A DNA stretch of 58,856 bases, taken from positions 1-58,856 of the IMG/VR virus record IMGVR_UViG_3300033183_000442; one strand, written 5' to 3'. The notes beneath the pieces were generated by a model that saw only the letters and a list, made by a program, of their open reading frames with translations, did not search any database and was not told the DNA's origin. The position numbers were made by a program, and so were the translations under genes. Source of the DNA: a virus. Positions 1 to 58,856 of this stretch are shown piece after piece. Each line of letters begins with the position of its first letter. Position 1 is the stretch's first letter.

Positions 1-18
1 GTCAGAGGATGATCTGGA

Positions 19-282
19 TTAGGTATCCAGACTGACACTTACGATTTGAACCTCTTCATAAATTTCAAGCGCACTTGCGACGGACGCGGCGGCCTGCATG
101 GCGGCGTCAGATGTTGCATAGCTTCCCAGTTCTTTAAACATCAAGCCACTGTCAAATCGCGTACTGACCGAAACCAACATCAAAAGAGTGCTGCCCGCCT
201 GAGCGCCCACAATGACAAATGTTTCAACGCTGGAATTATTGGTCAGCTCATGAATTTTCGACAAAAGGGTGGGTGAATACAT
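19..282 (-). CDS. Hypothetical protein, host chromosome left of attL
   Basis: A small protein of about 87 residues with no family that I recognise. It has a hydrophobic stretch (IVGAQAGSTLLMLVSV) and an alanine-rich C-terminal part. I start it at the internal ATG (MYSPTLL) because GGAGGAATTGAGG lies just upstream; an ATG seven codons earlier is also possible. It lies outside the left attachment repeat, so it belongs to the bacterial chromosome rather than the prophage. Its function is unknown. Confidence 0.55.
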   Translation of the reverse strand: MYSPTLLSKIHELTNNSSVETFVIVGAQAGSTLLMLVSVSTRFDSGLMFKELGSYATSDAAMQAAASVASALEIYEEVQIVSVSLDT

Positions 283-355
283 CCTCAATTCCTCCGTCTG
301 CATGAACTAACGCAAGCGGGTCATGTGACAAGATATTTAATCAAAATTTGGAATA

Positions 356-374
356 TTTGGAGCGGGCGATGAGA
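356..374. repeat. attL: 19-bp core repeat (tRNA-Gly 3' end fragment)
   Basis: TTTGGAGCGGGCGATGAGA is identical to 56005-56023, which is the 3' end of tRNA-Gly including its encoded CCA. The flanking bases differ on both sides, so the identity is exactly 19 bp. This copy is only a tRNA fragment, as expected for attL. Just inside the phage are a small inverted repeat GAGAC-C-GTCTC (373-383) and a hairpin AAAACCC/GGGTTTT (393-399/411-417). No gene is seen between 304 and 497. Confidence 0.92.
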
Positions 375-437
375 GACCGTCTCAATTTATAAAAAACCCA
401 ATAAAATATAGGGTTTTATGCATTTTATGTCTCTTTA

Positions 438-461
438 GGGGTGGTAAAAGGGGTGGTAAAA
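438..461. repeat. Tandem 12-bp direct repeats (putative integrase arm sites, left)
   Basis: Two perfect head-to-tail copies of GGGGTGGTAAAA lie between attL and the integrase start. The same 12-mer, again in tandem, lies at 55935-55958 just inside attR. Matching direct repeats flanking both cores, next to an integrase gene, fit arm-type binding sites for a tyrosine integrase or its directionality factor. This role is inferred from position and repetition only. Confidence 0.7.
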
Positions 462-497
462 GGCTATATTCTCCGTAACGATTGAGGTGGAGATTTA

Positions 498-1829
498 ATG
501 CCCAAGACCAGAAAAGTCGGTAAATACTTAGAGCTGAAGGGTAACACCTGGATGGTGTTCATGGATGTACCAAAAGACTTGCGTAAGCATTTCGGTAAGG
601 CTCGTCTGAAAAAATCACTGGGAACCTCTGATGCTGGTTTGGCCGAGCAGTGGAAGCATCAGTACATTGCTGATTGGAAGATGCAAATTGCCATCGCCAG
701 AAATGATCCGGATATGGAGATAGGTGAGGTTTCAGATGCGATCAATGCAATGAATAAGTTCTTGGATCAAATGAATCTCAGCCCACAAATGCGACATCTT
801 ATGGCTGCAAAGTATTTTAACCCTGACATTCCAAACTTGAGCGAAGAACAGCAAAGTAAGCGCACCCGAGCGTTTGGCGGGGTTACGTCAACCTTAACTA
901 ATACAGCCGACTACATCGATGAGTTCTTTGATTATGCGAAATACGCACCTGAAGTGCACATTGAAGGTAAGCGTTATATGACGGACGTTTTTGTCAAAAA
1001 GTTCCCAGTGTTTGAGACCATATCCACTGAGCAGTTGGTTACTTATTGTGATGCTAAATTACGGGGTACAGACGGCAGGCAATCTTGGTCTCGGGTTACC
1101 CTGCGCAAAAACCTAAACTTCGCAAAAAAGTATTGGGAATATTGCGCCCAAAGGTACACTAGTGCACCAAACTTAATCGACTATGAGCGGATACTGCCGC
1201 AAGAGATCAGAACTAAAGCCACCCGTAAAAACAGTGATGAGGCGAATAAAGCCTATTCAGTTGATGAGGTGTATCTGTTGCTTGATGCGGCGGTAAAGAA
1301 AGCCGAAGAAACCAACAGGCATGGTGACCATAACCTTGTCGATCTAATTCGATTGGGCATGTACACAGGGTGCCGTATTGAAGAGCTGTGCCAGATGAAA
1401 CTCACAGATGTAACGGCTGACAGTTTTATCATCAGGGATTCAAAAACTGAAAGCGGTCAGCGACTGGTGCCGATGCATAAAGAGGTTTCACAGGTCGTAG
1501 AGCGGCTCAAGCAGTCTAGTACTGATGGTTTCCTGCTGTCAGGTGAATCCACTGCTAATGCCACTGGTAAGCGCAGTAAGGGCCTCAGCCAGCGGTTCTC
1601 AAGGCATAAGCAGGAATTGGGGTTTGGGAATAAGGTCTACACATTTCACAGCTTCCGTTCGACTTTGGCCAAGAGGTTTGAAAGTGCAGGGGTAGAGGAA
1701 ATTAGAGCTGCCCGTATCATCGGACACAAGGTCAAATCGATGACCTATGGAATTTATTCCCGAGGAACGGATTGGGATGTTTTGTTCAATACGATGAACG
1801 AAAAAATCAGTTTCCCTAGGTCGGCTTAA
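498..1829 (+). CDS. int: Phage integrase (tyrosine recombinase)
   Basis: A 443-residue tyrosine recombinase that would catalyse integration and excision between attP and the tRNA-Gly attB. The N-terminal part (about 1-60, KYLELKGNTWMVFMDVPKDL) resembles the DUF6538-type domain found at the start of many integrases. The catalytic domain shows R293 (GCRIEEL), H384-x2-R387 (HSFRS), H410 (IIGHK) and the probable nucleophile Y420. The start is preceded by AGGTGGAG at a good distance. It is the gene next to attL and reads into the prophage. Its 3' end overlaps the end of the convergent early operon by 14 bp, so the two transcripts collide here without an obvious terminator. Confidence 0.95.
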   Translation: MPKTRKVGKYLELKGNTWMVFMDVPKDLRKHFGKARLKKSLGTSDAGLAEQWKHQYIADWKMQIAIARNDPDMEIGEVSDAINAMNKFLDQMNLSPQMRHLMAAKYFNPDIPNLSEEQQSKRTRAFGGVTSTLTNTADYIDEFFDYAKYAPEVHIEGKRYMTDVFVKKFPVFETISTEQLVTYCDAKLRGTDGRQSWSRVTLRKNLNFAKKYWEYCAQRYTSAPNLIDYERILPQEIRTKATRKNSDEANKAYSVDEVYLLLDAAVKKAEETNRHGDHNLVDLIRLGMYTGCRIEELCQMKLTDVTADSFIIRDSKTESGQRLVPMHKEVSQVVERLKQSSTDGFLLSGESTANATGKRSKGLSQRFSRHKQELGFGNKVYTFHSFRSTLAKRFESAGVEEIRAARIIGHKVKSMTYGIYSRGTDWDVLFNTMNEKISFPRSA

Positions 1830-2313
1830 TCATCGCCAGCAAATTGATGTGCTGGCATTTATCAAGCGGAACGCAGTAGAATTTTTCACCCGATGGAACC
1901 CGCTCGTTTTTGTTTTCAACGACAGGGCTATTTAGGACATCTTCGGCCCTGACATACATCGCATGTGTTTGCGAATTATTGATCACCATGAACACAGATT
2001 TATCCTTGGCGAACTTCTTTTTGCGCAAGGGTAGGTAGAGGCTGTCGAAAGGGAAATCAGTCCCATGCCATTTCTGCCTTATCTCAACCTCGCAGCCGAA
2101 GGATTTACCGTTGCGCTCAACAATTAGATCGATCCCGAACGGATCCTCATTTTCAACGCACTCACAATCCATGGCTTTCCAAAACATGATCCCCAGTGCC
2201 TTGGCTGGGGCATCAAATATTTCCCATTGATCTTCTTCAAACGCTTTAAGCACTTTAACGTTCCTTGTTCTGGGAATAGGCGGTGTTCCAACCTCTGTGC
2301 CATTCCCGTTCAT
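1816..2313 (-). CDS. Putative PD-(D/E)XK-like protein, last gene of early operon
   Basis: A protein of about 165 residues ending the leftward early operon. A stretch with GIDLIVERNG followed by CEVEIRQKW looks like the D...ExE core of a restriction-endonuclease-like fold, but the usual ExK lysine is not clear, so this is a weak suggestion. I choose the start at MNGNGTEVG because GGAAAGG lies about 7 nt upstream; the longer ATG at 2376 has no ribosome-binding site. With this start it overlaps the end of the RMF-like micro-gene in another frame. A nuclease acting on host or competitor DNA would fit the neighbourhood, but function is unproven. Confidence 0.6.
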   Translation of the reverse strand: MNGNGTEVGTPPIPRTRNVKVLKAFEEDQWEIFDAPAKALGIMFWKAMDCECVENEDPFGIDLIVERNGKSFGCEVEIRQKWHGTDFPFDSLYLPLRKKKFAKDKSVFMVINNSQTHAMYVRAEDVLNSPVVENKNERVPSGEKFYCVPLDKCQHINLLAMIKPT

Positions 2314-2407
2314 AGAAAGAGCCTTTCCGGTAGACGCACTCATCATTTGCGATGAATGCGTTGTAACCATGCTCATAGGGTGTTTTTGCGGGGAATATCC
2401 GTTTCAT
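2255..2407 (-). CDS. RMF/CrpP-like 50-aa micro-protein
   Basis: A 50-residue basic protein whose ATG lies 2 bases after the RNR stop codon, so it is probably translationally coupled to it. The pattern YEHGYNAF, then CVYR, then EREWHRGWNTAY matches the layout of ribosome modulation factor and the related CrpP family (GY-x-A, CPY, R-x2-W-x2-GW-x-A). RMF dimerises and inactivates 70S ribosomes; the role of CrpP-like proteins in phages is not settled. The second half is overlapped by the next gene in a different frame. Confidence rests on the motif spacing and the coupled start. Confidence 0.65.
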   Translation of the reverse strand: MKRIFPAKTPYEHGYNAFIANDECVYRKGSFYEREWHRGWNTAYSQNKER

Positions 2408-2409
2408 GA

Positions 2410-4095
2410 TTAAACCCCGCATGTGCCGCCAGTGCCACTGATGTCGCAGATGTCATGCGTTTCAATGGCTTCTTCAAACTCGGTTCCCAGTTTGGTCACA
2501 GCCTCGCTATACGGGACGCTGGTGAGGGGTTGCCCACCTCTGGAGCCATCAGGGTAACAGGTGAAACCCCGGAGCCTCGGAGCGTATTTAGCCAAAGTTG
2601 TAGCGAACTTCTCAACGGTATCGTCATTGTTCAGTTTGCTTCCCCATGACGGCAGGTTGATTGTCGATGAAATCGATTGATCAACATAATCCTGAACATC
2701 CGCCTGAAAGGCCATTCTGCGTTCGTAATCCTCAGCCAGATCAATCGCACTTTCAACGCCCTCTGGGTCAACCCCGTAGCGTTCAATCAGCTCTTGCGCA
2801 GCACTATCGACAACATACTGATACACCCAACGGTTCTGACCCTTGAGATATCGCCGTTTATAGGCCACCGCAAAGATTGGTTCGACCCCAGTGGATGTGC
2901 CTGCCAGGATTCCTATAGAACCTGTCGGCGCCACCGCCCTCTTGGCCACTGGGCGGGATAGATCCAACTCATCAGCCGTTTTTGCCGATGTATCATCAGA
3001 CACACCTCGGTAAACCGACAGCCAACTATGCAACTCAGGCGTAACCTCGTAACGGCTGTTGCGCTTGATCAACCATTCATGGATGCCCATTAAACCAAGC
3101 CCAAGGCGGCGGTTTTTCTGCCGGACATCGTAAACTTTGTCATATGGCAGTTTGGCCTTCATGGTGCCGCAAATCAGGAACTTGGTGGCCAGATGCACCA
3201 CATCTGCAAACTCATGGATATCATCGATACGACCCATGTTCAGCGATCCTAGGTTACAGACATCGCTATCATCCGAACTGGTGACCTCGGTGCAGGCGTT
3301 TCGCAGTGTTTCATCGTTCTTGTCGAAAAAGTTGAAACTGAAACCTGGTTCAGCGGTGCGCATCGCCTGCCGAACGTTTTCAACAAACACATCACCAGGG
3401 TGCCCAGTAGCATAATACTGCATGATCCAATCTGTGTCGTAGTTGACGCTGATATTTGTCATGTCCAACGGCGCTGGGAAGTTGAAATCAGACTGCTTGA
3501 TGTCCCACAGGCTTTGCCCTGTTTGGCCAACTGGCATGTTTTGCCAATCCTTGGCCCGTAGGAAATCACTGATGTCACCATGTTGCCAGTTCAACGAAGC
3601 GTAGATCGCAGATCGGCGAGATCCGCCTTGCATGACCCTTCGACCTATTTCGTTGATCATATTCATTTTGGGGATTGGCCCCGAAGCTGTGCCGCCAGTT
3701 TTCTTTATGGGCGTTCCAGCGGCCCTGTAGACGCTGTAATCGACGCCTATGCCGCCACCAGTCATCAGACAGCTTTCGGCCTTCCATGACAGGTCTGCCC
3801 AATCCTCTCGGGTGTCCTCTTCGGCCTTTAACAAATAGCAATTGTTAAAAAACTTATTGGGACGGCCCGCATAGTAGAGGTAGCGCCCGCCGGGGATGAA
3901 TTTCATCTCGGCGATATATTGGGTGAGCTGATCAACTTCGTCTTTGGTGAGGACATCACCACAGACATCCTCGACCAAAGTTTTTGCCAATTGTTCCCAA
4001 GTTTCCGCACCTTCATGCCTGTATTTGTGGTTGAAGATGTCTTCCGAAAACTTGGATCTGAACGCTGGGTTCAGGTTTGATTTGTACGCCGCCAT
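2410..4095 (-). CDS. nrdJ: Class II (adenosylcobalamin-dependent) ribonucleotide reductase
   Basis: A 561-residue enzyme that reduces ribonucleotides to deoxyribonucleotides for phage replication, using coenzyme B12 to start the radical. Visible signatures are C86 (NNCYL) and C280 (DVCNLGSLN) as the redox pair, N266-x-C268-x-E270 (NACTE) with the thiyl-radical cysteine, the APTGSIG phosphate loop near the middle, STINLPSW, and a C-terminal redox pair C550/C559 (CDISGTGGTCGV). No class I small subunit or class III activase gene is present. This enzyme type defines the cobavirus group of roseobacter phages. The start overlaps the MazG-like stop as TGATG, so it is translationally coupled. Confidence 0.93.
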   Translation of the reverse strand: MAAYKSNLNPAFRSKFSEDIFNHKYRHEGAETWEQLAKTLVEDVCGDVLTKDEVDQLTQYIAEMKFIPGGRYLYYAGRPNKFFNNCYLLKAEEDTREDWADLSWKAESCLMTGGGIGVDYSVYRAAGTPIKKTGGTASGPIPKMNMINEIGRRVMQGGSRRSAIYASLNWQHGDISDFLRAKDWQNMPVGQTGQSLWDIKQSDFNFPAPLDMTNISVNYDTDWIMQYYATGHPGDVFVENVRQAMRTAEPGFSFNFFDKNDETLRNACTEVTSSDDSDVCNLGSLNMGRIDDIHEFADVVHLATKFLICGTMKAKLPYDKVYDVRQKNRRLGLGLMGIHEWLIKRNSRYEVTPELHSWLSVYRGVSDDTSAKTADELDLSRPVAKRAVAPTGSIGILAGTSTGVEPIFAVAYKRRYLKGQNRWVYQYVVDSAAQELIERYGVDPEGVESAIDLAEDYERRMAFQADVQDYVDQSISSTINLPSWGSKLNNDDTVEKFATTLAKYAPRLRGFTCYPDGSRGGQPLTSVPYSEAVTKLGTEFEEAIETHDICDISGTGGTCGV

Positions 4096-4523
4096 CAGAC
4101 CAAATCCCCCAAATCAGGTTCTTGGTAATTAGGACCTTTCATCACTTTGCCATCGCTGCGGACAATAGGGTTACCATCATCATCCAATTTGGACATGTTT
4201 GATGCATGAACCCTGCGGAACGCTTCGTCTAAATCCCAGCCAAAGGTGATGGCGTACCCATAGGTGACGTACAACACATCACACAGCTCCTTCAGAAGGT
4301 TTTCTTGTTCCTCCGCTGAACACACTTCATCGAACTCTTCGCTCATGAGTTTCATGCGCAGGCGGTCTGCATCACTATTCTGTTCATAGGGCAGGCCAAT
4401 GCTGTGCCCCATGATTTTGTGAAACTGTGTCACCATCTGCATTGGTGTTTTGCCTAGGTAGGCATCAGGGTCCATGAAAGCCAATCGGTTTTCATCGAAA
4501 TATTCAAAGCTAACGTCCATCAT
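4095..4523 (-). CDS. MazG-like nucleotide pyrophosphohydrolase
   Basis: A protein of about 142 residues of the all-alpha NTP pyrophosphohydrolase type (MazG / phosphoribosyl-ATP pyrophosphohydrolase-like). The acidic metal-binding helices are visible as LMSEEFDEV and, after ENLLKELCDVLYVTYG, the second helix with E and D. Such proteins hydrolyse (d)NTPs or alarmone-like nucleotides and are common beside phage nucleotide-metabolism genes. I prefer the start MMDVSFEYF, which has GAGGAAC 4 nt upstream, over the ATG four codons earlier. It overlaps the preceding DUF3310 gene by 14 nt and is coupled to the RNR gene. Confidence 0.82.
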   Translation of the reverse strand: MMDVSFEYFDENRLAFMDPDAYLGKTPMQMVTQFHKIMGHSIGLPYEQNSDADRLRMKLMSEEFDEVCSAEEQENLLKELCDVLYVTYGYAITFGWDLDEAFRRVHASNMSKLDDDGNPIVRSDGKVMKGPNYQEPDLGDLV

Positions 4524-4797
4524 TTTGTTCCTCAACGACTGCTATCAAGCGGTCCAAGTACCAGGCCGCTTTGTTTAAATCTTGGAGGCCGTTTTTGTAC
4601 GGCCAACGGTGTAGGTATTTGGCGACATTGCCTCGCAGATAGCCGATCAATTCAGGCTGTGTGAGAAAGTCGCTTATGTAATCGATGCACTCGATTTTGC
4701 CCTGTCCATAATGGGGCGGATGGTGGACCGCATCGTCAAAGAAATCGGTTGTTTCCCTAACGAAATCCTCCATCGTTACATCTGTTTTGTAATCCAT
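4510..4797 (-). CDS. DUF3310 family protein
   Basis: A 95-residue protein with the typical DUF3310 pattern: HHPPHYGQGKIECIDYI near residue 26, then LRGNVAKYLHRWPYKNGLQDLNKAAWYLDRLI in two pieces toward the C-terminus. The family is widespread in phages and often annotated as nucleotide kinase-like, but its activity is not established. The start overlaps the preceding stop as TGATG. Confidence 0.8.
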   Translation of the reverse strand: MDYKTDVTMEDFVRETTDFFDDAVHHPPHYGQGKIECIDYISDFLTQPELIGYLRGNVAKYLHRWPYKNGLQDLNKAAWYLDRLIAVVEEQNDGR

Positions 4798-5141
4798 CAG
4801 TGCAACTTCCCCTTCGGAAATTGCAGGATGTTGGCAGGCTTAGATTTACCCTCGGACGCTTCGGCCTGATTGCGGTCATATTCCTCAATCATCCGTTGCT
4901 CTTCTTCGGTTAAACCCCGACCCGCAAGCATCGCCATTTCACCTAATTGGTGCATGAACTCAGTCTGATATTTCAGCATGTAGTTCAGGCCGTCCAAGAT
5001 CATTTCGAAATCATGCACCGCATGTTTGTCGAAATCGTCGGTGAAGTTGTGGCCCGTAAAGATTTCCATGCCACCATCCTCTTTGCAGTGGATGATCAGG
5101 CCCATGGTATCGGACGGTAATATTTTTTCTTTATCGTTCAT
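4797..5141 (-). CDS. Hypothetical early protein
   Basis: A 114-residue, strongly acidic soluble protein (for example MILDGLNYMLKYQTEFMHQL in the middle and an EEEQRMIEEYDRNQAE stretch). I recognise no domain. It overlaps the upstream nuclease gene by 11 nt and the downstream DUF3310 gene by 1 nt, so it is a genuine member of the early operon. Confidence 0.7.
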   Translation of the reverse strand: MNDKEKILPSDTMGLIIHCKEDGGMEIFTGHNFTDDFDKHAVHDFEMILDGLNYMLKYQTEFMHQLGEMAMLAGRGLTEEEQRMIEEYDRNQAEASEGKSKPANILQFPKGKLH

Positions 5142-5490
5142 TGCGAACCCTCGAAATAAGTTTGAAGAAATGCTCTGCGTCGATCAGAGCGAGGGGAGGG
5201 CGGCGATCAGCTTTGATGATGACCAAGGGTTCTGCGCCTGCGGGGCAATTGTCCTTAGCCTGATCATAGAAGCCGTACACAGCGATCCGTTTTTGGGATT
5301 TGCATTCGGTGGAATAGGGGAAAAGTTCCCGAGCGGCGGATGCCAATCTGACATCTTCGCCGTTCTGCCCCATGCCTGTCGAAGTGACATCATCACTTTT
5401 TAGGCTGGGAAATGTTTCCAGAATGCGGTCTCGGACCCACTGCTGTAATCGCCGCCCCTTAGCTTTTGCTGAGGCGGTCTTGATCGGCAT
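5131..5490 (-). CDS. Small PD-(D/E)XK endonuclease, putative
   Basis: A 119-residue protein with the sequence core of a PD-(D/E)XK nuclease: GEDVRLA (E45, D46) followed by TECKSQKR (E62-x-K64), preceded by a basic helix rich in R and K. The size fits a minimal Holliday-junction resolvase or T7 gp3-like endonuclease role, needed to resolve replication intermediates, which otherwise has no candidate in the early operon. The start overlaps the upstream stop as TAATG. The fold call is reasonably supported; the substrate is an inference. Confidence 0.7.
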   Translation of the reverse strand: MPIKTASAKAKGRRLQQWVRDRILETFPSLKSDDVTSTGMGQNGEDVRLASAARELFPYSTECKSQKRIAVYGFYDQAKDNCPAGAEPLVIIKADRRPPLALIDAEHFFKLISRVRNER

Positions 5491-6347
5491 TATTCGTCCT
5501 CAACGAACCAATAATGCGGCGGATCTTTAGCCTCTGATTTTGGATGGGCTTTGAAGGTGGCGCTGGGCCAACATTCACCGAGGTACGGACAAAATTCGCA
5601 GGTTTTGCATAGGCGCTGTAGGCCAGTGCTTTTGCCCCGCCATTTGTCATCGATGGGTTCAAAGCTGCGCTTGAACGTAGCCTTCGACAGGATCGCTGAC
5701 ACAGTGTTTTCGATGTTCTGCATGACCAATGACATTTCGTCATCGCCACCCTCAAACTCGACTACTTTGATGCGACCTGTGCTTTTACAAACTACAATCC
5801 AACCGCCGGGTTCTTTACCCTTAGCTTTGGAATACCCAACGAGTTGCCCGATATAGCCAAAATCATCACTTTCCCTTAGCCCCTCATAACCCTTCGACCA
5901 CTTGTGATTGAAGGCCCATGGGGAACAGGATTTGATGTCGTACACCTTGCCATCAAGTTCGATGTCATCGGTGCCGTTGATGATCGCATCAACAATCTTC
6001 AGCGATACCTTGTCGTTGCCCCCAGTGATATTTGCACCAGAGATTTTCAACAAAAGTATGGCGATGATTTCAACGATGTCGCCCATCATCATTTGTGTAA
6101 TGAAATTGTACGGCTTACGGGCCGCTTTCGCACCTGCCGCCTGCATCTGTAGCTGACAAAGGGGTTTGCCGACACTACTCATGCGCAAGACATCACTTGT
6201 CTCAGGCGGTGGTGAAAGTTGTTTGCGAAGCACCTCTTTCAGTGCTTCGCCAGCTTCTTCTAACCACTCATCCATGATGGTCAGATCGTCAAATTCCCTA
6301 TTGGACAGACGATCTGCCGCCAAATGAAGATTGGTTTCCAAAATCAT
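5490..6347 (-). CDS. Cas4/AddB-type PD-(D/E)XK nuclease with Fe-S cysteines
   Basis: A 285-residue RecB-family nuclease. The catalytic core is visible as GTDDIE (D117/D118) and YDIKSC (D127-x-K129). An N-terminal cysteine (C64) plus the C-terminal set C250-x2-C253-x5-C259 (with an additional C247) reproduces the iron-sulphur staple of the Cas4/AddB/Dna2 nucleases. Such enzymes trim DNA ends, usually as 5'-3' exonucleases, and in phages probably serve recombination or replication. The start overlaps the SSB-like gene stop by 4 nt. No CRISPR array or cas genes are nearby, so this is a phage recombination nuclease rather than a Cas protein. Confidence 0.85.
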   Translation of the reverse strand: MILETNLHLAADRLSNREFDDLTIMDEWLEEAGEALKEVLRKQLSPPPETSDVLRMSSVGKPLCQLQMQAAGAKAARKPYNFITQMMMGDIVEIIAILLLKISGANITGGNDKVSLKIVDAIINGTDDIELDGKVYDIKSCSPWAFNHKWSKGYEGLRESDDFGYIGQLVGYSKAKGKEPGGWIVVCKSTGRIKVVEFEGGDDEMSLVMQNIENTVSAILSKATFKRSFEPIDDKWRGKSTGLQRLCKTCEFCPYLGECWPSATFKAHPKSEAKDPPHYWFVEDE

Positions 6348-7186
6348 GCTGCGTCTTCGACTCCGTCCTCAAGGTCGTCATCAAGACTGCTTTGGATTGC
6401 ATCCAACGCCTGACGGTCAAGGGATTGACCAGCAACCGCAGCGTCATACGCTTTTTTGATGCGGTTGTTTTCCGACTTGATTGAATCCGCAATCATTTGG
6501 ATTGTTTCGACCACTTTGTCGTCTAGACCAAGGGGTGTCTTCAAATCCGGAGCGAAGTGGAAAGTAAACCAAGTCACCGAGCCGTTCTTGTGGCGTTTTG
6601 ATGTAAGTTCGCATTGATAATCCCATAGGTTGCGGTTGGCGGGAACAACTTTGATAAATTCATCCTCGAAGGGGCTGAAATTTGTTCCTTTGAGCATCAA
6701 GATCACTGGTTCATTGTCCCAAGTGACTTTTTCGCCTGTAGCCGTTTTTGCCTCACCTGAGACCAAGCCCCGAACCTGTCGGAAACATGTAATACTTGCG
6801 TATTTTTCCTTCTGTTCCTGTGCCATTTCTCGCAACTGTGATGAGATTGGTTTGCCACAACGCAATGTACCATTCATATCGATTGGTTCTTCTGCAAAGC
6901 TGGCAATGATCTTTGATTTATTGCCAAGTTTTTTCAGAACGTTGTCCCAATCAAGGTACTGGAAGTGATGTGACAGCGGGCGGAACGTAGCTGTTTCCGC
7001 ATATGCCGCAACTTCTGCACCCTTAATGGTAAATGAGCCTCGGGGAAGCGGGTTCCCTTCGTCATCATCAACCTGCGAGTTGATTACAAGTTGCGGAAGG
7101 CGGGTAGCATTTGAACCGGACGAGTTCGCTACTTTTGCGCCCATTTGTGCAGCCAATGCTGCGATGTCCTGGGGTGTATTTGACAT
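6344..7186 (-). CDS. Putative single-stranded DNA-binding protein
   Basis: A 280-residue protein between the polymerase and the nuclease genes. It has an apparently beta-rich centre with scattered aromatic residues (LWDYQCEL, GSVTWFTFHF), a C-terminal helical stretch, and a very acidic tail (SSLDDDLEDGVEDAA). An acidic C-terminus after a beta-rich core is the hallmark of phage SSBs such as T7 gp2.5, and no other SSB candidate is encoded. There is no clear sequence signature, so this is inferred from architecture and position. AAGGAA precedes the ATG. The 140-bp gap upstream holds a 12-bp palindrome CTAATATATTAG and no gene. Confidence 0.5.
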   Translation of the reverse strand: MSNTPQDIAALAAQMGAKVANSSGSNATRLPQLVINSQVDDDEGNPLPRGSFTIKGAEVAAYAETATFRPLSHHFQYLDWDNVLKKLGNKSKIIASFAEEPIDMNGTLRCGKPISSQLREMAQEQKEKYASITCFRQVRGLVSGEAKTATGEKVTWDNEPVILMLKGTNFSPFEDEFIKVVPANRNLWDYQCELTSKRHKNGSVTWFTFHFAPDLKTPLGLDDKVVETIQMIADSIKSENNRIKKAYDAAVAGQSLDRQALDAIQSSLDDDLEDGVEDAA

Positions 7187-7326
7187 AGAATTTCCTTCTA
7201 GTTGTTAACAAAATTGGTCTCCAAGGTTGCTGGATAAGCAAAATTTTCTTGGACGTTCGTTGTACCATAATTAAATGTACAAAACAATTCCTAATATATT
7301 AGAAAAAACATTGGCGATCAAAAAAA

Positions 7327-9414
7327 TTAGATCAACCAAGTTTGCCCGGTTTCTATTTCAATGGCCAAAGGCAATGGAAAATCGTAGTTCCATTTGTTTT
7401 CGGCTTCCTTCAGTACATCCGTCATCGCCCAAGTAAGTGCGTCATGTACTAGATCGATTTCATCAGGATGCGTATCCACAACAATTGAATCATGGACGGT
7501 CAGGATCAGAAGTGATGTCAGATTCAAATCCTTAAATCTGCGATATGCTCGAACACAGGCCATCTGCACCAGATCATTGCCGAACCCTTGAACAGGATAG
7601 TTCACAACTTGAGTGGCATTACTGATCCGCCCGTTGCCATAACGTTTTGCATTTGGCCAATGATATTGCCGTCCCGATGGGGTTTGAACGATCCCATTTC
7701 GTATGACACCATCCATCAGTGATTTTTGATACTTCGCCAAGCCGCTGTAGATTACAAAAAACTGTTTGAAGTAATTTTGCACATGCTCAGGTTCACCCAT
7801 ACCCATGCCGCCATATAGCGGTGCGAATGTGAATGCCTTTGCCGCCTGACGCAGGTCCTTTGTCACTGCGCTGGGGTGGATGCGATTGATGATAGAAGCG
7901 GTTTGGCTGTGAACATCCTTGCCGTTTTCAATGTCATCCTTGATCTGGTTGTCCATCGACAATGCGCCCGCAACCCTGAATTCCAGTCCACTAAAATCCG
8001 CTTCTGTGATGATCCCGCCGTTGAAACGGGAAACAACGCATTTGCGGATTGGGAAACCCCGCTTGGGTTGGTTTTGGAAGTTGGGATTGGATGATGATAA
8101 GCGACCTGTTGCAGTCACACATTGATTAAAGTTGGTGTGAAGCAGGCCAGTTGGACGGGTCCATGTCTGTATGCCTTTGACAAAACTATCGAGGTAAACC
8201 GAAACCGCATTCAGACGGCTAATCTTGGTCAAAAACTCAACGGCTAGTTCGTTGCCTTTGTCCTGAGCTTGAGCGGCCAGCAGTTTGATGGTGGTTTTAT
8301 CGCATTTGAAACCGTTGATGCTTGCGTCACCAGGACCGAAGGGTACCAGCTTCAAGCCAGCAGTGGCCTTCAACTGCTCGTAAAGAGCGCCTTTGCCTGA
8401 ACAGGTTGGGCAACGGTTTTCGTTCTTGAACGGTTCACCATTCTTTTTGAACTTCCGAATTTTGCCCCGGCCATTACAGGTGCCACAACACTTCGCCTGC
8501 GTTTTCTTCACCACCTGTGTGGTGCGTCTAACCGCATTGGCAAATTGCGTTTTGGACATCTTTGGCGGCCGCAGGGGTTTACCGTTGGGGCCAATGCCGA
8601 TGTTGAACAGTTTCTGATGTTCATGGCGATCAACGACCATGCGGGAGTAAACGACCTTGGTCATGTCTGCGCCGCTGTTGAGGTTAATGGGTGTATCACC
8701 CATGACTTGCTCAACGATTTCATTGAGGCGCTTTTCCAGCTCAACCTTCTCAGCAGCAAACTCTGCCTCAACCTCGGCCAGCGCATCCATATCAACGTTT
8801 ATTCCGTTGCGTTCCATTTCGATGAGGCACTGCATCATGTCGTTGGACAATTCCAAGATCGATGTCAGGGATGCGTTTGCTTCCATCGCAAAATCATCCA
8901 TTTGCTTGAGGTAAATTTCTCCTGCAGCCCTGACATCCGCCTCAGCGTATTCGATCACAGTATCAAGAGGCATTGCCTCAAACCCAGTGCCGGATTTGAA
9001 CAACTCATCAACCAGATCGCTCTGCTTTCGGGTTGTATCCCGGCGTTCTGCCGTAGCCTTTAGCGAAATCTCCCGCCGCTGACCTTTGGACAGAACGTAT
9101 TCTCTGATCATTGTGCAGTGGATTTCAGGGGGCAGGGTGAACCCCATCTCCTTTAGCCACATCACATCAAACTTGGCGTTGTGCGCAATCAACACATCGG
9201 CCTGTTGCAACATATGTTCTAACAGGCTTCTGCAATCGGGGTCAGGCTTTTCATTGTGGTGAAACACAAGCGAAAACACCTCATCAACGGTGTCCCAGCC
9301 CAACATACCAAAGTGGGCTGAAACGCATTTATTATCGGGATTGAACGGGCTGTTATCCGTTTTACCGTCCAATCGTTGGACAGTTGTTTCAAGATCAAGA
9401 ACCAGCCGCTTCAT
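7327..9414 (-). CDS. DNA polymerase, family A, with 3'-5' exonuclease and zinc-finger insertion
   Basis: A 695-residue replicative polymerase. The proofreading exonuclease is at about 1-175, with D7/E9 (LDLET), H78-N79-x3-D83 and EADV near 160. The polymerase domain shows motif A (EADFSGLEFR, D473), motif B (R522-x3-K526-x7-Y534G) and motif C (H641-D642-S). Between the thumb helices, at about 305-345, lie two CxxCxGxG units (C310/C313 and C335/C338), as in the DnaJ zinc finger. That is the region in which T7 polymerase carries its thioredoxin-binding loop. The start overlaps the helicase stop as ATGA. It would replicate the phage genome together with the neighbouring helicase and primase. Confidence 0.95.
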   Translation of the reverse strand: MKRLVLDLETTVQRLDGKTDNSPFNPDNKCVSAHFGMLGWDTVDEVFSLVFHHNEKPDPDCRSLLEHMLQQADVLIAHNAKFDVMWLKEMGFTLPPEIHCTMIREYVLSKGQRREISLKATAERRDTTRKQSDLVDELFKSGTGFEAMPLDTVIEYAEADVRAAGEIYLKQMDDFAMEANASLTSILELSNDMMQCLIEMERNGINVDMDALAEVEAEFAAEKVELEKRLNEIVEQVMGDTPINLNSGADMTKVVYSRMVVDRHEHQKLFNIGIGPNGKPLRPPKMSKTQFANAVRRTTQVVKKTQAKCCGTCNGRGKIRKFKKNGEPFKNENRCPTCSGKGALYEQLKATAGLKLVPFGPGDASINGFKCDKTTIKLLAAQAQDKGNELAVEFLTKISRLNAVSVYLDSFVKGIQTWTRPTGLLHTNFNQCVTATGRLSSSNPNFQNQPKRGFPIRKCVVSRFNGGIITEADFSGLEFRVAGALSMDNQIKDDIENGKDVHSQTASIINRIHPSAVTKDLRQAAKAFTFAPLYGGMGMGEPEHVQNYFKQFFVIYSGLAKYQKSLMDGVIRNGIVQTPSGRQYHWPNAKRYGNGRISNATQVVNYPVQGFGNDLVQMACVRAYRRFKDLNLTSLLILTVHDSIVVDTHPDEIDLVHDALTWAMTDVLKEAENKWNYDFPLPLAIEIETGQTWLI

Positions 9415-10631
9415 GAACGATACCTCGATACCTCTGGTTCAATCAGAACTGGGATTGTCCCATGATAACCGCTCAATTTATTTTTACTGACCGTCAGGAA
9501 CCGAGTGTTATCGGGTTCGCCATCATCATTGTCACCGCTGTGTTTACCGATGCCAATGATCAGATCCGCTTCTGCGGCTTTGCCAGTTTTTGATCCCTCA
9601 GCCATTGAGAAATCAACCCTGGTTTTGCCCTCCGCATCGGCAGATGCCTGAGAGATACCGATCAATGCACATTGGTGCCGCTTGGCCAGTTCCCGTAATC
9701 GCCGATATAATTCTCGGAACCGTTCATGGGTGGCATTGTAATGGCCGGATACGCCAACCTTATCCGCCTGATCTATAACCAGCACATCGGGCTTCATCTT
9801 GCGGCAGTAGGCGTCGATGCGATCTAAATCCCAATCCACAACGTCCTTCATCTCCAAGTTATCCTTGGCACAGAAGAAGCCACTGACGGCCTTTTTGGGA
9901 TCAGCGATGACCTGATGGATATCCATCCCAGCCGCAGCTTGATAGGCCCTCAGCATAGTGCGCTCGGTATCTTCCTCATTGCCGAGGTAAACCACCTTGG
10001 CGCCCTGATCACAGAAGCCACCTGGGCCAGCCATCAACGACACAAGAAACGCCGTTTTACCTGTTTCTGGTCGAGCGAGTAGAACCATAAATTCGCCTGG
10101 GCCGATGCCGTAGACACAGGTGCTAAGGCTGTTGATGTTGAACTGCCAACGGGAAGCGTTGGAAGATCGCTTGAGCAGGGTGGGCAGGTCCTTGGTGGTG
10201 GTATCACCAAAATCATCCGGCAGATAACTATCAGCCACCCGTTCCATTAATGCCTGCAACTGCGTCATCGCATTGGTTTCGCCTTCAGATAGGCGGATAC
10301 CAAGGTCAGCGATTTGGCGACCAGTTTCCTTGCGCCACAGTTTTTCGATTACATCTGTCGCAATGTCTTGGCTGTAGGGTTGAGCATTTTTCAGATCGGA
10401 AATTACGTCTTGAAAATCGGCTCGTTCAGCATTTGTTGCAACAGGGTTGTCAGCGACCCATAGGGCCAGAATTTCGTCGGGAAGAATGTCATGTTGGTAT
10501 TTGGTATGGGCTTGGCCCAGAATGTCATAAACCTCCGCAGCATCGTCGCTAAAGATGGATCGCTTTAAACGATTGCGATTGCTCTTGTAACTGTCCGTTG
10601 CGAGGAGGGTGGCAAGTAATTGCATTTCCAT
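9411..10631 (-). CDS. Replicative DNA helicase, DnaB-type
   Basis: A RecA-fold helicase of about 406 residues. The Walker A motif is ARPETGKTAF (about residue 190), Walker B is VLVIDQADKVG, and a following QCALIGISQ strand and a late KNKLSGYHG segment match the DnaB C-terminal domain. There is no zinc-finger primase domain at the N-terminus, so unlike T7 gp4 the primase is a separate gene (11320-12105). The start at ATGGAAATG has GGAGGG 7 nt upstream and is preferred over the ATG 18 codons earlier, which would include the ribosome-binding site. It unwinds DNA for the coupled polymerase gene. Confidence 0.92.
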   Translation of the reverse strand: MEMQLLATLLATDSYKSNRNRLKRSIFSDDAAEVYDILGQAHTKYQHDILPDEILALWVADNPVATNAERADFQDVISDLKNAQPYSQDIATDVIEKLWRKETGRQIADLGIRLSEGETNAMTQLQALMERVADSYLPDDFGDTTTKDLPTLLKRSSNASRWQFNINSLSTCVYGIGPGEFMVLLARPETGKTAFLVSLMAGPGGFCDQGAKVVYLGNEEDTERTMLRAYQAAAGMDIHQVIADPKKAVSGFFCAKDNLEMKDVVDWDLDRIDAYCRKMKPDVLVIDQADKVGVSGHYNATHERFRELYRRLRELAKRHQCALIGISQASADAEGKTRVDFSMAEGSKTGKAAEADLIIGIGKHSGDNDDGEPDNTRFLTVSKNKLSGYHGTIPVLIEPEVSRYRS

Positions 10632-10735
10632 ATCATGGCCCTCCAATTTATTGGTGAATATATTGGATACCAAAACATGAGGCAAAAATAAAGCCCCAAT
10701 CTTGCGATCAGGGCTTAAAATTTTTTGCGCTGGGC

Positions 10736-11257
10736 TTAGGCTGGATGTTTGCCGCCCCAGTTAGCAGTTGACTGGGTCGAGTTCTGTCTCCAAGTTTCTT
10801 CCCGCAGTTTGATCTCGATCAACATGCCACCCTTGTCCCGCTCCAAATCTCTTACAAATTGGTTTTGCAGAACTTTTGGTAATCGATTGATTGGCATAGT
10901 TGTGAATTTGGCCGCTTCCTTTTCCTCAAGGCACTCCAACCACACTTCTTTTTCATCATATCCCCTTACTTGGAACATCATGAACTTGGTTGATGTAGCG
11001 TAACTGCCCCGAGTACCTCTGAATACGATTTGATTCAAATCACCTGTGGCACCTCTGCGTTCTTGCATTGGCATATCAGCCTGATCCAGTGTGATTGTTA
11101 CTTTTTCAGCAACTTCGGGATGTGTATCCGCTAAGTAGTCTTCAAACTGTTTGCTGAATTCTTTCAAGGCTTTTTTGAATAGATAGGCTTCATCAATTCC
11201 ACCCTCTAATTCGATGTCGTACACAATTACGCCTCTATACGGCTTTCCTTCAGACAT
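10736..11257 (-). CDS. Hypothetical early protein between primase and helicase
   Basis: A 173-residue soluble protein with no family that I recognise. The first half has alternating beta and amphipathic helix character (RGVIVYDIELEGG, then KALKEFSKQFEDYL); the C-terminus is polar (STQSTANWGGKHPA). GTGAGGA precedes the ATG. Its place between primase and helicase suggests a replication accessory role, but nothing in the sequence shows one. Confidence 0.7.
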   Translation of the reverse strand: MSEGKPYRGVIVYDIELEGGIDEAYLFKKALKEFSKQFEDYLADTHPEVAEKVTITLDQADMPMQERRGATGDLNQIVFRGTRGSYATSTKFMMFQVRGYDEKEVWLECLEEKEAAKFTTMPINRLPKVLQNQFVRDLERDKGGMLIEIKLREETWRQNSTQSTANWGGKHPA

Positions 11258-11319
11258 ATTTCCTCACTCTACCCTATGCAGGGTTTGCTCCATACTTGGT
11301 CAGCGGTTTATTGTTATGA

Positions 11320-12105
11320 TTAGATCCGCAGTATTTGTTTCAGTTCGCTGGTTGAACACTCTTTCGGGTCCTTGCCTGTTATCCGTAAACGGATATCGCC
11401 TCGTAGTTTTTTTGTTATAGCCAATGCCTTCCTGGAGGCATCGTTGTCTAACACTATATACACCTGTTTATAACTTTGTAAATTATTTTCTAATATATTG
11501 GTTAAATTAGTTCCCAATAATGCAACACCTGTTAATCCATCAATTCTGGAAACAGAGCAGGCGCTTGCAACATCTTCCACAGCAACTGCTATATCAGTGT
11601 CACCAACGGTGATGCCTGAACTGACATCGCCATATGAAATCCACTTGGGGCCGTATCCACCTAGGGCGGGGATAACTCTACCCACAGCGCCTGAATTATC
11701 ATTGTTGTAAAACAGCACTCGTTTTTCCCGAGGCGCATAGCGGACTTTGATCAGCCCTGCTTCGACGGCCTCAAGGGAGTTGGTGCTGATGAGGTATTTG
11801 CGCACTTCTGACTGATGGTCAAAGTGTGTGGTAATTTCAGGGACTGGTAGATTACGAGCGATGCGTTTAACGCTTCGATCTTTAGCAAGCGAATTCTTGG
11901 CTGCTTCAATTGATCTGTCGCCATCGTATTTCCCTCGGACGGTGCAAGATGCCCGGAAACAATTCCATAGGATTTCACCAGTTGCAAGGCGATCCACTGT
12001 GAACTTTTTATAACCGCCGCAGAACGGGCAATTCATGGTCCTGTGTTCACCCACCTTCATGTGGAGTTGTTTAACGATGTTGAGTTGTTCTGGATATGAA
12101 AACAT
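11320..12105 (-). CDS. DNA primase (zinc-finger plus TOPRIM)
   Basis: A 261-residue primase similar in layout to the N-terminal half of T7 gp4. The N-terminal zinc ribbon is C26-x2-C29 (NCPFCGG) and C49-x4-C54 (NCFRASC). A TOPRIM domain follows: AVAVEDVASACS with the conserved glutamate and VYIVLDNDASRKA with the DxD. It makes RNA primers for the phage replisome. It stands alone rather than fused to the helicase located two genes downstream. Confidence 0.9.
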   Translation of the reverse strand: MFSYPEQLNIVKQLHMKVGEHRTMNCPFCGGYKKFTVDRLATGEILWNCFRASCTVRGKYDGDRSIEAAKNSLAKDRSVKRIARNLPVPEITTHFDHQSEVRKYLISTNSLEAVEAGLIKVRYAPREKRVLFYNNDNSGAVGRVIPALGGYGPKWISYGDVSSGITVGDTDIAVAVEDVASACSVSRIDGLTGVALLGTNLTNILENNLQSYKQVYIVLDNDASRKALAITKKLRGDIRLRITGKDPKECSTSELKQILRI

Positions 12106-12165
12106 GTCTGAGAATCCGAGGCCCCGCCTGGTAGGAGGTCAGACGGGGCCGGAGGTTGCGGTGGG

Positions 12166-12633
12166 TTAGGCCGCAGGTGTTGGCAGCATCAGCCGATCAT
12201 AATCATACAGCTCTTGGAAAATCGTAATGATTTCCATTGGCAGGTATTTTAGCGGATACGAATGATGTTCACCGTCGAAGTATTTGCCGCCAAAATCTTG
12301 GCCAATGGTGTCCACATAAAATGCTTCCACCATGATCCCTTCGTCGGTGAGGATTTCATAGGCGCCAAGTGGTGCCGCCCATGGGCTTTCAAACTGAAGG
12401 TTCAGCGTCACCACACCTTCATCGAAGTACAGATCATCGTTGTCGATCAGGTCAGGGTATGGGTCCCGAATATCCCATTTTGTACCCCATGCCTCTATTG
12501 CCCGATCAGCGGCAAATCTCGACAGCGGTTTGATCTCCTGGAGGAAACGGCCCTCCCGGGCCGCTCCGGCTAGGCAAGCAAGACGATTTCTCGGTCCGAC
12601 CAGACGCAAAATGTTATCAACCATGTTTGGCAT
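12166..12633 (-). CDS. Api92-like (DUF1281-type) protein
   Basis: A 155-residue protein starting MPNMVDNILRLVGP, the N-terminal signature of Api92-like ferredoxin-fold proteins, with the family's central tryptophans (AWGTKWDIRDPYP, FESPWAAPLGAYEIL). These are common in phages and plasmids, and their function is unknown. GGGGGATCG precedes the ATG. The 60-bp gap below it holds a GC-rich imperfect hairpin (GGCCCCGTCTGA/TCAGACGGGGCC around 12119-12149), possibly a weak terminator or attenuator inside the operon. Confidence 0.75.
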   Translation of the reverse strand: MPNMVDNILRLVGPRNRLACLAGAAREGRFLQEIKPLSRFAADRAIEAWGTKWDIRDPYPDLIDNDDLYFDEGVVTLNLQFESPWAAPLGAYEILTDEGIMVEAFYVDTIGQDFGGKYFDGEHHSYPLKYLPMEIITIFQELYDYDRLMLPTPAA

Positions 12634-12634
12634 A

Positions 12635-13126
12635 TTAGCGATCCCCCGTTACTGCGGGTTTCGCTTCGAAGCGTAAACCAAGTTCGCTGCGGATGACTGA
12701 CAACGGTTTCCCGCAATCCAATGCCTCTGCACCCAGACCAAGAGTGTAGCACTCATTAAACGCATCCAGGACATTTTCTGGGTCAATTCGGGCGTCCCAC
12801 ATTTGGAACTGCCCATTGTTGTATTCACACAGAAAATTGCGATCCCGTTCAAAGCTGTAAGTGTGCAGCCCTGCCAGTTGCCCTTCGATTTTGCGAAAGG
12901 CCCCCAGAAGGATGTCGGTGCTTTGAAAATGCGCCTTAAGTACTGAGTATTCTTGGTCGAAGCCAGGTATTTGAACTCTGGTTTTGTAGGGTTCAACCCA
13001 AACGTTGCCAGATTCAATGTGACTGCCGCCGATACGAAATTTACGCATTTTCGTAGCAATTTTCTCGACCTGCTCTCGTTCGCCGATAGCATTGATCATG
13101 TTCTGTACAAGCGTAAAATCAAGCAT
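12635..13126 (-). CDS. Hypothetical early protein
   Basis: A protein of about 163 residues starting MLDFTLVQNM, with GGGGAGG 5 nt upstream (preferred over an ATG six codons earlier). It contains a stretch (KIATKMRKFRIGG, LGAFRKIEGQLAG) without known motifs. It overlaps the DUF932-like gene by 8 nt, so it is translationally coupled within the operon. Confidence 0.68.
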   Translation of the reverse strand: MLDFTLVQNMINAIGEREQVEKIATKMRKFRIGGSHIESGNVWVEPYKTRVQIPGFDQEYSVLKAHFQSTDILLGAFRKIEGQLAGLHTYSFERDRNFLCEYNNGQFQMWDARIDPENVLDAFNECYTLGLGAEALDCGKPLSVIRSELGLRFEAKPAVTGDR

Positions 13127-14069
13127 AGAAACCTCCCCGTCCAAAGAAGAATGGTGATGAAACTAGGCCAGCCATCCACTTTTTACGAAGGGCCAAAGTT
13201 TCACCAACATTATCTGCCTTAGCAGCGTTTTTGACGGGGAATGCTTCAGCGTCACATGCATAATCTGCAACCGCCATCATAAAGGCGAACTTGTTGGTTC
13301 CCATTTCTGGGACCGTCACCTGAATGTACTGATCAAGAATGTCCGCAATGACTGTGTCCGTCATTTTGGTGTACATCTCCAAAGCGTTGCGACATTGCTC
13401 AAGATTTACCTTGTGATCCGCAAGTTCCTGAAGTGCCTGCACCGCTTTTGGGAATTCCATGAGCGTATAACGCAAATGCGCTTCAATCGGTTCAGGCCCG
13501 AAGTTACCGACATGACGCTGGCTCTTTGCTGCCTTATTACCAAAACTCAGGATGTTACCTGTGGTCTCGCACTCAGCACCCATAATGGTGATTACCGCAT
13601 TTTGTGCGGCGTTTTTCACCATAATTACAGGGCTGCAATGTGTTTCCCAACCATTTGCAGTTTTAAGTTTGAAACGAAAATCCTTCAGTTTCAAACGCAA
13701 CTCGTTGTAAGCGTAGCCATTCTCTACGATTTCATCGAGTGTCACATTCTGCAAAAATTTGGGCGGAAGCAATTTTTCCAGCGCATCAGTGATGATGCCA
13801 TACAGTTCGCCGTTTGGCACAGGTCTGTATTTGTCATCTACTAAGTAGATTGGATCGCCAGTTTCTGCATTGCATAGCAAATTGTTGGGTAAACCTCTGC
13901 GATCTTCGAGGAGTTCAGCGAACCCCATGTCATTGAGCGCATAAACGCCTTTGAAGGTCAGTCCATAATCTGCGATAGTTAGTGCAGGAAATTTTGCCTT
14001 CAGGTCTTTTTCCTGCGGGTTTGCAGCGACAGGCGCTGTTTGCGGATACTTGTGTGTCTGCATATTCAT
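13119..14069 (-). CDS. DUF932-like phage protein
   Basis: About 316 residues. The pattern LVDDKYRPVPNGELYGII and the following mixed alpha/beta body resemble the phage/plasmid DUF932 family, whose members are often annotated as phage/plasmid-like proteins of unknown activity. I start it at MNMQTHKYPQ because GGAGAAC lies 9 nt upstream; the ATG 19 codons earlier lacks a site. The downstream gene starts inside its last codons. Confidence 0.65.
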   Translation of the reverse strand: MNMQTHKYPQTAPVAANPQEKDLKAKFPALTIADYGLTFKGVYALNDMGFAELLEDRRGLPNNLLCNAETGDPIYLVDDKYRPVPNGELYGIITDALEKLLPPKFLQNVTLDEIVENGYAYNELRLKLKDFRFKLKTANGWETHCSPVIMVKNAAQNAVITIMGAECETTGNILSFGNKAAKSQRHVGNFGPEPIEAHLRYTLMEFPKAVQALQELADHKVNLEQCRNALEMYTKMTDTVIADILDQYIQVTVPEMGTNKFAFMMAVADYACDAEAFPVKNAAKADNVGETLALRKKWMAGLVSSPFFFGRGGFYA

Positions 14070-14160
14070 TTGTAATAGTTCTCCGGTACTTGGGCTACTT
14101 TGGCCCGTTGAAGTGTGCGAGGGCACTCATTGCCCCCGCTTTTGGATTGGTTGGCGCTGG

Positions 14161-14376
14161 TTAGGCGCCGCAGTCGGTTCGCTGGATAAGATTGCGAAAC
14201 TTGACTGGTGCCGTTGTGGCGGACTTTTGTGACAGTTCGATGACGGTTTTGTAACAGTTTTGTGAAATGTGCTGGTTCTCATAACCTAATGGTCTCAGGC
14301 CCACCAATGTTTTCAATGGTTTAGCTTTCAGTGCGCTGCCAGTGTATTCACAAAAATATTCAAATCCCTTCGTCAT
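14161..14376 (-). CDS. Hypothetical small early protein
   Basis: A 71-residue protein with three cysteines (FEYFCEYTG, QNCYKTV, TDCGA) and basic character. No domain is recognised. The initiation region (AAGTGACAAAAAATG) has only a weak ribosome-binding site, but the gene follows the previous stop by 10 nt in a packed operon. Confidence 0.5.
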   Translation of the reverse strand: MTKGFEYFCEYTGSALKAKPLKTLVGLRPLGYENQHISQNCYKTVIELSQKSATTAPVKFRNLIQRTDCGA

Positions 14377-14386
14377 TTTTTGTCAC

Positions 14387-14539
14387 TTAGCCGGGTTTTC
14401 TGCCATATTTTCGACGGATTTCGTCTTCATTGGCCAATAACCAAGCAATCTGTTCCCGAATTTCGTCTTCAAAACGTTGTTCGGCAGTGCGCTCTCCAAA
14501 TAATCGGTCAAGCGACTTGGGTCGTTTGGGTGTTTCCAT
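14387..14539 (-). CDS. Hypothetical 50-aa protein overlapping the recombinase
   Basis: A 50-residue charged, helical protein (METPKRPKSLDRLFGERTAE..., then EIREQIAWLLANEDEIRRKYG). An ideal AGGAGAAATAC precedes its ATG, which overlaps the 3' end of the recombinase gene by 32 nt. It resembles a small regulatory or accessory protein and could be co-expressed with the recombinase. No known family is recognised. Confidence 0.6.
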   Translation of the reverse strand: METPKRPKSLDRLFGERTAEQRFEDEIREQIAWLLANEDEIRRKYGRKPG

Positions 14540-15641
14540 GTATTTCTCCTGTGTTGTTTATACGCTTCTGTTGAGCCGCCGCAGCCATGGCGGATGTTGG
14601 CACAACGTAGGTGGACACAACCTGGCGGGATTTATGTCCAGTGACGGATCTGATCTCATCCTCGGTACAACCGCTTTCGCCTAAGACGGTTGCACCTGAA
14701 CGGCGCAGATCAGACAGTTTCAACTCTTCGGGCAATCCTGCCTTAGAGCGGATGAAGGCGGCTTTCTTGCGGTACAAGCGTTCGCTATACTGCTGTCCAG
14801 TCACTTCATATGGGGCAATGACATCGTCAAGTTGCTGGTTGGAGCGACCTGAGATCATTGTCATGCGTTGGGATAGAGCAGGGGTGGCGGGTATCTTTAC
14901 TGCCGCACCAGTTTTAGCCTGCTGAATAAAAAACGCCCCATCATTGTATGCAGACCAGCGTAAGCTGCGACAATCGATAGGGCGTTGGCATAATTCGTAT
15001 GCCATCAGTGCAATTGTGCCGATGCTTGGTATTCCACAGGCATCGGCGGTATCTATAAACGTCCGGAGATCATTAGGTGTCCAACGGACGGAGCGGGAAG
15101 GGGCTTGAGCAAGCCGAATGCCGCTGAATGGGTTTTTGATCAGCAATTCCATGTAAATTGCGCAATCCCAAACCGCAGACATGATGTTTATGGCGGTATT
15201 TGCGTAATTGATGGAATTGGTCGTTACCAACGCTGCATACAGCTTCTCGCCATATGCAACGTTGATATCGGTTGCGCTGGATAGATTGCGCATTGGTTGC
15301 AACCCATCGGGCGTCATTGTGGACACTGTATTAATAACGCTGCGATAGGTGCGACGACTGCCAGGCTTTAGCGAAGCCCAGCGGCTAGAAGCAAAGTAAG
15401 CGTCCAAGACATCTGCGTAAGAGGTAACCGCAGATTTAGCAGGGGAAGGAGAGAAACCCGTCTTTTTATACGCTTGAAATGCTTCGTCAGCCGCTTGGCA
15501 CTTCGCAAGTGCTGTAGGGAAATCAGCACACACCTCGAACGAATAGCCAAGTGCCTTCTGAAGAGATGCGCTTGGAGAAAACGCATAACGGCTGTCTCCC
15601 GATGCCGTCTGGTAAGTCTTCAGATATTTCACTTTGGCCAT
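14508..15641 (-). CDS. Second tyrosine recombinase, first gene of early operon
   Basis: A 377-residue tyrosine recombinase distinct from the attL integrase. An N-terminal SAM-like core-binding domain is at about 70-170. The catalytic domain shows an arginine in YELCQRPID (about R220), LRRSGAT (R313, with S instead of the usual H two residues before the RR), VTGHKSRQ (H346) and the probable nucleophile in STYV (Y355). GGAGGG lies 4 nt before the chosen ATG (MAKVKYLK); an ATG ten codons earlier exists. It lies immediately after the early promoter, far from attL/attR, and no second att pair is seen, so it may act on another site, resolve multimers or regulate. Confidence 0.88.
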   Translation of the reverse strand: MAKVKYLKTYQTASGDSRYAFSPSASLQKALGYSFEVCADFPTALAKCQAADEAFQAYKKTGFSPSPAKSAVTSYADVLDAYFASSRWASLKPGSRRTYRSVINTVSTMTPDGLQPMRNLSSATDINVAYGEKLYAALVTTNSINYANTAINIMSAVWDCAIYMELLIKNPFSGIRLAQAPSRSVRWTPNDLRTFIDTADACGIPSIGTIALMAYELCQRPIDCRSLRWSAYNDGAFFIQQAKTGAAVKIPATPALSQRMTMISGRSNQQLDDVIAPYEVTGQQYSERLYRKKAAFIRSKAGLPEELKLSDLRRSGATVLGESGCTEDEIRSVTGHKSRQVVSTYVVPTSAMAAAAQQKRINNTGEIHGNTQTTQVA

Positions 15642-15669
15642 TTCGCCCTCCAGCAGTTGTTGCCCCACC

Positions 15670-15699
15670 ATTACATCACAGTCGATCTACATCTGTCAA
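15670..15699 (-). promoter_or_regulatory. Sigma70-type promoter of the leftward early operon
   Basis: On the minus strand TTGACA (15699-15694) and TGTAAT (15675-15670) are separated by 18 bp, 11 of 12 matches to the sigma70 consensus. The next gene is the second recombinase, whose ATG is about 20 nt beyond the expected start site. This is the obvious promoter for the 14-kb operon reading left. Confidence 0.7.
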
Positions 15700-16038
15700 A
15701 ATGAAATGCAATATGAATATATTGGCAAAAAAATTCATTCATAAAACGTCAGATAGGACGACAATTTGATTACTTCAAGGTAGAATCGGAAAAAGCCCTT
15801 AAAACATGGCAAAAATTACTCGGGCGTCAAGCGTATGTATATACCTTATATATAGAGAGTGCTTAAATACAGATTGTGTTGAGGTGTAATATTAGTGCAC
15901 TTCATAGTGCATTTTATAAATTCACCAATAAATTCAAAAAGCTTGAATTTAAATTAAAAACAAAAGAATCTTTCGCTACGGCCCTTGCCTGACCAGCAAA
16001 CAAACGGGCCGCAACATATCCAGCGAAAGGAGGCCCCA
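15700..16038. promoter_or_regulatory. Divergent intergenic control region
   Basis: About 340 bp without a gene between the leftward early operon and the rightward DUF7227 operon. It is AT-rich and holds several possible regulator sites: a direct repeat AGTGCA-CTTCAT-AGTGCA (about 15893-15910), the 8-bp palindrome GTATATAC (15837-15844), and ATTCACCAATAAATT (15920-15934), which also occurs before the helicase gene on the other strand. No clear promoter was seen for the rightward genes. A lysis-lysogeny operator would be expected in such a place, but none is proven. Confidence 0.45.
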
Positions 16039-16797
16039 ATGGGCTTTATTAATCTGACTCTAAAATCTCGTAATCAAAAAGTTGGCAAGGTGCCTGTTTC
16101 TACTTCCGGCAAACAAACTTGCCCGGACACCTGCCCATTAAAAGAGAGCGGCGCTTGCTACGCTGACGGTGGTCCGCTCTCATTATTTTGGGACAAGGTT
16201 TCAAAACAAGAAGCCGGGACCGACTATAACAGTTTTGTTGATGCAGTCCGGGGTTTGCCGGATGGTCAGTTTTGGCGCCACAATCAAGCCGGGGATTTAG
16301 CACCAACAAAAAGAGACCCCAACACAATCGACGCACCCGCTCTTGTGAAATTGGTGGAAGCCAACAAGGGCAAAATGGGATTCACATTCACACATTACGA
16401 CCCCATCAAAAACCTGATGAACGAGTTTGCAATTCATACTGCAAACAAAAACGGATTTACGATCAATCTATCCGGCAACAATGTTTTCCATGCTGATGAA
16501 CTGGCAAAGACAAAATGCGGCCCGGTGGTTTCCGTATTACCGCTTGAATATCAACGTCAGGGCAAAGGCAAAGAATTCACAGAAAGCCTGGACGCATACA
16601 AATCCCGGCTTGCTGATCTGCCCAAGACAACACCCGCAGGCAATCGCATTGTTATATGTCCGGCAACATATAAGGAGGGCATGTCATGCAATGACTGCCG
16701 CTTATGTGCAAAAGCCAATCGCAAGACAATTGTCGGTTTTCCTGCTCATGGCAGATCAAAACGCAAAGCGGACGCAATTGCGCAGGAGGTGGCATGA
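16039..16797 (+). CDS. DUF7227-like protein
   Basis: A 252-residue protein with the layout of the phage/plasmid DUF7227 (Gp88-like) family: KVGKVPVSTSGKQTCPDTCPL near residue 15 (split across a cysteine pair), a CYADGGPL motif, GQFWRHNQAGDL in the middle, and a C-terminal cysteine cluster CPATYKEGMSCNDCRLC. The cysteines could hold a metal. The function of the family is not known. The strong AAAGGAGG site at 16025-16032 fixes the start at MGFINLTL rather than the ATG 18 codons upstream. It leads a four-gene rightward operon. Confidence 0.8.
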   Translation: MGFINLTLKSRNQKVGKVPVSTSGKQTCPDTCPLKESGACYADGGPLSLFWDKVSKQEAGTDYNSFVDAVRGLPDGQFWRHNQAGDLAPTKRDPNTIDAPALVKLVEANKGKMGFTFTHYDPIKNLMNEFAIHTANKNGFTINLSGNNVFHADELAKTKCGPVVSVLPLEYQRQGKGKEFTESLDAYKSRLADLPKTTPAGNRIVICPATYKEGMSCNDCRLCAKANRKTIVGFPAHGRSKRKADAIAQEVA

Positions 16798-16967
16798 TGG
16801 ATCATGAGATTTTCCAATATTGGGCCGCTGTCGATAAGCATCACAATAAGGTGGTGAACCTATTTGAAACCGAGAACCAAGGGAAAGATTGGTTCAAGTA
16901 TTACCGGGGCCGCTATCGCTTGGAATTGGCGCCTGTCGTTGTCGAACTGCAGGAGGGCAAACAATGA
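16794..16967 (+). CDS. Hypothetical 57-aa protein
   Basis: A small aromatic-rich protein (MMDHEIFQYWAAVDKHHNKV..., DWFKYYRGRYRLEL). CAGGAGG lies 5 nt before the first ATG, which overlaps the previous stop by 4 nt. No family is recognised. Confidence 0.7.
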   Translation: MMDHEIFQYWAAVDKHHNKVVNLFETENQGKDWFKYYRGRYRLELAPVVVELQEGKQ

Positions 16968-17194
16968 GTGAAGTTTGTTTAACTGATGAACAATTCAAGG
17001 CTTTGCAAATGGATATTGCGGATGCCTTGTTACATGCTCAGATCATAGATCAAGCGTACTATTATATTGAAGACGACAATGGGCATGTGTCTTTAACAGA
17101 AGAGGGCCAAGAAGAATTCAACCGATGTCATGATCATGCAGAATTTATTTTGCTAGATAATGGCATCCGGAATGCAGAAGTAGCGCATGAGTGA
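16964..17194 (+). CDS. Hypothetical 76-aa acidic protein
   Basis: An acidic helical protein starting MSEVCLTDEQFKALQ, with a CHDHAEFI motif near the C-terminus. AGGAGGG precedes the start, which overlaps the upstream stop as ATGA. No family is recognised. Confidence 0.7.
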   Translation: MSEVCLTDEQFKALQMDIADALLHAQIIDQAYYYIEDDNGHVSLTEEGQEEFNRCHDHAEFILLDNGIRNAEVAHE

Positions 17195-17295
17195 ATTCTA
17201 TAGGGTTTATGGATTTTTCTGTTTCTATGCGCACCTATATTTGATGCTGACATAGATCCGGAGAAGCGATAGCATACAAGCAAAGGGGAATGAAA

Positions 17296-17454
17296 ATGCT
17301 TGATACAGTTCAAAAACAGGATGTCATTGATCGCTTGGAAGAAGCCTTAGCACTCAGTGACCCGAACAAGGTGATTGCTGAAATAAAGCAATTTAAAACC
17401 GAGCTTGGGCGTAAATGGCGCCGCATTGAATTGGATGGCGAAGACAAAGACTAA
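17296..17454 (+). CDS. Hypothetical 52-aa protein
   Basis: A short charged helical protein (MLDTVQKQDVIDRLEEALAL..., KTELGRKWRRIELDGEDKD). AAAGGGGA precedes two close ATGs; the second, at 17296, has the better 6-nt spacing. It ends 23 bp before a clear terminator, so it closes this operon. No known family. Confidence 0.6.
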   Translation: MLDTVQKQDVIDRLEEALALSDPNKVIAEIKQFKTELGRKWRRIELDGEDKD

Positions 17455-17477
17455 CTTCACCAGTAGCAAAACAAATT

Positions 17478-17509
17478 AGCCCGCCTATTGAGCGGGCTTT
17501 TTTATTTTT
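17478..17509 (+). terminator. Rho-independent terminator
   Basis: AGCCCGC-ctattga-GCGGGCT is followed by a tract of T with one interruption. It ends the rightward DUF7227 operon and separates it from the convergent zinc-ribbon gene. Confidence 0.9.
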
Positions 17510-17514
17510 GGGCT

Positions 17515-17931
17515 TCAGCTAATCGATAGATAAATTATGATTGCGACAAGCCCGCACCAAATTAAAACTAGGGGCCAATTTTGGAACAGGCCATCATCTA
17601 TAATTTCACCTAATAGCGTTCTAAAAAATGGGTGCTTTCCTGTGCTTCCGGGCCATTTCGTTCCGCAGGAGGGACAATGTTTAGCATCAGGTGCAACTTT
17701 GGATGCGCAAAAATAGCAATTTTTGGGTGTTAGCAATAATCGCTCTTTAACTGCTCTCAACTTCCGTTTTTTCGCTACCTTTTGAAATTTCTTGCTGCTG
17801 TTGCCGCAGATATTGCACTCAGTGACAAAGCCATGTTGGCCAGTCACATAATATCCCATTTCACCACAAGCCTCGCAGGGGATCATAAATTGGGGATATG
17901 CATCATATCCGGGATCATTCCATCTAGTCAT
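17515..17931 (-). CDS. Zinc-ribbon protein with C-terminal membrane anchor
   Basis: A 138-residue protein with three CxxC pairs: PCEACG and ECNICG at the N-terminus (one ribbon), then NCYFCASKVAPDAKHCPSCG in the middle (a second ribbon, quoted in part). A hydrophobic C-terminal helix (about 115-136, LVLIWCGLVAIIIYLSI) probably anchors it in the inner membrane with the ribbons in the cytoplasm. Double-zinc-ribbon membrane proteins are common orphans in prophages; function unknown. It points against the neighbouring operon, as a moron would. Confidence 0.75.
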   Translation of the reverse strand: MTRWNDPGYDAYPQFMIPCEACGEMGYYVTGQHGFVTECNICGNSSKKFQKVAKKRKLRAVKERLLLTPKNCYFCASKVAPDAKHCPSCGTKWPGSTGKHPFFRTLLGEIIDDGLFQNWPLVLIWCGLVAIIIYLSIS

Positions 17932-18442
17932 GATTTCATACTTCCACAGGCCCCACCCACCCGCAAATAAAATCTATCAACTATGTGTGCGCCGCAGTTT
18001 TTTCTGATGAATGCCCGGTCAATTCCAGTTTGTAGAATGGCTTTGTGGAATGGTTTCAGCTTTTCCCTTATTTTACTGGGGTTTTTATACTGGGGCCGTA
18101 AATTATCAGTTAACGGCCCCTAAAAACTGGCCTAAAACGTCAATAAAATATGGCTTTTGTGCAACATTCACCAACTATTTTGGGGGGCATGTGCCGGGCC
18201 GGGTGTACCGGGTACCGTATACAACTCCTGCCTATTTTCAGCATTTTCAGACCGTAAAGTTGCCCCTTTATCCGCAACCCCCTGCGGACCCAGATACGCA
18301 ATCTGTCAAAATCCCATATCGGCGCTGCGGGGAATTTACATTTTGATCTGTAAAATTGAAAAATATTGATCACTAATCGGGTGGAACTGCATAGTGAATA
18401 AATGAAATTGCCTAAAATAAACTGAGGAGGTATATTTTTGAG
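17932..18442. other. About 500 bp without a convincing gene
   Basis: An open frame at 18011-18346 lacks a ribosome-binding site and shows no protein-like composition, so I do not call it. The region has a hairpin GGGGCCGT-(13 nt)-ACGGCCCC at 18092-18120, which could end minus-strand transcription since GTATAAAAACCCC follows on that strand. GAGGAGGT at 18423-18430 belongs to the next gene. Confidence 0.4.
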
Positions 18443-18883
18443 ATGCTGTCGTATTCTATCATAAAAATGGGTTTTAGCTTTTTTATTTTAATCCCCTTTC
18501 TCTCAACAATTTTCAGCATTGTATTGGTATTGTTTGTAGGCAGAGAAAGCTCGCTATTACGGAGCCAATATCAAAATAAGCTTCTTTTATTAATTGGGGC
18601 AGCTATCATTATTAACATATTAGGTCAGCTAGGATACTTGGGCAGACCAATCACTTTAGATCAAGTAAACGGTAAAGAAATCACAGCTCCCTTTCATTTA
18701 ATTTCCACTGTATTCATACCAACGATGATCTTTGCTGTTTGTGTCAGATATGCAGCAAAGCGATTGAAAGGCATGGGCTATAATAGATTTTTAAGTTTGC
18801 TTGCAGTTGTGCCAGTGTTTGGTCCTTGTTTTTTATTTTGGCTTGCACTCACAGTAAAGGAACGAGCTTCTGTGGGGTCATAG
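18443..18883 (+). CDS. Membrane protein, DUF805-like C-terminal half
   Basis: A 146-residue inner-membrane protein with about four hydrophobic segments (about 10-35, 45-65, 85-105, 118-138). The C-terminal part, RLKGMGYNRFLSLLAVVPVFGP, resembles the helix-turn-helix hairpin of DUF805 proteins. GGAGGT lies unusually far (14 nt) from the ATG. It is codirectional with the secreted protein that follows and probably forms a small lysogeny-expressed unit with it. The function is unknown; superinfection exclusion is one possibility for a prophage membrane protein. Confidence 0.65.
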   Translation: MLSYSIIKMGFSFFILIPFLSTIFSIVLVLFVGRESSLLRSQYQNKLLLLIGAAIIINILGQLGYLGRPITLDQVNGKEITAPFHLISTVFIPTMIFAVCVRYAAKRLKGMGYNRFLSLLAVVPVFGPCFLFWLALTVKERASVGS

Positions 18884-18927
18884 GATACTTAAAACGTCAG
18901 TATGTCGTAGTTTGAAAGGTACAACTA

Positions 18928-19542
18928 ATGCAACGCATCCTGTTTTTATGTGCTTTGGTGTTAAGTTCACTCACTAATGTTTTTGTGCATGCAGAGGGAT
19001 CAGTTGATATTGCAAGGCAACAATTTAACAAGGGGATGGAATACTACACTAAAAGTAATACGGATGATTGTGATGCTAATTGTTCAAAGGCCTATGGTTT
19101 ATTTGTAAAAGCGTCAAATAGTGGCCATTGCGATGCTACAGTTATGGTTGGACTATTAAATAAAGAAAAAACCAAGAACTACCTCGTAAGTTGGAAAGCT
19201 TTACTGCTTTCTATTCACCAGTGTAATCACATGTTAGGCCTCTACCACTTAGGTGATATGGATGCGCAAGGTCTGATTTATGACGATGTAAGCGATTTTA
19301 ATGTCCAATTGATGTACTACTTGGCTCTACATGGAAATTTGCCAAACCAGAAACAATCAATAGTGGACATGTACTTAGATTCAATCAGCAATAAATTTAA
19401 TGAAATGTCGGTTAAGACAGGTATGACATTCGAGGAATTTGAGAGCTTTTTAATTGAAACTTCTTCACCAGCAGATTTAGAGCAGTGCAAATCTAGTCCC
19501 CGAGATTGTTTCCTTATATCCGAATACTTTTCGACAAACTAA
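18928..19542 (+). CDS. Secreted cysteine-rich protein, Sel1/TPR-like
   Basis: A 204-residue protein with a clear Sec signal peptide (MQRILFLCALVLSS, cleavage probably after HAEG or VHA at about 22). The mature part is helical with paired cysteines (DDCDANCSKAYGLFVKAS, GHCDATVMVG, HQCNHMLGLYHLGDMDAQG, C-terminal QCKSSPRDC). The repeated A-x-G-L / G-x-x-x-A pattern is like short Sel1/TPR helices. It is probably periplasmic with disulphides. AAAGG is 9 nt before the ATG. No close family is recognised; as a prophage moron it may alter the host envelope. Confidence 0.7.
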   Translation: MQRILFLCALVLSSLTNVFVHAEGSVDIARQQFNKGMEYYTKSNTDDCDANCSKAYGLFVKASNSGHCDATVMVGLLNKEKTKNYLVSWKALLLSIHQCNHMLGLYHLGDMDAQGLIYDDVSDFNVQLMYYLALHGNLPNQKQSIVDMYLDSISNKFNEMSVKTGMTFEEFESFLIETSSPADLEQCKSSPRDCFLISEYFSTN

Positions 19543-20484
19543 CTGATCGCTAGTCTGCTTAAGTCAAAGTCTCAAGCGAAATTCCACAAAAATTAGAGAG
19601 TTTAAATAATAAGGGTGACGCAAAAACTAACTAAAACGTCACCCCGATCGTAGTAAACAGAGGCCCTGGTAGGAGAGTGGGCCTGCGTTAAGTATATGTC
19701 GGTATCTCAGATATCCAAAATGCGTAGGCGAAATTCCGCAAAAAAATACCCCGCAACCGGGAGCAGGGCATAGTTGATTTTGGGAGATATCATTTAGTGA
19801 TGATACCTAATGGAATGGAAAATCGAGGGACTCTCCACCTTCATGGTTGCAAAGTGAGATTCATAAATCAAGGAATTTAGTGGTGGGAGCTGCTGCGGAG
19901 AATATTAGAATAACAGCAGCCCCCTGTTTGGGTTTAGCAGTGATACCGACTAGGGGTCGGCTGGTCAGGTAGGGAATACCTTTCACTGCGAGATCAGGTT
20001 TTAAAATGAGATGTTTCATGTCAACAGTTGACCAAGGGTAAAACGCCAACATGTTCAGGTGCTGAACAGTAATTTACGAATGATGCTTAAATTTTAATCA
20101 GAATGTATTTGAAGCGGTGCTGCCCGGAGCAATAAACTAACGAGAAATAGGCAGCACCGATGTGTTGACGCACTGTGTCGTCTATTATGTTTACGCAAGG
20201 GCAAGCAAACTGGATTAGGTAAATGTGGCGATCTGTGTTAGGTAATCCCTGCCAACACAATGAAGAGAGCTGCTATGCGGGTTCGTCTATCGAACACAAT
20301 CAGCTTCGTTAGGTTCCAATTTGAGCACTTAGATTTGCTCTGGGATTGGTTCATAATGAAGAACTGGAAGAAACGGCTTCATCAGAAATAAGTGTTATAA
20401 AGTAACACTTTTCTGTTGAGGTTTCAGCCTGAATCTGGTATCCTTTTGGTACAGGTTATCCTGTTCTAATTTAAGGCTCAGACC
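19543..20484. other. Gene-poor 940-bp region with hairpins
   Basis: No convincing gene is seen; the open frame at 19861-20052 (minus) lacks a ribosome-binding site. It holds an inverted repeat GGGTGACG/CGTCACCC (19613-19644), a perfect 10-bp stem CGGTGCTGCC/GGCAGCACCG with a 25-nt loop (20115-20159), and an 8-bp palindromic hairpin AAGTGTTA-TAAAG-TAACACTT (20390-20410) followed by T residues. A near-repeat GCGAAATTCC(A/G)CAAAAA occurs at 19576 and 19728. This looks like regulatory or non-coding RNA sequence rather than decayed coding sequence. Confidence 0.5.
20416..20444 (+). promoter_or_regulatory. Possible promoter of the acidic-protein gene
   Basis: TTGAGG (20416-20421) and TATCCT (20439-20444) are 17 bp apart and about 40 bp before the ATG at 20485. 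The palindrome AAGTGTTA/TAACACTT lies directly upstream and could be an operator or the terminator of an upstream transcript. Confidence 0.4.
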
Positions 20485-20814
20485 ATGAGCAGTTACGGAA
20501 CTGACGCCTCTATCCGAGTTCCAATTTCCTTAGATTTCGACATCGACGTTGATGACCATGGGGTCAGCTATATTGTTGGCTCTCTGTTTGTTGCAGATGA
20601 TGAAGATGCCCAGGAGATCCGGGTGGAGGTTGAACAAATTGTTGAATCCCTATGCGATTTCTACGGTGACATTGAGGGCTATCAGCACCTCTATGTAGTC
20701 GCCCATGAACTCACCCGTATGGCAGAGATGCTGCGGGAGAGGGCAGGGATGATTGAAGATAGTGTTGTAGCGGTTAACGATCTCTTTGACCTTACCGACG
20801 AAGACTGGAACTAG
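20485..20814 (+). CDS. Highly acidic 109-aa protein
   Basis: A protein with very many D and E residues and few basic ones (DFDIDVDDHG, VADDEDAQEIRVEVEQIVE, VNDLFDLTDEDWN). Small, extremely acidic phage proteins are sometimes DNA mimics that block restriction or other DNA-binding defences, but no specific family is recognised here. It overlaps the following endonuclease gene by 29 nt, so the two are likely translated together. The ribosome-binding site is weak (TAAGGCTC). Confidence 0.65.
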   Translation: MSSYGTDASIRVPISLDFDIDVDDHGVSYIVGSLFVADDEDAQEIRVEVEQIVESLCDFYGDIEGYQHLYVVAHELTRMAEMLRERAGMIEDSVVAVNDLFDLTDEDWN

Positions 20815-21172
20815 AACCTGTTCCATATGCGGTGAAACCAAAGACCTAGATCAATTTTATGCGAACCGATCCAAATCCCAAGGTCGAAGTACTCTGTGTA
20901 AGCCCTGTGAACGGAAATCGCAGGCTACATTGAGGCAACTGCATTCGGAACATCAGATCCCCGAAGATCATTCCTGTCCCATTTGTATGCGGACGGAGTC
21001 AGAACTTGCGTCTGAAGGGCAGAGAACAAAAAACCCGTTCCGGTTAGATCATAACCATGGAACGGGTGAATTCAGAGGGTTTCTCTGCGACAGTTGTAAT
21101 ACTGGATTAGGGAAGTTTAGGGATGAGCCTGGTTTGCTGGCTAGAGCAATTAGTTATTTGAACGGTTCTTAA
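20786..21172 (+). CDS. Recombination endonuclease VII-like zinc protein
   Basis: A 128-residue protein with two zinc sites: C12-x2-C15 / C38-x2-C41 and C64-x2-C67 / C101-x2-C104. Between the latter lies the HNH-like core LDHNHGTGEFRGFLCDSCN (D88-H89-N90-H91), followed by GLGKFRDEPGLLARAISYL, the characteristic end of phage endonuclease VII-family proteins. These cleave branched DNA or act as homing-type nucleases. There is no ATG in frame; the only sensible start after the upstream stop is TTG at 20786, inside the preceding gene, so translation is probably coupled. It could resolve junctions or be a selfish nuclease. Confidence 0.8.
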   Translation: MTLPTKTGTRTCSICGETKDLDQFYANRSKSQGRSTLCKPCERKSQATLRQLHSEHQIPEDHSCPICMRTESELASEGQRTKNPFRLDHNHGTGEFRGFLCDSCNTGLGKFRDEPGLLARAISYLNGS

Positions 21173-21187
21173 CTCAAATGTTCTGGG

Positions 21188-21742
21188 TTATTTTGTTAAG
21201 GGACCATCCCACCAGTGTGCGTCTTCACAAAGAGTACCCCAATTCTGTTCAGCGAGAAGACAGACTAATTTTTCTTTTACTTCTGTAAGATTTAGTTCCG
21301 TCTCGTTTTTTTTAAAAAAAGATGGACTAGAGTTCTTCATTTCAGAGAAAGTGCCGTCATCCAGAAACCACATCTGATCTTTGTTAACTAAGAAAGTGTA
21401 CTGGTACGCAGCGCAAAGTTCTGGGCTATATTCACTATCTGGGTTTCCAACTAGAAACCGGTCATAATAATTTAAGGTATTAAAAAAAGTTGTTGCGTCT
21501 TCTGTATTTAGAAGTCTCATAATTTGTTTATGCGAGGCTAGGTATGAATTAATAAATAATTCGTAATGACCTAGATTCAGCGCACTTTTTGCTAGGTCCC
21601 AGTTACTTTTAATTGTGCCACATGAAGTTTCCGCTGACATAAGTCTTATCGCTGATCCATATCTCTGATCAGAACTTTGTGTTGCTCCGAGAGTTGGGAA
21701 AACAATCGCAAATAAACATAGGGCACTGTAGAATTTCTTCAT
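21188..21742 (-). CDS. Secreted protein, paralogue A of a divergent pair
   Basis: A 184-residue protein with an N-terminal signal peptide (MKKFYSALCLFAIVFP, cleavage near GAT at about 20). The mature part is helical and has cysteines that match those of the divergent neighbour at 21787: an early SCGTI, a central CAAYQYTFLV, and a C-terminal VCLLAEQNWGTLCED. The two proteins therefore appear to be diverged duplicates with shared disulphides. The function is unknown; a periplasmic or secreted prophage factor is likely. Confidence 0.7.
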   Translation of the reverse strand: MKKFYSALCLFAIVFPTLGATQSSDQRYGSAIRLMSAETSCGTIKSNWDLAKSALNLGHYELFINSYLASHKQIMRLLNTEDATTFFNTLNYYDRFLVGNPDSEYSPELCAAYQYTFLVNKDQMWFLDDGTFSEMKNSSPSFFKKNETELNLTEVKEKLVCLLAEQNWGTLCEDAHWWDGPLTK

Positions 21743-21786
21743 GTAAATTCTCTTTCAAGTATAATAGACGCTACGGGACATTGATC

Positions 21787-22344
21787 ATGATAACCAACAA
21801 ATTTAAAATTAATCTAATAAAAAATTGGATCACTGCTATTTTTTTTGGATTACCCTCGGTTGCGTTTTCAGATCCAATTCAAGCGGGGCATTACGCACTA
21901 TATCGTCAAATGGAATTTTCAAACATATGTGCAATTTACGAAGTTTGGTGGCCTATAGCTAACGAGGCACATGCTGCTCAGGAACTAGACACTCGGTTTG
22001 TTACGTTAATGCAAAAAGAACTTATCCCTAAAATTGGTCAGAGATTTGGGAAGCCGGGAGACTTCGCTGACGGTATGCATTTTTATATGAAAAAACGAGT
22101 GAAAGCTGAAACCGGAGATTATTTTGAACCTGTCGATTGCATCGCCTATCAATATCATCTTGCAGCAGAGATTATGTGGGATCAGGAAAAGATTGGTAAA
22201 ATAATACTGGATGACCCTGATTTTTGGTTTGGGTCTGCTGTGACGCAACAAAGGTTAGCCACCGCCTTGTCGGATGAAATCTTGCTATGTTTTGCGGCAA
22301 GCGGGGAATGGGGTAATAGCTGTAGTCCCTTAGAGGAAGAGTAA
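21787..22344 (+). CDS. Secreted protein, paralogue B of a divergent pair
   Basis: A 185-residue protein beginning MITNKFKINL with a hydrophobic segment ending VAFSDP, a plausible signal peptide cut after about residue 29. Its signatures NICAIYEVWW, DCIAYQYHLA, a late LSDEILLCFAASGEWGNSC match those of 21188-21742 in order and spacing. The start at 21787 is preferred to upstream codons that run into the neighbour. It is followed after 2 nt by a small membrane protein. Function unknown. Confidence 0.68.
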   Translation: MITNKFKINLIKNWITAIFFGLPSVAFSDPIQAGHYALYRQMEFSNICAIYEVWWPIANEAHAAQELDTRFVTLMQKELIPKIGQRFGKPGDFADGMHFYMKKRVKAETGDYFEPVDCIAYQYHLAAEIMWDQEKIGKIILDDPDFWFGSAVTQQRLATALSDEILLCFAASGEWGNSCSPLEEE

Positions 22345-22346
22345 TA

Positions 22347-22595
22347 ATGGAATGTTTGACCGGAGAATACCTAAGAGCTTTAACAACGCTGGGAGACAGT
22401 GGTGGTGCAACGATTGATTACATTTTCAAGCTTTGTGTAGTTTTGCTCACTGACCTCGCACAGTTCTTGGGAACTAGCTACGAAGCAATCAACATTTGGA
22501 TATTTGTAATTATCTGGCCGATACTCACCCTGTATCTCTTTTTCAGAGTTATTGTCCTGAGGGTTAAGTTGAAAAGGCGGACAGGGTATATTTAA
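22347..22595 (+). CDS. Small membrane protein
   Basis: An 82-residue protein with two hydrophobic segments (about 27-42 and 48-70, IWIFVIIWPILTLYLFF) and a basic C-terminus (RVKLKRRTGYI). It follows the secreted protein directly and is probably co-transcribed. Size and topology would allow a holin, but it lies far from the lysozyme and spanin genes, so that is only one option. Confidence 0.6.
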   Translation: MECLTGEYLRALTTLGDSGGATIDYIFKLCVVLLTDLAQFLGTSYEAINIWIFVIIWPILTLYLFFRVIVLRVKLKRRTGYI

Positions 22596-22653
22596 CCCTG
22601 CCCAAAGGACATTTTGATTATACACCTCAATGACTGATTTGTCCAGCTAAAAA

Positions 22654-22703
22654 CACAACATGTAGTCTTAACGGTTGCAAATATCTATATGTTGTGGTAT
22701 AAT
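22654..22703 (+). promoter_or_regulatory. Strong sigma70-type promoter inside an inverted repeat
   Basis: TTGCAA (22675-22680), 17 bp, TATAAT (22698-22703): an almost ideal host-type promoter reading toward the late genes. A perfect inverted repeat CACAACAT (22654-22661) and ATGTTGTG (22689-22696) brackets the -35 and occupies the spacer just before the -10, as a repressor or activator operator would. This is the first good candidate for the start of the late operon. Confidence 0.7.
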
Positions 22704-22747
22704 AAGGGAAATTCCCAAACAATTTATTTTTCCAAAGGATTTCTCTC

Positions 22748-22891
22748 ATGAAGGCGAAAATGGCCAAATGTGGTGCATCAAACCCACCAGCAAAAAAGCT
22801 TAAAATGAACATGGGCGGGTACATGCGTATCGATAAGCCCAAAAAGCTAGGCGCATACGGCGGTGGCTATATCAACAAGAAAAAGAAGTAA
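22748..22891 (+). CDS. Small basic Gly/Lys-rich protein
   Basis: A 47-residue, very basic protein (MKAKMAKCGASNPPAKKLKM..., GAYGGGYINKKKK). Similar short Lys/Met/Gly-rich proteins occur near structural genes of marine podoviruses, possibly as minor virion or DNA-binding components. AAAGGATTT precedes the ATG, and the stop overlaps the next start as TAATG. It is the first gene after the strong promoter. Confidence 0.65.
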   Translation: MKAKMAKCGASNPPAKKLKMNMGGYMRIDKPKKLGAYGGGYINKKKK

Positions 22892-23091
22892 TGTTCGTCT
22901 GGATTGCCATTGCTGTGACCTGTGCGTCCCCATTGGCGTCCGACTGTACGATGGCAACATATCCTGAGACATTTTCTGAGTCAGTTGATTGCCAGTCCCA
23001 AGTTGAGAAATTCATTTTTGCTACGAGATTAAAGGGCCTGATTACTTTCGGCGGCTGTCACCGAGTAGAGGTCGCAGGGGAATTCCTGTAA
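22891..23091 (+). CDS. Hypothetical protein with N-terminal signal-like segment
   Basis: A 66-residue protein starting MFVWIAIAVTCASPLASDC, a short hydrophobic segment that could be a signal peptide or membrane anchor, with cysteines in DCTMA, DCQSQ and GGCHR. It is coupled to the upstream gene through TAATG. No known family. Confidence 0.55.
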   Translation: MFVWIAIAVTCASPLASDCTMATYPETFSESVDCQSQVEKFIFATRLKGLITFGGCHRVEVAGEFL

Positions 23092-23114
23092 TTTTCGATT
23101 AAGGTATTTAAGAG

Positions 23115-23564
23115 ATGCTGGCTGAACTTGCTATGGCATCTGCAGCCTATTCCACCATCAAGACTGCCATCGGGCAGGGAAGGGAGTTGGTAGACTATGG
23201 AAAGCAGATCGCAGATTTCGTTACGGCTGAAGAGGATCTAAAACTCAGGGTCGAAAAAGAGAAGAAAAACCCCCTGAACCGGATAATGGGCAAGGATGCC
23301 TCAGATCTGGAATCCTTCTTGGCCCTGGACAAGATTAAGCAGCAAAAGGCCCAGCTCCAGTCCCACATGCGATTGTTTGGAAGACCGGGATTATACGACG
23401 ATTATGTGGCTTACTGCGCCCAGGCCCGAAAGGCCCGCATGGAAGCCCTGAAGCAACGAGAAAAAGAACGACAGGAGATGATAGAGATCCTGACTTGGAT
23501 ATTCATCGTCGTCGTTGTGTGGGGTGGTTTAGGCTACGGAGCGTATTATTGGTTCACAAAATAA
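23115..23564 (+). CDS. Coiled-coil protein with C-terminal membrane segment
   Basis: A 149-residue protein: an alanine-rich N-terminus (MLAELAMASAAYSTIKTAIG), a long charged helical region (LRVEKEKKNP, KARMEALKQREKERQEM) and a C-terminal transmembrane helix (about 126-146, ILTWIFIVVVVWGGLGYGAY). Similar proteins precede the packaging genes of other marine podoviruses and are of unknown function. An imperfect hairpin follows and may end this first late transcript. Confidence 0.65.
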   Translation: MLAELAMASAAYSTIKTAIGQGRELVDYGKQIADFVTAEEDLKLRVEKEKKNPLNRIMGKDASDLESFLALDKIKQQKAQLQSHMRLFGRPGLYDDYVAYCAQARKARMEALKQREKERQEMIEILTWIFIVVVVWGGLGYGAYYWFTK

Positions 23565-23568
23565 AAAA

Positions 23569-23596
23569 GACCCACCATGCGTCAGGTGAGTCTTAA
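23569..23596 (+). terminator. Imperfect terminator-like hairpin
   Basis: AAGACCCACC-atgcgtca-GGTGAGTCTT (10 bp with one mismatch) lies directly after the stop codon of the coiled-coil gene. Only a short AATT follows, so the terminator call is moderate. Confidence 0.45.
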
Positions 23597-23725
23597 TTAT
23601 TTCAGGGCGATAGTCTGGGAGAGATGCCCTAAGTTGGCTACGATACAGGGAGGTTTGTAGCCCTTGAATGAGGATATATGCTGCAATGCAGCAAAAGGCA
23701 AGAATTATTTTCTGCAATGCAGAAT

Positions 23726-23950
23726 TTAAGCCTCGCTATACCCATTACCGATCTTCCAGATTAATCTGAAATCCGGTTCAGATTTTCTATTACAATTTTT
23801 ACACCTAGCTTTGCGAACGATGTCACCGACTGTGGTTGATCCATCGTATTTCTCCAAAAGTGCTTTGACGGCAACGTCAGCAGTATGTTTGCAAAATCGA
23901 CATTCCATCGAAATGTGGTGATGCGGAATAACTCGTAGCTGCGTTTCCAT
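23726..23950 (-). CDS. Small zinc-ribbon protein
   Basis: A 74-residue protein with MECRFCKHTA and, 30 residues later, ARCKNCNRKS, forming a CxxC/CxxC zinc ribbon around a short helical segment (YDGSTTVGDIVRKA). GAGGG precedes the ATG. It reads opposite to the surrounding late genes. Zinc ribbons of this size can bind nucleic acids, so a transcriptional regulator is possible, but no family is recognised. It is one of few regulator candidates in the prophage. Confidence 0.6.
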   Translation of the reverse strand: METQLRVIPHHHISMECRFCKHTADVAVKALLEKYDGSTTVGDIVRKARCKNCNRKSEPDFRLIWKIGNGYSEA

Positions 23951-24461
23951 CGTACCCTCAAATAGAAAGAGGCAGCTCTACGCCAATTTCCTCCCAGAAT
24001 TAGCGGAGCTGCCTTCTATGGTTCCTCTCCCGTTGGAACTCTTGTGGCAGGGATAGTGCAAATTTAAATCATCGAGTCAACAGGCTAAATATTTGGGCAA
24101 AAATAAAATGCTTAAAAAGGGATGGCCAAAAAGCAAATGACCGCCTCGGGAGGAAACCTCTCTTAGCGGCCATTCTGTCTAATCGATCCTGCCAGTTACC
24201 TTCATTGGGTGTGCCCCAAATCCTGCAATCCAAGCTTTGTTCCGGTTGCCCTTCACTCTACCGTTCATGCCGACACTAACACTTGTTTGAACCATGATTC
24301 ATTCAACCGTCAATGTCTGTAATCCAACAGTTGAAACTCGATTCTGAACTTAAATCCCATTGCTGATTTTTAAGTCCGAAATTTCGTTTCCCCCAGACTA
24401 GATTAATTATCAGAGTACACAGCTTTTCGGATCTACAAAGCACTAATTTTAAGAAAAACGC
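23951..24461. other. Non-coding stretch with two stem-loops
   Basis: No gene is seen. Two stem-loops stand out: GGCAGCTC/GAGCTGCC (23971-24013) and a nested hairpin AATGaCCGC...GAGG-AAA-CCTC...GCGGcCATT (24136-24174). The region separates the moron genes from the packaging operon and leads into the DnaA-box cluster. Confidence 0.4.
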
Positions 24462-24514
24462 ATATCCACAGGGTTATCCCCAGCATTTGTGATTTATGCA
24501 CACATTCGTCCACA
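24462..24514. promoter_or_regulatory. Cluster of DnaA-box-like sites (candidate origin)
   Basis: Within 53 bp are one exact match to TTATNCACA (TTATGCACA, 24494-24502), two single-mismatch sites (ATATCCACA, 24462-24470; TTATCCCCA, 24474-24482) and one two-mismatch site (TCGTCCACA, 24506-24514), all in the same orientation. The flanks are AT-rich (TTTTAAGAAAAA before, AAATATTCATAAATGATTT after). Clustered DnaA boxes beside AT-rich DNA are typical of replication origins. A host DnaA-dependent origin, or DnaA control of the late genes, is inferred. Confidence 0.5.
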
Positions 24515-24582
24515 GATTCTGGGGAAAAATTCAAATATTCATAAATGATTTCAGTCATTTATTGATTCGGAGACCTTATGCC

Positions 24583-24849
24583 ATGGCTGATGATCGACTG
24601 CAACGCATGGAAGATAAAATTGACCGTATGTCCCAAGCGATAGTGGCGATGGCTCGCATGGAAGAACGCATGATCAGCGTATTTAAAAGGCTTGATGCTT
24701 GCGACGAGACCATGAAGAAAATCGATGAGCGTATGGATGAATCCGAAAAGCAAGCAATAGCCAGAGGTCAGAAGATCGCATTTGCCGAGCGCCTGTTTTG
24801 GATGGTGCTATCAGGCGCAGTTGGCCTCGCCTTCATTTATCTGAGGTAG
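24583..24849 (+). CDS. Coiled-coil protein with C-terminal TM (XhlA-like)
   Basis: An 88-residue protein: a heptad-patterned helix (MEDKIDRMSQAIVAMARMEE..., MKKIDERMDESEKQ) then one C-terminal transmembrane helix (about 68-86, FWMVLSGAVGLAFIYL). This is the layout of XhlA/holin-accessory-like proteins found next to phage terminase or lysis genes. CGGAG is 10 nt before the ATG used here; a longer frame starting at 24496 would run through the DnaA boxes and has no ribosome-binding site. A role in lysis is possible but not shown. Confidence 0.65.
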   Translation: MADDRLQRMEDKIDRMSQAIVAMARMEERMISVFKRLDACDETMKKIDERMDESEKQAIARGQKIAFAERLFWMVLSGAVGLAFIYLR

Positions 24850-24851
24850 CG

Positions 24852-25226
24852 ATGGATAAGCCAAAAAAGCAACTTACCGACAAGCAGACTGCATTCCTTG
24901 AACATCTTTTAGGTGATGCCCGAGGCAATGTTCGATTAGCGATGGATATGGCGGGTTACGCTAAGACGACTGCTGTCCAAGAGGTGGTTGGAAACCTCAG
25001 AGATGAAATTATGGATCGCACATCGATGATGATGGCCCTGAATGCTCCAAAAGCTGCATTCGGCATCACAGATGTCCTTGATGATCCCTCAGCAATGGGT
25101 GCGAAGAACGCCATTGCTGCAGCTAAAGAAGTGTTGGACCGAACTGGCCTTGTCAAAAAAGAAAAGGTCGAGGTCAAAACCAACGGTGGTGGCATGTTCA
25201 TCCTGCCTCCGAAAACGAATGACTAA
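24852..25226 (+). CDS. Terminase small subunit
   Basis: A 124-residue DNA-packaging protein that would recognise the phage DNA and load the large subunit. It begins MDKPKKQLTDKQTAFLEHLL with a helical N-terminal DNA-binding region (NVRLAMDMAGYAKTTAVQEV, HTH-like), and ends in a basic stretch and PPKTND tail. Position directly before and overlapping the large subunit (TAATG) supports the call. The start is MDKPKK, after the stop of the coiled-coil gene. Confidence 0.8.
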   Translation: MDKPKKQLTDKQTAFLEHLLGDARGNVRLAMDMAGYAKTTAVQEVVGNLRDEIMDRTSMMMALNAPKAAFGITDVLDDPSAMGAKNAIAAAKEVLDRTGLVKKEKVEVKTNGGGMFILPPKTND

Positions 25227-27070
25227 TGTGGCAAAACAAATCCCGTCCCAACAAAACGGCGAAGATACCTTATGCGTACAAAGCTGATGATGAAGATCCG
25301 TTGGTCCTCATACCAGATCCAATTATTGTTCAATACGTTGAGCAAGCAATGGACTATTTGGACGAAGGACACAGCTCCAGAAGGACGGCTGATTGGCTTA
25401 GTGAAAAGTCTGGTAAAACGATCAGTCACCAAGGCTTATCAAACATTTGGAAAGCCCATCGTTCAGAAACTTCAGAACTGCTTAAATCTCGCAAAAAGCA
25501 ACGGCGCAAAAATGCTCCAAAAACTGAAGCTGAAAAGCGAGTAAAAGCAGCAAAGCGAAAACGGTCAGACGCTAGACGGGTACTGACCATGGCCGAGAAA
25601 AAGATCGCAAAACTTGAAGGTAAGGATGCATCTCCAAACTCTGTATCGGATCAACTAGACTTTAATGCGGTACCACAATCGCCAGCCGAAGTCGTATTCT
25701 CCCCGAACCCTGGACCGCAAACCGAATTTTTGGCGTCAGCGGAGAGGGAGGTCCTCTATGGAGGCGCAGCAGGCGGAGGAAAAAGCTACGCATTACTTGC
25801 TGACCCACTGCGATACTTTGATAACCCTGCTTTCGTTGGATTGCTCCTTAGACGTACGAACGACGAACTCAGAGAGCTTGTGTGGCGCAGTAAGGAATTA
25901 TATCCGCAAACGCACAAGGGAGCGAAATGGCAGGAGAAGGCGAGCCAATGGGTCTTCCCAAGCGGAGCGAGACTTTGGATGACCTACTTGGAGCGGGACG
26001 AAGACGTTCTGCGCTATCAGGGTCAGGCATTTAGTTGGATCGCCGTAGACGAACTTACCCAGTACGCAACGCCATTCGCTTGGAATTATCTACGCTCTCG
26101 CTTGCGGAATACCGACCCGAATTTACCCGTCTATATGCGGGCAACTACAAACCCTGGCGGTCCAGGTCATATGTGGGTCAAAAAGATGTTTATCGACCCT
26201 GCGCCGTCCAACACAGCGTTTGACGCTCGGGATTTAGACACAAATGAGCCTCTGCTTTACCCAGAGAGCCATGAAAAAGCCGGACAGCCGCTATTTCAGC
26301 GCAGGTTCATCCCAGCAAGCCTGAAAGATAACCCATATCTGTATGATGAGGGCACTTATGAGGCAAACCTGCTCTCATTGCCCGAAAATCAGCGGAGACA
26401 ACTGCTAGACGGGGATTGGGCTGTTGCAGATGGGGCCGCATTCCCAGAATTTAGTCAGAAGGATCATGTAATTGAGCCATTTGATATTCCGCCTGATTGG
26501 CGAAGATTTAGATCGGCTGATTTTGGGTACAGCAGCCATTCAGCGGTGCATTGGTTCGCCATAGATCCATCCTACGAGACATTGATCGTCTATCGAGAGC
26601 TATATGTGAGCAAACATACGGGTAGGGACCTCGCAAAAGCGGTCCTAGAGGCCGAAATGGGCGACAAAGTGCAATATGGAATACTCGACAGCTCCTGCTG
26701 GCACAACAGAGGCCAAATTGGCCCTTCAATCGCCGAAGAAATGATCGCAATGGGCTGCAGATGGCGTCCTTCAGACAGATCCGCAGGCGCAAGGGTAGCA
26801 GGCAAGAACCGATTGCATGAATTATTGAAGATCGATGAGATCACAGGCGTCCCTGGCATCCAATTCTTCAACACCTGTCGTCAGATCATCGCTGATTTAC
26901 CAGTTATTCCCTCAGACCCTAAAGGCAGCGACGATATTGATCCGAGATACGCATCTGACCATGCCTACGACAGTATCAGATACGGCATTATGAGCCGCCC
27001 GAGAGCGTTCGATTTCGGCAAAATGCCGATGAATACTTTCAAACCAGCAGATTCAATATTTGGTTATTAA
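25226..27070 (+). CDS. Terminase large subunit
   Basis: A 614-residue packaging motor. The ATPase has Walker A YGGAAGGGKS (K186) and Walker B FSWIAVDEL (D275/E276). The nuclease domain begins with RSADFGYSSHSAV (D432) and contains YGILDSSCW and a late DHAYDSIRYG acidic site. The N-terminal 150 residues are unusual: a helix-turn-helix-like segment (about 40-80, SSRRTADWLSEKSGKTISHQ) followed by a very basic helical linker (KKQRRKNAPKTEAEKRVK), possibly helping DNA recognition. It translocates DNA into the prohead through the portal encoded next. Confidence 0.95.
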   Translation: MWQNKSRPNKTAKIPYAYKADDEDPLVLIPDPIIVQYVEQAMDYLDEGHSSRRTADWLSEKSGKTISHQGLSNIWKAHRSETSELLKSRKKQRRKNAPKTEAEKRVKAAKRKRSDARRVLTMAEKKIAKLEGKDASPNSVSDQLDFNAVPQSPAEVVFSPNPGPQTEFLASAEREVLYGGAAGGGKSYALLADPLRYFDNPAFVGLLLRRTNDELRELVWRSKELYPQTHKGAKWQEKASQWVFPSGARLWMTYLERDEDVLRYQGQAFSWIAVDELTQYATPFAWNYLRSRLRNTDPNLPVYMRATTNPGGPGHMWVKKMFIDPAPSNTAFDARDLDTNEPLLYPESHEKAGQPLFQRRFIPASLKDNPYLYDEGTYEANLLSLPENQRRQLLDGDWAVADGAAFPEFSQKDHVIEPFDIPPDWRRFRSADFGYSSHSAVHWFAIDPSYETLIVYRELYVSKHTGRDLAKAVLEAEMGDKVQYGILDSSCWHNRGQIGPSIAEEMIAMGCRWRPSDRSAGARVAGKNRLHELLKIDEITGVPGIQFFNTCRQIIADLPVIPSDPKGSDDIDPRYASDHAYDSIRYGIMSRPRAFDFGKMPMNTFKPADSIFGY

Positions 27071-27073
27071 AAC

Positions 27074-29194
27074 ATGTCCCTAATGGAACCCCCTAACGGC
27101 GTATCCCCAGATGACGCAACTGAAACAGATGCAGTTGTCGCTCTGGATGAAGATGGAAACGTCGAAGAGGAAAACATCCAATATTCCGGTATTGCAGCGT
27201 TTATTCAATCGCAATTCCGCCGTTCGAAAGACCGCCGTTTAGCGGATGAAGACCGCTGGCTGATGGGCTATCGGAACTACCGAGGTATATACGGCCCTGA
27301 AGTTCAGTTCACCGATAGTGAAAAATCCAAAGCCTTCGTCAAAATCACAAAGACAAAAGTTTTGGCGGCATACGCACAGGTCGTCGATGTTTTGTTTGCT
27401 GGCAGTAAATTCCCCCTTGGGATCGAGCCTCGATATCGTCCAGCAGGCGTTTCAGATGCGGTTAACTTTGACCCTAACGAGGTCACTGAGGAGAAGGTCC
27501 AAGAAACCACTGGGTTATCCTACAAACCACCTCGCTCAGTCACCCGTCCAGAACTGGAAAAACTAGGAGTTTATGAAAACATCCTAAAGCCAGTCGAAGG
27601 TGAACTTGCAGAAGGGCCTGGCAAAACTCCAACAGCAATTACATTCGAGCCAGCCAAAAAGGCGGCAATGCTGATGGAACGCAACATGCATGACCAGCTC
27701 ACCGAGAGCGATGGATCAAACCACCTACGTTCAGTTGCGTTTGAGGCATGTTTGTTTGGCACAGGTATCCTGAAAGGCCCCTTTGCTTTCGATAAGGAGT
27801 ATCCGAGCTGGGATGATGAGGGGAACTACGCCCCAGAGTACAAAACAATCCCTAAAGTGGAGTTTGTGTCGATATGGGATTTCTATCCTGATCCCGATGC
27901 TCGAAACATGTCCGAAGCAGAATTTACGGTACAGCGTCACCGCTTAAACCGTAGCCAGATGCGGGCATTGAAGAGGCGCCCACACTTTCGAGATGAAAGC
28001 ATCGAGCTGGCAATAGATTATGGCCCTGACTACCAGCGCCAGTATTGGGAAGATGCCTTGGAAGACGATGCATCTACCGATGCGATTGATCGCTACGAGG
28101 TGTTGGAATATTGGGGCATTCTAGATGCTGAGTTGGCTGAAGAAGCTGATATCGATCTGCCTCCAGAATTTGAAGATCGGGACGAAGTACAGGTTAACGC
28201 TTGGGTTTGTAACGGACAAATCATTCGATTGGTTATCAACCCATTCACACCAACCCGCATCCCATACTCCGCAGTTCCATACGAACTAAACCCATACTCA
28301 TTCTTTGGCATTGGTGTCGCCGAAAATATGGAAGACACTCAGCTCCTGATGAATGGTTTCATGCGAATGGCAGTCGATAATGGTGCGCTGTCCGGAAACT
28401 TGCTCATTGAAGTAGATGAGACCAACTTGGTGCCTGGGCAGGATTTATCTGTGTACCCCGGCAAGGTCTTTCGTCGTCAGCAGGGGGCACCAGGCCAGAG
28501 TATCTTCGGCACCAAGTGGCCGAACGTTTCCAACGAACTTCTCATGATGTTCGACAAAGCCCGCCAGCTCGCAGATGAAAGCACAGGCATTCCATCCTAT
28601 GCGCATGGTATCGGCGGTGTGATGGGTGTAGGGCGCACAGCATCGGGTATGTCGATGCTCATGGGGGCAGCCGCACAGAACATCAAAACAGTTGTTCGCA
28701 ACATTGATGACTATCTTCTGCGTCCGCTCGGCAAAGCCCTCTATGCGTTCAACATGCAGTTCAATTTCAGTGAAGATTACGCAAAGGGCGATCTAGATGT
28801 GTTTGCCCGAGGCACTGAAAGCCTCATGCGCAACGAAATCCGCTCACAGCGCCTACTACAGTTCATGCAGATGTCCGCAAATCCAGCAATGGCGCCATTC
28901 ATCAAGTATGATTACATCCTGCGGGAAATGGCGGCGTCATTGGATTTAGATGAAGATAAAATCTTGAATGATCCAAGGGAGGCCATGCTGCAAGCCAAGA
29001 TGATGCAAGAGATTGCTCAAATGATGCCACAGCAGCCTCAAGCAGCCCCACAGGGCGGTGTTCCAAGCGTCAATGATCCGACAGGCTCAGGCGGTGGTAA
29101 CATCGGTCCGGGCAACGCTCCAGAACCGGGTGCGCCAGGATTTACTGGTGAGGGTGGCGGTGACAACGGTGGTCAGCAAGGTCCCGTTCAGTAG
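27074..29194 (+). CDS. Portal protein
   Basis: A 706-residue protein directly after TerL. An N-terminal acidic arm is followed by FIQSQFRRSKDRRLADEDRWL and YRNYRGIYG, typical of podovirus portals; a long central domain contains YELNPYSFFGIGVAENMEDTQ and the stretch GVGRTASGMSML; the C-terminus is Gln/Pro/Gly-rich and disordered. It would form the dodecameric DNA-entry vertex. The start follows the TerL stop by 3 nt. Confidence 0.92.
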   Translation: MSLMEPPNGVSPDDATETDAVVALDEDGNVEEENIQYSGIAAFIQSQFRRSKDRRLADEDRWLMGYRNYRGIYGPEVQFTDSEKSKAFVKITKTKVLAAYAQVVDVLFAGSKFPLGIEPRYRPAGVSDAVNFDPNEVTEEKVQETTGLSYKPPRSVTRPELEKLGVYENILKPVEGELAEGPGKTPTAITFEPAKKAAMLMERNMHDQLTESDGSNHLRSVAFEACLFGTGILKGPFAFDKEYPSWDDEGNYAPEYKTIPKVEFVSIWDFYPDPDARNMSEAEFTVQRHRLNRSQMRALKRRPHFRDESIELAIDYGPDYQRQYWEDALEDDASTDAIDRYEVLEYWGILDAELAEEADIDLPPEFEDRDEVQVNAWVCNGQIIRLVINPFTPTRIPYSAVPYELNPYSFFGIGVAENMEDTQLLMNGFMRMAVDNGALSGNLLIEVDETNLVPGQDLSVYPGKVFRRQQGAPGQSIFGTKWPNVSNELLMMFDKARQLADESTGIPSYAHGIGGVMGVGRTASGMSMLMGAAAQNIKTVVRNIDDYLLRPLGKALYAFNMQFNFSEDYAKGDLDVFARGTESLMRNEIRSQRLLQFMQMSANPAMAPFIKYDYILREMAASLDLDEDKILNDPREAMLQAKMMQEIAQMMPQQPQAAPQGGVPSVNDPTGSGGGNIGPGNAPEPGAPGFTGEGGGDNGGQQGPVQ

Positions 29195-29201
29195 AAACAA
29201 C

Positions 29202-29750
29202 TTACTCAAACGGTTCTACATACATCTCACCATTGTGCGAAAGTGGGTCCCAGACTATTTCCTGTTCTTGACGCTCATTTGTGGCGAAGAAGACCTGCGA
29301 TTTTTCGATGATGGTTGAATGTATTTGTGGATTACTAAGCTTGATGCCTCGATGACCTTTGGCAAATCCCACTGCCACCTGCTTATCCAGTGTCCAAGAT
29401 AATCCATGCCAGCCGAAGATTTCACAGCCTCGATAAACCTTAAAAGCCCAAGGTAACGAATTAAACCATTTGGCTTCGCTACTTTTCACTACACTATCAG
29501 AGTTTTTGTGATGTGCATTGAATAGCTTTTTAAAATCGTTCGTTAAGTCTGAAAAATTATCACAGCCTGTCCAGTTTTGATGGACCAGTTTTACAAAGTC
29601 ATACCCTGCATCTGCTTTTGCCAGTTTTATAATGACTTTAGCTACATCTTCACTGCCTAACCCTGGACCTATGAGTGTGTAGTCATCCTGCAAATAGCGG
29701 TCAGCCAATTCTGCAGCATCAAATTCATCAACATTTAGAGCACTAAACAT
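29202..29750 (-). CDS. ADP-ribosyltransferase-like moron
   Basis: A 182-residue protein read against the late operon, in the gap between portal and structural genes. The C-terminal half shows VYRGCEIFGWHGLSWTLDKQ (in part), then VAVGFAKGHRG and, near the end, ERQEQEIVWDP. YRG, LSWT and a late E-x-E correspond in order to the R-S-E triad of mono-ADP-ribosyltransferase folds. If active it could modify a host or competing-phage target using NAD+. The N-terminal half is helical and unassigned. The family call is from motif order only. Confidence 0.55.
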   Translation of the reverse strand: MFSALNVDEFDAAELADRYLQDDYTLIGPGLGSEDVAKVIIKLAKADAGYDFVKLVHQNWTGCDNFSDLTNDFKKLFNAHHKNSDSVVKSSEAKWFNSLPWAFKVYRGCEIFGWHGLSWTLDKQVAVGFAKGHRGIKLSNPQIHSTIIEKSQVFFATNERQEQEIVWDPLSHNGEMYVEPFE

Positions 29751-29758
29751 AGGGCCTC

Positions 29759-29974
29759 ATGGACAAACAGTTCTATCGAACACTTCTAATTCTAGTGAAT
29801 GATAAAGACGTAATGGACAAAGTCCACAGCTACGTCACAGCCCGAGTTGAGGTTCTTCGCAACCAGCTCGAAATCACCCAAGATATCCAACAAATTTGCG
29901 CAATCCAAGGTGCAATTCGAGAGCTAAGACGCCTGGAAACACTGCGGGATGAAGTAATCAAAGGAGCCGAATAA
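29759..29974 (+). CDS. Small helical protein
   Basis: A 71-residue helical protein (MDKQFYRTLLILVNDKDVMD, ITQDIQQICAIQGAIRELRR) in the structural operon. It overlaps the next gene by 1 nt (TAATG). It may be a minor virion or assembly protein; no family is recognised. Confidence 0.6.
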   Translation: MDKQFYRTLLILVNDKDVMDKVHSYVTARVEVLRNQLEITQDIQQICAIQGAIRELRRLETLRDEVIKGAE

Positions 29975-30609
29975 TGGCGACGAAAAAAGAAGCCCGTAAG
30001 GGCATCAGAACTCAAGAAGGCGAAGAGATGGCCGAGAAGCGTTTTCAGCTTAATGAAGACGATGCGGATCTGAACAACGATGGCCGCTTGAGCAGTTACG
30101 AACGTCAACGAGGCGAAGCAATACAAAAGGCAATGGATGATGAGGAATTGGATGACGCCCCTGGCATGTATCATGGTGGGATCGCTTGCGGGTTGGATGC
30201 TGGCATCATGGCTGACGAATATTCAGGCAACCCTGTGCCGCCTGGATCAGGACCAGAAAACGTTCGAGACGATATCGAAATAATGGTTTCAGACGGTGAG
30301 TATATACTCCCTGCCGATGTCGTTAAGTGGCATGGCCTGAAGCACATTATGATGATGCAGGATGAAGCAAAAATGGGCCTGATGGGCATGTACGACATGG
30401 GCCTTATTCAATACGTCGAGGAGGAATCCTACGACGATGAGGAACCTACAGAAACACCTGAAGGCAATGAGGTCGAAGTGGCCGAGGTCGAGGTGGAGAT
30501 TGAGGAACCTGAAGTCCGAGAAACGGACGAATACATCGAGTCAGATTACGGAACAAAAACATCGATGTTTGGCATGGTGAAGAAGCCCAAAGTGGCCTTC
30601 ATTGTGTGA
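29974..30609 (+). CDS. Acidic structural-operon protein with EF-hand-like motif
   Basis: A 211-residue acidic protein. Near residue 30 is an EF-hand/dockerin-type calcium loop, DADLNNDGRLSSYE. The middle, with PGSGPENVRDDIEIMVSDGE and YILPADVVKWHGLKHI, is a pattern seen in proteins between portal and scaffold of marine podoviruses. A highly acidic E/V/P-rich tail follows (about 145-185), then a short basic C-terminus. It is probably an accessory head protein; calcium binding is an inference. Confidence 0.65.
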   Translation: MATKKEARKGIRTQEGEEMAEKRFQLNEDDADLNNDGRLSSYERQRGEAIQKAMDDEELDDAPGMYHGGIACGLDAGIMADEYSGNPVPPGSGPENVRDDIEIMVSDGEYILPADVVKWHGLKHIMMMQDEAKMGLMGMYDMGLIQYVEEESYDDEEPTETPEGNEVEVAEVEVEIEEPEVRETDEYIESDYGTKTSMFGMVKKPKVAFIV

Positions 30610-30651
30610 TTTTAGCTGGGCTACCCGTATTTCGGCCCCCAAGGAACCAAC

Positions 30652-31428
30652 ATGGCAAAATATAAACGAGCAGAAGAGTTAGACGACGATCTATCTTACA
30701 GCCAAGAAGTGGCGAAACAGCAGGAACCCGCAGAGCCTGAAGTAGAAAATGCGGAAGAGGCATCCTTCAAAAAGCGATATGGTGACCTACGCCGACATTC
30801 GCAAAACTTGATGTCACAAAAAGACAAAGAGATTGAGCAACTGAAGCAACAGCTTGATAGCGCAGCTAAAGGGCAAATACGTTTCCCAAAGACTGATGAA
30901 GAAATCGAGCAGTGGAGCGCAAAGTATCCGGACGTTGCCAAAATCGTTGATACAATCGCCCGCAAACGAGCCAATGAGGCACTGGAGGAGGGGGAAAGGC
31001 GTCTAGGTCACCTCAAGGACCTAGAAACTAAACTCTCTCGCAAAGAAGCTGAACAGCAGCTCTACAAACTTCACCCTGACTTTGGTGAGATTAGGCAAGA
31101 CCCTACGTTCCATGAATGGGTGCAGATGCAGCCTGCATATATCCAGGACGCACTATATAAAAATAACACAGACGCTCATGCAGCCTCTCGGGCTTTGGAC
31201 CTTTATAAAGCTGATACGGGACGTCGAAAAACAACCAATAAAAAGTCAGCGGCAACTGCTGTAGGGCGCACATCTAGTTCAACTCCTGGCGTTGAAGGCA
31301 AAGCAAAGTTTAGCGAAAGCCAAGTCGCAAAAATGAGTGACCGAGATTACGAGAAAAACGAAGAAGCAATAATGGAGGCTATGCGCTCAGGCGCATTTGT
31401 CTATGACCTCTCTGGGGCGGCCCGATAA
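30652..31428 (+). CDS. Capsid scaffolding protein
   Basis: A 258-residue, highly charged, mostly helical protein with coiled coils (SQKDKEIEQLKQQLDSAA, KDLETKLSRKEAEQQLY) and a Ser/Thr/Lys-rich low-complexity linker (about 185-215), ending in a helical KFSESQVAKMSDRDYEK region. Composition and its place before the major capsid gene match podovirus scaffolding proteins, which template prohead assembly and then leave. AAGGAACC precedes the ATG. Confidence 0.82.
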   Translation: MAKYKRAEELDDDLSYSQEVAKQQEPAEPEVENAEEASFKKRYGDLRRHSQNLMSQKDKEIEQLKQQLDSAAKGQIRFPKTDEEIEQWSAKYPDVAKIVDTIARKRANEALEEGERRLGHLKDLETKLSRKEAEQQLYKLHPDFGEIRQDPTFHEWVQMQPAYIQDALYKNNTDAHAASRALDLYKADTGRRKTTNKKSAATAVGRTSSSTPGVEGKAKFSESQVAKMSDRDYEKNEEAIMEAMRSGAFVYDLSGAAR

Positions 31429-31433
31429 AAAAT

Positions 31434-31743
31434 GCCCCGCACAAGGCGGGGCCAGTCCAACAGGGAGTGTGGCCGAAGCCACCGTCGGTATGTAGAATCC
31501 AGATTCTATAAGGCAAGTAAATTCCCAAAAAGAAAGGTCGGCCCAGATGACTACAAGAATTAGTGGCCGACCAGTTCAACTGACTCCGATAGGGAGGTTG
31601 GAGCCAGCGCCCTCACATTTCGTAGCAAGGTTACCGATGGGAGAGGAGTGACAACCTTACTCGGCGAAGAGCAAGCCCCGTCTAGTATGGGGATGATCAA
31701 GGAGGCTGCTCTTCTCAGATCACTTCGGATCTGTTGCAGCAAC
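31434..31743 (+). ncRNA. Multi-hairpin structured RNA between scaffold and capsid genes
   Basis: About 310 nt without a gene holds a chain of strong stems: GCCCCGC/GCGGGGC (31434-31452), TAGAATC/GATTCTA (31493-31508), perfect 8-bp GGTCGGCC/GGCCGACC (31536-31572), AAGGTT/AACCTT (31627-31658), GAAGAGCA/TGCTCTTC with an inner CCCC/GGGG (31666-31714), and CAGATC/GATCTG with an ACTTCG loop (31716-31733), then GTTG/CAAC (31733-31743). None has a T tract, so these are not ordinary terminators. The layout suggests a structured RNA, for example a processing or stability element, a translation regulator, or a packaging-related RNA. Function unknown. Confidence 0.6.
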
Positions 31744-32019
31744 AATGCCTTATTTAGCCCCTAACTGTCAAATTTAATCAACATATTGTGGTGAATTTTT
31801 GTGCAAACCGACTTGGTTTGTTCATGAGTTCACAAACTCACCTCATTCAGGGCCGCTTATGCCTACCCCTGAATGAACAAATATCCAGAAGACAAAGACG
31901 CAAAGTCCACCAGTGCCCAGAGGCCCGTATATACGGCGGTATATACGCACCCTCCATCAAGCACTGCCGCTCATGGGTCCTTCTGAGAATGCAACGCCAT
32001 TTTCACAAGGAGATCAACA
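31744..32019 (+). promoter_or_regulatory. Long structured leader of the capsid gene
   Basis: This gene-free leader has a CAAACC/GGTTTG hairpin (31804-31820), a perfect 10-bp stem TCATTCAGGG/CCCTGAATGA with 14-nt loop (31843-31876), and two neighbouring GTATATAC palindromes (31927-31934, 31939-31946), the first within CCGTATATACGG. It ends with a strong AAGGAGATC site before the MCP start. It may set capsid expression level or contain a promoter; no clear -35/-10 pair was found. Confidence 0.5.
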
Positions 32020-33093
32020 ATGGCATTTGGAAGTGCATCGGGTTATTCAAACCTGCCCAATGGCAATTTTAGCCCAGTAATTTATTCAAAGAAGGTTCAA
32101 AAAGCCTTCCGCAAATCATCTGTTGTAGAAGATATTTCTGTGACGGATTACGCAAACGAAATCGCCAACATGGGCGATACCGTTCGCATCATCAAAGAAC
32201 CAGATATCACAATCAATTCTTACCTCCGAGGCACCACCTTGGCGACACAAGATTTGACTGATGCTGACTTCACAATGATCATTGACTCTGCAAACTATTT
32301 TCAGTTCGCATTGGACGATATCGAAGATGCCCACTCGCATGTAAACTTCATTGATCTTGCAACAGATCGAGCAGCTTACAAATTGCGAGATGCATTTGAC
32401 CAAGACATCTTGGGTTACGTCTCAGGGTATGAGCGTAACGCTGGTAACACTGCTTGGATCGCTCGTTCAGCTTCTGTTGGTACTAAACAAAACGCAGCAG
32501 CAGGCGCAGACGAACTTCTTGCAGCGAACAAGTTAGACATCACCGACTTCGGTGGTACGGCTGCATCAGGTACAACTGGTGCGACTGTGAGTGCCCTGAC
32601 ATCCATTCCAGTTGCTGCTGGTGGTGGTACAGGCGCCGTAACTTCACCGCTTGCAGTTCTAAACCGCATGGCTCGTCTCCTAGACGCACAAAACGTCGAT
32701 ACAGACGGGCGCTGGGTGGTCGTTGATCCTGTGTTCAAAGAAATCCTGATGGATGAGGACGCAAAGCTGATCAACGCTGACTTTGGTGGAGAAGGTGAAG
32801 TTCGTAACGGACGTATGCCTGGCACAATCCGAGGTTTCCGGGTCTACACATCAAACAACCTACCTTACTTCGGTACAGGTGCTGGCACATCTGCTTCAGC
32901 AGGTTCTCGTCAGAACTTTGGTGTGCTTGTTGCGGGTCATGACAGCTCATTGGCAGTTGCTGACCAAATCGCAAAGACGGAATCCTTCCGTTCACCAGAC
33001 ACATTCGCTGACATCGTACGAGGAATGCAATTGTACGGTAAGAAAATCCTTCGCAGCGAAGGCTTGGTTACAGCAAACTACAACTTGGCTTAA
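32020..33093 (+). CDS. Major capsid protein
   Basis: A 357-residue protein forming the icosahedral shell. It starts MAFGSASGYSNLPNG and contains VIYSKKVQKAFRKSSVVEDI, DTVRIIKEPDITINSY and YFQFALDDIEDAHSH, a pattern typical of podovirus HK97-fold capsid proteins, with a glycine/alanine-rich insertion (about 175-200) and a C-terminal domain ending LRSEGLVTANYNLA. The strong ribosome-binding site (AAGGAGATCAACA-ATG) fits a highly expressed protein. It follows the scaffold gene after an unusually long structured leader. Confidence 0.93.
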   Translation: MAFGSASGYSNLPNGNFSPVIYSKKVQKAFRKSSVVEDISVTDYANEIANMGDTVRIIKEPDITINSYLRGTTLATQDLTDADFTMIIDSANYFQFALDDIEDAHSHVNFIDLATDRAAYKLRDAFDQDILGYVSGYERNAGNTAWIARSASVGTKQNAAAGADELLAANKLDITDFGGTAASGTTGATVSALTSIPVAAGGGTGAVTSPLAVLNRMARLLDAQNVDTDGRWVVVDPVFKEILMDEDAKLINADFGGEGEVRNGRMPGTIRGFRVYTSNNLPYFGTGAGTSASAGSRQNFGVLVAGHDSSLAVADQIAKTESFRSPDTFADIVRGMQLYGKKILRSEGLVTANYNLA

Positions 33094-33147
33094 TCGCCAA
33101 TTCGGGGGCAGGGCAACTTGCCCCCACAGTCATTTTAAGGACCATCC

Positions 33148-33837
33148 ATGCCCAGCACATACATAAACCTTTGCAATATGGTGTTACGCCGTATCAATGA
33201 AGTGGAAATGACATCTGCTGAATTTGCGGGTGTGAGAGGCGTACAGGCACTCGTTAAGGATGCGGTACGAGCAGCGATTGCAAAGATCAATCAGGCTGAG
33301 TTTGAATGGCCCTTCAATGCAAGCGAACATACGCAAGTGCTTGAAGTGGGCAGGACCGAATATGATTGGCCTGACTATTTCAAAATCGCAGATTTTAACT
33401 CATTTCAAATCCAGAAGGATGACAGCTTAGGGGTAAGTTACAAAACGCTTTCGCCAATAGAGCGGGATGAGTGGTACGCTAAACATCGGGATACCGACTA
33501 CGATGCGGGATCAACGGGCAGGGCCGTTCCTGATTTCGTATTTCCGAGCCATGGAACAGGCTTTGGCGTAACGCCATCTCCTGACAAAGCATACAGCCTT
33601 CGGTTTCGGTATTACCTCAACTATGCGGATCTGACGGCACATGATGATGTCACCCGTATCCCAGAAAGTTTCGACACCGTCATCATCGATGGTGCGCTTT
33701 ATCACCTCTACATGTTCAAAGATAATATCGACGCAGCGAATGCAGCGTTTCAGGCGTTTACGCTTGGTCTGAAGGACCTCCAAACCCTCTATATCAATTC
33801 ATACGAATACGTTCGGGACACTAGGATCGCTTTCTAG
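33148..33837 (+). CDS. Tail tubular protein A (head-tail connector, gp11-like)
   Basis: A 229-residue protein starting MPSTYINLCNMVLRRINEVE, the typical helical N-terminus of T7 gp11-type tail tubular proteins, followed by AIAKINQAEFEWPFNASEHT and a beta-rich part. The C-terminal helix FQAFTLGLKDLQTLY is also typical. It binds under the portal and joins the nozzle protein encoded directly downstream (adjacent stop and start). Confidence 0.85.
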   Translation: MPSTYINLCNMVLRRINEVEMTSAEFAGVRGVQALVKDAVRAAIAKINQAEFEWPFNASEHTQVLEVGRTEYDWPDYFKIADFNSFQIQKDDSLGVSYKTLSPIERDEWYAKHRDTDYDAGSTGRAVPDFVFPSHGTGFGVTPSPDKAYSLRFRYYLNYADLTAHDDVTRIPESFDTVIIDGALYHLYMFKDNIDAANAAFQAFTLGLKDLQTLYINSYEYVRDTRIAF

Positions 33838-35478
33838 ATGGCTGATGAAATTCAAAGTTTTAAACTTGTCTGTTCGGGCGGTTTAAACTCCAACCAAAAT
33901 CACTTGTACTTATCCGAGGCCGCAGCAGGTTCGGCAACTCGCTTAGTCAACTTTGAACCTAGTCTGTATGGTGGATACCGCCGTATGGAAGGTTTCAAAT
34001 TACTTGAAGAGTTGGATGTCACAGTAGGTGGCGCAAACGCTGAAGGGAAAGTCCTATGCGTTGCGATTTATAAGAACGAGCATATCGGTAATCCCTACAT
34101 CATTGCTGCCCGTAAAGATGTCGGAGCGAATACATACAAATTTTATAAGTTTGTTTCGCAGGTCGGCTGGCAGGCAATGACCAACAGTCTGACGCTGAAT
34201 ACCACAGATGGCGTTCGCACAGTCGATAAAATTCGTCATGTTCAGTGGGATTTTGGTGACGGTTCGCACATTGCATTTGCCGATGGCGTAAACAACGCAA
34301 TCATCTTTAATGGTACAAATTGGTATCAGCTCAACAGCTCAAATACAGGTGGTACCGCAAGTCCAGGTGGCGACCAGATCGTCAATGCACCAGCACTTGT
34401 AGACGTTTTTGAAAACCATTTGTTTCTGGGCGGCGATAGAGCATCTCGCTCTGTTCTTTGTCACTCGGCACCTGGTGATCCATTTGATTTTACAAATGCA
34501 GCAGGCGCTGGGCAGATTACTCCAGGCTTCAATATCGTTCAGTTTAAACCCTTTCGAGATGATCTCTTTGTCTTCGGCACCAACAGCATCAAAAAGGTAT
34601 CACCAGACATCACTGCAGGCTTTGTAACCGACCAAGTTACAACCAACGTTGGATGTATCGCCCGAGACAGCGTTCTTGAAATTGGTGGAGACCTAATGTT
34701 CTTGGCACCCGATGGTTTCCGTCCCGTTTCAGGCACAAGCCGGATCGGCGATGTTGAACTCGAAACGATCTCAAAACCAATCCAAGTCACCCTCGTTGAT
34801 ATGATCCGAGAATACGACATGGATACCATCAACGGGGTAGTTATCCGATCTAAATCCCAAGTGCGGTTTTTCGTAGGTGATGACAACGATAGTAACGTTA
34901 CAAGTTCCTATGGCATTATCGGCGGTCTAGCGAACCAAGATGGTTCAATCGGCTGGGAGTTTGGAGAGCTGACGGGTATCCGAGCGTCCTGCACCACATC
35001 GGATTACATTGGACGAACTGAGTATGTTCTGCATGGAGATTACGATGGCAAAGTTTATCGGCAGGAGCAGGGGACAGACTTCAATGGCGAAGACATAATC
35101 GCCGTATACGCAACTCCATACTTGGATTTTGGTGATACCGAAGTGCGCAAAACAATGCGCAAGGTAAACACTTTCATTCGCTCGGAAGGCCCAGCGACAG
35201 TTTACCTTTCTATGAGCTACGACTGGGGCGATTACAACACTGCTCGGCCTAGCAGTTACAACCAAACATCAGCAGGTGGTCCGGTTGAATATGGTGGTCG
35301 CAATATCGACTACGGCGCAGCAAACGTCCTCTACGGCGGTAACTCCAAACCCATTATGACAACTGATGTTCAGGGATCTGGCTTCTCAGCCCGAGCCACA
35401 TTCGTATCCCTCGGCCAGTCAGAACCTTTTTCAATCCAAGGGCTGGTATTTGAATTCTCTATTTCAGGAAGGCGTTAA
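33838..35478 (+). CDS. Tail tubular protein B (nozzle, gp12-like)
   Basis: A 546-residue beta-rich protein. It begins with FKLVCSGGLNSNQNHLYLSE, close to the G-L...N...L...P start of gp12-like nozzles (ATRLVNFEPSLYGGYRRMEG), contains propeller-like repeats (DGVNNAIIFNGTNWYQL) and a central LFVFGTNSIKKVSPD. It would form the distal tail tube through which DNA leaves. The start follows the gp11-like stop without a gap. Confidence 0.85.
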   Translation: MADEIQSFKLVCSGGLNSNQNHLYLSEAAAGSATRLVNFEPSLYGGYRRMEGFKLLEELDVTVGGANAEGKVLCVAIYKNEHIGNPYIIAARKDVGANTYKFYKFVSQVGWQAMTNSLTLNTTDGVRTVDKIRHVQWDFGDGSHIAFADGVNNAIIFNGTNWYQLNSSNTGGTASPGGDQIVNAPALVDVFENHLFLGGDRASRSVLCHSAPGDPFDFTNAAGAGQITPGFNIVQFKPFRDDLFVFGTNSIKKVSPDITAGFVTDQVTTNVGCIARDSVLEIGGDLMFLAPDGFRPVSGTSRIGDVELETISKPIQVTLVDMIREYDMDTINGVVIRSKSQVRFFVGDDNDSNVTSSYGIIGGLANQDGSIGWEFGELTGIRASCTTSDYIGRTEYVLHGDYDGKVYRQEQGTDFNGEDIIAVYATPYLDFGDTEVRKTMRKVNTFIRSEGPATVYLSMSYDWGDYNTARPSSYNQTSAGGPVEYGGRNIDYGAANVLYGGNSKPIMTTDVQGSGFSARATFVSLGQSEPFSIQGLVFEFSISGRR

Positions 35479-35481
35479 CGC

Positions 35482-37584
35482 ATGGCAGGATACACTCGAC
35501 AGTCTCGCCCCGATATTATCAACGGCGCTGAGATTACGGCACCACCACTCAACGCCGAATTTGACCAACTAGAAGATAGTTTTAGCACCACTGGCCACAC
35601 CCATGATGGTACGGCAGGCAATGCGCCAAAGATTAATCTGCAAACATCCGTAGACGGTTACTTACTTCCTGCGAATGGTGGGACAGGTGGTCAGAACAAT
35701 GTCACAGCGACAACCAATCCAACCGTAACGGATGACGTAAACGCAGGCTACGCACCAGGAAATATCTGGTACAACAGCACTACCGCTCGTTTCTTTATTT
35801 GCTCGGTGAATACTGCGTCAGCCGCTCAGTGGTTTGAGGTTGTCGGTGTTGCAAATAACCTGATCAGCCCTGAAACAACCAACACCGTAGACATTGGCTC
35901 AACAACCAACCGCTACAAAGACCTTTACCTGTCTGGCTCAGTCTCTGGTACAGCCAACGCCACTTTCGGTGGTACGCTAAACGTCACTGGTACAACCACA
36001 CTCACAGACGTTAACGCTACAGGTAATGCCACAGTAGGCGGCACTCTAGGCGTTACTGGCCTAACCACATTAGCCCAAGTTGATGCTAACTCTGGTACAA
36101 TCGACAATACCGTTATCGGCGGCAATACGGCTTCACCGATTACGGGTACGACGATCACTTCTACCAACGGCTTCACAGGCGATATTACAGGTGATGTCAC
36201 TGGTAACGTCACAGCGGCTACTGGTACTTCTAGCTTTGATAACATCAACGCTTCAGGCACTATCACAGGCAACGTCACTGGCAACATTACTGGTAACGTA
36301 ACCGCAGCCACAGGCACCTCTAGCTTTAACGATGTAACGATCTCAGGCACACTGAACATGGACGGTAATACTACCGCCACTATTCAGAACCTGACTGATC
36401 CAACCAACCCACAAGACGCAGCCACAAAGAACTATGTCGATACTGAGGTAGCAGCCCTAGTCGATGCAGCCCCTGCAGCCTTAGATACGTTGAACGAACT
36501 AGCTGCAGCTATCAACGACGATGCTAACTTTAGCACTACAATGACGAATGCATTGGCGGGTAAGGTTGCTGATACTGGCGACACCATGACAGGCAACTTG
36601 ATCATGTCTGGTGCAACGGTCACTGGCCTACCTCTACCTACAGCCAACACTGAGGCAGCATCCAAAGCCTACACTGACCAACAGGACGCTCTACAAGTAT
36701 CCCGCTCTGGCGATAGTATGTCAGGCCAATTGGCTATGGGGCTGAACAAGATCGTTAACTTGGGTACGCCAACTGCGAATACGGATGCGGCGACCAAAGT
36801 GTATGTAGATGGCATTCTAGGCTCTGCTACAGCGGCTTCTGCTTCGGCAGCGGCGGCAGCTACCTCTGAGGCAAATGCTGCAGTATCTGAAGCTAACGCA
36901 CTGGCCTCTGAGAACACTGCTAGAGATTGGGCAATCAAGACTAGCGGCACTGTCGATGGTACTAATTACAGTGCTAAATATTGGGCGACACAGGCAGACG
37001 TAGGAACTATTGCGACCAACATAGCGGATATAAATACAGTCGCCGCCGATATCGCCAATGTGTCCCTCACTGGAGGGTCAATTGCATCAGTCAATACTGT
37101 GGCGAATAATATCAATAATCTGAATGATTTCTTCGATACATACTTCGTTTCAGCTACCGCACCTACCGCCCCAACGTATGACGTTACAGAGGGTGACCTT
37201 TGGTTCGATACGACTGCGCAGGTGCTTAAAGTTCGCTCGACTAGCGGGTGGCAGAATGCGGGTTCCTCAGTCAACGGAACAGCGGAGCGTAAGGATTATG
37301 TCGTTGGTACGGCATCAGGAAGCTACGGCGGTACGTCCACCACAACCTTCCCCGCAATTTATGACACTGGGTACGTTGATGTGTACCTGAACGGGGTCAA
37401 ACTAGCCCCAACAGACTTTACCGCCACTGACGGTGCGAATGTGATCCTCGGCAGCGCAGCGGCAACGGGAGATACAGTCTCCATTGTATCCTTCGGAACC
37501 TTTGTAATTGCGGATCACTACAACCAAACACAGGTCGATGCACTCATTGAGGATGTCGAAGCACTAGCTCTAGCAGGAATTTAA
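35482..37584 (+). CDS. Tail fibre protein
   Basis: A 700-residue protein attached to the tail. The N-terminus (MAGYTRQSRPDIINGAEITA, TGHTHDGTAGNAP) resembles the virion-binding start of podovirus fibres. A Thr/Gly/Val-rich repetitive stem (about 150-270, ITGDVTGNVTAATGTSSF units) is followed by K-x-YVD trimerisation-like repeats (AATKNYVDTEV, ASKAYTDQQ, AATKVYVDG) and an alanine-rich coiled coil (ATAASASAAAAATSEA). The C-terminal domain carries APTYDVTEGDLWFDT and VYLNGVKLAP, common fibre-tip beta units. Nearby distal fibre proteins may attach to it. Confidence 0.85.
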   Translation: MAGYTRQSRPDIINGAEITAPPLNAEFDQLEDSFSTTGHTHDGTAGNAPKINLQTSVDGYLLPANGGTGGQNNVTATTNPTVTDDVNAGYAPGNIWYNSTTARFFICSVNTASAAQWFEVVGVANNLISPETTNTVDIGSTTNRYKDLYLSGSVSGTANATFGGTLNVTGTTTLTDVNATGNATVGGTLGVTGLTTLAQVDANSGTIDNTVIGGNTASPITGTTITSTNGFTGDITGDVTGNVTAATGTSSFDNINASGTITGNVTGNITGNVTAATGTSSFNDVTISGTLNMDGNTTATIQNLTDPTNPQDAATKNYVDTEVAALVDAAPAALDTLNELAAAINDDANFSTTMTNALAGKVADTGDTMTGNLIMSGATVTGLPLPTANTEAASKAYTDQQDALQVSRSGDSMSGQLAMGLNKIVNLGTPTANTDAATKVYVDGILGSATAASASAAAAATSEANAAVSEANALASENTARDWAIKTSGTVDGTNYSAKYWATQADVGTIATNIADINTVAADIANVSLTGGSIASVNTVANNINNLNDFFDTYFVSATAPTAPTYDVTEGDLWFDTTAQVLKVRSTSGWQNAGSSVNGTAERKDYVVGTASGSYGGTSTTTFPAIYDTGYVDVYLNGVKLAPTDFTATDGANVILGSAAATGDTVSIVSFGTFVIADHYNQTQVDALIEDVEALALAGI

Positions 37585-37586
37585 TC

Positions 37587-38489
37587 ATGCCTATAAACAC
37601 CAACACTTTTGAAAGTAATCTTACTACTAAGATTAACGCTACAAGTGGCACAACGGACGCAAAAGAGTTCCTGCTACTTGGCAAAGCAATCGAAGCCGTA
37701 ACACCTTCAGTCGTCGTACAGGACGTTATTGATGAAGGTACAACCCAAACTACAGCGGTTAACACAGCAGGTACAACGCAGGTTACAGCGGTCAACACTG
37801 CGGGAACAACGCAAGTCGGCCTAGTCCAGACTGAGGGCGCAACCCAAGTCGCAGCGGTACAGGCGGCAGGTGCGGGGTATGCACAGCTAACAGGAGCAAC
37901 CTTCACTGGCGGTATTTCAGGTACGACAGGTACGTTTTCAGGTGCGTTATCCGCAACAGACTTAACGCTTTCTGGTAACCTCACAGTTTCTGGAACAACC
38001 ACAACCATTAACACCGCTACACTGGATGTTGCAGACCTAAACATTACAATAGCAGACGGTGCGGCAAATGCGGCTGCAGCCAACGGCGCAGGTATTACGG
38101 TAGATGGTGCATCAGCAAACATCACCTACACATCTGCTACCGATACTTGGGACTTCAATAAGGCCATTACAGGCTCATACACAAACCTACATCCTGAGCT
38201 TACGACTACCTCTGCAGCAACAACGCAGACGATCAACATGAATGAGCCTATGCATCATACCACTATGACTGCAGCTACGGCCTTTTCTGGGATCAATATT
38301 GCAGCGGGTAAAACTTCAATGATGGTTCTGGATACGTCTGCAACGCCTCATACTCCGACTTGGAGTTCCGACATTAAGTGGCCCGATGCAACAGAACCTA
38401 CTTGGGCAGATTACCGTTACTGGATCGTATCAATGACTTGCTTAAACGGCACAACAATCTTGGCTTCGGCTCAGGGTTATACGGTATAA
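37587..38489 (+). CDS. Fibre-associated protein, cassette 1 stem
   Basis: A 300-residue protein with an N-terminal helix (MPINTNTFESNLTTKINA) and a run of 11-residue repeats (TAVNTAGTTQV twice, then GLVQTEGATQV and AAVQAAGA), a hendecad coiled-coil pattern, followed by GATFTGG and beta-stem units (TVSGTTTTINTATLDVADLN, IADGAANAA). The C-terminal part is a distinct beta domain. It is a paralogue of 39842-40726, and the Gly-rich adhesin next to it also has a counterpart there, so two fibre cassettes exist. Confidence 0.75.
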   Translation: MPINTNTFESNLTTKINATSGTTDAKEFLLLGKAIEAVTPSVVVQDVIDEGTTQTTAVNTAGTTQVTAVNTAGTTQVGLVQTEGATQVAAVQAAGAGYAQLTGATFTGGISGTTGTFSGALSATDLTLSGNLTVSGTTTTINTATLDVADLNITIADGAANAAAANGAGITVDGASANITYTSATDTWDFNKAITGSYTNLHPELTTTSAATTQTINMNEPMHHTTMTAATAFSGINIAAGKTSMMVLDTSATPHTPTWSSDIKWPDATEPTWADYRYWIVSMTCLNGTTILASAQGYTV

Positions 38490-38501
38490 GGGGGTAAGCT
38501 A

Positions 38502-39464
38502 ATGAGTTTACCAACAAACTTTTTTATAGGTAAGGGCGGCGGCGAAGAACCTCTCTTTGCTTTCACTACGCATACTTTTACCAATGCGGGTGCCAACTAT
38601 CAAACTGGCCCTTCACAGACGATGATTAACAACAATTACCCTGCAGTGATTTCCGCAAACACTGTAGTTACGAGCGGTATCCAAGCGTTTACTCTACCTT
38701 CTACGGGTACTTACGAAATGGTTGGTTATGGTGCGCACTGTCGAGATGGTTTGAGTAGAGGTGCGAGAATTGAAGCTCGGAGAAAATTCAACCAAGGTGA
38801 TGTGATAAAAATTCTTGTTGGGCAACAGGGAAATAAAAGTTCATATAACAATAGTGGTCATGGCGGGACATTTGTGTTTTTTAATGCTACTGACCAATAT
38901 CCTATCTTAGTAGCAGGTGGCGCAGGCGGGGCATCGCAGAACAATAACCCCACTGGTTCAGGCGCTACCTCTGAAAGTTGGGGGCAAATTACTGAACAGG
39001 GCGGCAAAGGACGTACTGGCTCATCTACTGGTTCATATTCGCAGAGCAGCCTCGGTACAGTTGGTCATGGCGGTGTTACTGGTTCAGACCCTAATTATAG
39101 AAGTGGTTCTGGTGGAGGGTGGCTGTCTAATGGTTCAGCAAACTCTCAAGGCTGTACTTATTCCAGTTCAATTCAAGGTGGGTTTGCCCCTAGAAATGGT
39201 GGTCAAGGCGGCTACGGTTCAAACGGAGGCGTCTATTATGGCGGTTTTGGCGGCGGTGGCGGTCTTAGTGGGGCTTGTGGATCGTCTGCCAACGGCGGTG
39301 GCGGTGGCTACACTGGTGGCGCAGGTGCAAATACTTGCTGTGACGGTCAGGGCGGGGGTGGCGGTAGTTTCACCGATAGCCTCTGTACTAACATTTCAAA
39401 GACACAGGTTAGAAGTACCCTCAACGGCGGGAATGGTTGGTTTACCCTAACCTATTTAGGATAA
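38502..39464 (+). CDS. Glycine-rich adhesin, ALK/LTK Gly-rich-like, cassette 1
   Basis: A 320-residue protein probably forming a fibre tip. After an N-terminal segment with TGIQAFTLPSTGTYEMVGYG-like beta strands, KFNQGDVIKILVGQQG, GGTFVFFNATDQYPILVAGG and many GGxGG stretches (GGFGGGGGLSGACG, GGGGGYTGG) reproduce the glycine-rich domain (Pfam Gly_rich type) known from ALK/LTK and bacterial surface proteins. Cysteines in the loops may form disulphides. GGGGTAAG precedes the ATG. Receptor binding is inferred from place and composition. Confidence 0.75.
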   Translation: MSLPTNFFIGKGGGEEPLFAFTTHTFTNAGANYQTGPSQTMINNNYPAVISANTVVTSGIQAFTLPSTGTYEMVGYGAHCRDGLSRGARIEARRKFNQGDVIKILVGQQGNKSSYNNSGHGGTFVFFNATDQYPILVAGGAGGASQNNNPTGSGATSESWGQITEQGGKGRTGSSTGSYSQSSLGTVGHGGVTGSDPNYRSGSGGGWLSNGSANSQGCTYSSSIQGGFAPRNGGQGGYGSNGGVYYGGFGGGGGLSGACGSSANGGGGGYTGGAGANTCCDGQGGGGGSFTDSLCTNISKTQVRSTLNGGNGWFTLTYLG

Positions 39465-39467
39465 GAT

Positions 39468-39656
39468 ATGTCCGCTCTACCAAGTATACCTGAGTTTTCT
39501 AAACAGCGTTTCGCAATCTGTAAGTCATGTGAACTATTTGGTTCTGTTACACAAATTTGCGGATCATGTGGATGCTTCATGCCAGCTAAAATACTAATCA
39601 AAGGTGTTAACTGCCCAGAAAATAAATGGGGTAAATACGAGGAACCCACACCATGA
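39468..39656 (+). CDS. Small zinc-binding protein (CxxC/CGCFMPAK type)
   Basis: A 62-residue protein with ICKSCELFG, ICGSCGCFMPAK and NCPENKWGKY: the cysteine spacing and the ...CGCFM.AK...CP..KW ending match small zinc proteins found among tail genes of many marine phages. Function unknown. It overlaps the next start by 4 nt. Confidence 0.75.
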   Translation: MSALPSIPEFSKQRFAICKSCELFGSVTQICGSCGCFMPAKILIKGVNCPENKWGKYEEPTP

Positions 39657-39838
39657 GCAAAGCAAGACTATTAGCCGATCTCCTACGGGACGAAAAAATA
39701 TCCCTGGCAGAAGTCTCTGGGGAAGCATCATCATCAGACTTCAATGTTAACCAATCCGATTACAACACTTCTGACGTAAGCCTAAACCAAAAGGTGACGG
39801 CTCTTGAAGATGAAAATTTACTCAATTTAGGGGTCTAA
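39653..39838 (+). CDS. Small hypothetical protein between fibre cassettes
   Basis: A 61-residue polar protein (MSKARLLADLLRDEKISLAE..., SDVSLNQKVTALEDENL) coupled to the zinc protein by ATGA overlap. The C-terminal half looks like a short coiled coil; it may be a fibre chaperone or connector. No family is recognised. Confidence 0.6.
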   Translation: MSKARLLADLLRDEKISLAEVSGEASSSDFNVNQSDYNTSDVSLNQKVTALEDENLLNLGV

Positions 39839-39841
39839 CCA

Positions 39842-40726
39842 ATGCCAACAACTAATACTAATTTCAGCACACTTATTAGTGCTATTGATACCAAAGCGCA
39901 GTCATTAGCTGCATCTACAACTGATCCAAAAGACTTGGTCTTCTTGGGCAAAACAGTTGAGGCTTTAAACGTAGCAGATACCGTTTCAGGCGTTATCGAT
40001 GAGGGCGACACTCAGGTAGCAAGGGTTACTGCCGAAGGTACTACACAGGTAGCCGCCGTTGCTGCACAAGGTGCTAACTATGCGCCTCTATCAGGTGCCA
40101 CATTCACAGGCGCAGTGACTATCCCTGATCTAACGGTCACAGGCACTACCACAACCATTAACTCTACAAACCTGAACGTAGCAGATGCTAACATCACTAT
40201 TGCTGATGGCGCAGCTACCAGTGCAGCGGCTGATGGTGCGGGTATTACTATTGAAGGTGCGGATGTTAACTTCCAGTATTCCGATACTGGTAAATACATG
40301 AGCCTGAATAAAACCCTTCAGCTTGATCAAGCGATTATGGAACGGGTGAAATACACCACTTCAGGTCAAAGCACAGTTAGTACTGATATTAACAATATTG
40401 GTACAGGCAGAGGTGCAATTGTTTTTGATTTAACAGATGCCACTGCAAACCGCACACTGAACATTAATATGGCAGGTACAGACACCATTGATAGTGTTAT
40501 GGCGCAGGGCGATGCCATGACCGTAGTGGTTGGTGTTAAAAATGGTGCTACCGCATACTACCTAAACGCATATCAAATTGAAGGAACCGCTGTTACTCCA
40601 CTTTGGCAGGGCGGCTCTGCACCTACAGGTGGTAATGCAAACAGCCATGACATCTACACATTCACTGTAATTAAACAAGCTACTAACCAGTTCCAAGTTT
40701 TGGCTTCAATGTCACAATTCGCATAA
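39842..40726 (+). CDS. Fibre-associated protein, cassette 2 stem
   Basis: A 294-residue paralogue of 37587-38489. It shares the N-terminal helix (MPTTNTNFSTLISAIDTKAQ), the K(E/D)(F/L)xxLGK segment, two hendecad units (ARVTAEGTTQV, AAVAAQGANYA; the paralogue has four), GATFTGA and the VTGTTTTINSTNLNVADANI stem with IADGAATSAA. The C-terminal beta domain differs, as expected for a receptor-adapting part. The Gly-rich gene follows after 15 bp. Confidence 0.75.
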   Translation: MPTTNTNFSTLISAIDTKAQSLAASTTDPKDLVFLGKTVEALNVADTVSGVIDEGDTQVARVTAEGTTQVAAVAAQGANYAPLSGATFTGAVTIPDLTVTGTTTTINSTNLNVADANITIADGAATSAAADGAGITIEGADVNFQYSDTGKYMSLNKTLQLDQAIMERVKYTTSGQSTVSTDINNIGTGRGAIVFDLTDATANRTLNINMAGTDTIDSVMAQGDAMTVVVGVKNGATAYYLNAYQIEGTAVTPLWQGGSAPTGGNANSHDIYTFTVIKQATNQFQVLASMSQFA

Positions 40727-40741
40727 TAGGAGATCGACACA

Positions 40742-41770
40742 ATGAGTTTGATTATTCCTAAAAAACAACCTTTGTATGCGCCGATGTTAGGCACATTTGG
40801 CGGCGGGTCTGCTAGGGGATTTGGACAATTTGGTGGTGCTGCAGTTTTAGCAGGTGAGGTTATTCTTGAGGGCACTCAAAGTACAGCCAGCAGCACAGTG
40901 ACTAGCCGTAACTGGACAGTACCAGCGGGTGTCTCTTCCATCTCTATTGTTGCCGTAGGCGGCGGTGGTGCAGGTGCGGATCGGCATGATGGTATGGGCG
41001 GCGGTGGCGGTGGCCTAGCATGGTATAATGATGTACCCGTTAATGCGGGTGATACCCTCGTACTTAATGCAGGTGCGGGGGGTACTTGGGGTTCACTAAC
41101 TACTACCAGAAGCAACACTGATGGTGCATCTGGGGGTTCGAGTTACATTACCCTAACTAATGGCTCAAATATGTGCATTGGATATGGCGGCCCGGGGGGT
41201 AACCATAACACTTATTCTTCCACAAACCAATGGTACTCTGGTGGGCAATATGCAAATTCCGATGGTGGCGGTGAAGGCGGTCAGATACTGCGTAAGTCTG
41301 GTTCAAGGTCTGGCGGCAGTGGTGCAGGAGGCTATGCGGGTAATGGGGGCCGAGCAGGTGCGCAGCAATATGATACAAACTACTTCCCGCAACAGGGTCA
41401 AGGCGGTGCAGGTGGTGGAGGTAACGGCTCTAACGGTTCCAACCCACAATTTTGCTCTGGCGGCGGCGGTGTAGGTATCTACGGACAAGGAGCAAACGGT
41501 ACTGAGTCTCAGCTACAAAGTGGTAGCACAGTAAGTTCTGCACAGGGTGGCTCTGGTGGTGGTGCTTCATCTGTTAGTGGCGGTAACCACAGCTTTCCGA
41601 TGCCAAACGGTGGTAGTTACGGCGGCGGGGGCGGCGGTGCGCACAACGGCGACTACCCTGGAAATGGTACAAGGGGAGTAATTCGGGTAATTTGGGGGGA
41701 AGTTCCTAGACAATTCCCAAATACAAATGTGGATTTGGCAAACTCATTTGATAACGTCACTTACCTCTAA
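40742..41770 (+). CDS. Glycine-rich fibre-tip protein, cassette 2
   Basis: A 342-residue protein. After about 60 residues, WTVPAGVSSISIVAVGGGG marks the common beta unit of phage Gly-rich tail proteins, followed by long GGGGG/GSGG runs with Asn, Ser and Tyr, and a C-terminal RGVIRVIWGE strand. Polyglycine regions of this kind form layered adhesins at fibre tips (as in T4-type gp38 adhesins). It is the second tip gene beside 38502-39464, but its N-terminal domain is different. Confidence 0.75.
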   Translation: MSLIIPKKQPLYAPMLGTFGGGSARGFGQFGGAAVLAGEVILEGTQSTASSTVTSRNWTVPAGVSSISIVAVGGGGAGADRHDGMGGGGGGLAWYNDVPVNAGDTLVLNAGAGGTWGSLTTTRSNTDGASGGSSYITLTNGSNMCIGYGGPGGNHNTYSSTNQWYSGGQYANSDGGGEGGQILRKSGSRSGGSGAGGYAGNGGRAGAQQYDTNYFPQQGQGGAGGGGNGSNGSNPQFCSGGGGVGIYGQGANGTESQLQSGSTVSSAQGGSGGGASSVSGGNHSFPMPNGGSYGGGGGGAHNGDYPGNGTRGVIRVIWGEVPRQFPNTNVDLANSFDNVTYL

Positions 41771-41839
41771 AACCTCTTGCAACCTAACCGCATAAGTGCT
41801 ATACTCTAAATCACAATTTTTCAACAAATTTAGGTACTT

Positions 41840-42295
41840 ATGACAGAAGAAACCTCTGAGTTTCGGTCTGTTCTATTACCCTCGAAAGAAGTTCTAAGGC
41901 TTTGGCCTACACTGGAACCAGAAATCACTAAAGCCTTAGAACATGGTATAGATGAACTGACCGCTTTCGATGTCTGCAGACAAGCCCTCGACAACAAAAT
42001 CCAAGTTTGGGCAACCATCGATAGAGACAACAAAATAGTCTGCACCACTACAACCCGCATACTGCCATACGAAAGCACAAAGGTGCTGCAGATCATTACC
42101 TGCACAGGCAGCGGAAGACAGTGGAAAGAATTTTACGAACAGCACAGGGCCGTAGAAGATTTCGCAAAGGCTAATGGCTGTTCAAGCGTACAGGTTTGGG
42201 GCCGCAAAGGTTGGCAGCGTAACCTGAAAAAACTCACAAGTAGATCAGGTCACAAATACGAAACCCTCTACTACGTTTTCAATATGGAGATTTAA
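41840..42295 (+). CDS. Phage GNAT-like-fold protein near tail genes
   Basis: A 151-residue protein of a type often found beside tail genes of podoviruses and thought to have an acetyltransferase-like fold: QVWATIDRDNKIVCTTTTRI, TKVLQIITCTGSGRQW and VEDFAKANGCSSVQVWGRKG (in the order expected for beta4, the CoA-loop region and beta5). The CoA-binding Q/RxxGxG/A motif is not clear, so catalysis is uncertain. The stop is directly followed by the next start. Confidence 0.65.
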   Translation: MTEETSEFRSVLLPSKEVLRLWPTLEPEITKALEHGIDELTAFDVCRQALDNKIQVWATIDRDNKIVCTTTTRILPYESTKVLQIITCTGSGRQWKEFYEQHRAVEDFAKANGCSSVQVWGRKGWQRNLKKLTSRSGHKYETLYYVFNMEI

Positions 42296-43753
42296 ATGAA
42301 GACCTTAGACCCAATTGGCCTATTTCGGTATCTAAATCCTAGAGCCAGTGGGCTTATCGTTTTTAAAGGCGGCGGCGGCGGTGCTTCTGCAGAGCAAGTG
42401 GACGAAAGTGTGGCTGCAGGTACAGCGGCGGTAAATGAAAATACCAATGCGAGAGCGGCAGAAGCTGCAGTGGTTGGCGAAGAGATTAAATCCAACCAAG
42501 GCACCATGATGGATAATCAGGCAGGGCTTAAATCAGGTCAGGCTGATATTCGCAGAGACATTGCCAACATCCCACAGACAACGGTTGTTTCGCAGACAGT
42601 CGATACATCTGGTATTGAGAACCGTATTGGTAGCCTTGAAGGTACTACAGATCGGGGATTTGCAGATGTAGGTGGTCGCTTGGATACAGTGAACAGCACA
42701 CTTGGTGATGTACAAGGTTCTGTTGATACAGGCTTTGCAAGCATGAACCAGAACTTCAATGATATTACTGAGGGTCAGACAGGCATCCAGAATACCCTGA
42801 CAGACGTTGCAGGTAACATGACTGAACGCTTCGATACTGTAGACAACACACTGGATACAGGCTTCACAGGCGTTAATGAGAACATCAATACGCAGTTTGA
42901 TACTCAGAACCAAAACCTAACAGATATGTCTGCTAACATTCTTGGCGGTCAAACCAGTTTGCAGGAATATTTGGAAGGGATGTCTGGCCGAGCGGATACT
43001 TATTATGGCGGTCTGGCAGAGAGCCAAGCGAACTTACAAAACAACCTATCTGGGCTTCAAAGCGGCTTTACCGATTTCCGAGATGCCTACGACACCAACA
43101 CCACTCTAGCGAACCAAACCAGAGCGGAGTTGATGGATACGGTTTCAGGTGGGTTTAATAAGGTTCGAGGCGCAATTGCTGACAACTTCCAAGACACCCG
43201 CAGCGACATCAATCAGGTGTCAGCGCAGGTGGATAATGTTCAAAACCGCCAAGCAAACTTGAACCAAACACAGACCCAAGATTTCACAAACACACTTCGG
43301 GATTTGGCTTCTGGTCTTGAGGCAACAACTAGAGATCAGGCTGCATCCCAGAATGATGTTTTGAACCGTTTGGACACTGTGAAACAGGTACTTGCGGCAC
43401 AAGGCGAAAACATCCCTGAAGACATTAGAGCGCAATACACAGCGTTGGCAATGTCCTTCGATCAAAATGGTCGTCTGATCAGGGAAAGTGTTGATGACCA
43501 AGGTGTCATTACCCGCCGAGCCATGGATGACCAGAGCAACGTTTTGATGGCTCAGTTCAATCAGCAGGGCAATATGCTTGGTCAATCTATGATCAACGTA
43601 AACAGCCTGCTCAGACAGATGGATAACTTTGGTTACACAGGAACAGGCGCACAGCCTGGCTCACTTGCTCCACAGCAATTGGCGAACCGCAGAGCTGCGA
43701 TTGAAAGCGGCTTGATGGAACGCCAAGACCCATATTTCAACACATTCGCTTAA
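42296..43753 (+). CDS. Coiled-coil virion protein with tandem repeats
   Basis: A 485-residue protein with a glycine-rich N-terminus (VFKGGGGGAS) and a long region of degenerate repeats of the kind GFxxVxxxLDTVxxTLxDxx (about 100-260; DRGFADVGGRLDTVN, DTGFASMNQNFNDI, DTGFTGVNENINTQF), which form a trimeric-type coiled coil, then further helices to the end (MERQDPYFNTFA). It lies between the tail and lysis genes and is probably a tail or internal virion protein. Confidence 0.65.
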   Translation: MKTLDPIGLFRYLNPRASGLIVFKGGGGGASAEQVDESVAAGTAAVNENTNARAAEAAVVGEEIKSNQGTMMDNQAGLKSGQADIRRDIANIPQTTVVSQTVDTSGIENRIGSLEGTTDRGFADVGGRLDTVNSTLGDVQGSVDTGFASMNQNFNDITEGQTGIQNTLTDVAGNMTERFDTVDNTLDTGFTGVNENINTQFDTQNQNLTDMSANILGGQTSLQEYLEGMSGRADTYYGGLAESQANLQNNLSGLQSGFTDFRDAYDTNTTLANQTRAELMDTVSGGFNKVRGAIADNFQDTRSDINQVSAQVDNVQNRQANLNQTQTQDFTNTLRDLASGLEATTRDQAASQNDVLNRLDTVKQVLAAQGENIPEDIRAQYTALAMSFDQNGRLIRESVDDQGVITRRAMDDQSNVLMAQFNQQGNMLGQSMINVNSLLRQMDNFGYTGTGAQPGSLAPQQLANRRAAIESGLMERQDPYFNTFA

Positions 43754-44169
43754 TTAAACAAAATATCTGGCGTTAATTCACAATAACCTTTTGATTTCTT
43801 CGTTGTATCGTCTGCAGGCCATTTAGTTATTCCAATTGCCTGAATTAGCCCATCCTTGGTCGATACTGAACGCAATTCCCAAATTTCTAAATCATCTACA
43901 TATTTAGAAAAGTATGTCGCTGTTTGGAAATCCATGGTCATCAAAGTAAGTGGATACATTTTTCTGACCCCAGATGACTGGTTCAAGTAGAATCCCGGTG
44001 AATTTCTCAAATCTAAATAAGCTGGATAAAATTCATAAAACGACCCGGGATATTCCAATGTGCAAACATAAAGCCTTGTGTCAGAAAAATCAAAAATCGC
44101 AGTTCCGTTTTTTTCAGCAGACGCAGAAATAGCAAAAATTGAAAGCACAAAAGCGAGTAAATTTTTCAC
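43750..44169 (-). CDS. Secreted moron protein
   Basis: A 139-residue protein encoded against the late operon, with a signal peptide (VKNLLAFVLSIFAISASA, cleavage before EKNG). I use the GTG at 44169 because TTGGAG lies 8 nt upstream; the ATG at 44208 would overlap the lysozyme gene. The mature part is beta-rich (FDFSDTRLYVCTLEYPG, IWELRSVS) with two cysteines. Its 3' end overlaps the preceding gene by 4 nt. It is probably a periplasmic lysogenic factor; no family is recognised. Confidence 0.65.
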   Translation of the reverse strand: MKNLLAFVLSIFAISASAEKNGTAIFDFSDTRLYVCTLEYPGSFYEFYPAYLDLRNSPGFYLNQSSGVRKMYPLTLMTMDFQTATYFSKYVDDLEIWELRSVSTKDGLIQAIGITKWPADDTTKKSKGYCELTPDILFN

Positions 44170-44197
44170 AACAAAATCTCCAACCAACAGGATCAGT

Positions 44198-44932
44198 ATG
44201 CATCCCAAATCAACAAGTGATCAAGGAATAAACCTTATCAAAAAATTTGAGGGCCTGGCCAAAGTCAATACTGATGGCATGGTCGTCCCATATCGTTGCA
44301 GCGCAAATGTTCTAACAATCGGCTACGGTCACACCAAAGGTGTTAAAAAGAACATGCGGATCACAAAGGAAGAGGCTGAAGGGTTTCTTCGATTGGATCT
44401 GAAAGACTCCGAAGCTGCAGTCAAAAACCTAGTCACTGTACCTCTAACGCAGAACCAGTTCGACGGTTTGGTTTCATTTGTATTCAATCTCGGGCAGGGT
44501 GCCTTTGCCAGCTCAACCTTGTTGAAGAAACTGAACGCTGGGGATTATGCAGCAGTACCTGCGCAATTGATGCGCTGGAATAAGGCTCGGGTAGGTGGGG
44601 TGTTGAAACCCCTCAACGGTTTAACCCGCCGCAGATCCGCTGAAGCAACATTGTTCACCTTAGACGCAACACTGCCATCGGATGATCCTGATGTCCCAAT
44701 GCCACAAAAGCCTGCGGTCATGGATAAAAAGCCGTTGGCTAAATCCCGCACTATGGCTGGGGTTGGTATTGCCGGAGCAGCGACTGCACTGAATGAAACA
44801 GCAGGGCAGCTACAGGGTCTTGTGGGCTACGCTGACAGCCTGAAAACAGTATTCCTGATCTGTGCGCTGGGAGGCATCGCCTTGGCTGCATACGCCCGTT
44901 ACAGCGACCAGAAAGACGGTGTCGATGTTTAA
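44198..44932 (+). CDS. Endolysin, GH24 lysozyme with C-terminal hydrophobic tail
   Basis: A 244-residue muramidase. The catalytic region is IKKFEGLAK (glutamate), then CSANVLTIGYGHTKG, where the usual aspartate before T-I-G-Y-G-H-T is replaced by C as in many related endolysins; QFDGLVSFVFNLGQGAF and RRRSAEATLF are also typical. The family domain ends near residue 150; then follow a linker and two hydrophobic segments (about 180-195 and 212-230, VFLICALGGIALAAYARY), so the enzyme may be membrane-anchored. The ATG at 44198 has CAGGATC upstream. It cleaves peptidoglycan at lysis. Confidence 0.9.
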   Translation: MHPKSTSDQGINLIKKFEGLAKVNTDGMVVPYRCSANVLTIGYGHTKGVKKNMRITKEEAEGFLRLDLKDSEAAVKNLVTVPLTQNQFDGLVSFVFNLGQGAFASSTLLKKLNAGDYAAVPAQLMRWNKARVGGVLKPLNGLTRRRSAEATLFTLDATLPSDDPDVPMPQKPAVMDKKPLAKSRTMAGVGIAGAATALNETAGQLQGLVGYADSLKTVFLICALGGIALAAYARYSDQKDGVDV

Positions 44933-45170
44933 CATCTTCGGCAAAATTAAAGACGGGATTATCGCCACCTTAATACTGGCTATTCCCATTATTTATGTTT
45001 TCGGCAGAGCCAAAGGCAAAGCTGCTGAAAAACACAAAGTTCTGAAAGACGAACTTGAGGCCCAGAACAAGGCCACAGATTTTTACAAAGCGATGGCTGA
45101 ACATGAAGACGATCATAATGTCGATAGTCGCAGCGGTCTCACTGACAGGTTGCGCAGGGACGGTCTATAG
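44925..45170 (+). CDS. i-spanin (Rz-like)
   Basis: An 81-residue protein with one N-terminal transmembrane helix (about 11-27, IIATLILAIPIIYVFG) and a charged coiled-coil periplasmic part ending GLTDRLRRDGL. It overlaps the lysozyme gene by 8 nt at its start and contains the start of the o-spanin gene in another frame, the classical Rz/Rz1 arrangement. Together they fuse inner and outer membranes in the last step of lysis. Confidence 0.82.
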   Translation: MFNIFGKIKDGIIATLILAIPIIYVFGRAKGKAAEKHKVLKDELEAQNKATDFYKAMAEHEDDHNVDSRSGLTDRLRRDGL

Positions 45171-45351
45171 GACCAATCTGCAGGTCTACTGCCCCCCAAT
45201 CCAAAACTATTCCCAAGAACATAATAACGACCTGGCTGATGAGTTGGATGCGTTGCCTGACGGGTACTACGCAATTCCATCTACAATCGCAGATTACGCA
45301 AAGTTGCGAGATCGGATTAGGGCCTGCGAAAATGAAAAGGACAAAATCTGA
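45103..45351 (+). CDS. o-spanin lipoprotein (Rz1-like)
   Basis: An 82-residue protein with a lipoprotein signal: MKTIIMSIVAAVSLTGCAGT, where LTGC is the lipobox and C17 the lipidated residue. Its first 68 nt overlap the i-spanin gene in a different frame. The mature protein is longer than many Rz1 proteins. The stop overlaps the next start (TGATG). It would sit in the outer membrane and pair with the i-spanin. Confidence 0.85.
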   Translation: MKTIIMSIVAAVSLTGCAGTVYRTNLQVYCPPIQNYSQEHNNDLADELDALPDGYYAIPSTIADYAKLRDRIRACENEKDKI

Positions 45352-47645
45352 TGGCGAATACCTGGCAACAAGATTTGGCAAATTCCCTGACGAAAAACGA
45401 TGGGAAAAGCTATGTGGATGGCGTTCTTACGGATGACAAAACTGGTCAGGCGATAGACGACAGCAGTGCTGTTGTTGGCAAGGATGGAAGTGTTTTTACT
45501 TCTAATGACGATAATTCCAACAACGTTTCTAACACCGTAACCAATATCAAAAACAAAGTCACAAATGTAGCGACTGGCATCAAGAATGACCTAGCGATGG
45601 GTTACGACAAACTGATGCTGTCCGATGAGGAATTTGTCAATAAATACGGTGCTGATGTTGTTGCTGACTTTGATAGCCGCACCAAAGTCACACAAAAGGT
45701 GAATGAAAATAAAACTTACACTGCATTAGAGCTGGAACAACTGTTTGGTTTTACGCCAGCCGAGATTGAATCCTATAATCAGAAGTTGGCGATGAAGGAA
45801 GCTGGCATTGATCCAAATGATGATAACTCATCTGGAACAGGCACAGGTACAGATGGAGCAGGCACAGGTACTGATGACGGTACAGCCGTAGACGAAGGTC
45901 CATCACCTCTGTCTGCCGATAGCATTCTGGAGATGGCTGAGAAGGCTGGTCTTATTGCGTCTAACGAAGATGTTGCGGCACTTGTTGCTGACCCTAAAGG
46001 GTTCATCGAAGCAAGAGGTGGTAATCTATCACAACTCGCACAAACACTGCAGCTCGACCCAAATACGGCAGGTGCGCTGCTCGATCCAAACAACCCCAAC
46101 TATTTGCTTAAAGGCAATCTAAGTTACACACCGACAACGGTGTCAGGGACACAGGTTTCAACAGCACCAACCAATGTTGGTCCAGCAACGTATGAAACTG
46201 CAACGATTACAGATCGTTTGGGTAACCCACAGTACAATGTTGATCCGGTTACGGGAGAGATCCGTTCCGAGAACCTCGTTGATGCGGATGCAATCCAGAC
46301 CGACATGCAGGGTGCCGCCACAGGCTTCAATGCGGATGGTTCGGTTAATCAGGTAGGCCAAGCACTCAACGATTATGTCACACAAAACTTCAGCCAAATC
46401 ATCGACACAAATACCGTAGCAGGCAAACTGCTGGCGCAGGAGTTGGGCGAGGGGAATTACACCGACAGTAAGGCCACAATCCTTGGTCAGATGGAGATTA
46501 TCTCAGAGCAATTTGTGGACGCTGCTGGGAACCCTAAAATACCCTCATGGGCGCAGGGAACGGCTCGGAATGTATCCCGCACAATCGCATTTAAGGGCAT
46601 GACTGGGACGGCTGCTACAGCGGCTATGGCAACAGCGATTATGGAAGCGTCATTGGGCGTTGCGGAAAAGGAGGCAACCTTTTTCCAAACACTGACGACC
46701 AAAAACCTTGATAACCGACAGGCGGCGATCATCAACAAAGCCAACGTTTTGGCGAACTTGGAAATGGCTAATCTGGATGCTCGGGAAACGGCAGCGGTCA
46801 CAAACGCTAAAGCCTTCCTGCAGATGGATTTGACCAATCTGACGAACGAGCAGCAAGCTGAGGTCATAAACACCCAGTCAAAGGTGCAGGCACTGTTTGA
46901 GGATACGGGCGCAACCAATGCACAGCGTCTATTCACTGCCGAAAACCAAAATGATTTCACAAAGTTTTATGATCAGATTTCAGTGCAGGTTCAGCAGTTC
47001 AATGCAGAGCAGATGAACTTGATGAAAAAGTTCAATGCGGGTGAGATCAATGATGCTGCTGAATTCAATGCTGCGATGGAAGACAGTCGCCAGAAATTCT
47101 ACAGCGAGATGCAATTCCAGATCGACACTGCAAACGCAAAGTGGCGTCAGACAGTTGCAACTGCCAATACACAGATGTTGTTTGAAGCTGCAGCGGCTGA
47201 TGTGCGCAACATTCTCGACATTTCCCAAGAAGGCTTGAACCGGACATGGGACCGAGCAGATGCCATGATGGATTACATCTTCAAGGGCAGTGTTGCTGAA
47301 GAAGAATTTGAACTGAAACTTCTGCTAGGTCAGTTGAATGCACAAGCTGCATCAACAGGTGGTGGTGGAGGCAGCTTTGTCCAAGACCTAATCAAGATGG
47401 GTGTTACGAAATGGCTATTTTCAGATGAGCGTCTAAAGGATGACATCACATTCTATGAAGAGCTGAACGGCATCAATTTCTACACTTGGACTTGGAACGA
47501 AGAAGCCAAACGCATTGGCGCAGATAAATATCCTGCGTTCGGTGTGATTGCGCAGGAAGTTATGAAAACCCGCCCAGATGCGGTGGACGAAGGTCCATAT
47601 GGCTACCTGCAGGTAAATTACGGGAAATTAAAAAATGAAGTTTGA
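45351..47645 (+). CDS. Large virion protein with C-terminal S74 chaperone-like domain
   Basis: A 764-residue protein of the internal-core or tail region. It has an N-terminal polar part, a Gly/Thr-Asp-rich linker (about 155-180), and a long helical, Ala/Asn/Gln-rich body (about 430-660). The last 75 residues, KWLFSDERLKDDITFY, GINFYTWTWNEEAKR, AFGVIAQEVMKTRPDAV and YLQVNYGKL, match the peptidase S74 intramolecular chaperone domain, normally the self-cleaving end of phage spikes and fibres (cleavage at S-D of SDERLK). Its presence on a core-like protein is unusual but known in marine phages. Confidence 0.75.
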   Translation: MANTWQQDLANSLTKNDGKSYVDGVLTDDKTGQAIDDSSAVVGKDGSVFTSNDDNSNNVSNTVTNIKNKVTNVATGIKNDLAMGYDKLMLSDEEFVNKYGADVVADFDSRTKVTQKVNENKTYTALELEQLFGFTPAEIESYNQKLAMKEAGIDPNDDNSSGTGTGTDGAGTGTDDGTAVDEGPSPLSADSILEMAEKAGLIASNEDVAALVADPKGFIEARGGNLSQLAQTLQLDPNTAGALLDPNNPNYLLKGNLSYTPTTVSGTQVSTAPTNVGPATYETATITDRLGNPQYNVDPVTGEIRSENLVDADAIQTDMQGAATGFNADGSVNQVGQALNDYVTQNFSQIIDTNTVAGKLLAQELGEGNYTDSKATILGQMEIISEQFVDAAGNPKIPSWAQGTARNVSRTIAFKGMTGTAATAAMATAIMEASLGVAEKEATFFQTLTTKNLDNRQAAIINKANVLANLEMANLDARETAAVTNAKAFLQMDLTNLTNEQQAEVINTQSKVQALFEDTGATNAQRLFTAENQNDFTKFYDQISVQVQQFNAEQMNLMKKFNAGEINDAAEFNAAMEDSRQKFYSEMQFQIDTANAKWRQTVATANTQMLFEAAAADVRNILDISQEGLNRTWDRADAMMDYIFKGSVAEEEFELKLLLGQLNAQAASTGGGGGSFVQDLIKMGVTKWLFSDERLKDDITFYEELNGINFYTWTWNEEAKRIGADKYPAFGVIAQEVMKTRPDAVDEGPYGYLQVNYGKLKNEV

Positions 47646-47814
47646 TGACGCTGTTAAGCGGTCAATCAAAGCATTCCTGGACGGACGACTACCGACTGCT
47701 TTGATTGAGGCGCAGGGGAAGGACCTGATCTACACCCCTGAATACCTCGATGAGTTAGAAGCCTCATTTGCCGAAGAACCAGACATGGAGGACGCAGATG
47801 GAACTTCTGTTTGA
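47635..47814 (+). CDS. Small hypothetical virion-operon protein
   Basis: A 59-residue protein (MKFDDAVKRSIKAFLDGRLP, LIYTPEYLDELEASFAEEP) encoded between the large virion genes. The ATG overlaps the end of the S74 gene by 11 nt, and its end overlaps the next gene by 17 nt. Compact coupling supports that it is real; function unknown. Confidence 0.6.
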   Translation: MKFDDAVKRSIKAFLDGRLPTALIEAQGKDLIYTPEYLDELEASFAEEPDMEDADGTSV

Positions 47815-48349
47815 TATGCCGATCCCCGGCGAAAACTACATGTCGGATACCCGTAACTACCCTTGGCACCGACCCCCAGAAATTACTGATTATGATGAAG
47901 CCGTTGATTACTTAATTGAGCGTTTGGCGGAACCAGAGCAATCAGAGTTGATCTATTCATTGATTGAATTGGAACAGCCACTGGCTGGGATCGTTGCTGG
48001 CCTAATGATGCAATCAATCGGCAGAGGTAAGTTTGGCATTGATCTAGCGATTTTGGCGGCAGGTCCTGTTTATCGTTATCTGCAGATCATCGCTGAACAG
48101 AACGGGCTGAAATACGAGAGCGGACTTGAAGACAAGGGCCGTATCCCAATCACACCCACCATTTTGAAAGCAGCGGTTGGACTGATTGATGAAGATGTTC
48201 CTGAAATAGTGGAAACACCTGCAGAGCTGATTGAACCCATTGGAATGGGCCTCATGAGCCAGAAGGTGACCAGTGGCGAAGCAAGCCCTGACGAACAAGC
48301 CCGGATGCTTGGTCTAGTCGAAGCGGAGGACGAAGATGCCCTACAGTGA
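47798..48349 (+). CDS. Hypothetical structural-operon protein
   Basis: A 183-residue protein starting MELLFDMPIPGENYM, with GGAGG 6 nt upstream (a TTG ten codons earlier is rejected). It is mostly helical with a hydrophobic central part (GIVAGLMMQSIGRGKFGIDL, AILAAGPVYRYLQ) that could enter a membrane, and an acidic end (EAEDEDALQ). It lies among the internal virion genes, so it may be an ejected or internal protein, like the small T7 core protein. Confidence 0.62.
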   Translation: MELLFDMPIPGENYMSDTRNYPWHRPPEITDYDEAVDYLIERLAEPEQSELIYSLIELEQPLAGIVAGLMMQSIGRGKFGIDLAILAAGPVYRYLQIIAEQNGLKYESGLEDKGRIPITPTILKAAVGLIDEDVPEIVETPAELIEPIGMGLMSQKVTSGEASPDEQARMLGLVEAEDEDALQ

Positions 48350-50711
48350 TACGAAAACCCAACTCCGCAAAGATTTAGCCGCAGGTAAGTTCCAGCAAGA
48401 GGGCAAAGGCTTTCTAAGTGATGTCGCTGATATGTACATGGATTATGCGCTGCGTTCTATGTTGGCCGAGGAGTCCGACGAGCGAGCCGCAAAAAAGGCG
48501 GCTGAGAAAGATCGTAAGACAAAGATTGCGAATTCAATCAAAGAGGCCAAAGCCAAGGAGGCACAGGCTCGGGATTATCAACGCAAAGCCACAAATCTGC
48601 TCAGAGATGTTGGTTTTTCGGAGCAGTTAGACAACCCAAACTTCATGAAAGTGGCCATGGAGCAAATCTATGCTGCAGAGGGAAATTACAATTCAGCTCT
48701 GACCCGTATGGAAACGCTTAAATCTGATGGTCGCTTAAAGGTATTGGGGCCGATGCAAGGACCAGCCATACCGGGACGCCCGGAAAGCCTCGATATAGCA
48801 ACCGCATCCACATCAAGAGCGATTGATGCAGAGTTAGCGGATACAGGAACATCTGAAACTGCTGAAACTATTTTGGCAATGACAGATGGTCAGCCTGGTC
48901 AGCAGAACTTCAAGAATGCGCTTGAAGAACAAATGGCTGGGATCATGGAGGCTCAAACGCCTGTATCTGAGGTTAGTGGTTTCCGTTCTGAATTACGCAG
49001 TTCGGAGAGTTCTGGTGATCCAACAGCAGTTGATTTCAACAAAGAGGACGGCAAAGACCATGCTGGCTTGTATCAGTTTGGCCAAGACCGCTTGAACGAA
49101 ATCAATAATGCGCTGGGTACCAACTACACAGTCGAAGACATCAAGGCAGGAAATGTTAGCGAAAATGAACAAGAACGCCTTGCTGACTGGCATTTCGCAG
49201 ACATCGACAAGTTCATCGAAGACAAAGGTCTCGATAAGTTCATTGGGACTGAGATTAACGGTGCAACCGTAACTCGGGCAGGGATGGCAGCAGTTGCTCA
49301 CCTAGGCGGAAAAGGTGGTTTAGAGCAGTTCTTATTGACGGACGGGGCTGTAGACCCTTCAGACGGGCGTACAAAGCTGTCTGACTACATGAAACGCTTT
49401 GAGCAATCGCAGTACACAGAAACTCAAATGGACGAATTGGGGTTAGACCCGAACCAGCAGGGGCTGATGATTGCGCCAATTACGCCGCCCGATACAAGTA
49501 CGGAATACATGAAGGGTCTAAACTCAGTGAACGAAATCATTGGGCGTAAGGCACAGGTCCTCGCTGATCCTAAGTTACCTGTGAAAAAACAGAATGATTT
49601 AATCGAGCGTTTAGACAAAGCTATGGCTGAGATGATCGCTCAAAAAGAAGCAGACGCAGCCAAAAATCAAGAACCTCAACTTTATGGGTTACGCAATAAA
49701 GACGGTAAGATTGTTGCGGGACAGCTAATTCGAGGCATCCGAGTTGATGGTGGGATAAAGCGGTCAGGTGATAACACAGTAATGGAAGGCGATTTCGTCT
49801 ACATACCCGAAGACAGTGTCGAAAGCGTAATCAAATACAACAACGACACAGTTGAGCAAATCACAGTGCAGATGGCCTCAGACGCCAACTTGGCTCGGGA
49901 CATTGTGGACCTAAGAGACATCATTGTTCAGAACCCAGCAATTACTAACCGATTTGCTGTCGGAGCGTCACAAGTATCGACATTCCTTAAGGAGGGCGTA
50001 TCGGCGGTTGCTAGTCTGATGGAGGAGGACCAAGAGTACAGCTATGAGCAAGCTGTTGGTCTCCTTGATCGCATAGAAGATTTGACGCCTCAACGTCGAG
50101 AAGCAGAGATGCTCAAGCTGCGGGTCGCTTATGGTTTAGCCCGTCTACAAGGCTCAAGCGGAATGTCTTTGTCGGATAAAGAATTGAAGGCACAGTTGGA
50201 CAGCGTTCTGGCGAATGGCGACCCAGCTAAGGCACTTTCATTATTGAACCGTCAGTTGAAGTCATTGGTAGAAAGTTCTGAAACTACTAGAAAAACTCGG
50301 GTTAGCGGCTTCTTCGATCCAGAGGGTGCCGGGGATGTATTTGGTAACGCAATTTGGAACCAATCCATGGATGATTACATCCGAGGTGAAATTGGCGAAG
50401 ATCGTTTGCAATCATACGATGATGCCTTAGCAGGTAACACTGATTACAATCTACCACCAGCAGCGGCAGACCCCGTAGAGGACCCAGTAAAAGCCATCGA
50501 AGATTGGTCAAATGGTAGTGTAATTAATGGTATCGCATCAAAATCGCTTATGGCCGCACAAGTTGAGCGCATTCGCAACGCTGAAGGGTTAGGCGACAAC
50601 AAAGCACAATTGGTTGAGGAGTTGTATGAGGCACTTCTGGCTGACTTCCGCAAAGCAGGATTTGAGCAGCTAACCATGCAATCACTGAAAAACATATTGG
50701 AGCCGAATTAA
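48336..50711 (+). CDS. Internal virion protein with transglycosylase-like domain
   Basis: A 791-residue protein. The N-terminus is charged and helical (about 20-110). At about 208-345 is a muralytic-type module: ELRSSESSGDPTAVDF with a probable catalytic glutamate, then HAGLYQFGQDRLNEI (the GxYQF motif of lytic transglycosylase/lysozyme-like domains) and TRAGMAAVAHLGGKGG. The remainder is long and helical. T7 gp16 similarly combines a transglycosylase with a channel protein ejected into the cell; this is the likely functional counterpart. It overlaps both neighbours by a few nt. Confidence 0.78.
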   Translation: MPYSDTKTQLRKDLAAGKFQQEGKGFLSDVADMYMDYALRSMLAEESDERAAKKAAEKDRKTKIANSIKEAKAKEAQARDYQRKATNLLRDVGFSEQLDNPNFMKVAMEQIYAAEGNYNSALTRMETLKSDGRLKVLGPMQGPAIPGRPESLDIATASTSRAIDAELADTGTSETAETILAMTDGQPGQQNFKNALEEQMAGIMEAQTPVSEVSGFRSELRSSESSGDPTAVDFNKEDGKDHAGLYQFGQDRLNEINNALGTNYTVEDIKAGNVSENEQERLADWHFADIDKFIEDKGLDKFIGTEINGATVTRAGMAAVAHLGGKGGLEQFLLTDGAVDPSDGRTKLSDYMKRFEQSQYTETQMDELGLDPNQQGLMIAPITPPDTSTEYMKGLNSVNEIIGRKAQVLADPKLPVKKQNDLIERLDKAMAEMIAQKEADAAKNQEPQLYGLRNKDGKIVAGQLIRGIRVDGGIKRSGDNTVMEGDFVYIPEDSVESVIKYNNDTVEQITVQMASDANLARDIVDLRDIIVQNPAITNRFAVGASQVSTFLKEGVSAVASLMEEDQEYSYEQAVGLLDRIEDLTPQRREAEMLKLRVAYGLARLQGSSGMSLSDKELKAQLDSVLANGDPAKALSLLNRQLKSLVESSETTRKTRVSGFFDPEGAGDVFGNAIWNQSMDDYIRGEIGEDRLQSYDDALAGNTDYNLPPAAADPVEDPVKAIEDWSNGSVINGIASKSLMAAQVERIRNAEGLGDNKAQLVEELYEALLADFRKAGFEQLTMQSLKNILEPN

Positions 50712-53700
50712 TGGCTGAAGAGTTAAGTGAAGTTGAAAAATTTGCTCAACGTATAAATGAGCAATATGGTAGTAATATCATTGATTTAAATATTGAAACT
50801 AATGTCAATGAGAACGTTGAAGCATTGCCCGGTGGCAACATTGGTATTGATGTAACCGACGAGATCAAAGCCAGCCAACAAGCGGATCAAACTCGGGATT
50901 ATGAGTATTTTTATGGTGAAGGCCCCGAGCGTCCTGGTCTTACCACATACATGGGTGCAGCCATTGGTGCCGCCGACAACTTCATCACTGGTAATGATAC
51001 ACCAAACCAAGCCCAGCAGGATGTAGCCGCTTTCGATCAAAAACGAGCGGAGTATGAGCAGGAAGCAAGAGCGACCTATGATGCTTTGGAGGAGTATGAT
51101 CTACCCGAGCTGAAAATGCTCGGTGGTCGAATTGTTGTACCTCCCGGACTTACAGATAATGAAGTGATGGCCGACGGTAAGGTGAAAGTTAATCGCCGCA
51201 TGTACACTGATGAAAACGGTGACCTGCAGACGGCATTTATCCTTGTGCCACCACCTGACAGTTCAGCATTTGAACGCATGATCGATCAGGCGACCCGCAA
51301 CATCCTTCAGGAAACACTTGGATTGGTTGAGCGGGAGCAAGATGGTTCTCTCGATGTTAATATCCTTGAGGAAAGTGATTTTGCAGCATCAGTTCCCGAT
51401 TATGAACAGGACGGCGCCGAAGGAGTATTTACCACAATACTCACATATGGCCTTCCATCGGCGAAAGCGACGAAAGTTGGAAGTGGTATTGGTCGTACTT
51501 TAGGCATTGGCAAAAAGTCTAAGACCCTTCTGAGTGCTTCGGGAGGCGCAATTGGTGCATCATTAATTGAGGGGGTCCTATCCACCGAGGGTGATCAGGG
51601 TATGGTATTCACCCCTGATTTATTACGTTCTACATTTCCAAATAAATCTGAAGAAAGCCTGAATGATCTAGCAATTGTTTTAGATGGCTTGGTTTTAAAT
51701 GGTGTTGTGGACAGTTTGCTGGGTTTTGGTGGCCTAGTGATGGGCAAAATCGGTGACAAGACCAAGGGTGCAAGAGGGCTTGTGGACCCAACATTTGTCC
51801 GCAACGAAGCCGAACGAGCGGCGGTGCTTGGAATATTCAGGCAGATTGATCCTGATCTTGCTGATGTAGATAATCGAACCTTGGCCGAAGGTTTACGAAA
51901 CCTATCGGAGGTTTTAGATGCCAATTCCGAAGTCTTGGTGCAGATTGGACAATCGAGTGCAAAGGTCCCAGTGGACACAGTGAATGCTATCCGCAACGGT
52001 GCAGAGCAGTACGTCATTAACACATACCAAAACATGCGCCGGGATATCCCAGACTTTGATGCTTTTGTTGAGCAAAAGACAAACGACATGGTCCAACGTA
52101 CCATCAGCCTTGCTCGGGCAAATGAGGGCGCAGAAGTCTTGCGTCAATCACAGTCAGATATGCTTTCAAGCGTTGGTAAAGTGATTGATCAGGAGGTTGC
52201 GAGAGTTAACCCTGATGCGGCTTCATTGTCCGATGCGGCGGATAGTCTGGTGACACAACGCCAGCAGCAAATTGATGCAGCGCAACAAACGCAGGATGTG
52301 CAGGAAGCAACAGCGCAAGGATTTAGAGCGCAGGCTGGACGGGCGGTTTCAGATGATCCGTTCATCCAACAAATGCTCAGTGATACTGATGCTTTCAAAT
52401 TCTTTGATGAAACCAACTACATCAACAGCATCAAAGGTTTGGTCAGTGATGAGTATCTGGAAGCCTACACAGCCGCATATAAGCGGGTTGGTGAAGCTTA
52501 TGATCGTATCCCCAATGCGCCGATTGATGTGAATGCGTTCAAGAACCAGCTTTTTGATGTCTTCAACACTATTGGCTCTACAAGCCAGGTCACCGATCAA
52601 AGCAGATTTGTGATGGGCGAACTAGAGAAGGCCATAGGCAGCAAGGTAAAGCCACAGGGGGATAATCTTCTACTGGCTGATCCTAGGGGTGAGCTGGCCG
52701 GAGAATTAACGCCACAGCAATTCATTGATGCGGTAGGTGATGATCTTGGATTTGCTGATCTCTACCAGCTTAAAAAGCAACTGGGTTCCACTATTGATGG
52801 AATGGACCGAAGCCCAGTTCGGCAGAAGCTCATCGAACTTAGAGACCACATCACCTCCACAGCCGTCGATGATAATGGCAACCCAGTCGGTCAGATGGCT
52901 TACGTCATTGCCAATGGCGGTGAAGCAGGGGAATTAGCTCAGGCCGCAGATGCTTTGTTCATTCAAACGCAAAACAAGTTTGCTCAAGGGGTCGGAGTAA
53001 AGCAGCTATCAGATTTAGCCGTAGAGCCAGCCTACAAGGGCGCAAACACACCTGCACCTGACGGTGGACGTACCCGAGGCATGGTTGCAATGGACAGCCA
53101 ATCTGTGGGGCAGGTGGTGCCACAAATCATGGCAGATCGCACTGGTGCTGAGTTTGACCAATTAGCTTTCGCCCTGAGTGATAGCTTGCGCAGGGATGAA
53201 GTAGCCAAGCCGCTTTTGGATTTGTACGAAGCCCAAGCAATTGACAGGTTGTCAAAAGCACTGGCAAACAACGACCAACAGACAATCGATTTAATTGATA
53301 AAAGCTTTGATAGCTTCATCAGTGAATTAAGGCGCCTAGAAAGCCCGTTAGTTTCTCAGCTTGAGGATACGAAACGCAGAGTTTCTTCGGTTCAGAATGA
53401 ATTAGGCAGCAGGGCCTTGGCTGCAGATGAGTTTGCGAAAGAAGCTGCGATGCGCAAAGCAGCAGCCGAACAGAATATCGTAGCAAAGCTCATCGATAGT
53501 CAGGGTAGGGCGAAGTCTAGCCCAGCTATCACACTGCGAAATCTGATCAGTGGGGATAATGCAGGGAATAACGTCAAATACCTAGTAGAGCAGATCAGTA
53601 CGCTGCCACAGAGCGAACGAGAGGCGTCTATGGCTGCATTGCAGGGCACTTTGCTCATGTTGGTGCGGGATGCAGCTTACACTGCCACACCAGCCGATGT

Positions 53701-54301
53701 GAAAGGCGCTACAGTGGAGTCTTTGGCAGGGATTAACCGTCTAACCAACGAGAGAGCATCAGGCATTCTGTCAGCTACCGCTCAAGCCTTTCCTGATGAT
53801 CCATTTATGGAAGAAACATTAAGGCAGGCGCTGGGTGGTTTGAGCGATATGAGCATTGCAAGCCGCATGAAGATATCTAAGGCCGGATCTGATACGGCAG
53901 CGAACCTTGGGATCAGAGACAGCGTTTCTACGGGTATTCTGTTTGCCTTTGGATACATGAACCCGACTGCAGCAGCCGCTAGACGACTTACTGCCGCCCA
54001 AATCGAAGCAATGGAGAAGCTTGGTAAGGAACGGCAGAAGGAAATCATTACGACTGCACTGGCGGCACCAGAGGAGCTTGCTCAATTGGCGAAAGGAATT
54101 GCGGATAAGCTTGATGAAAAGACGCTGATGACATTGAAGCGAGAATTCCTGCAAGCAGCAGAGCGGACCCTTCGCTATGAGGCTAGGGTGAACCCGAAGC
54201 CAGAGGAAGACGTTGATCAGCAGACACAGAGCATGCTGGGGAATGTAGTGAATACCCTTGGACGAGGTGTAGACAACGTAGTAGATTTCTTTAGGCAATA
54301 A
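50711..54301 (+). CDS. Large internal virion (core/ejection) protein
   Basis: A 1196-residue mostly helical protein, the last gene of the late operon, coupled to the transglycosylase-like gene through TAATG. It contains two hydrophobic regions (about 235-300, LLSASGGAIGASLIEGVLST, and 305-355, VVDSLLGFGGLVMG) that could insert in membranes, and long Gln/Ala-rich helices after about 470. Size, position and composition fit the gp15/gp16-like ejection proteins that form the trans-envelope channel. No specific domain is recognised. Confidence 0.72.
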   Translation: MAEELSEVEKFAQRINEQYGSNIIDLNIETNVNENVEALPGGNIGIDVTDEIKASQQADQTRDYEYFYGEGPERPGLTTYMGAAIGAADNFITGNDTPNQAQQDVAAFDQKRAEYEQEARATYDALEEYDLPELKMLGGRIVVPPGLTDNEVMADGKVKVNRRMYTDENGDLQTAFILVPPPDSSAFERMIDQATRNILQETLGLVEREQDGSLDVNILEESDFAASVPDYEQDGAEGVFTTILTYGLPSAKATKVGSGIGRTLGIGKKSKTLLSASGGAIGASLIEGVLSTEGDQGMVFTPDLLRSTFPNKSEESLNDLAIVLDGLVLNGVVDSLLGFGGLVMGKIGDKTKGARGLVDPTFVRNEAERAAVLGIFRQIDPDLADVDNRTLAEGLRNLSEVLDANSEVLVQIGQSSAKVPVDTVNAIRNGAEQYVINTYQNMRRDIPDFDAFVEQKTNDMVQRTISLARANEGAEVLRQSQSDMLSSVGKVIDQEVARVNPDAASLSDAADSLVTQRQQQIDAAQQTQDVQEATAQGFRAQAGRAVSDDPFIQQMLSDTDAFKFFDETNYINSIKGLVSDEYLEAYTAAYKRVGEAYDRIPNAPIDVNAFKNQLFDVFNTIGSTSQVTDQSRFVMGELEKAIGSKVKPQGDNLLLADPRGELAGELTPQQFIDAVGDDLGFADLYQLKKQLGSTIDGMDRSPVRQKLIELRDHITSTAVDDNGNPVGQMAYVIANGGEAGELAQAADALFIQTQNKFAQGVGVKQLSDLAVEPAYKGANTPAPDGGRTRGMVAMDSQSVGQVVPQIMADRTGAEFDQLAFALSDSLRRDEVAKPLLDLYEAQAIDRLSKALANNDQQTIDLIDKSFDSFISELRRLESPLVSQLEDTKRRVSSVQNELGSRALAADEFAKEAAMRKAAAEQNIVAKLIDSQGRAKSSPAITLRNLISGDNAGNNVKYLVEQISTLPQSEREASMAALQGTLLMLVRDAAYTATPADVKGATVESLAGINRLTNERASGILSATAQAFPDDPFMEETLRQALGGLSDMSIASRMKISKAGSDTAANLGIRDSVSTGILFAFGYMNPTAAAARRLTAAQIEAMEKLGKERQKEIITTALAAPEELAQLAKGIADKLDEKTLMTLKREFLQAAERTLRYEARVNPKPEEDVDQQTQSMLGNVVNTLGRGVDNVVDFFRQ

Positions 54302-54303
54302 AA

Positions 54304-54331
54304 AACCTCTGTAGTAGTCGCTACAGAGGTT
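54304..54331 (+). terminator. Terminator of the late operon
   Basis: AACCTCTGTAG-tagtcg-CTACAGAGGTT, a perfect 11-bp stem, lies directly after the stop codon of the last virion gene. The T tract is poor on this strand (TCTCTT) but TTTTTT follows on the opposite strand, so it may work in both directions. Confidence 0.75.
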
Positions 54332-54937
54332 CTCTTATCCAGCGAACCGAGGAGACCAATCCCCGGAACTCGATTAAATTATTACGTTAATTTACCTGGT
54401 AACTTCAATAAAAATGCTAGCAAAATGACTTTCATATGCAAATAAGTCACATAATATTGTGCACTTATTTATGTAAATAAAGTGTTAACATATTGTTAAC
54501 ATTAACAAATAAATAAGCATAAAATATTTTACTTATTTTAACATTATTTACCTTTATTTACCCTTGTATGGTCTCATATGGCCTTATGTGACCTCAAATG
54601 ACGCTAAAAATTATTAAAAAACACTGTTAACCAGTGAAATACACCATATAGTGAGTTTTAACACTAAAATAATCAATATGTAGTGGTAGGTATTAGCTTT
54701 GATCGCAATATATTGACTATTTTATCAAAAAAAAGTCATTGACGCTCACCGTATACATACGTCAACCTTGTTGCAGTCCCGCATCCAGCGATTCGTACTA
54801 CGAAGAACAGCGGGGCTATAGCCGCCAAGTTGTGCCGATGACCAACACTGAGATGCTTGGCTAAATGTAACAGGGTTTCAGAATTAACACAGTTTACGGA
54901 ATACGAACTGAGGCCCCCCATAAAGGTAGTCGACTTT
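54332..54937. promoter_or_regulatory. AT-rich region with palindromes
   Basis: About 600 bp without a gene and much richer in A+T than the rest of the prophage. It holds TTATTTA-TG-TAAATAA (54465-54480), two TGTTAACA palindromes 11 bp apart (54483-54490 and 54494-54501) and many TTATTTAC-like words, then TTGACG/CGTCAA (54739-54775). In-phase palindromes suggest repressor sites, and AT-richness suggests an unwinding or replication region. It lies beside the last late gene and near attR. Confidence 0.5.
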
Positions 54938-55165
54938 ATGTCTAAGTATACCTCACTCGAAGCCTTGGCTGAGAGCAGTTCATTGGTTGAACAATCATAT
55001 GCCTGCGATCTCTTGGCTTCAGCACTAAAGGAAGCGGCTGAACTGGGCCGCTTTTGCATCATATATTTTCTCAGTCAGGATGAATATCAGATTGTGGATC
55101 TGACGGGCAAGATTGCCTATGAGTACGATCCGGCAACCGATATCTTGGTCTATCCGCCCCACTAG
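54938..55165 (+). CDS. Small hypothetical protein near attR
   Basis: A 75-residue protein (MSKYTSLEALAESSSLVEQS..., FCIIYFLSQDEYQIVDLTGK). AAAGGTAG precedes the ATG; upstream in-frame ATGs lack a site. The second half (IIYFLSQDEYQIVDL) resembles in sequence style the small protein at 55660 (VVCFESDHFNEYHIIY), perhaps a related fold. It is followed by a strong terminator. It could be a lysogeny or excision accessory protein, but nothing proves that. Confidence 0.6.
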   Translation: MSKYTSLEALAESSSLVEQSYACDLLASALKEAAELGRFCIIYFLSQDEYQIVDLTGKIAYEYDPATDILVYPPH

Positions 55166-55197
55166 GGGTTCTGATGAAAATTTTTTTTTGCACAAAG

Positions 55198-55233
55198 TTG
55201 GCCGGGTCCGAATCGATTCGGCCAATTTTTTTT
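55198..55233 (+). terminator. Rho-independent terminator
   Basis: TTGGCCG...CGGCCAA with eight T residues after it. The loop contains a perfect 14-bp palindrome, CCGAATCGATTCGG, as an alternative stem. It ends the 54938-55165 transcript. Confidence 0.88.
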
Positions 55234-55659
55234 GTCTTGGCGATGTCTCAGTTGTGGACAACTTTAGGAAGGAAAACATTAGTTCCCCTAATTGAGCAAA
55301 TACCCACTATATGTGGCATTTTTCACAATAAAACATGCTAAATATGCACAAAAAATAAATTCCACCTGCATATCAATAGTTTAGAACAAAACAAGAACTT
55401 TCGCCGGAATACCTCGACTATTCAAAAGGATGGTCAACCGCAAATTCTCCGCAAAATGCAAATATAGCGGTTTGCGATAGGGAATCAGTCTGATAGATTA
55501 TTGGCATCAAGGTTCACCGCCGAGCCGAGGGGCTAAAACCTATGATCTGGGACAAGGTCATTATCAAGGCGGATATTCAGCGAACCGAGTGAGAAACCGA
55601 AGGGCAGGTTGAGACTAGACCCCTCAACCACCTTCCCCAAAACGGAGACCAGGATACCG
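55234..55659. other. Gene-poor leader before the 55660 gene
   Basis: No convincing gene is seen. A hairpin GGTTGAG/CTCAACC (55607-55629) lies shortly before the TTG start and could influence its translation; another TTG at 55609 lies inside that hairpin. The AT-rich stretch 55300-55400 may hold a promoter, but no good pair of -35/-10 boxes was identified. Confidence 0.35.
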
Positions 55660-55851
55660 TTGAAAGACAATGTGCTGCAATTTTCATTTCGAGGAAATGA
55701 AGACTTCGCCGATTTCGCAGACAAAGTGAATGAGGCGTTAGAGAAAAGCGATGATGGTCCAATGAAAGTGGTGTGCTTTGAAAGCGATCACTTCAATGAA
55801 TACCACATCATTTACCAGACTAGGGAAGTGGTTCAGTGCCGTAAGGCATAG
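55660..55851 (+). CDS. Small hypothetical protein adjacent to attR
   Basis: A 63-residue protein (KDNVLQFSFRGNEDFADFAD..., MKVVCFESDHFNEYHIIYQT). The best start is TTG at 55660 with AGGA 5 nt upstream; a TTG at 55609 gives 80 residues. The gene is followed by a terminator and lies next to attR, where an excisionase is often found, but no helix-turn-helix is visible. Possible relationship to the 54938 protein is noted. Confidence 0.5.
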   Translation: MKDNVLQFSFRGNEDFADFADKVNEALEKSDDGPMKVVCFESDHFNEYHIIYQTREVVQCRKA

Positions 55852-55881
55852 CCTCAAACACCCAAGTCAGGAACAATACCG

Positions 55882-55911
55882 AAAACGGCTGCTATTTTAG
55901 TGGCCGTTTTT
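55882..55911 (+). terminator. Rho-independent terminator
   Basis: AAAACGGC-(13 nt)-GCCGTTTT followed by TGCTTTTATTT. It ends the small gene next to attR and shields the attachment region. Confidence 0.8.
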
Positions 55912-55921
55912 GCTTTTATTT

Positions 55922-55958
55922 AGGGTGGTATATTGGGGTGGTAAAAGGGGTGGTAAAG
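55922..55958. repeat. Direct repeats (putative integrase arm sites, right)
   Basis: Three units in a row: AGGGTGGTATAT (degenerate), then GGGGTGGTAAAA (55935-55946) and GGGGTGGTAAAG (55947-55958). The last two match the tandem pair at 438-461 near attL. They lie about 50 bp inside the attR core, consistent with arm-type sites of the attL-adjacent integrase. Confidence 0.7.
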
Positions 55959-56004
55959 CCTAAGTGGCTGACCTCTAAAGTAATGATATATATAGAGAAA
56001 AATT

Positions 56005-56023
56005 TTTGGAGCGGGCGATGAGA
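56005..56023. repeat. attR: 19-bp core within tRNA-Gly
   Basis: The second copy of TTTGGAGCGGGCGATGAGA. It covers the acceptor-stem 3' strand, discriminator and CCA of tRNA-Gly and part of the T-stem. The phage supplies the 3' end of the gene, so the tRNA stays intact after integration. The prophage between the cores is 55,649 bp counting one repeat. Confidence 0.92.
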
Positions 56024-56081
56024 TTCGAACTCACGACATTTACCTTGGCAAGGTAACGCTCTACCCCTGAGCTACGCCCGC
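56007..56081 (-). tRNA. tRNA-Gly (GCC)
   Basis: On the minus strand the sequence folds as acceptor GCGGGCG/CGCCCGC, D-arm GCTC...GAGC, anticodon stem TTACC/GGTAA with loop TTGCCAA (anticodon GCC), T-arm GTGAG-TTCGAAT-CTCAT, discriminator T and encoded CCA. It is the integration target, and its 3' end is duplicated at 356-374. Confidence 0.96.
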
Positions 56082-56219
56082 GTCCTTGGGTGGGTGCTGT
56101 TTATAAATAACTTCCGCCCGCTGCAAGCGAAAAACGTAACTTTGTTTCCCAACATGTCGCGGCATCTCTATTTTTTTTTGGACACCCTGTGCTAACTTGC
56201 AATTCGGGAGATTTGAAAA

Positions 56220-57389
56220 ATGAAAACACAAGTCTGTATCATCGGGGGCGGGCCCTCTGGGTTGTTGTTGGGGCAATTGTTGCACAGTATCGGTGTCGAC
56301 GCGGTTGTATTAGAGCGTCAGACACAGGAGTATGTCCTAAGTCGTATTCGGGCAGGGGTTTTGGAAGCGGGGTTTCAAAACCTAATGCGTCAGGCGGGTG
56401 TGGGTGCGCGCATGGACCGCGAAGGACATGTGCACAATGGTACCTTGATTACCTATAACAATGAACGCGTGCGCATTGATTTTAGCGCATTAACAGGCAC
56501 TTCGGTCATGGTCTATGGTCAGACCGAAGTCACCCGCGATCTATACGCCGCGCGCGCTGAAATTGGGGCCAAGACATTCCACAGTGTTGAAAATGTTGAA
56601 ATCCATGATGTTGAGGGGGATGCCCCCTATGTCACCTTTGACCAAGAAGGTGTGACGCATCACATCGAGTGCGATTTTGTTGCGGGCTGTGATGGATTTC
56701 ATGGTGTGTCGCGCCAACGCATTCCAAAAGACAAACGAAAAGAGTTTGAAAAGGAATATCCCTTCGGTTGGCTGGGCATCTTGTCACGAACACCGCCCGC
56801 GGATGAAGAGTTAATTTACGCCAATTCATCACGCGGTTTCGCCCTATGTTCCATGCGAAATGCGGAACTTAGCCGCTATTACATCCAATGCCCCATGACA
56901 GATCGGGTTGAGGATTGGAGTGATGATGCATTTTGGGATGAATTGCGCCGCCGTATTCCATCCGAAACCGCCGAGCGGTTGGTAACGGGACCCTCGATTG
57001 AAAAATCAATCGCACCCCTGCGGTCATTCGTGTGTGAACCGATGCAATGGGGGCGTTTGTTTTTATGTGGTGATGCGGCGCATATCGTTCCCCCAACAGG
57101 GGCAAAGGGGTTAAACACCGCAGCATCCGATATCCATTATTTATTCGAGGCGATGCGGGCCCATTATTTGGATCATGATGCATCTGCGATGGATCAATTC
57201 GGACCGCGTGCCTTGGCTCGTGTGTGGAAAACACAGCGCTTTTCATGGTGGATGACAACGCTATTGCATCATTTCCCAGAGCAAAGCGATTTTGATCACC
57301 ATATTCAGGCTGCTGAAATTGCGCATTTGCGCGACAATGTCGAAGCGCAGCGAGTACTGGCGAAAAACTACGTTGGGTTGCCGTACTAA
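56220..57389 (+). CDS. pobA: 4-hydroxybenzoate 3-monooxygenase
   Basis: A 389-residue flavoprotein hydroxylase that converts 4-hydroxybenzoate to protocatechuate using NADPH and O2, feeding the beta-ketoadipate pathway. It shows the FAD GxGxxG motif (IIGGGPSGLLLGQLL), the DG motif (FVAGCDGFHGVSR) and the GD motif (LFLCGDAAHIVPPTGAKGLN), and the length equals that of known PobA enzymes. It belongs to the host chromosome just right of the tRNA. No pcaQ/pobR-type regulator is seen next to it in the window. Confidence 0.93.
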   Translation: MKTQVCIIGGGPSGLLLGQLLHSIGVDAVVLERQTQEYVLSRIRAGVLEAGFQNLMRQAGVGARMDREGHVHNGTLITYNNERVRIDFSALTGTSVMVYGQTEVTRDLYAARAEIGAKTFHSVENVEIHDVEGDAPYVTFDQEGVTHHIECDFVAGCDGFHGVSRQRIPKDKRKEFEKEYPFGWLGILSRTPPADEELIYANSSRGFALCSMRNAELSRYYIQCPMTDRVEDWSDDAFWDELRRRIPSETAERLVTGPSIEKSIAPLRSFVCEPMQWGRLFLCGDAAHIVPPTGAKGLNTAASDIHYLFEAMRAHYLDHDASAMDQFGPRALARVWKTQRFSWWMTTLLHHFPEQSDFDHHIQAAEIAHLRDNVEAQRVLAKNYVGLPY

Positions 57390-57427
57390 GCGATAGGTAT
57401 CAAAATAAAATAAGCGGGTGGGGCGGT

Positions 57428-57643
57428 TTAAACGGCCCCAACCAAGTTTGCGTTCACAGGTGATGCTGCGGCTGCATCATTTGCATCCAGTTCCGTAACG
57501 ATATTCGCGATATAGGCGTCAACAAAGGATGCGCGTGAATATCCGATATCCGCAAGTTCGCGATCAGATAGCATGGCAAGTGTTTGATGTGCTGCGCTTT
57601 TGGCGCGGCTGATAACCATTGCACGATATAGCGGTCTTAGCAT
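57428..57643 (-). CDS. DUF1127 small protein
   Basis: A 71-residue protein with the DUF1127 core LSDRELADIGYSRASFVDAY after a short basic helix. AAAGGAAC precedes the ATG. In Rhodobacter and other alphaproteobacteria DUF1127 proteins are linked to stress responses, RNA turnover and small RNAs. It is transcribed away from the candidate sRNA at 57840. Confidence 0.85.
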   Translation of the reverse strand: MLRPLYRAMVISRAKSAAHQTLAMLSDRELADIGYSRASFVDAYIANIVTELDANDAAAASPVNANLVGAV

Positions 57644-57805
57644 TTTTTGTTCCTTTCTTGCTATGAGAATTAGATAGCATTGTTATCGCTAACTTACCTC
57701 ATCCAAGTTGGAATTGCAGCAATGCAGAAAATGCATAGCGCGGAGGGCATCATCACATTGTTTCGCCATAAGTAGTCAATAAATTTACAGGTCTGTAACC
57801 ACTGG

Positions 57806-57833
57806 TTGTCAAATTGATAAAATCGTGTACAAT
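57806..57833 (+). promoter_or_regulatory. Candidate promoter of an intergenic sRNA
   Basis: TTGTCA (57806-57811), 16 bp, TACAAT (57828-57833), a good sigma70-type match. The -10 lies in the palindrome TACAATTGTA, a possible operator. Confidence 0.45.
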
Positions 57834-57839
57834 TGTATA

Positions 57840-57924
57840 CACGTTGAGCAATGTCCCCCATGACATTACGCCTCAACATGTTTCTCCCCATTGGACTGGC
57901 CCCACATTTTGTGGGGCATTCTTT
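57840..57924 (+). ncRNA. Possible small RNA with C-rich single-stranded loops
   Basis: Downstream of the candidate promoter is a two-part stem GTTGAG...AATGTC/GACATT...CTCAAC (57843-57877) with CCCCCAT in its loop, then a C-rich linker (TTTCTCCCCATT), then GCCCCACA-TTT-TGTGGGGC (57899-57917) followed by ATTCTTT. C-rich exposed loops that can pair with Shine-Dalgarno sequences are typical of alphaproteobacterial stress sRNAs, some of which neighbour DUF1127 genes. The hairpins might alternatively belong to 3' processing or termination of the opposite-strand tRNA-Tyr transcript. Confidence 0.35.
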
Positions 57925-57972
57925 GTGATACCCAGATCGCGTATCACAATACTCGGATTTATGAGAAGTAAG

Positions 57973-58056
57973 TGGTGGGCGACCTAGGAATCGAACCTAG
58001 CGTGCGTCTCCGCGAGGGAGTTACAGTCCCCTGCCACACCTTGCGGCCTGTCGCCC
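57973..58056 (-). tRNA. tRNA-Tyr (GTA)
   Basis: On the minus strand: acceptor GGGCGAC/GTCGCCC, D-stem GCC/GGC, anticodon stem GGGGA/TCCCT with loop CTGTAAC (anticodon GTA), a long class II variable arm, T-arm CTAGG-TTCGATT-CCTAG, discriminator A and encoded CCA. Downstream on that strand a 9-bp hairpin TTGTGATAC/GTATCACAA (57923-57949) follows. Confidence 0.93.
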
Positions 58057-58191
58057 ACTTACCGAGTGTTGAACACTTGAACGCAGGGGTGATTAGCCTT
58101 GTTAAAAAGTATCGTCAACTAGAAAATCCCTTGAAATTGGAACTCATTCTGGCGCAGAAGGCAAAACAAAGTTAAAAAGGCGTAATTTGCG

Positions 58192-58856
58192 ATGAAAAAG
58201 CCAAAGTGGGTTGTTGAAAAAGAACAAGCGAAAAAGGCGGCAGCTCAGGAAACCGTGTGGCTTTTTGGTTTGCATGCGGTGCGCGATGCGCTGTTAAATC
58301 CAAATCGACAACATCTGCGTTTAATCCTGACGAAAAATGCGGCAGACAAACTGGCGGATGCGGTTCAGCAGTCAGATGTTGCGCCTGAAATTTGTGATCC
58401 GCGTAAATTTTCAGCCCCGCTTGATTCTGCGTCCGTGCATCAAGGTGCTGCCCTTGAAACGAAACCATTGAAATGGGGTAGTCTTGAGGATGTCGCATTG
58501 GCCCCGGGGGCAGGGGCGCCACGTTTGATTCTGCTTGATCAGGTGACAGACCCTCATAACGTTGGTGCCATTTTGCGATCTGCCGAGGTGTTTGGGGCAA
58601 GTGCTGTCATCGGCACACAGCGCCATAGCGCACCTGAAACGGGCGCATTGGCCAAAACTGCCAGCGGCGCATTGGAACGTCAGCCGTATTTGCGACTGCG
58701 CAATTTGGCCGATTCTATTCAAGAGCTGCAAAAGCTTGGATATTTGGTGCTGGGCCTTGATGGAGAGGCGAGAGAGACAATCGACACTGTCTATGCCGTG
58801 CATCAGGACCGCGCCATCGCACTTGTTCTTGGGGCAGAGGGGCCTGGGTTGCGCCA
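58192..58856 (+). CDS. rlmB: 23S rRNA 2'-O-ribose methyltransferase (RlmB-like), partial
   Basis: The first 221 codons of a SpoU-family methyltransferase; the gene runs off the window. An N-terminal substrate-binding segment (WLFGLHAVRDALLNP) is followed by motif 1 LLDQVTDPHNVGAILRSAEV and motif 2 LVLGAEGPGLR. It methylates guanosine 2251 of 23S rRNA in the typical member, using SAM and a trefoil-knot fold; other SpoU/TrmH members have different targets. The ribosome-binding site is weak. Confidence 0.88.
   Translation, partial: MKKPKWVVEKEQAKKAAAQETVWLFGLHAVRDALLNPNRQHLRLILTKNAADKLADAVQQSDVAPEICDPRKFSAPLDSASVHQGAALETKPLKWGSLEDVALAPGAGAPRLILLDQVTDPHNVGAILRSAEVFGASAVIGTQRHSAPETGALAKTASGALERQPYLRLRNLADSIQELQKLGYLVLGLDGEARETIDTVYAVHQDRAIALVLGAEGPGLR

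Follow-up and report, generated by a model that had tools for sequence, protein, structure and literature searches.

The window, by which we mean the whole 58,856-base virus record analyzed here, is of marine origin and holds an integrated HMO-2011-type prophage, with a coat protein 81% identical to the putative coat protein of Roseobacter phage CRP-235 and 57% identical to that of HMO-2011. The empty integration site was found in a sister-host genome (G202, contig L479), where window positions 1-374 correspond to 1145-1517 and positions 56005-58856 correspond to 1499-4350 at 92%, and where the two flank matches overlap by about 20 bases at tRNA-Gly. The prophage therefore spans roughly 375-56005. 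Its integrase gene (498-1829) is near the left end, and a 23-bp near-identical repeat found at both ends beside the tRNA-Gly (352-374 and 56001-56023) is likely the att core. Within the late operon, the coat gene is preceded by a gene for a 258-aa protein, for which we infer a scaffold role from that position (Table 1). An ORF of 182 aa without a Pfam match (29202-29750, minus strand) opposes the late operon between the portal gene and the next gene, and is possibly another moron in addition to the one considered below. In some relatives, the coat gene is split by group I introns (RF00028, 83-89 bits), as in L060 (4156-4367, plus strand) and L345 (3328-3553, minus strand).

The scaffold-like and coat genes are separated by a gap, as the preliminary description had reported, with a length of 591 nt (31429-32019) instead of the roughly 440 nt given there. 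Our survey of IMG/VR relatives found through the coat protein, plus phage isolates, shows a scaffold-coat gap of about 115-600 nt, commonly 215-410 nt, in almost all loci where both genes are present. The annotated gap is just 16-49 nt in the pelagiphages HTVC103P and HTVC033P and in the gammaproteobacterial relatives CHOED and Aeromonas phage 1233. Close coat-protein relatives were not found in the collection of genome contigs. We rejected a protein-coding gap: no inner ORF is long (the maximum is 66 aa, on the minus strand), and conservation lies in stems, loops and terminators. The plus strand of the gap folds better than dinucleotide shuffles (z = -4.83), as does the plus strand of 31429-31760 (z = -3.35), while the minus strand of the same first 332 nt also beats its shuffles (z = -2.65).

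The stems first described are present, among them the perfect 8-bp GGTCGGCC/GGCCGACC, the 10-bp TCATTCAGGG/CCCTGAATGA (31843-31876) and the nested AGAAGAGCAGCC hairpin. The observation that none is followed by a T tract is true of the plus strand only. On the minus strand two of the hairpins are intrinsic terminators: the first stem reads GCCCCGCCTTGTGCGGGGC-ATTTTTT (31452-31427), the sole minus-strand terminator returned by the terminator scan, and TTTCTTTTT comes after the 8-bp stem (31572-31527). The hairpins seemed to be without T tracts because the wrong strand had been read. The segment originally reported as a chain of hairpins (31434-31876) covers two different things: a likely sRNA cassette on the antisense strand, at about 31427-31771, and, of a coat leader extending to 32019, the first hairpin. 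Most hairpins of the segment belong to sRNA-like genes transcribed in the opposite direction. One functional plus-strand chain over this segment was rejected because its first 330 nt are found in four close relatives only, whereas the leader is family-wide.

Table 1. Coordinates of genes and RNA features at the scaffold-coat locus, with one host-flank RNA for comparison
Feature	Position	Strand	Basis
Scaffold-like gene, 258 aa	30652-31428	+	ORF; PHROG 13678 (unknown function), E 5.8e-49; borders gap upstream
Putative antisense sRNA cassette (sRNA-1 then sRNA-2)	31427-31771	-	Features listed below
Candidate sRNA-2, SorX-like, terminator 31452-31427	31427-31490	-	Rfam RF02784; terminator scan
Candidate sRNA-1 terminator (GGTCGGCC...GGCCGACC-TTTCTTTTT)	31527-31572	-	Sequence; loop exceeds length allowed by scan
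Candidate sRNA-1: short hairpin, three hairpins with CU-rich loops, intrinsic terminator	31527-31745	-	Compensatory stems in four phages
Promoter-like TTGACA-N17-GCATTG of sRNA-1	31743-31771	-	Same arrangement in cassette relatives and sister-host homologue
Leader hairpin P0 with GCC/CUACC internal loop	31843-31876	+	Compensated outer stem; GCC/YACC kept
Leader core P1-P2-P3; P2 and P3 each have a GCC/YACC loop	31886-31986	+	Model R1 match; covariation
3' strand of P1 with flanks (GGGTCCTTCTGAGAATG)	31975-31991	+	Predicted alternative partner of SD
Shine-Dalgarno (SD) AAGGAG of coat gene	32007-32012	+	Sequence
Coat (major capsid) gene, 357 aa	32020-33093	+	CRP-235 similarity; PHROG 267 major head protein
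Host-flank SorX-like sRNA, for comparison	57856-57924	+	RF02784, 25.5 bits, E 8.8e-4

The structured 5' leader of the coat mRNA occupies 31843-32019 on the plus strand, immediately before the coat gene, and is conserved across HMO-2011-type phages, including HMO-2011 itself, many Roseobacter phages and, weakly, Sinorhizobium phage phiM6. The shared core just before the coat SD reads CAGAAG..GAC..AGUCCACCAGU..GGCCCG..CGCACCC..ACUGCCACU..GUC..CUUCUG. For 28 relatives including the window itself (alignment A1), onto which we wrote the structure by hand, 87% of the cells form pairs. Changes on both sides are seen in 21 of the 34 pairs, and the covariation score is 0.307 as compared with 0.147 for shuffled alignments and at most 0.108 when partners were slid. 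The covariance model R1 has one match in the whole window, to the plus-strand core (82.5 bits, E 1.7e-20), a score that is partly by construction since the window sequence is among the 28 in A1. Matches of R1 in the distant lineages around CRP-1 and HMO-2011, outside the model training, are directly before the coat gene. Across 33 such distant phages, 29 of 34 pairs show double changes, with 245 doubly changed cells against 104.8 +/- 7.1 in shuffled and at most 63 in slid alignments, although the alignment was fitted to R1 and so favours the modelled structure. When run without filters, R1 also marks the leader position in HMO-2011 and phiM6; it finds no leader in the CRP-2 group nor in part of the CRP-212 relatives. 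The outer stem of P0 is compensated among relatives (AUAGG/CCUAU, ACAAA/UUUGU, GACAG/CUGUC, GUAGA/UCUAC) with GCC/YACC unchanged.

Searches with Rfam 15 returned no gathering-level match for the leader in the window gap or the loci of eight relatives, and a lax threshold added only ES173 on the plus strand, at 16.8 bits versus 90 and not within the leader core. No tRNA-like or known Rfam RNA was found for the leader. No leader was matched in 298 host-family genomes when bacterial chromosomes were searched without a positive control, and we found nothing in the literature on a coat-leader RNA in HMO-2011-type phages. We are nearly certain that the leader is real and represents a new family of structured RNAs in these phages, and the window has the features by which we define that family, namely the P1-P2-P3 fold, the GCC/YACC loops and a place directly before the coat gene. 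The undescribed structured RNA proposed in the preliminary description thus survives as the leader, whose homologues show compensatory changes and which occurs in near relatives; its coordinates do not, as the leader is mostly downstream of them.

An identical asymmetric internal loop, with GCC facing YACC in either orientation, recurs in P0, P2 and P3. Across four lineages, the double-stem module occurs 0.5-1.2 times per leader with GCC first and 0.2-0.8 times with ACC first, compared with 0.003-0.03 in dinucleotide shuffles. Because we derived the module from the window's own lineage, the CRP-1 and HMO lineages serve as independent tests. The three copies are most simply read as binding sites, which suggests an oligomeric protein, perhaps free coat or scaffold, as their partner.

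Thermodynamic prediction indicates that the 3' strand of P1 (CCUUCUG) is able to pair with the SD region. For the 28 relatives, the mean probability of the SD being unpaired is 0.68 with P1-P3 enforced and 0.18 with the 5' strand of P1 removed, changing in the same direction in all 28. With that strand removed, the value is 0.46 if the letters of the P1 3' strand are permuted and 0.65 if they are masked. The corresponding values for the 33 distant relatives are 0.70 enforced, 0.35 removed, 0.51 permuted and 0.58 masked, with the same direction in 29 of 33. Free folding gave extra SD pairing relative to shuffled leaders in three lineages and none in the HMO lineage. These calculations support P1 and SD pairing as mutually exclusive. 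We accordingly propose only tentatively, at somewhat less than even confidence, an SD switch: with P1-P3 formed, the SD would be free and the coat translated; with P1 open, its 3' strand (CUUCUG) would pair with the SD region and turn coat synthesis off. Binding of an oligomeric protein to the three modules may set the prevailing state, and the leader would then be a translational riboregulator of coat synthesis. The control of capsid synthesis anticipated earlier is something we infer from this predicted switch and from the place of the leader as the coat 5' UTR, both of which fit it. Intrinsic attenuation was rejected, as the terminator scan found no plus-strand terminator-like site anywhere in the gap.

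Of 309 relatives, 280 have a sigma-70-like promoter, in most cases 200-270 nt upstream of the coat start. An equal promoter score is reached at some place in the gap by 134 of 316 single-letter shuffles, so the case for the promoter rests in part on its fixed position. The promoter is absent before the leader in the window and in the cassette-bearing relatives L003 and L005. The window's own leader may thus come by read-through only, and coat expression in this prophage probably depends on read-through or another kind of promoter. In the upstream part of the gap in L017, L024, L050, L059 and similar loci, a TTGACA promoter-like site preceding the leader is flanked by the arms of an inverted repeat, GGCAGTYCTAG...CTAGGGCTGTC, which is possibly operator-like.

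The first part of the gap likely holds a genuine sRNA cassette on the minus strand, found in the window, L003, L344 (the contig of L005) and L345 only, all of them close relatives. Hardly any change is seen in its terminators and unpaired stretches, whereas its stems vary with compensation among the four phages (CUGGCUCC/GGAGUCAG versus CUGGCU/AGCCAG). The promoter-like TTGACA-N17-RCATTS arrangement is common to cassette relatives and the G202 homologue of sRNA-1. Candidate sRNA-2 aligns with the full length (1-73) of SorX (RF02784) at 41.3 bits (E 1.4e-8), below the gathering cut-off of 46.6, so that strict SorX membership is not established. SorX and SorY (RF02651) are stress sRNAs of Rhodobacter sphaeroides; SorX is cut from the ompR-1 3' UTR by RNase E and targets a polyamine-transporter mRNA (PMC8625941). 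As in SorX, a CUCCCUGUUGGA stretch is followed in sRNA-2 by a GC-rich terminator hairpin and a U run, and the last ~55 nt are identical in all four phages; unlike SorX, sRNA-2 is phage-borne and follows another sRNA. SorX-like RNAs are ordinary host genes, with matches in 56 of 61 host-family genomes (45 over the cut-off) and a single one, below the cut-off, in 14 control genomes. A DUF1127 gene (57428-57643, minus strand) is near the SorX-like sRNA in the host flank, and such genes often accompany CcsR-type sRNAs. A SorX-like module, CTCCCTGTTGGAC-TGGCC plus terminator, was also seen in the viral contigs L346, L347, L342, L343, L348 and L349, directly after an ORF 3' end in the first two.

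Candidate sRNA-1 is about 210 nt long and has a homologue in just one of 397 host-family genomes, that of the sister species G202 (82% over the 3' half, with shorter matches in the 5' half); an integrase and an L,D-transpeptidase gene are nearby. None was found in a set of 29 host genomes, and plasmids yielded one weak 44-base match to the cassette. The alpha-r14/cuckoo RNA has three hairpins, each with an identical unpaired CCUCCUCCC motif (PMC10746234), and silences mRNAs through anti-SD loops. Like the alpha-r14/cuckoo/CcsR sRNAs of Alphaproteobacteria, sRNA-1 has three hairpins, CU-rich unpaired stretches and a terminator. These stretches could pair with SD sequences, and CTCC words number 6 compared with 2.6 in shuffles (P 0.02). 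However, the loops of sRNA-1 differ from one another (CCUCCUU, CUCCUCUCCC, CCUCCC), none being CCUCCUCCC, and the prophage cassette is without a DUF1127 gene. We rejected membership in this family, as the Rfam ar14 score is 15 bits (E 2.2) against a gathering cut-off of 58.8 and the identical motif is missing.

A moron is prophage cargo transcribed independently, from a promoter and to a terminator of its own; most relatives lack it, and what is carried at the site differs. The cassette is moron-like in its terminators, its restricted distribution and, in L003, an extra protein gene at the site, and its promoter is a candidate recognized by sequence resemblance. Its orientation facing the late operon, together with the gene added in L003, fits this view. 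That gene (1449-2030, minus strand; 193 aa with a signal-peptide-like start) is between the scaffold stop and the cassette, and is missing in the window. The prophage sRNAs STnc6030 (BTP1) and AgvB (Sp5) are thought to act in the lysogen (PMC12197685). The cassette similarly consists of putative sRNA genes carried by a prophage, but it brings together sRNAs of host type and, placed between the scaffold and coat genes, faces the late operon. Its sRNAs may be made in the lysogen, where they would repress host mRNAs by pairing at SD regions, and upon induction the antisense late transcript would neutralise them. The action in trans envisaged in the preliminary description is plausible for this minus-strand cassette, and we are evenly divided on a host-directed role.

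The cassette might instead act mainly in cis or on related phages, hindering late expression or superinfection through its antisense position to the scaffold-coat transcript. Prophage antisense RNAs with such a role are known, an example being STnc6030 of BTP1 and its tailspike gene (PMC12197685). Yet it covers no coding sequence, ends before the leader (31771 versus 31843), would reach only phages with the same cassette and resembles trans-acting host sRNAs, all of which makes this reading improbable.

Translational control by the leader has to be weighed against other functions. One is that of a passive, RNase-protective stabiliser and translation enhancer that serves a very abundant mRNA and responds to no ligand, as in the leader of T7 gene 10, the short and simple 5' UTR of a phage major-capsid mRNA. 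Both are structured leaders just before the most abundant structural gene and have a promoter of their own, the coat leader in most relatives of the window, and the coat SD is clean and predicted to be free when P1-P3 is formed. The coat leader differs in its length of about 170 nt, conserved multi-helix fold, repeated loop and predicted SD-sequestering alternative, and we find a passive role unlikely since it needs neither an invariant internal loop repeated three times nor such deep covariation with fixed loop letters. HK022 put, an antitermination RNA acting on RNA polymerase, offers another precedent: the leader, transcribed shortly after the coat promoter, would modify the polymerase to read the whole coat-tail operon. 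Compared through the Rfam scan only, the two are alike as folded phage RNAs early in an operon transcript; the leader stands at the head of a long operon, is preceded by the promoter in most relatives and has no terminator-like site on its plus strand. But its conserved arm directly borders the coat SD, which the P1 3' strand matches, and the leader promoter is missing in the window, so we give antitermination a small chance. That the element, as DNA or RNA, serves packaging or head assembly and not expression is highly improbable: it occurs once in the window and among head genes, but the terminase gene is about 5 kb upstream, and compensation, invariant asymmetric loops and the fixed place just before the coat SD point to mRNA. 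For the translational reading that we prefer, a parallel is the coat-protein translational operator of MS2-type RNA phages, also an mRNA structure at a ribosome-binding site and a possible site for a virion protein. The coat leader differs from it in belonging to a dsDNA phage, in having several modules and in leading the coat gene itself, and protein binding to it is conjectural.

On balance we lean slightly towards the combined account, in which one gap carries a riboregulatory coat leader on the plus strand and a host-type sRNA cassette on the minus strand. More speculative, and in our judgement doubtful, is a new class of phage riboregulator in which three GCC/YACC protein-binding modules would sense free coat or scaffold and toggle the coat SD, running through a dominant ocean phage group and reaching the soil Sinorhizobium phages. 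HMO-2011-type phages rank with the most abundant groups of marine phages known, and the text of their genome survey makes no mention of a noncoding, promoter, terminator or sRNA feature (PMC9038755). A strongly covarying RNA fixed before the coat gene would add a new family of RNAs and offer a way into the balance of coat versus scaffold, and the repeated internal loop predicts one ligand. The cassette would be an RNA-only moron, in which a prophage carries host-style sRNAs, and would make regulation of the lysogen by phage sRNAs directly testable in Rhodobacterales.
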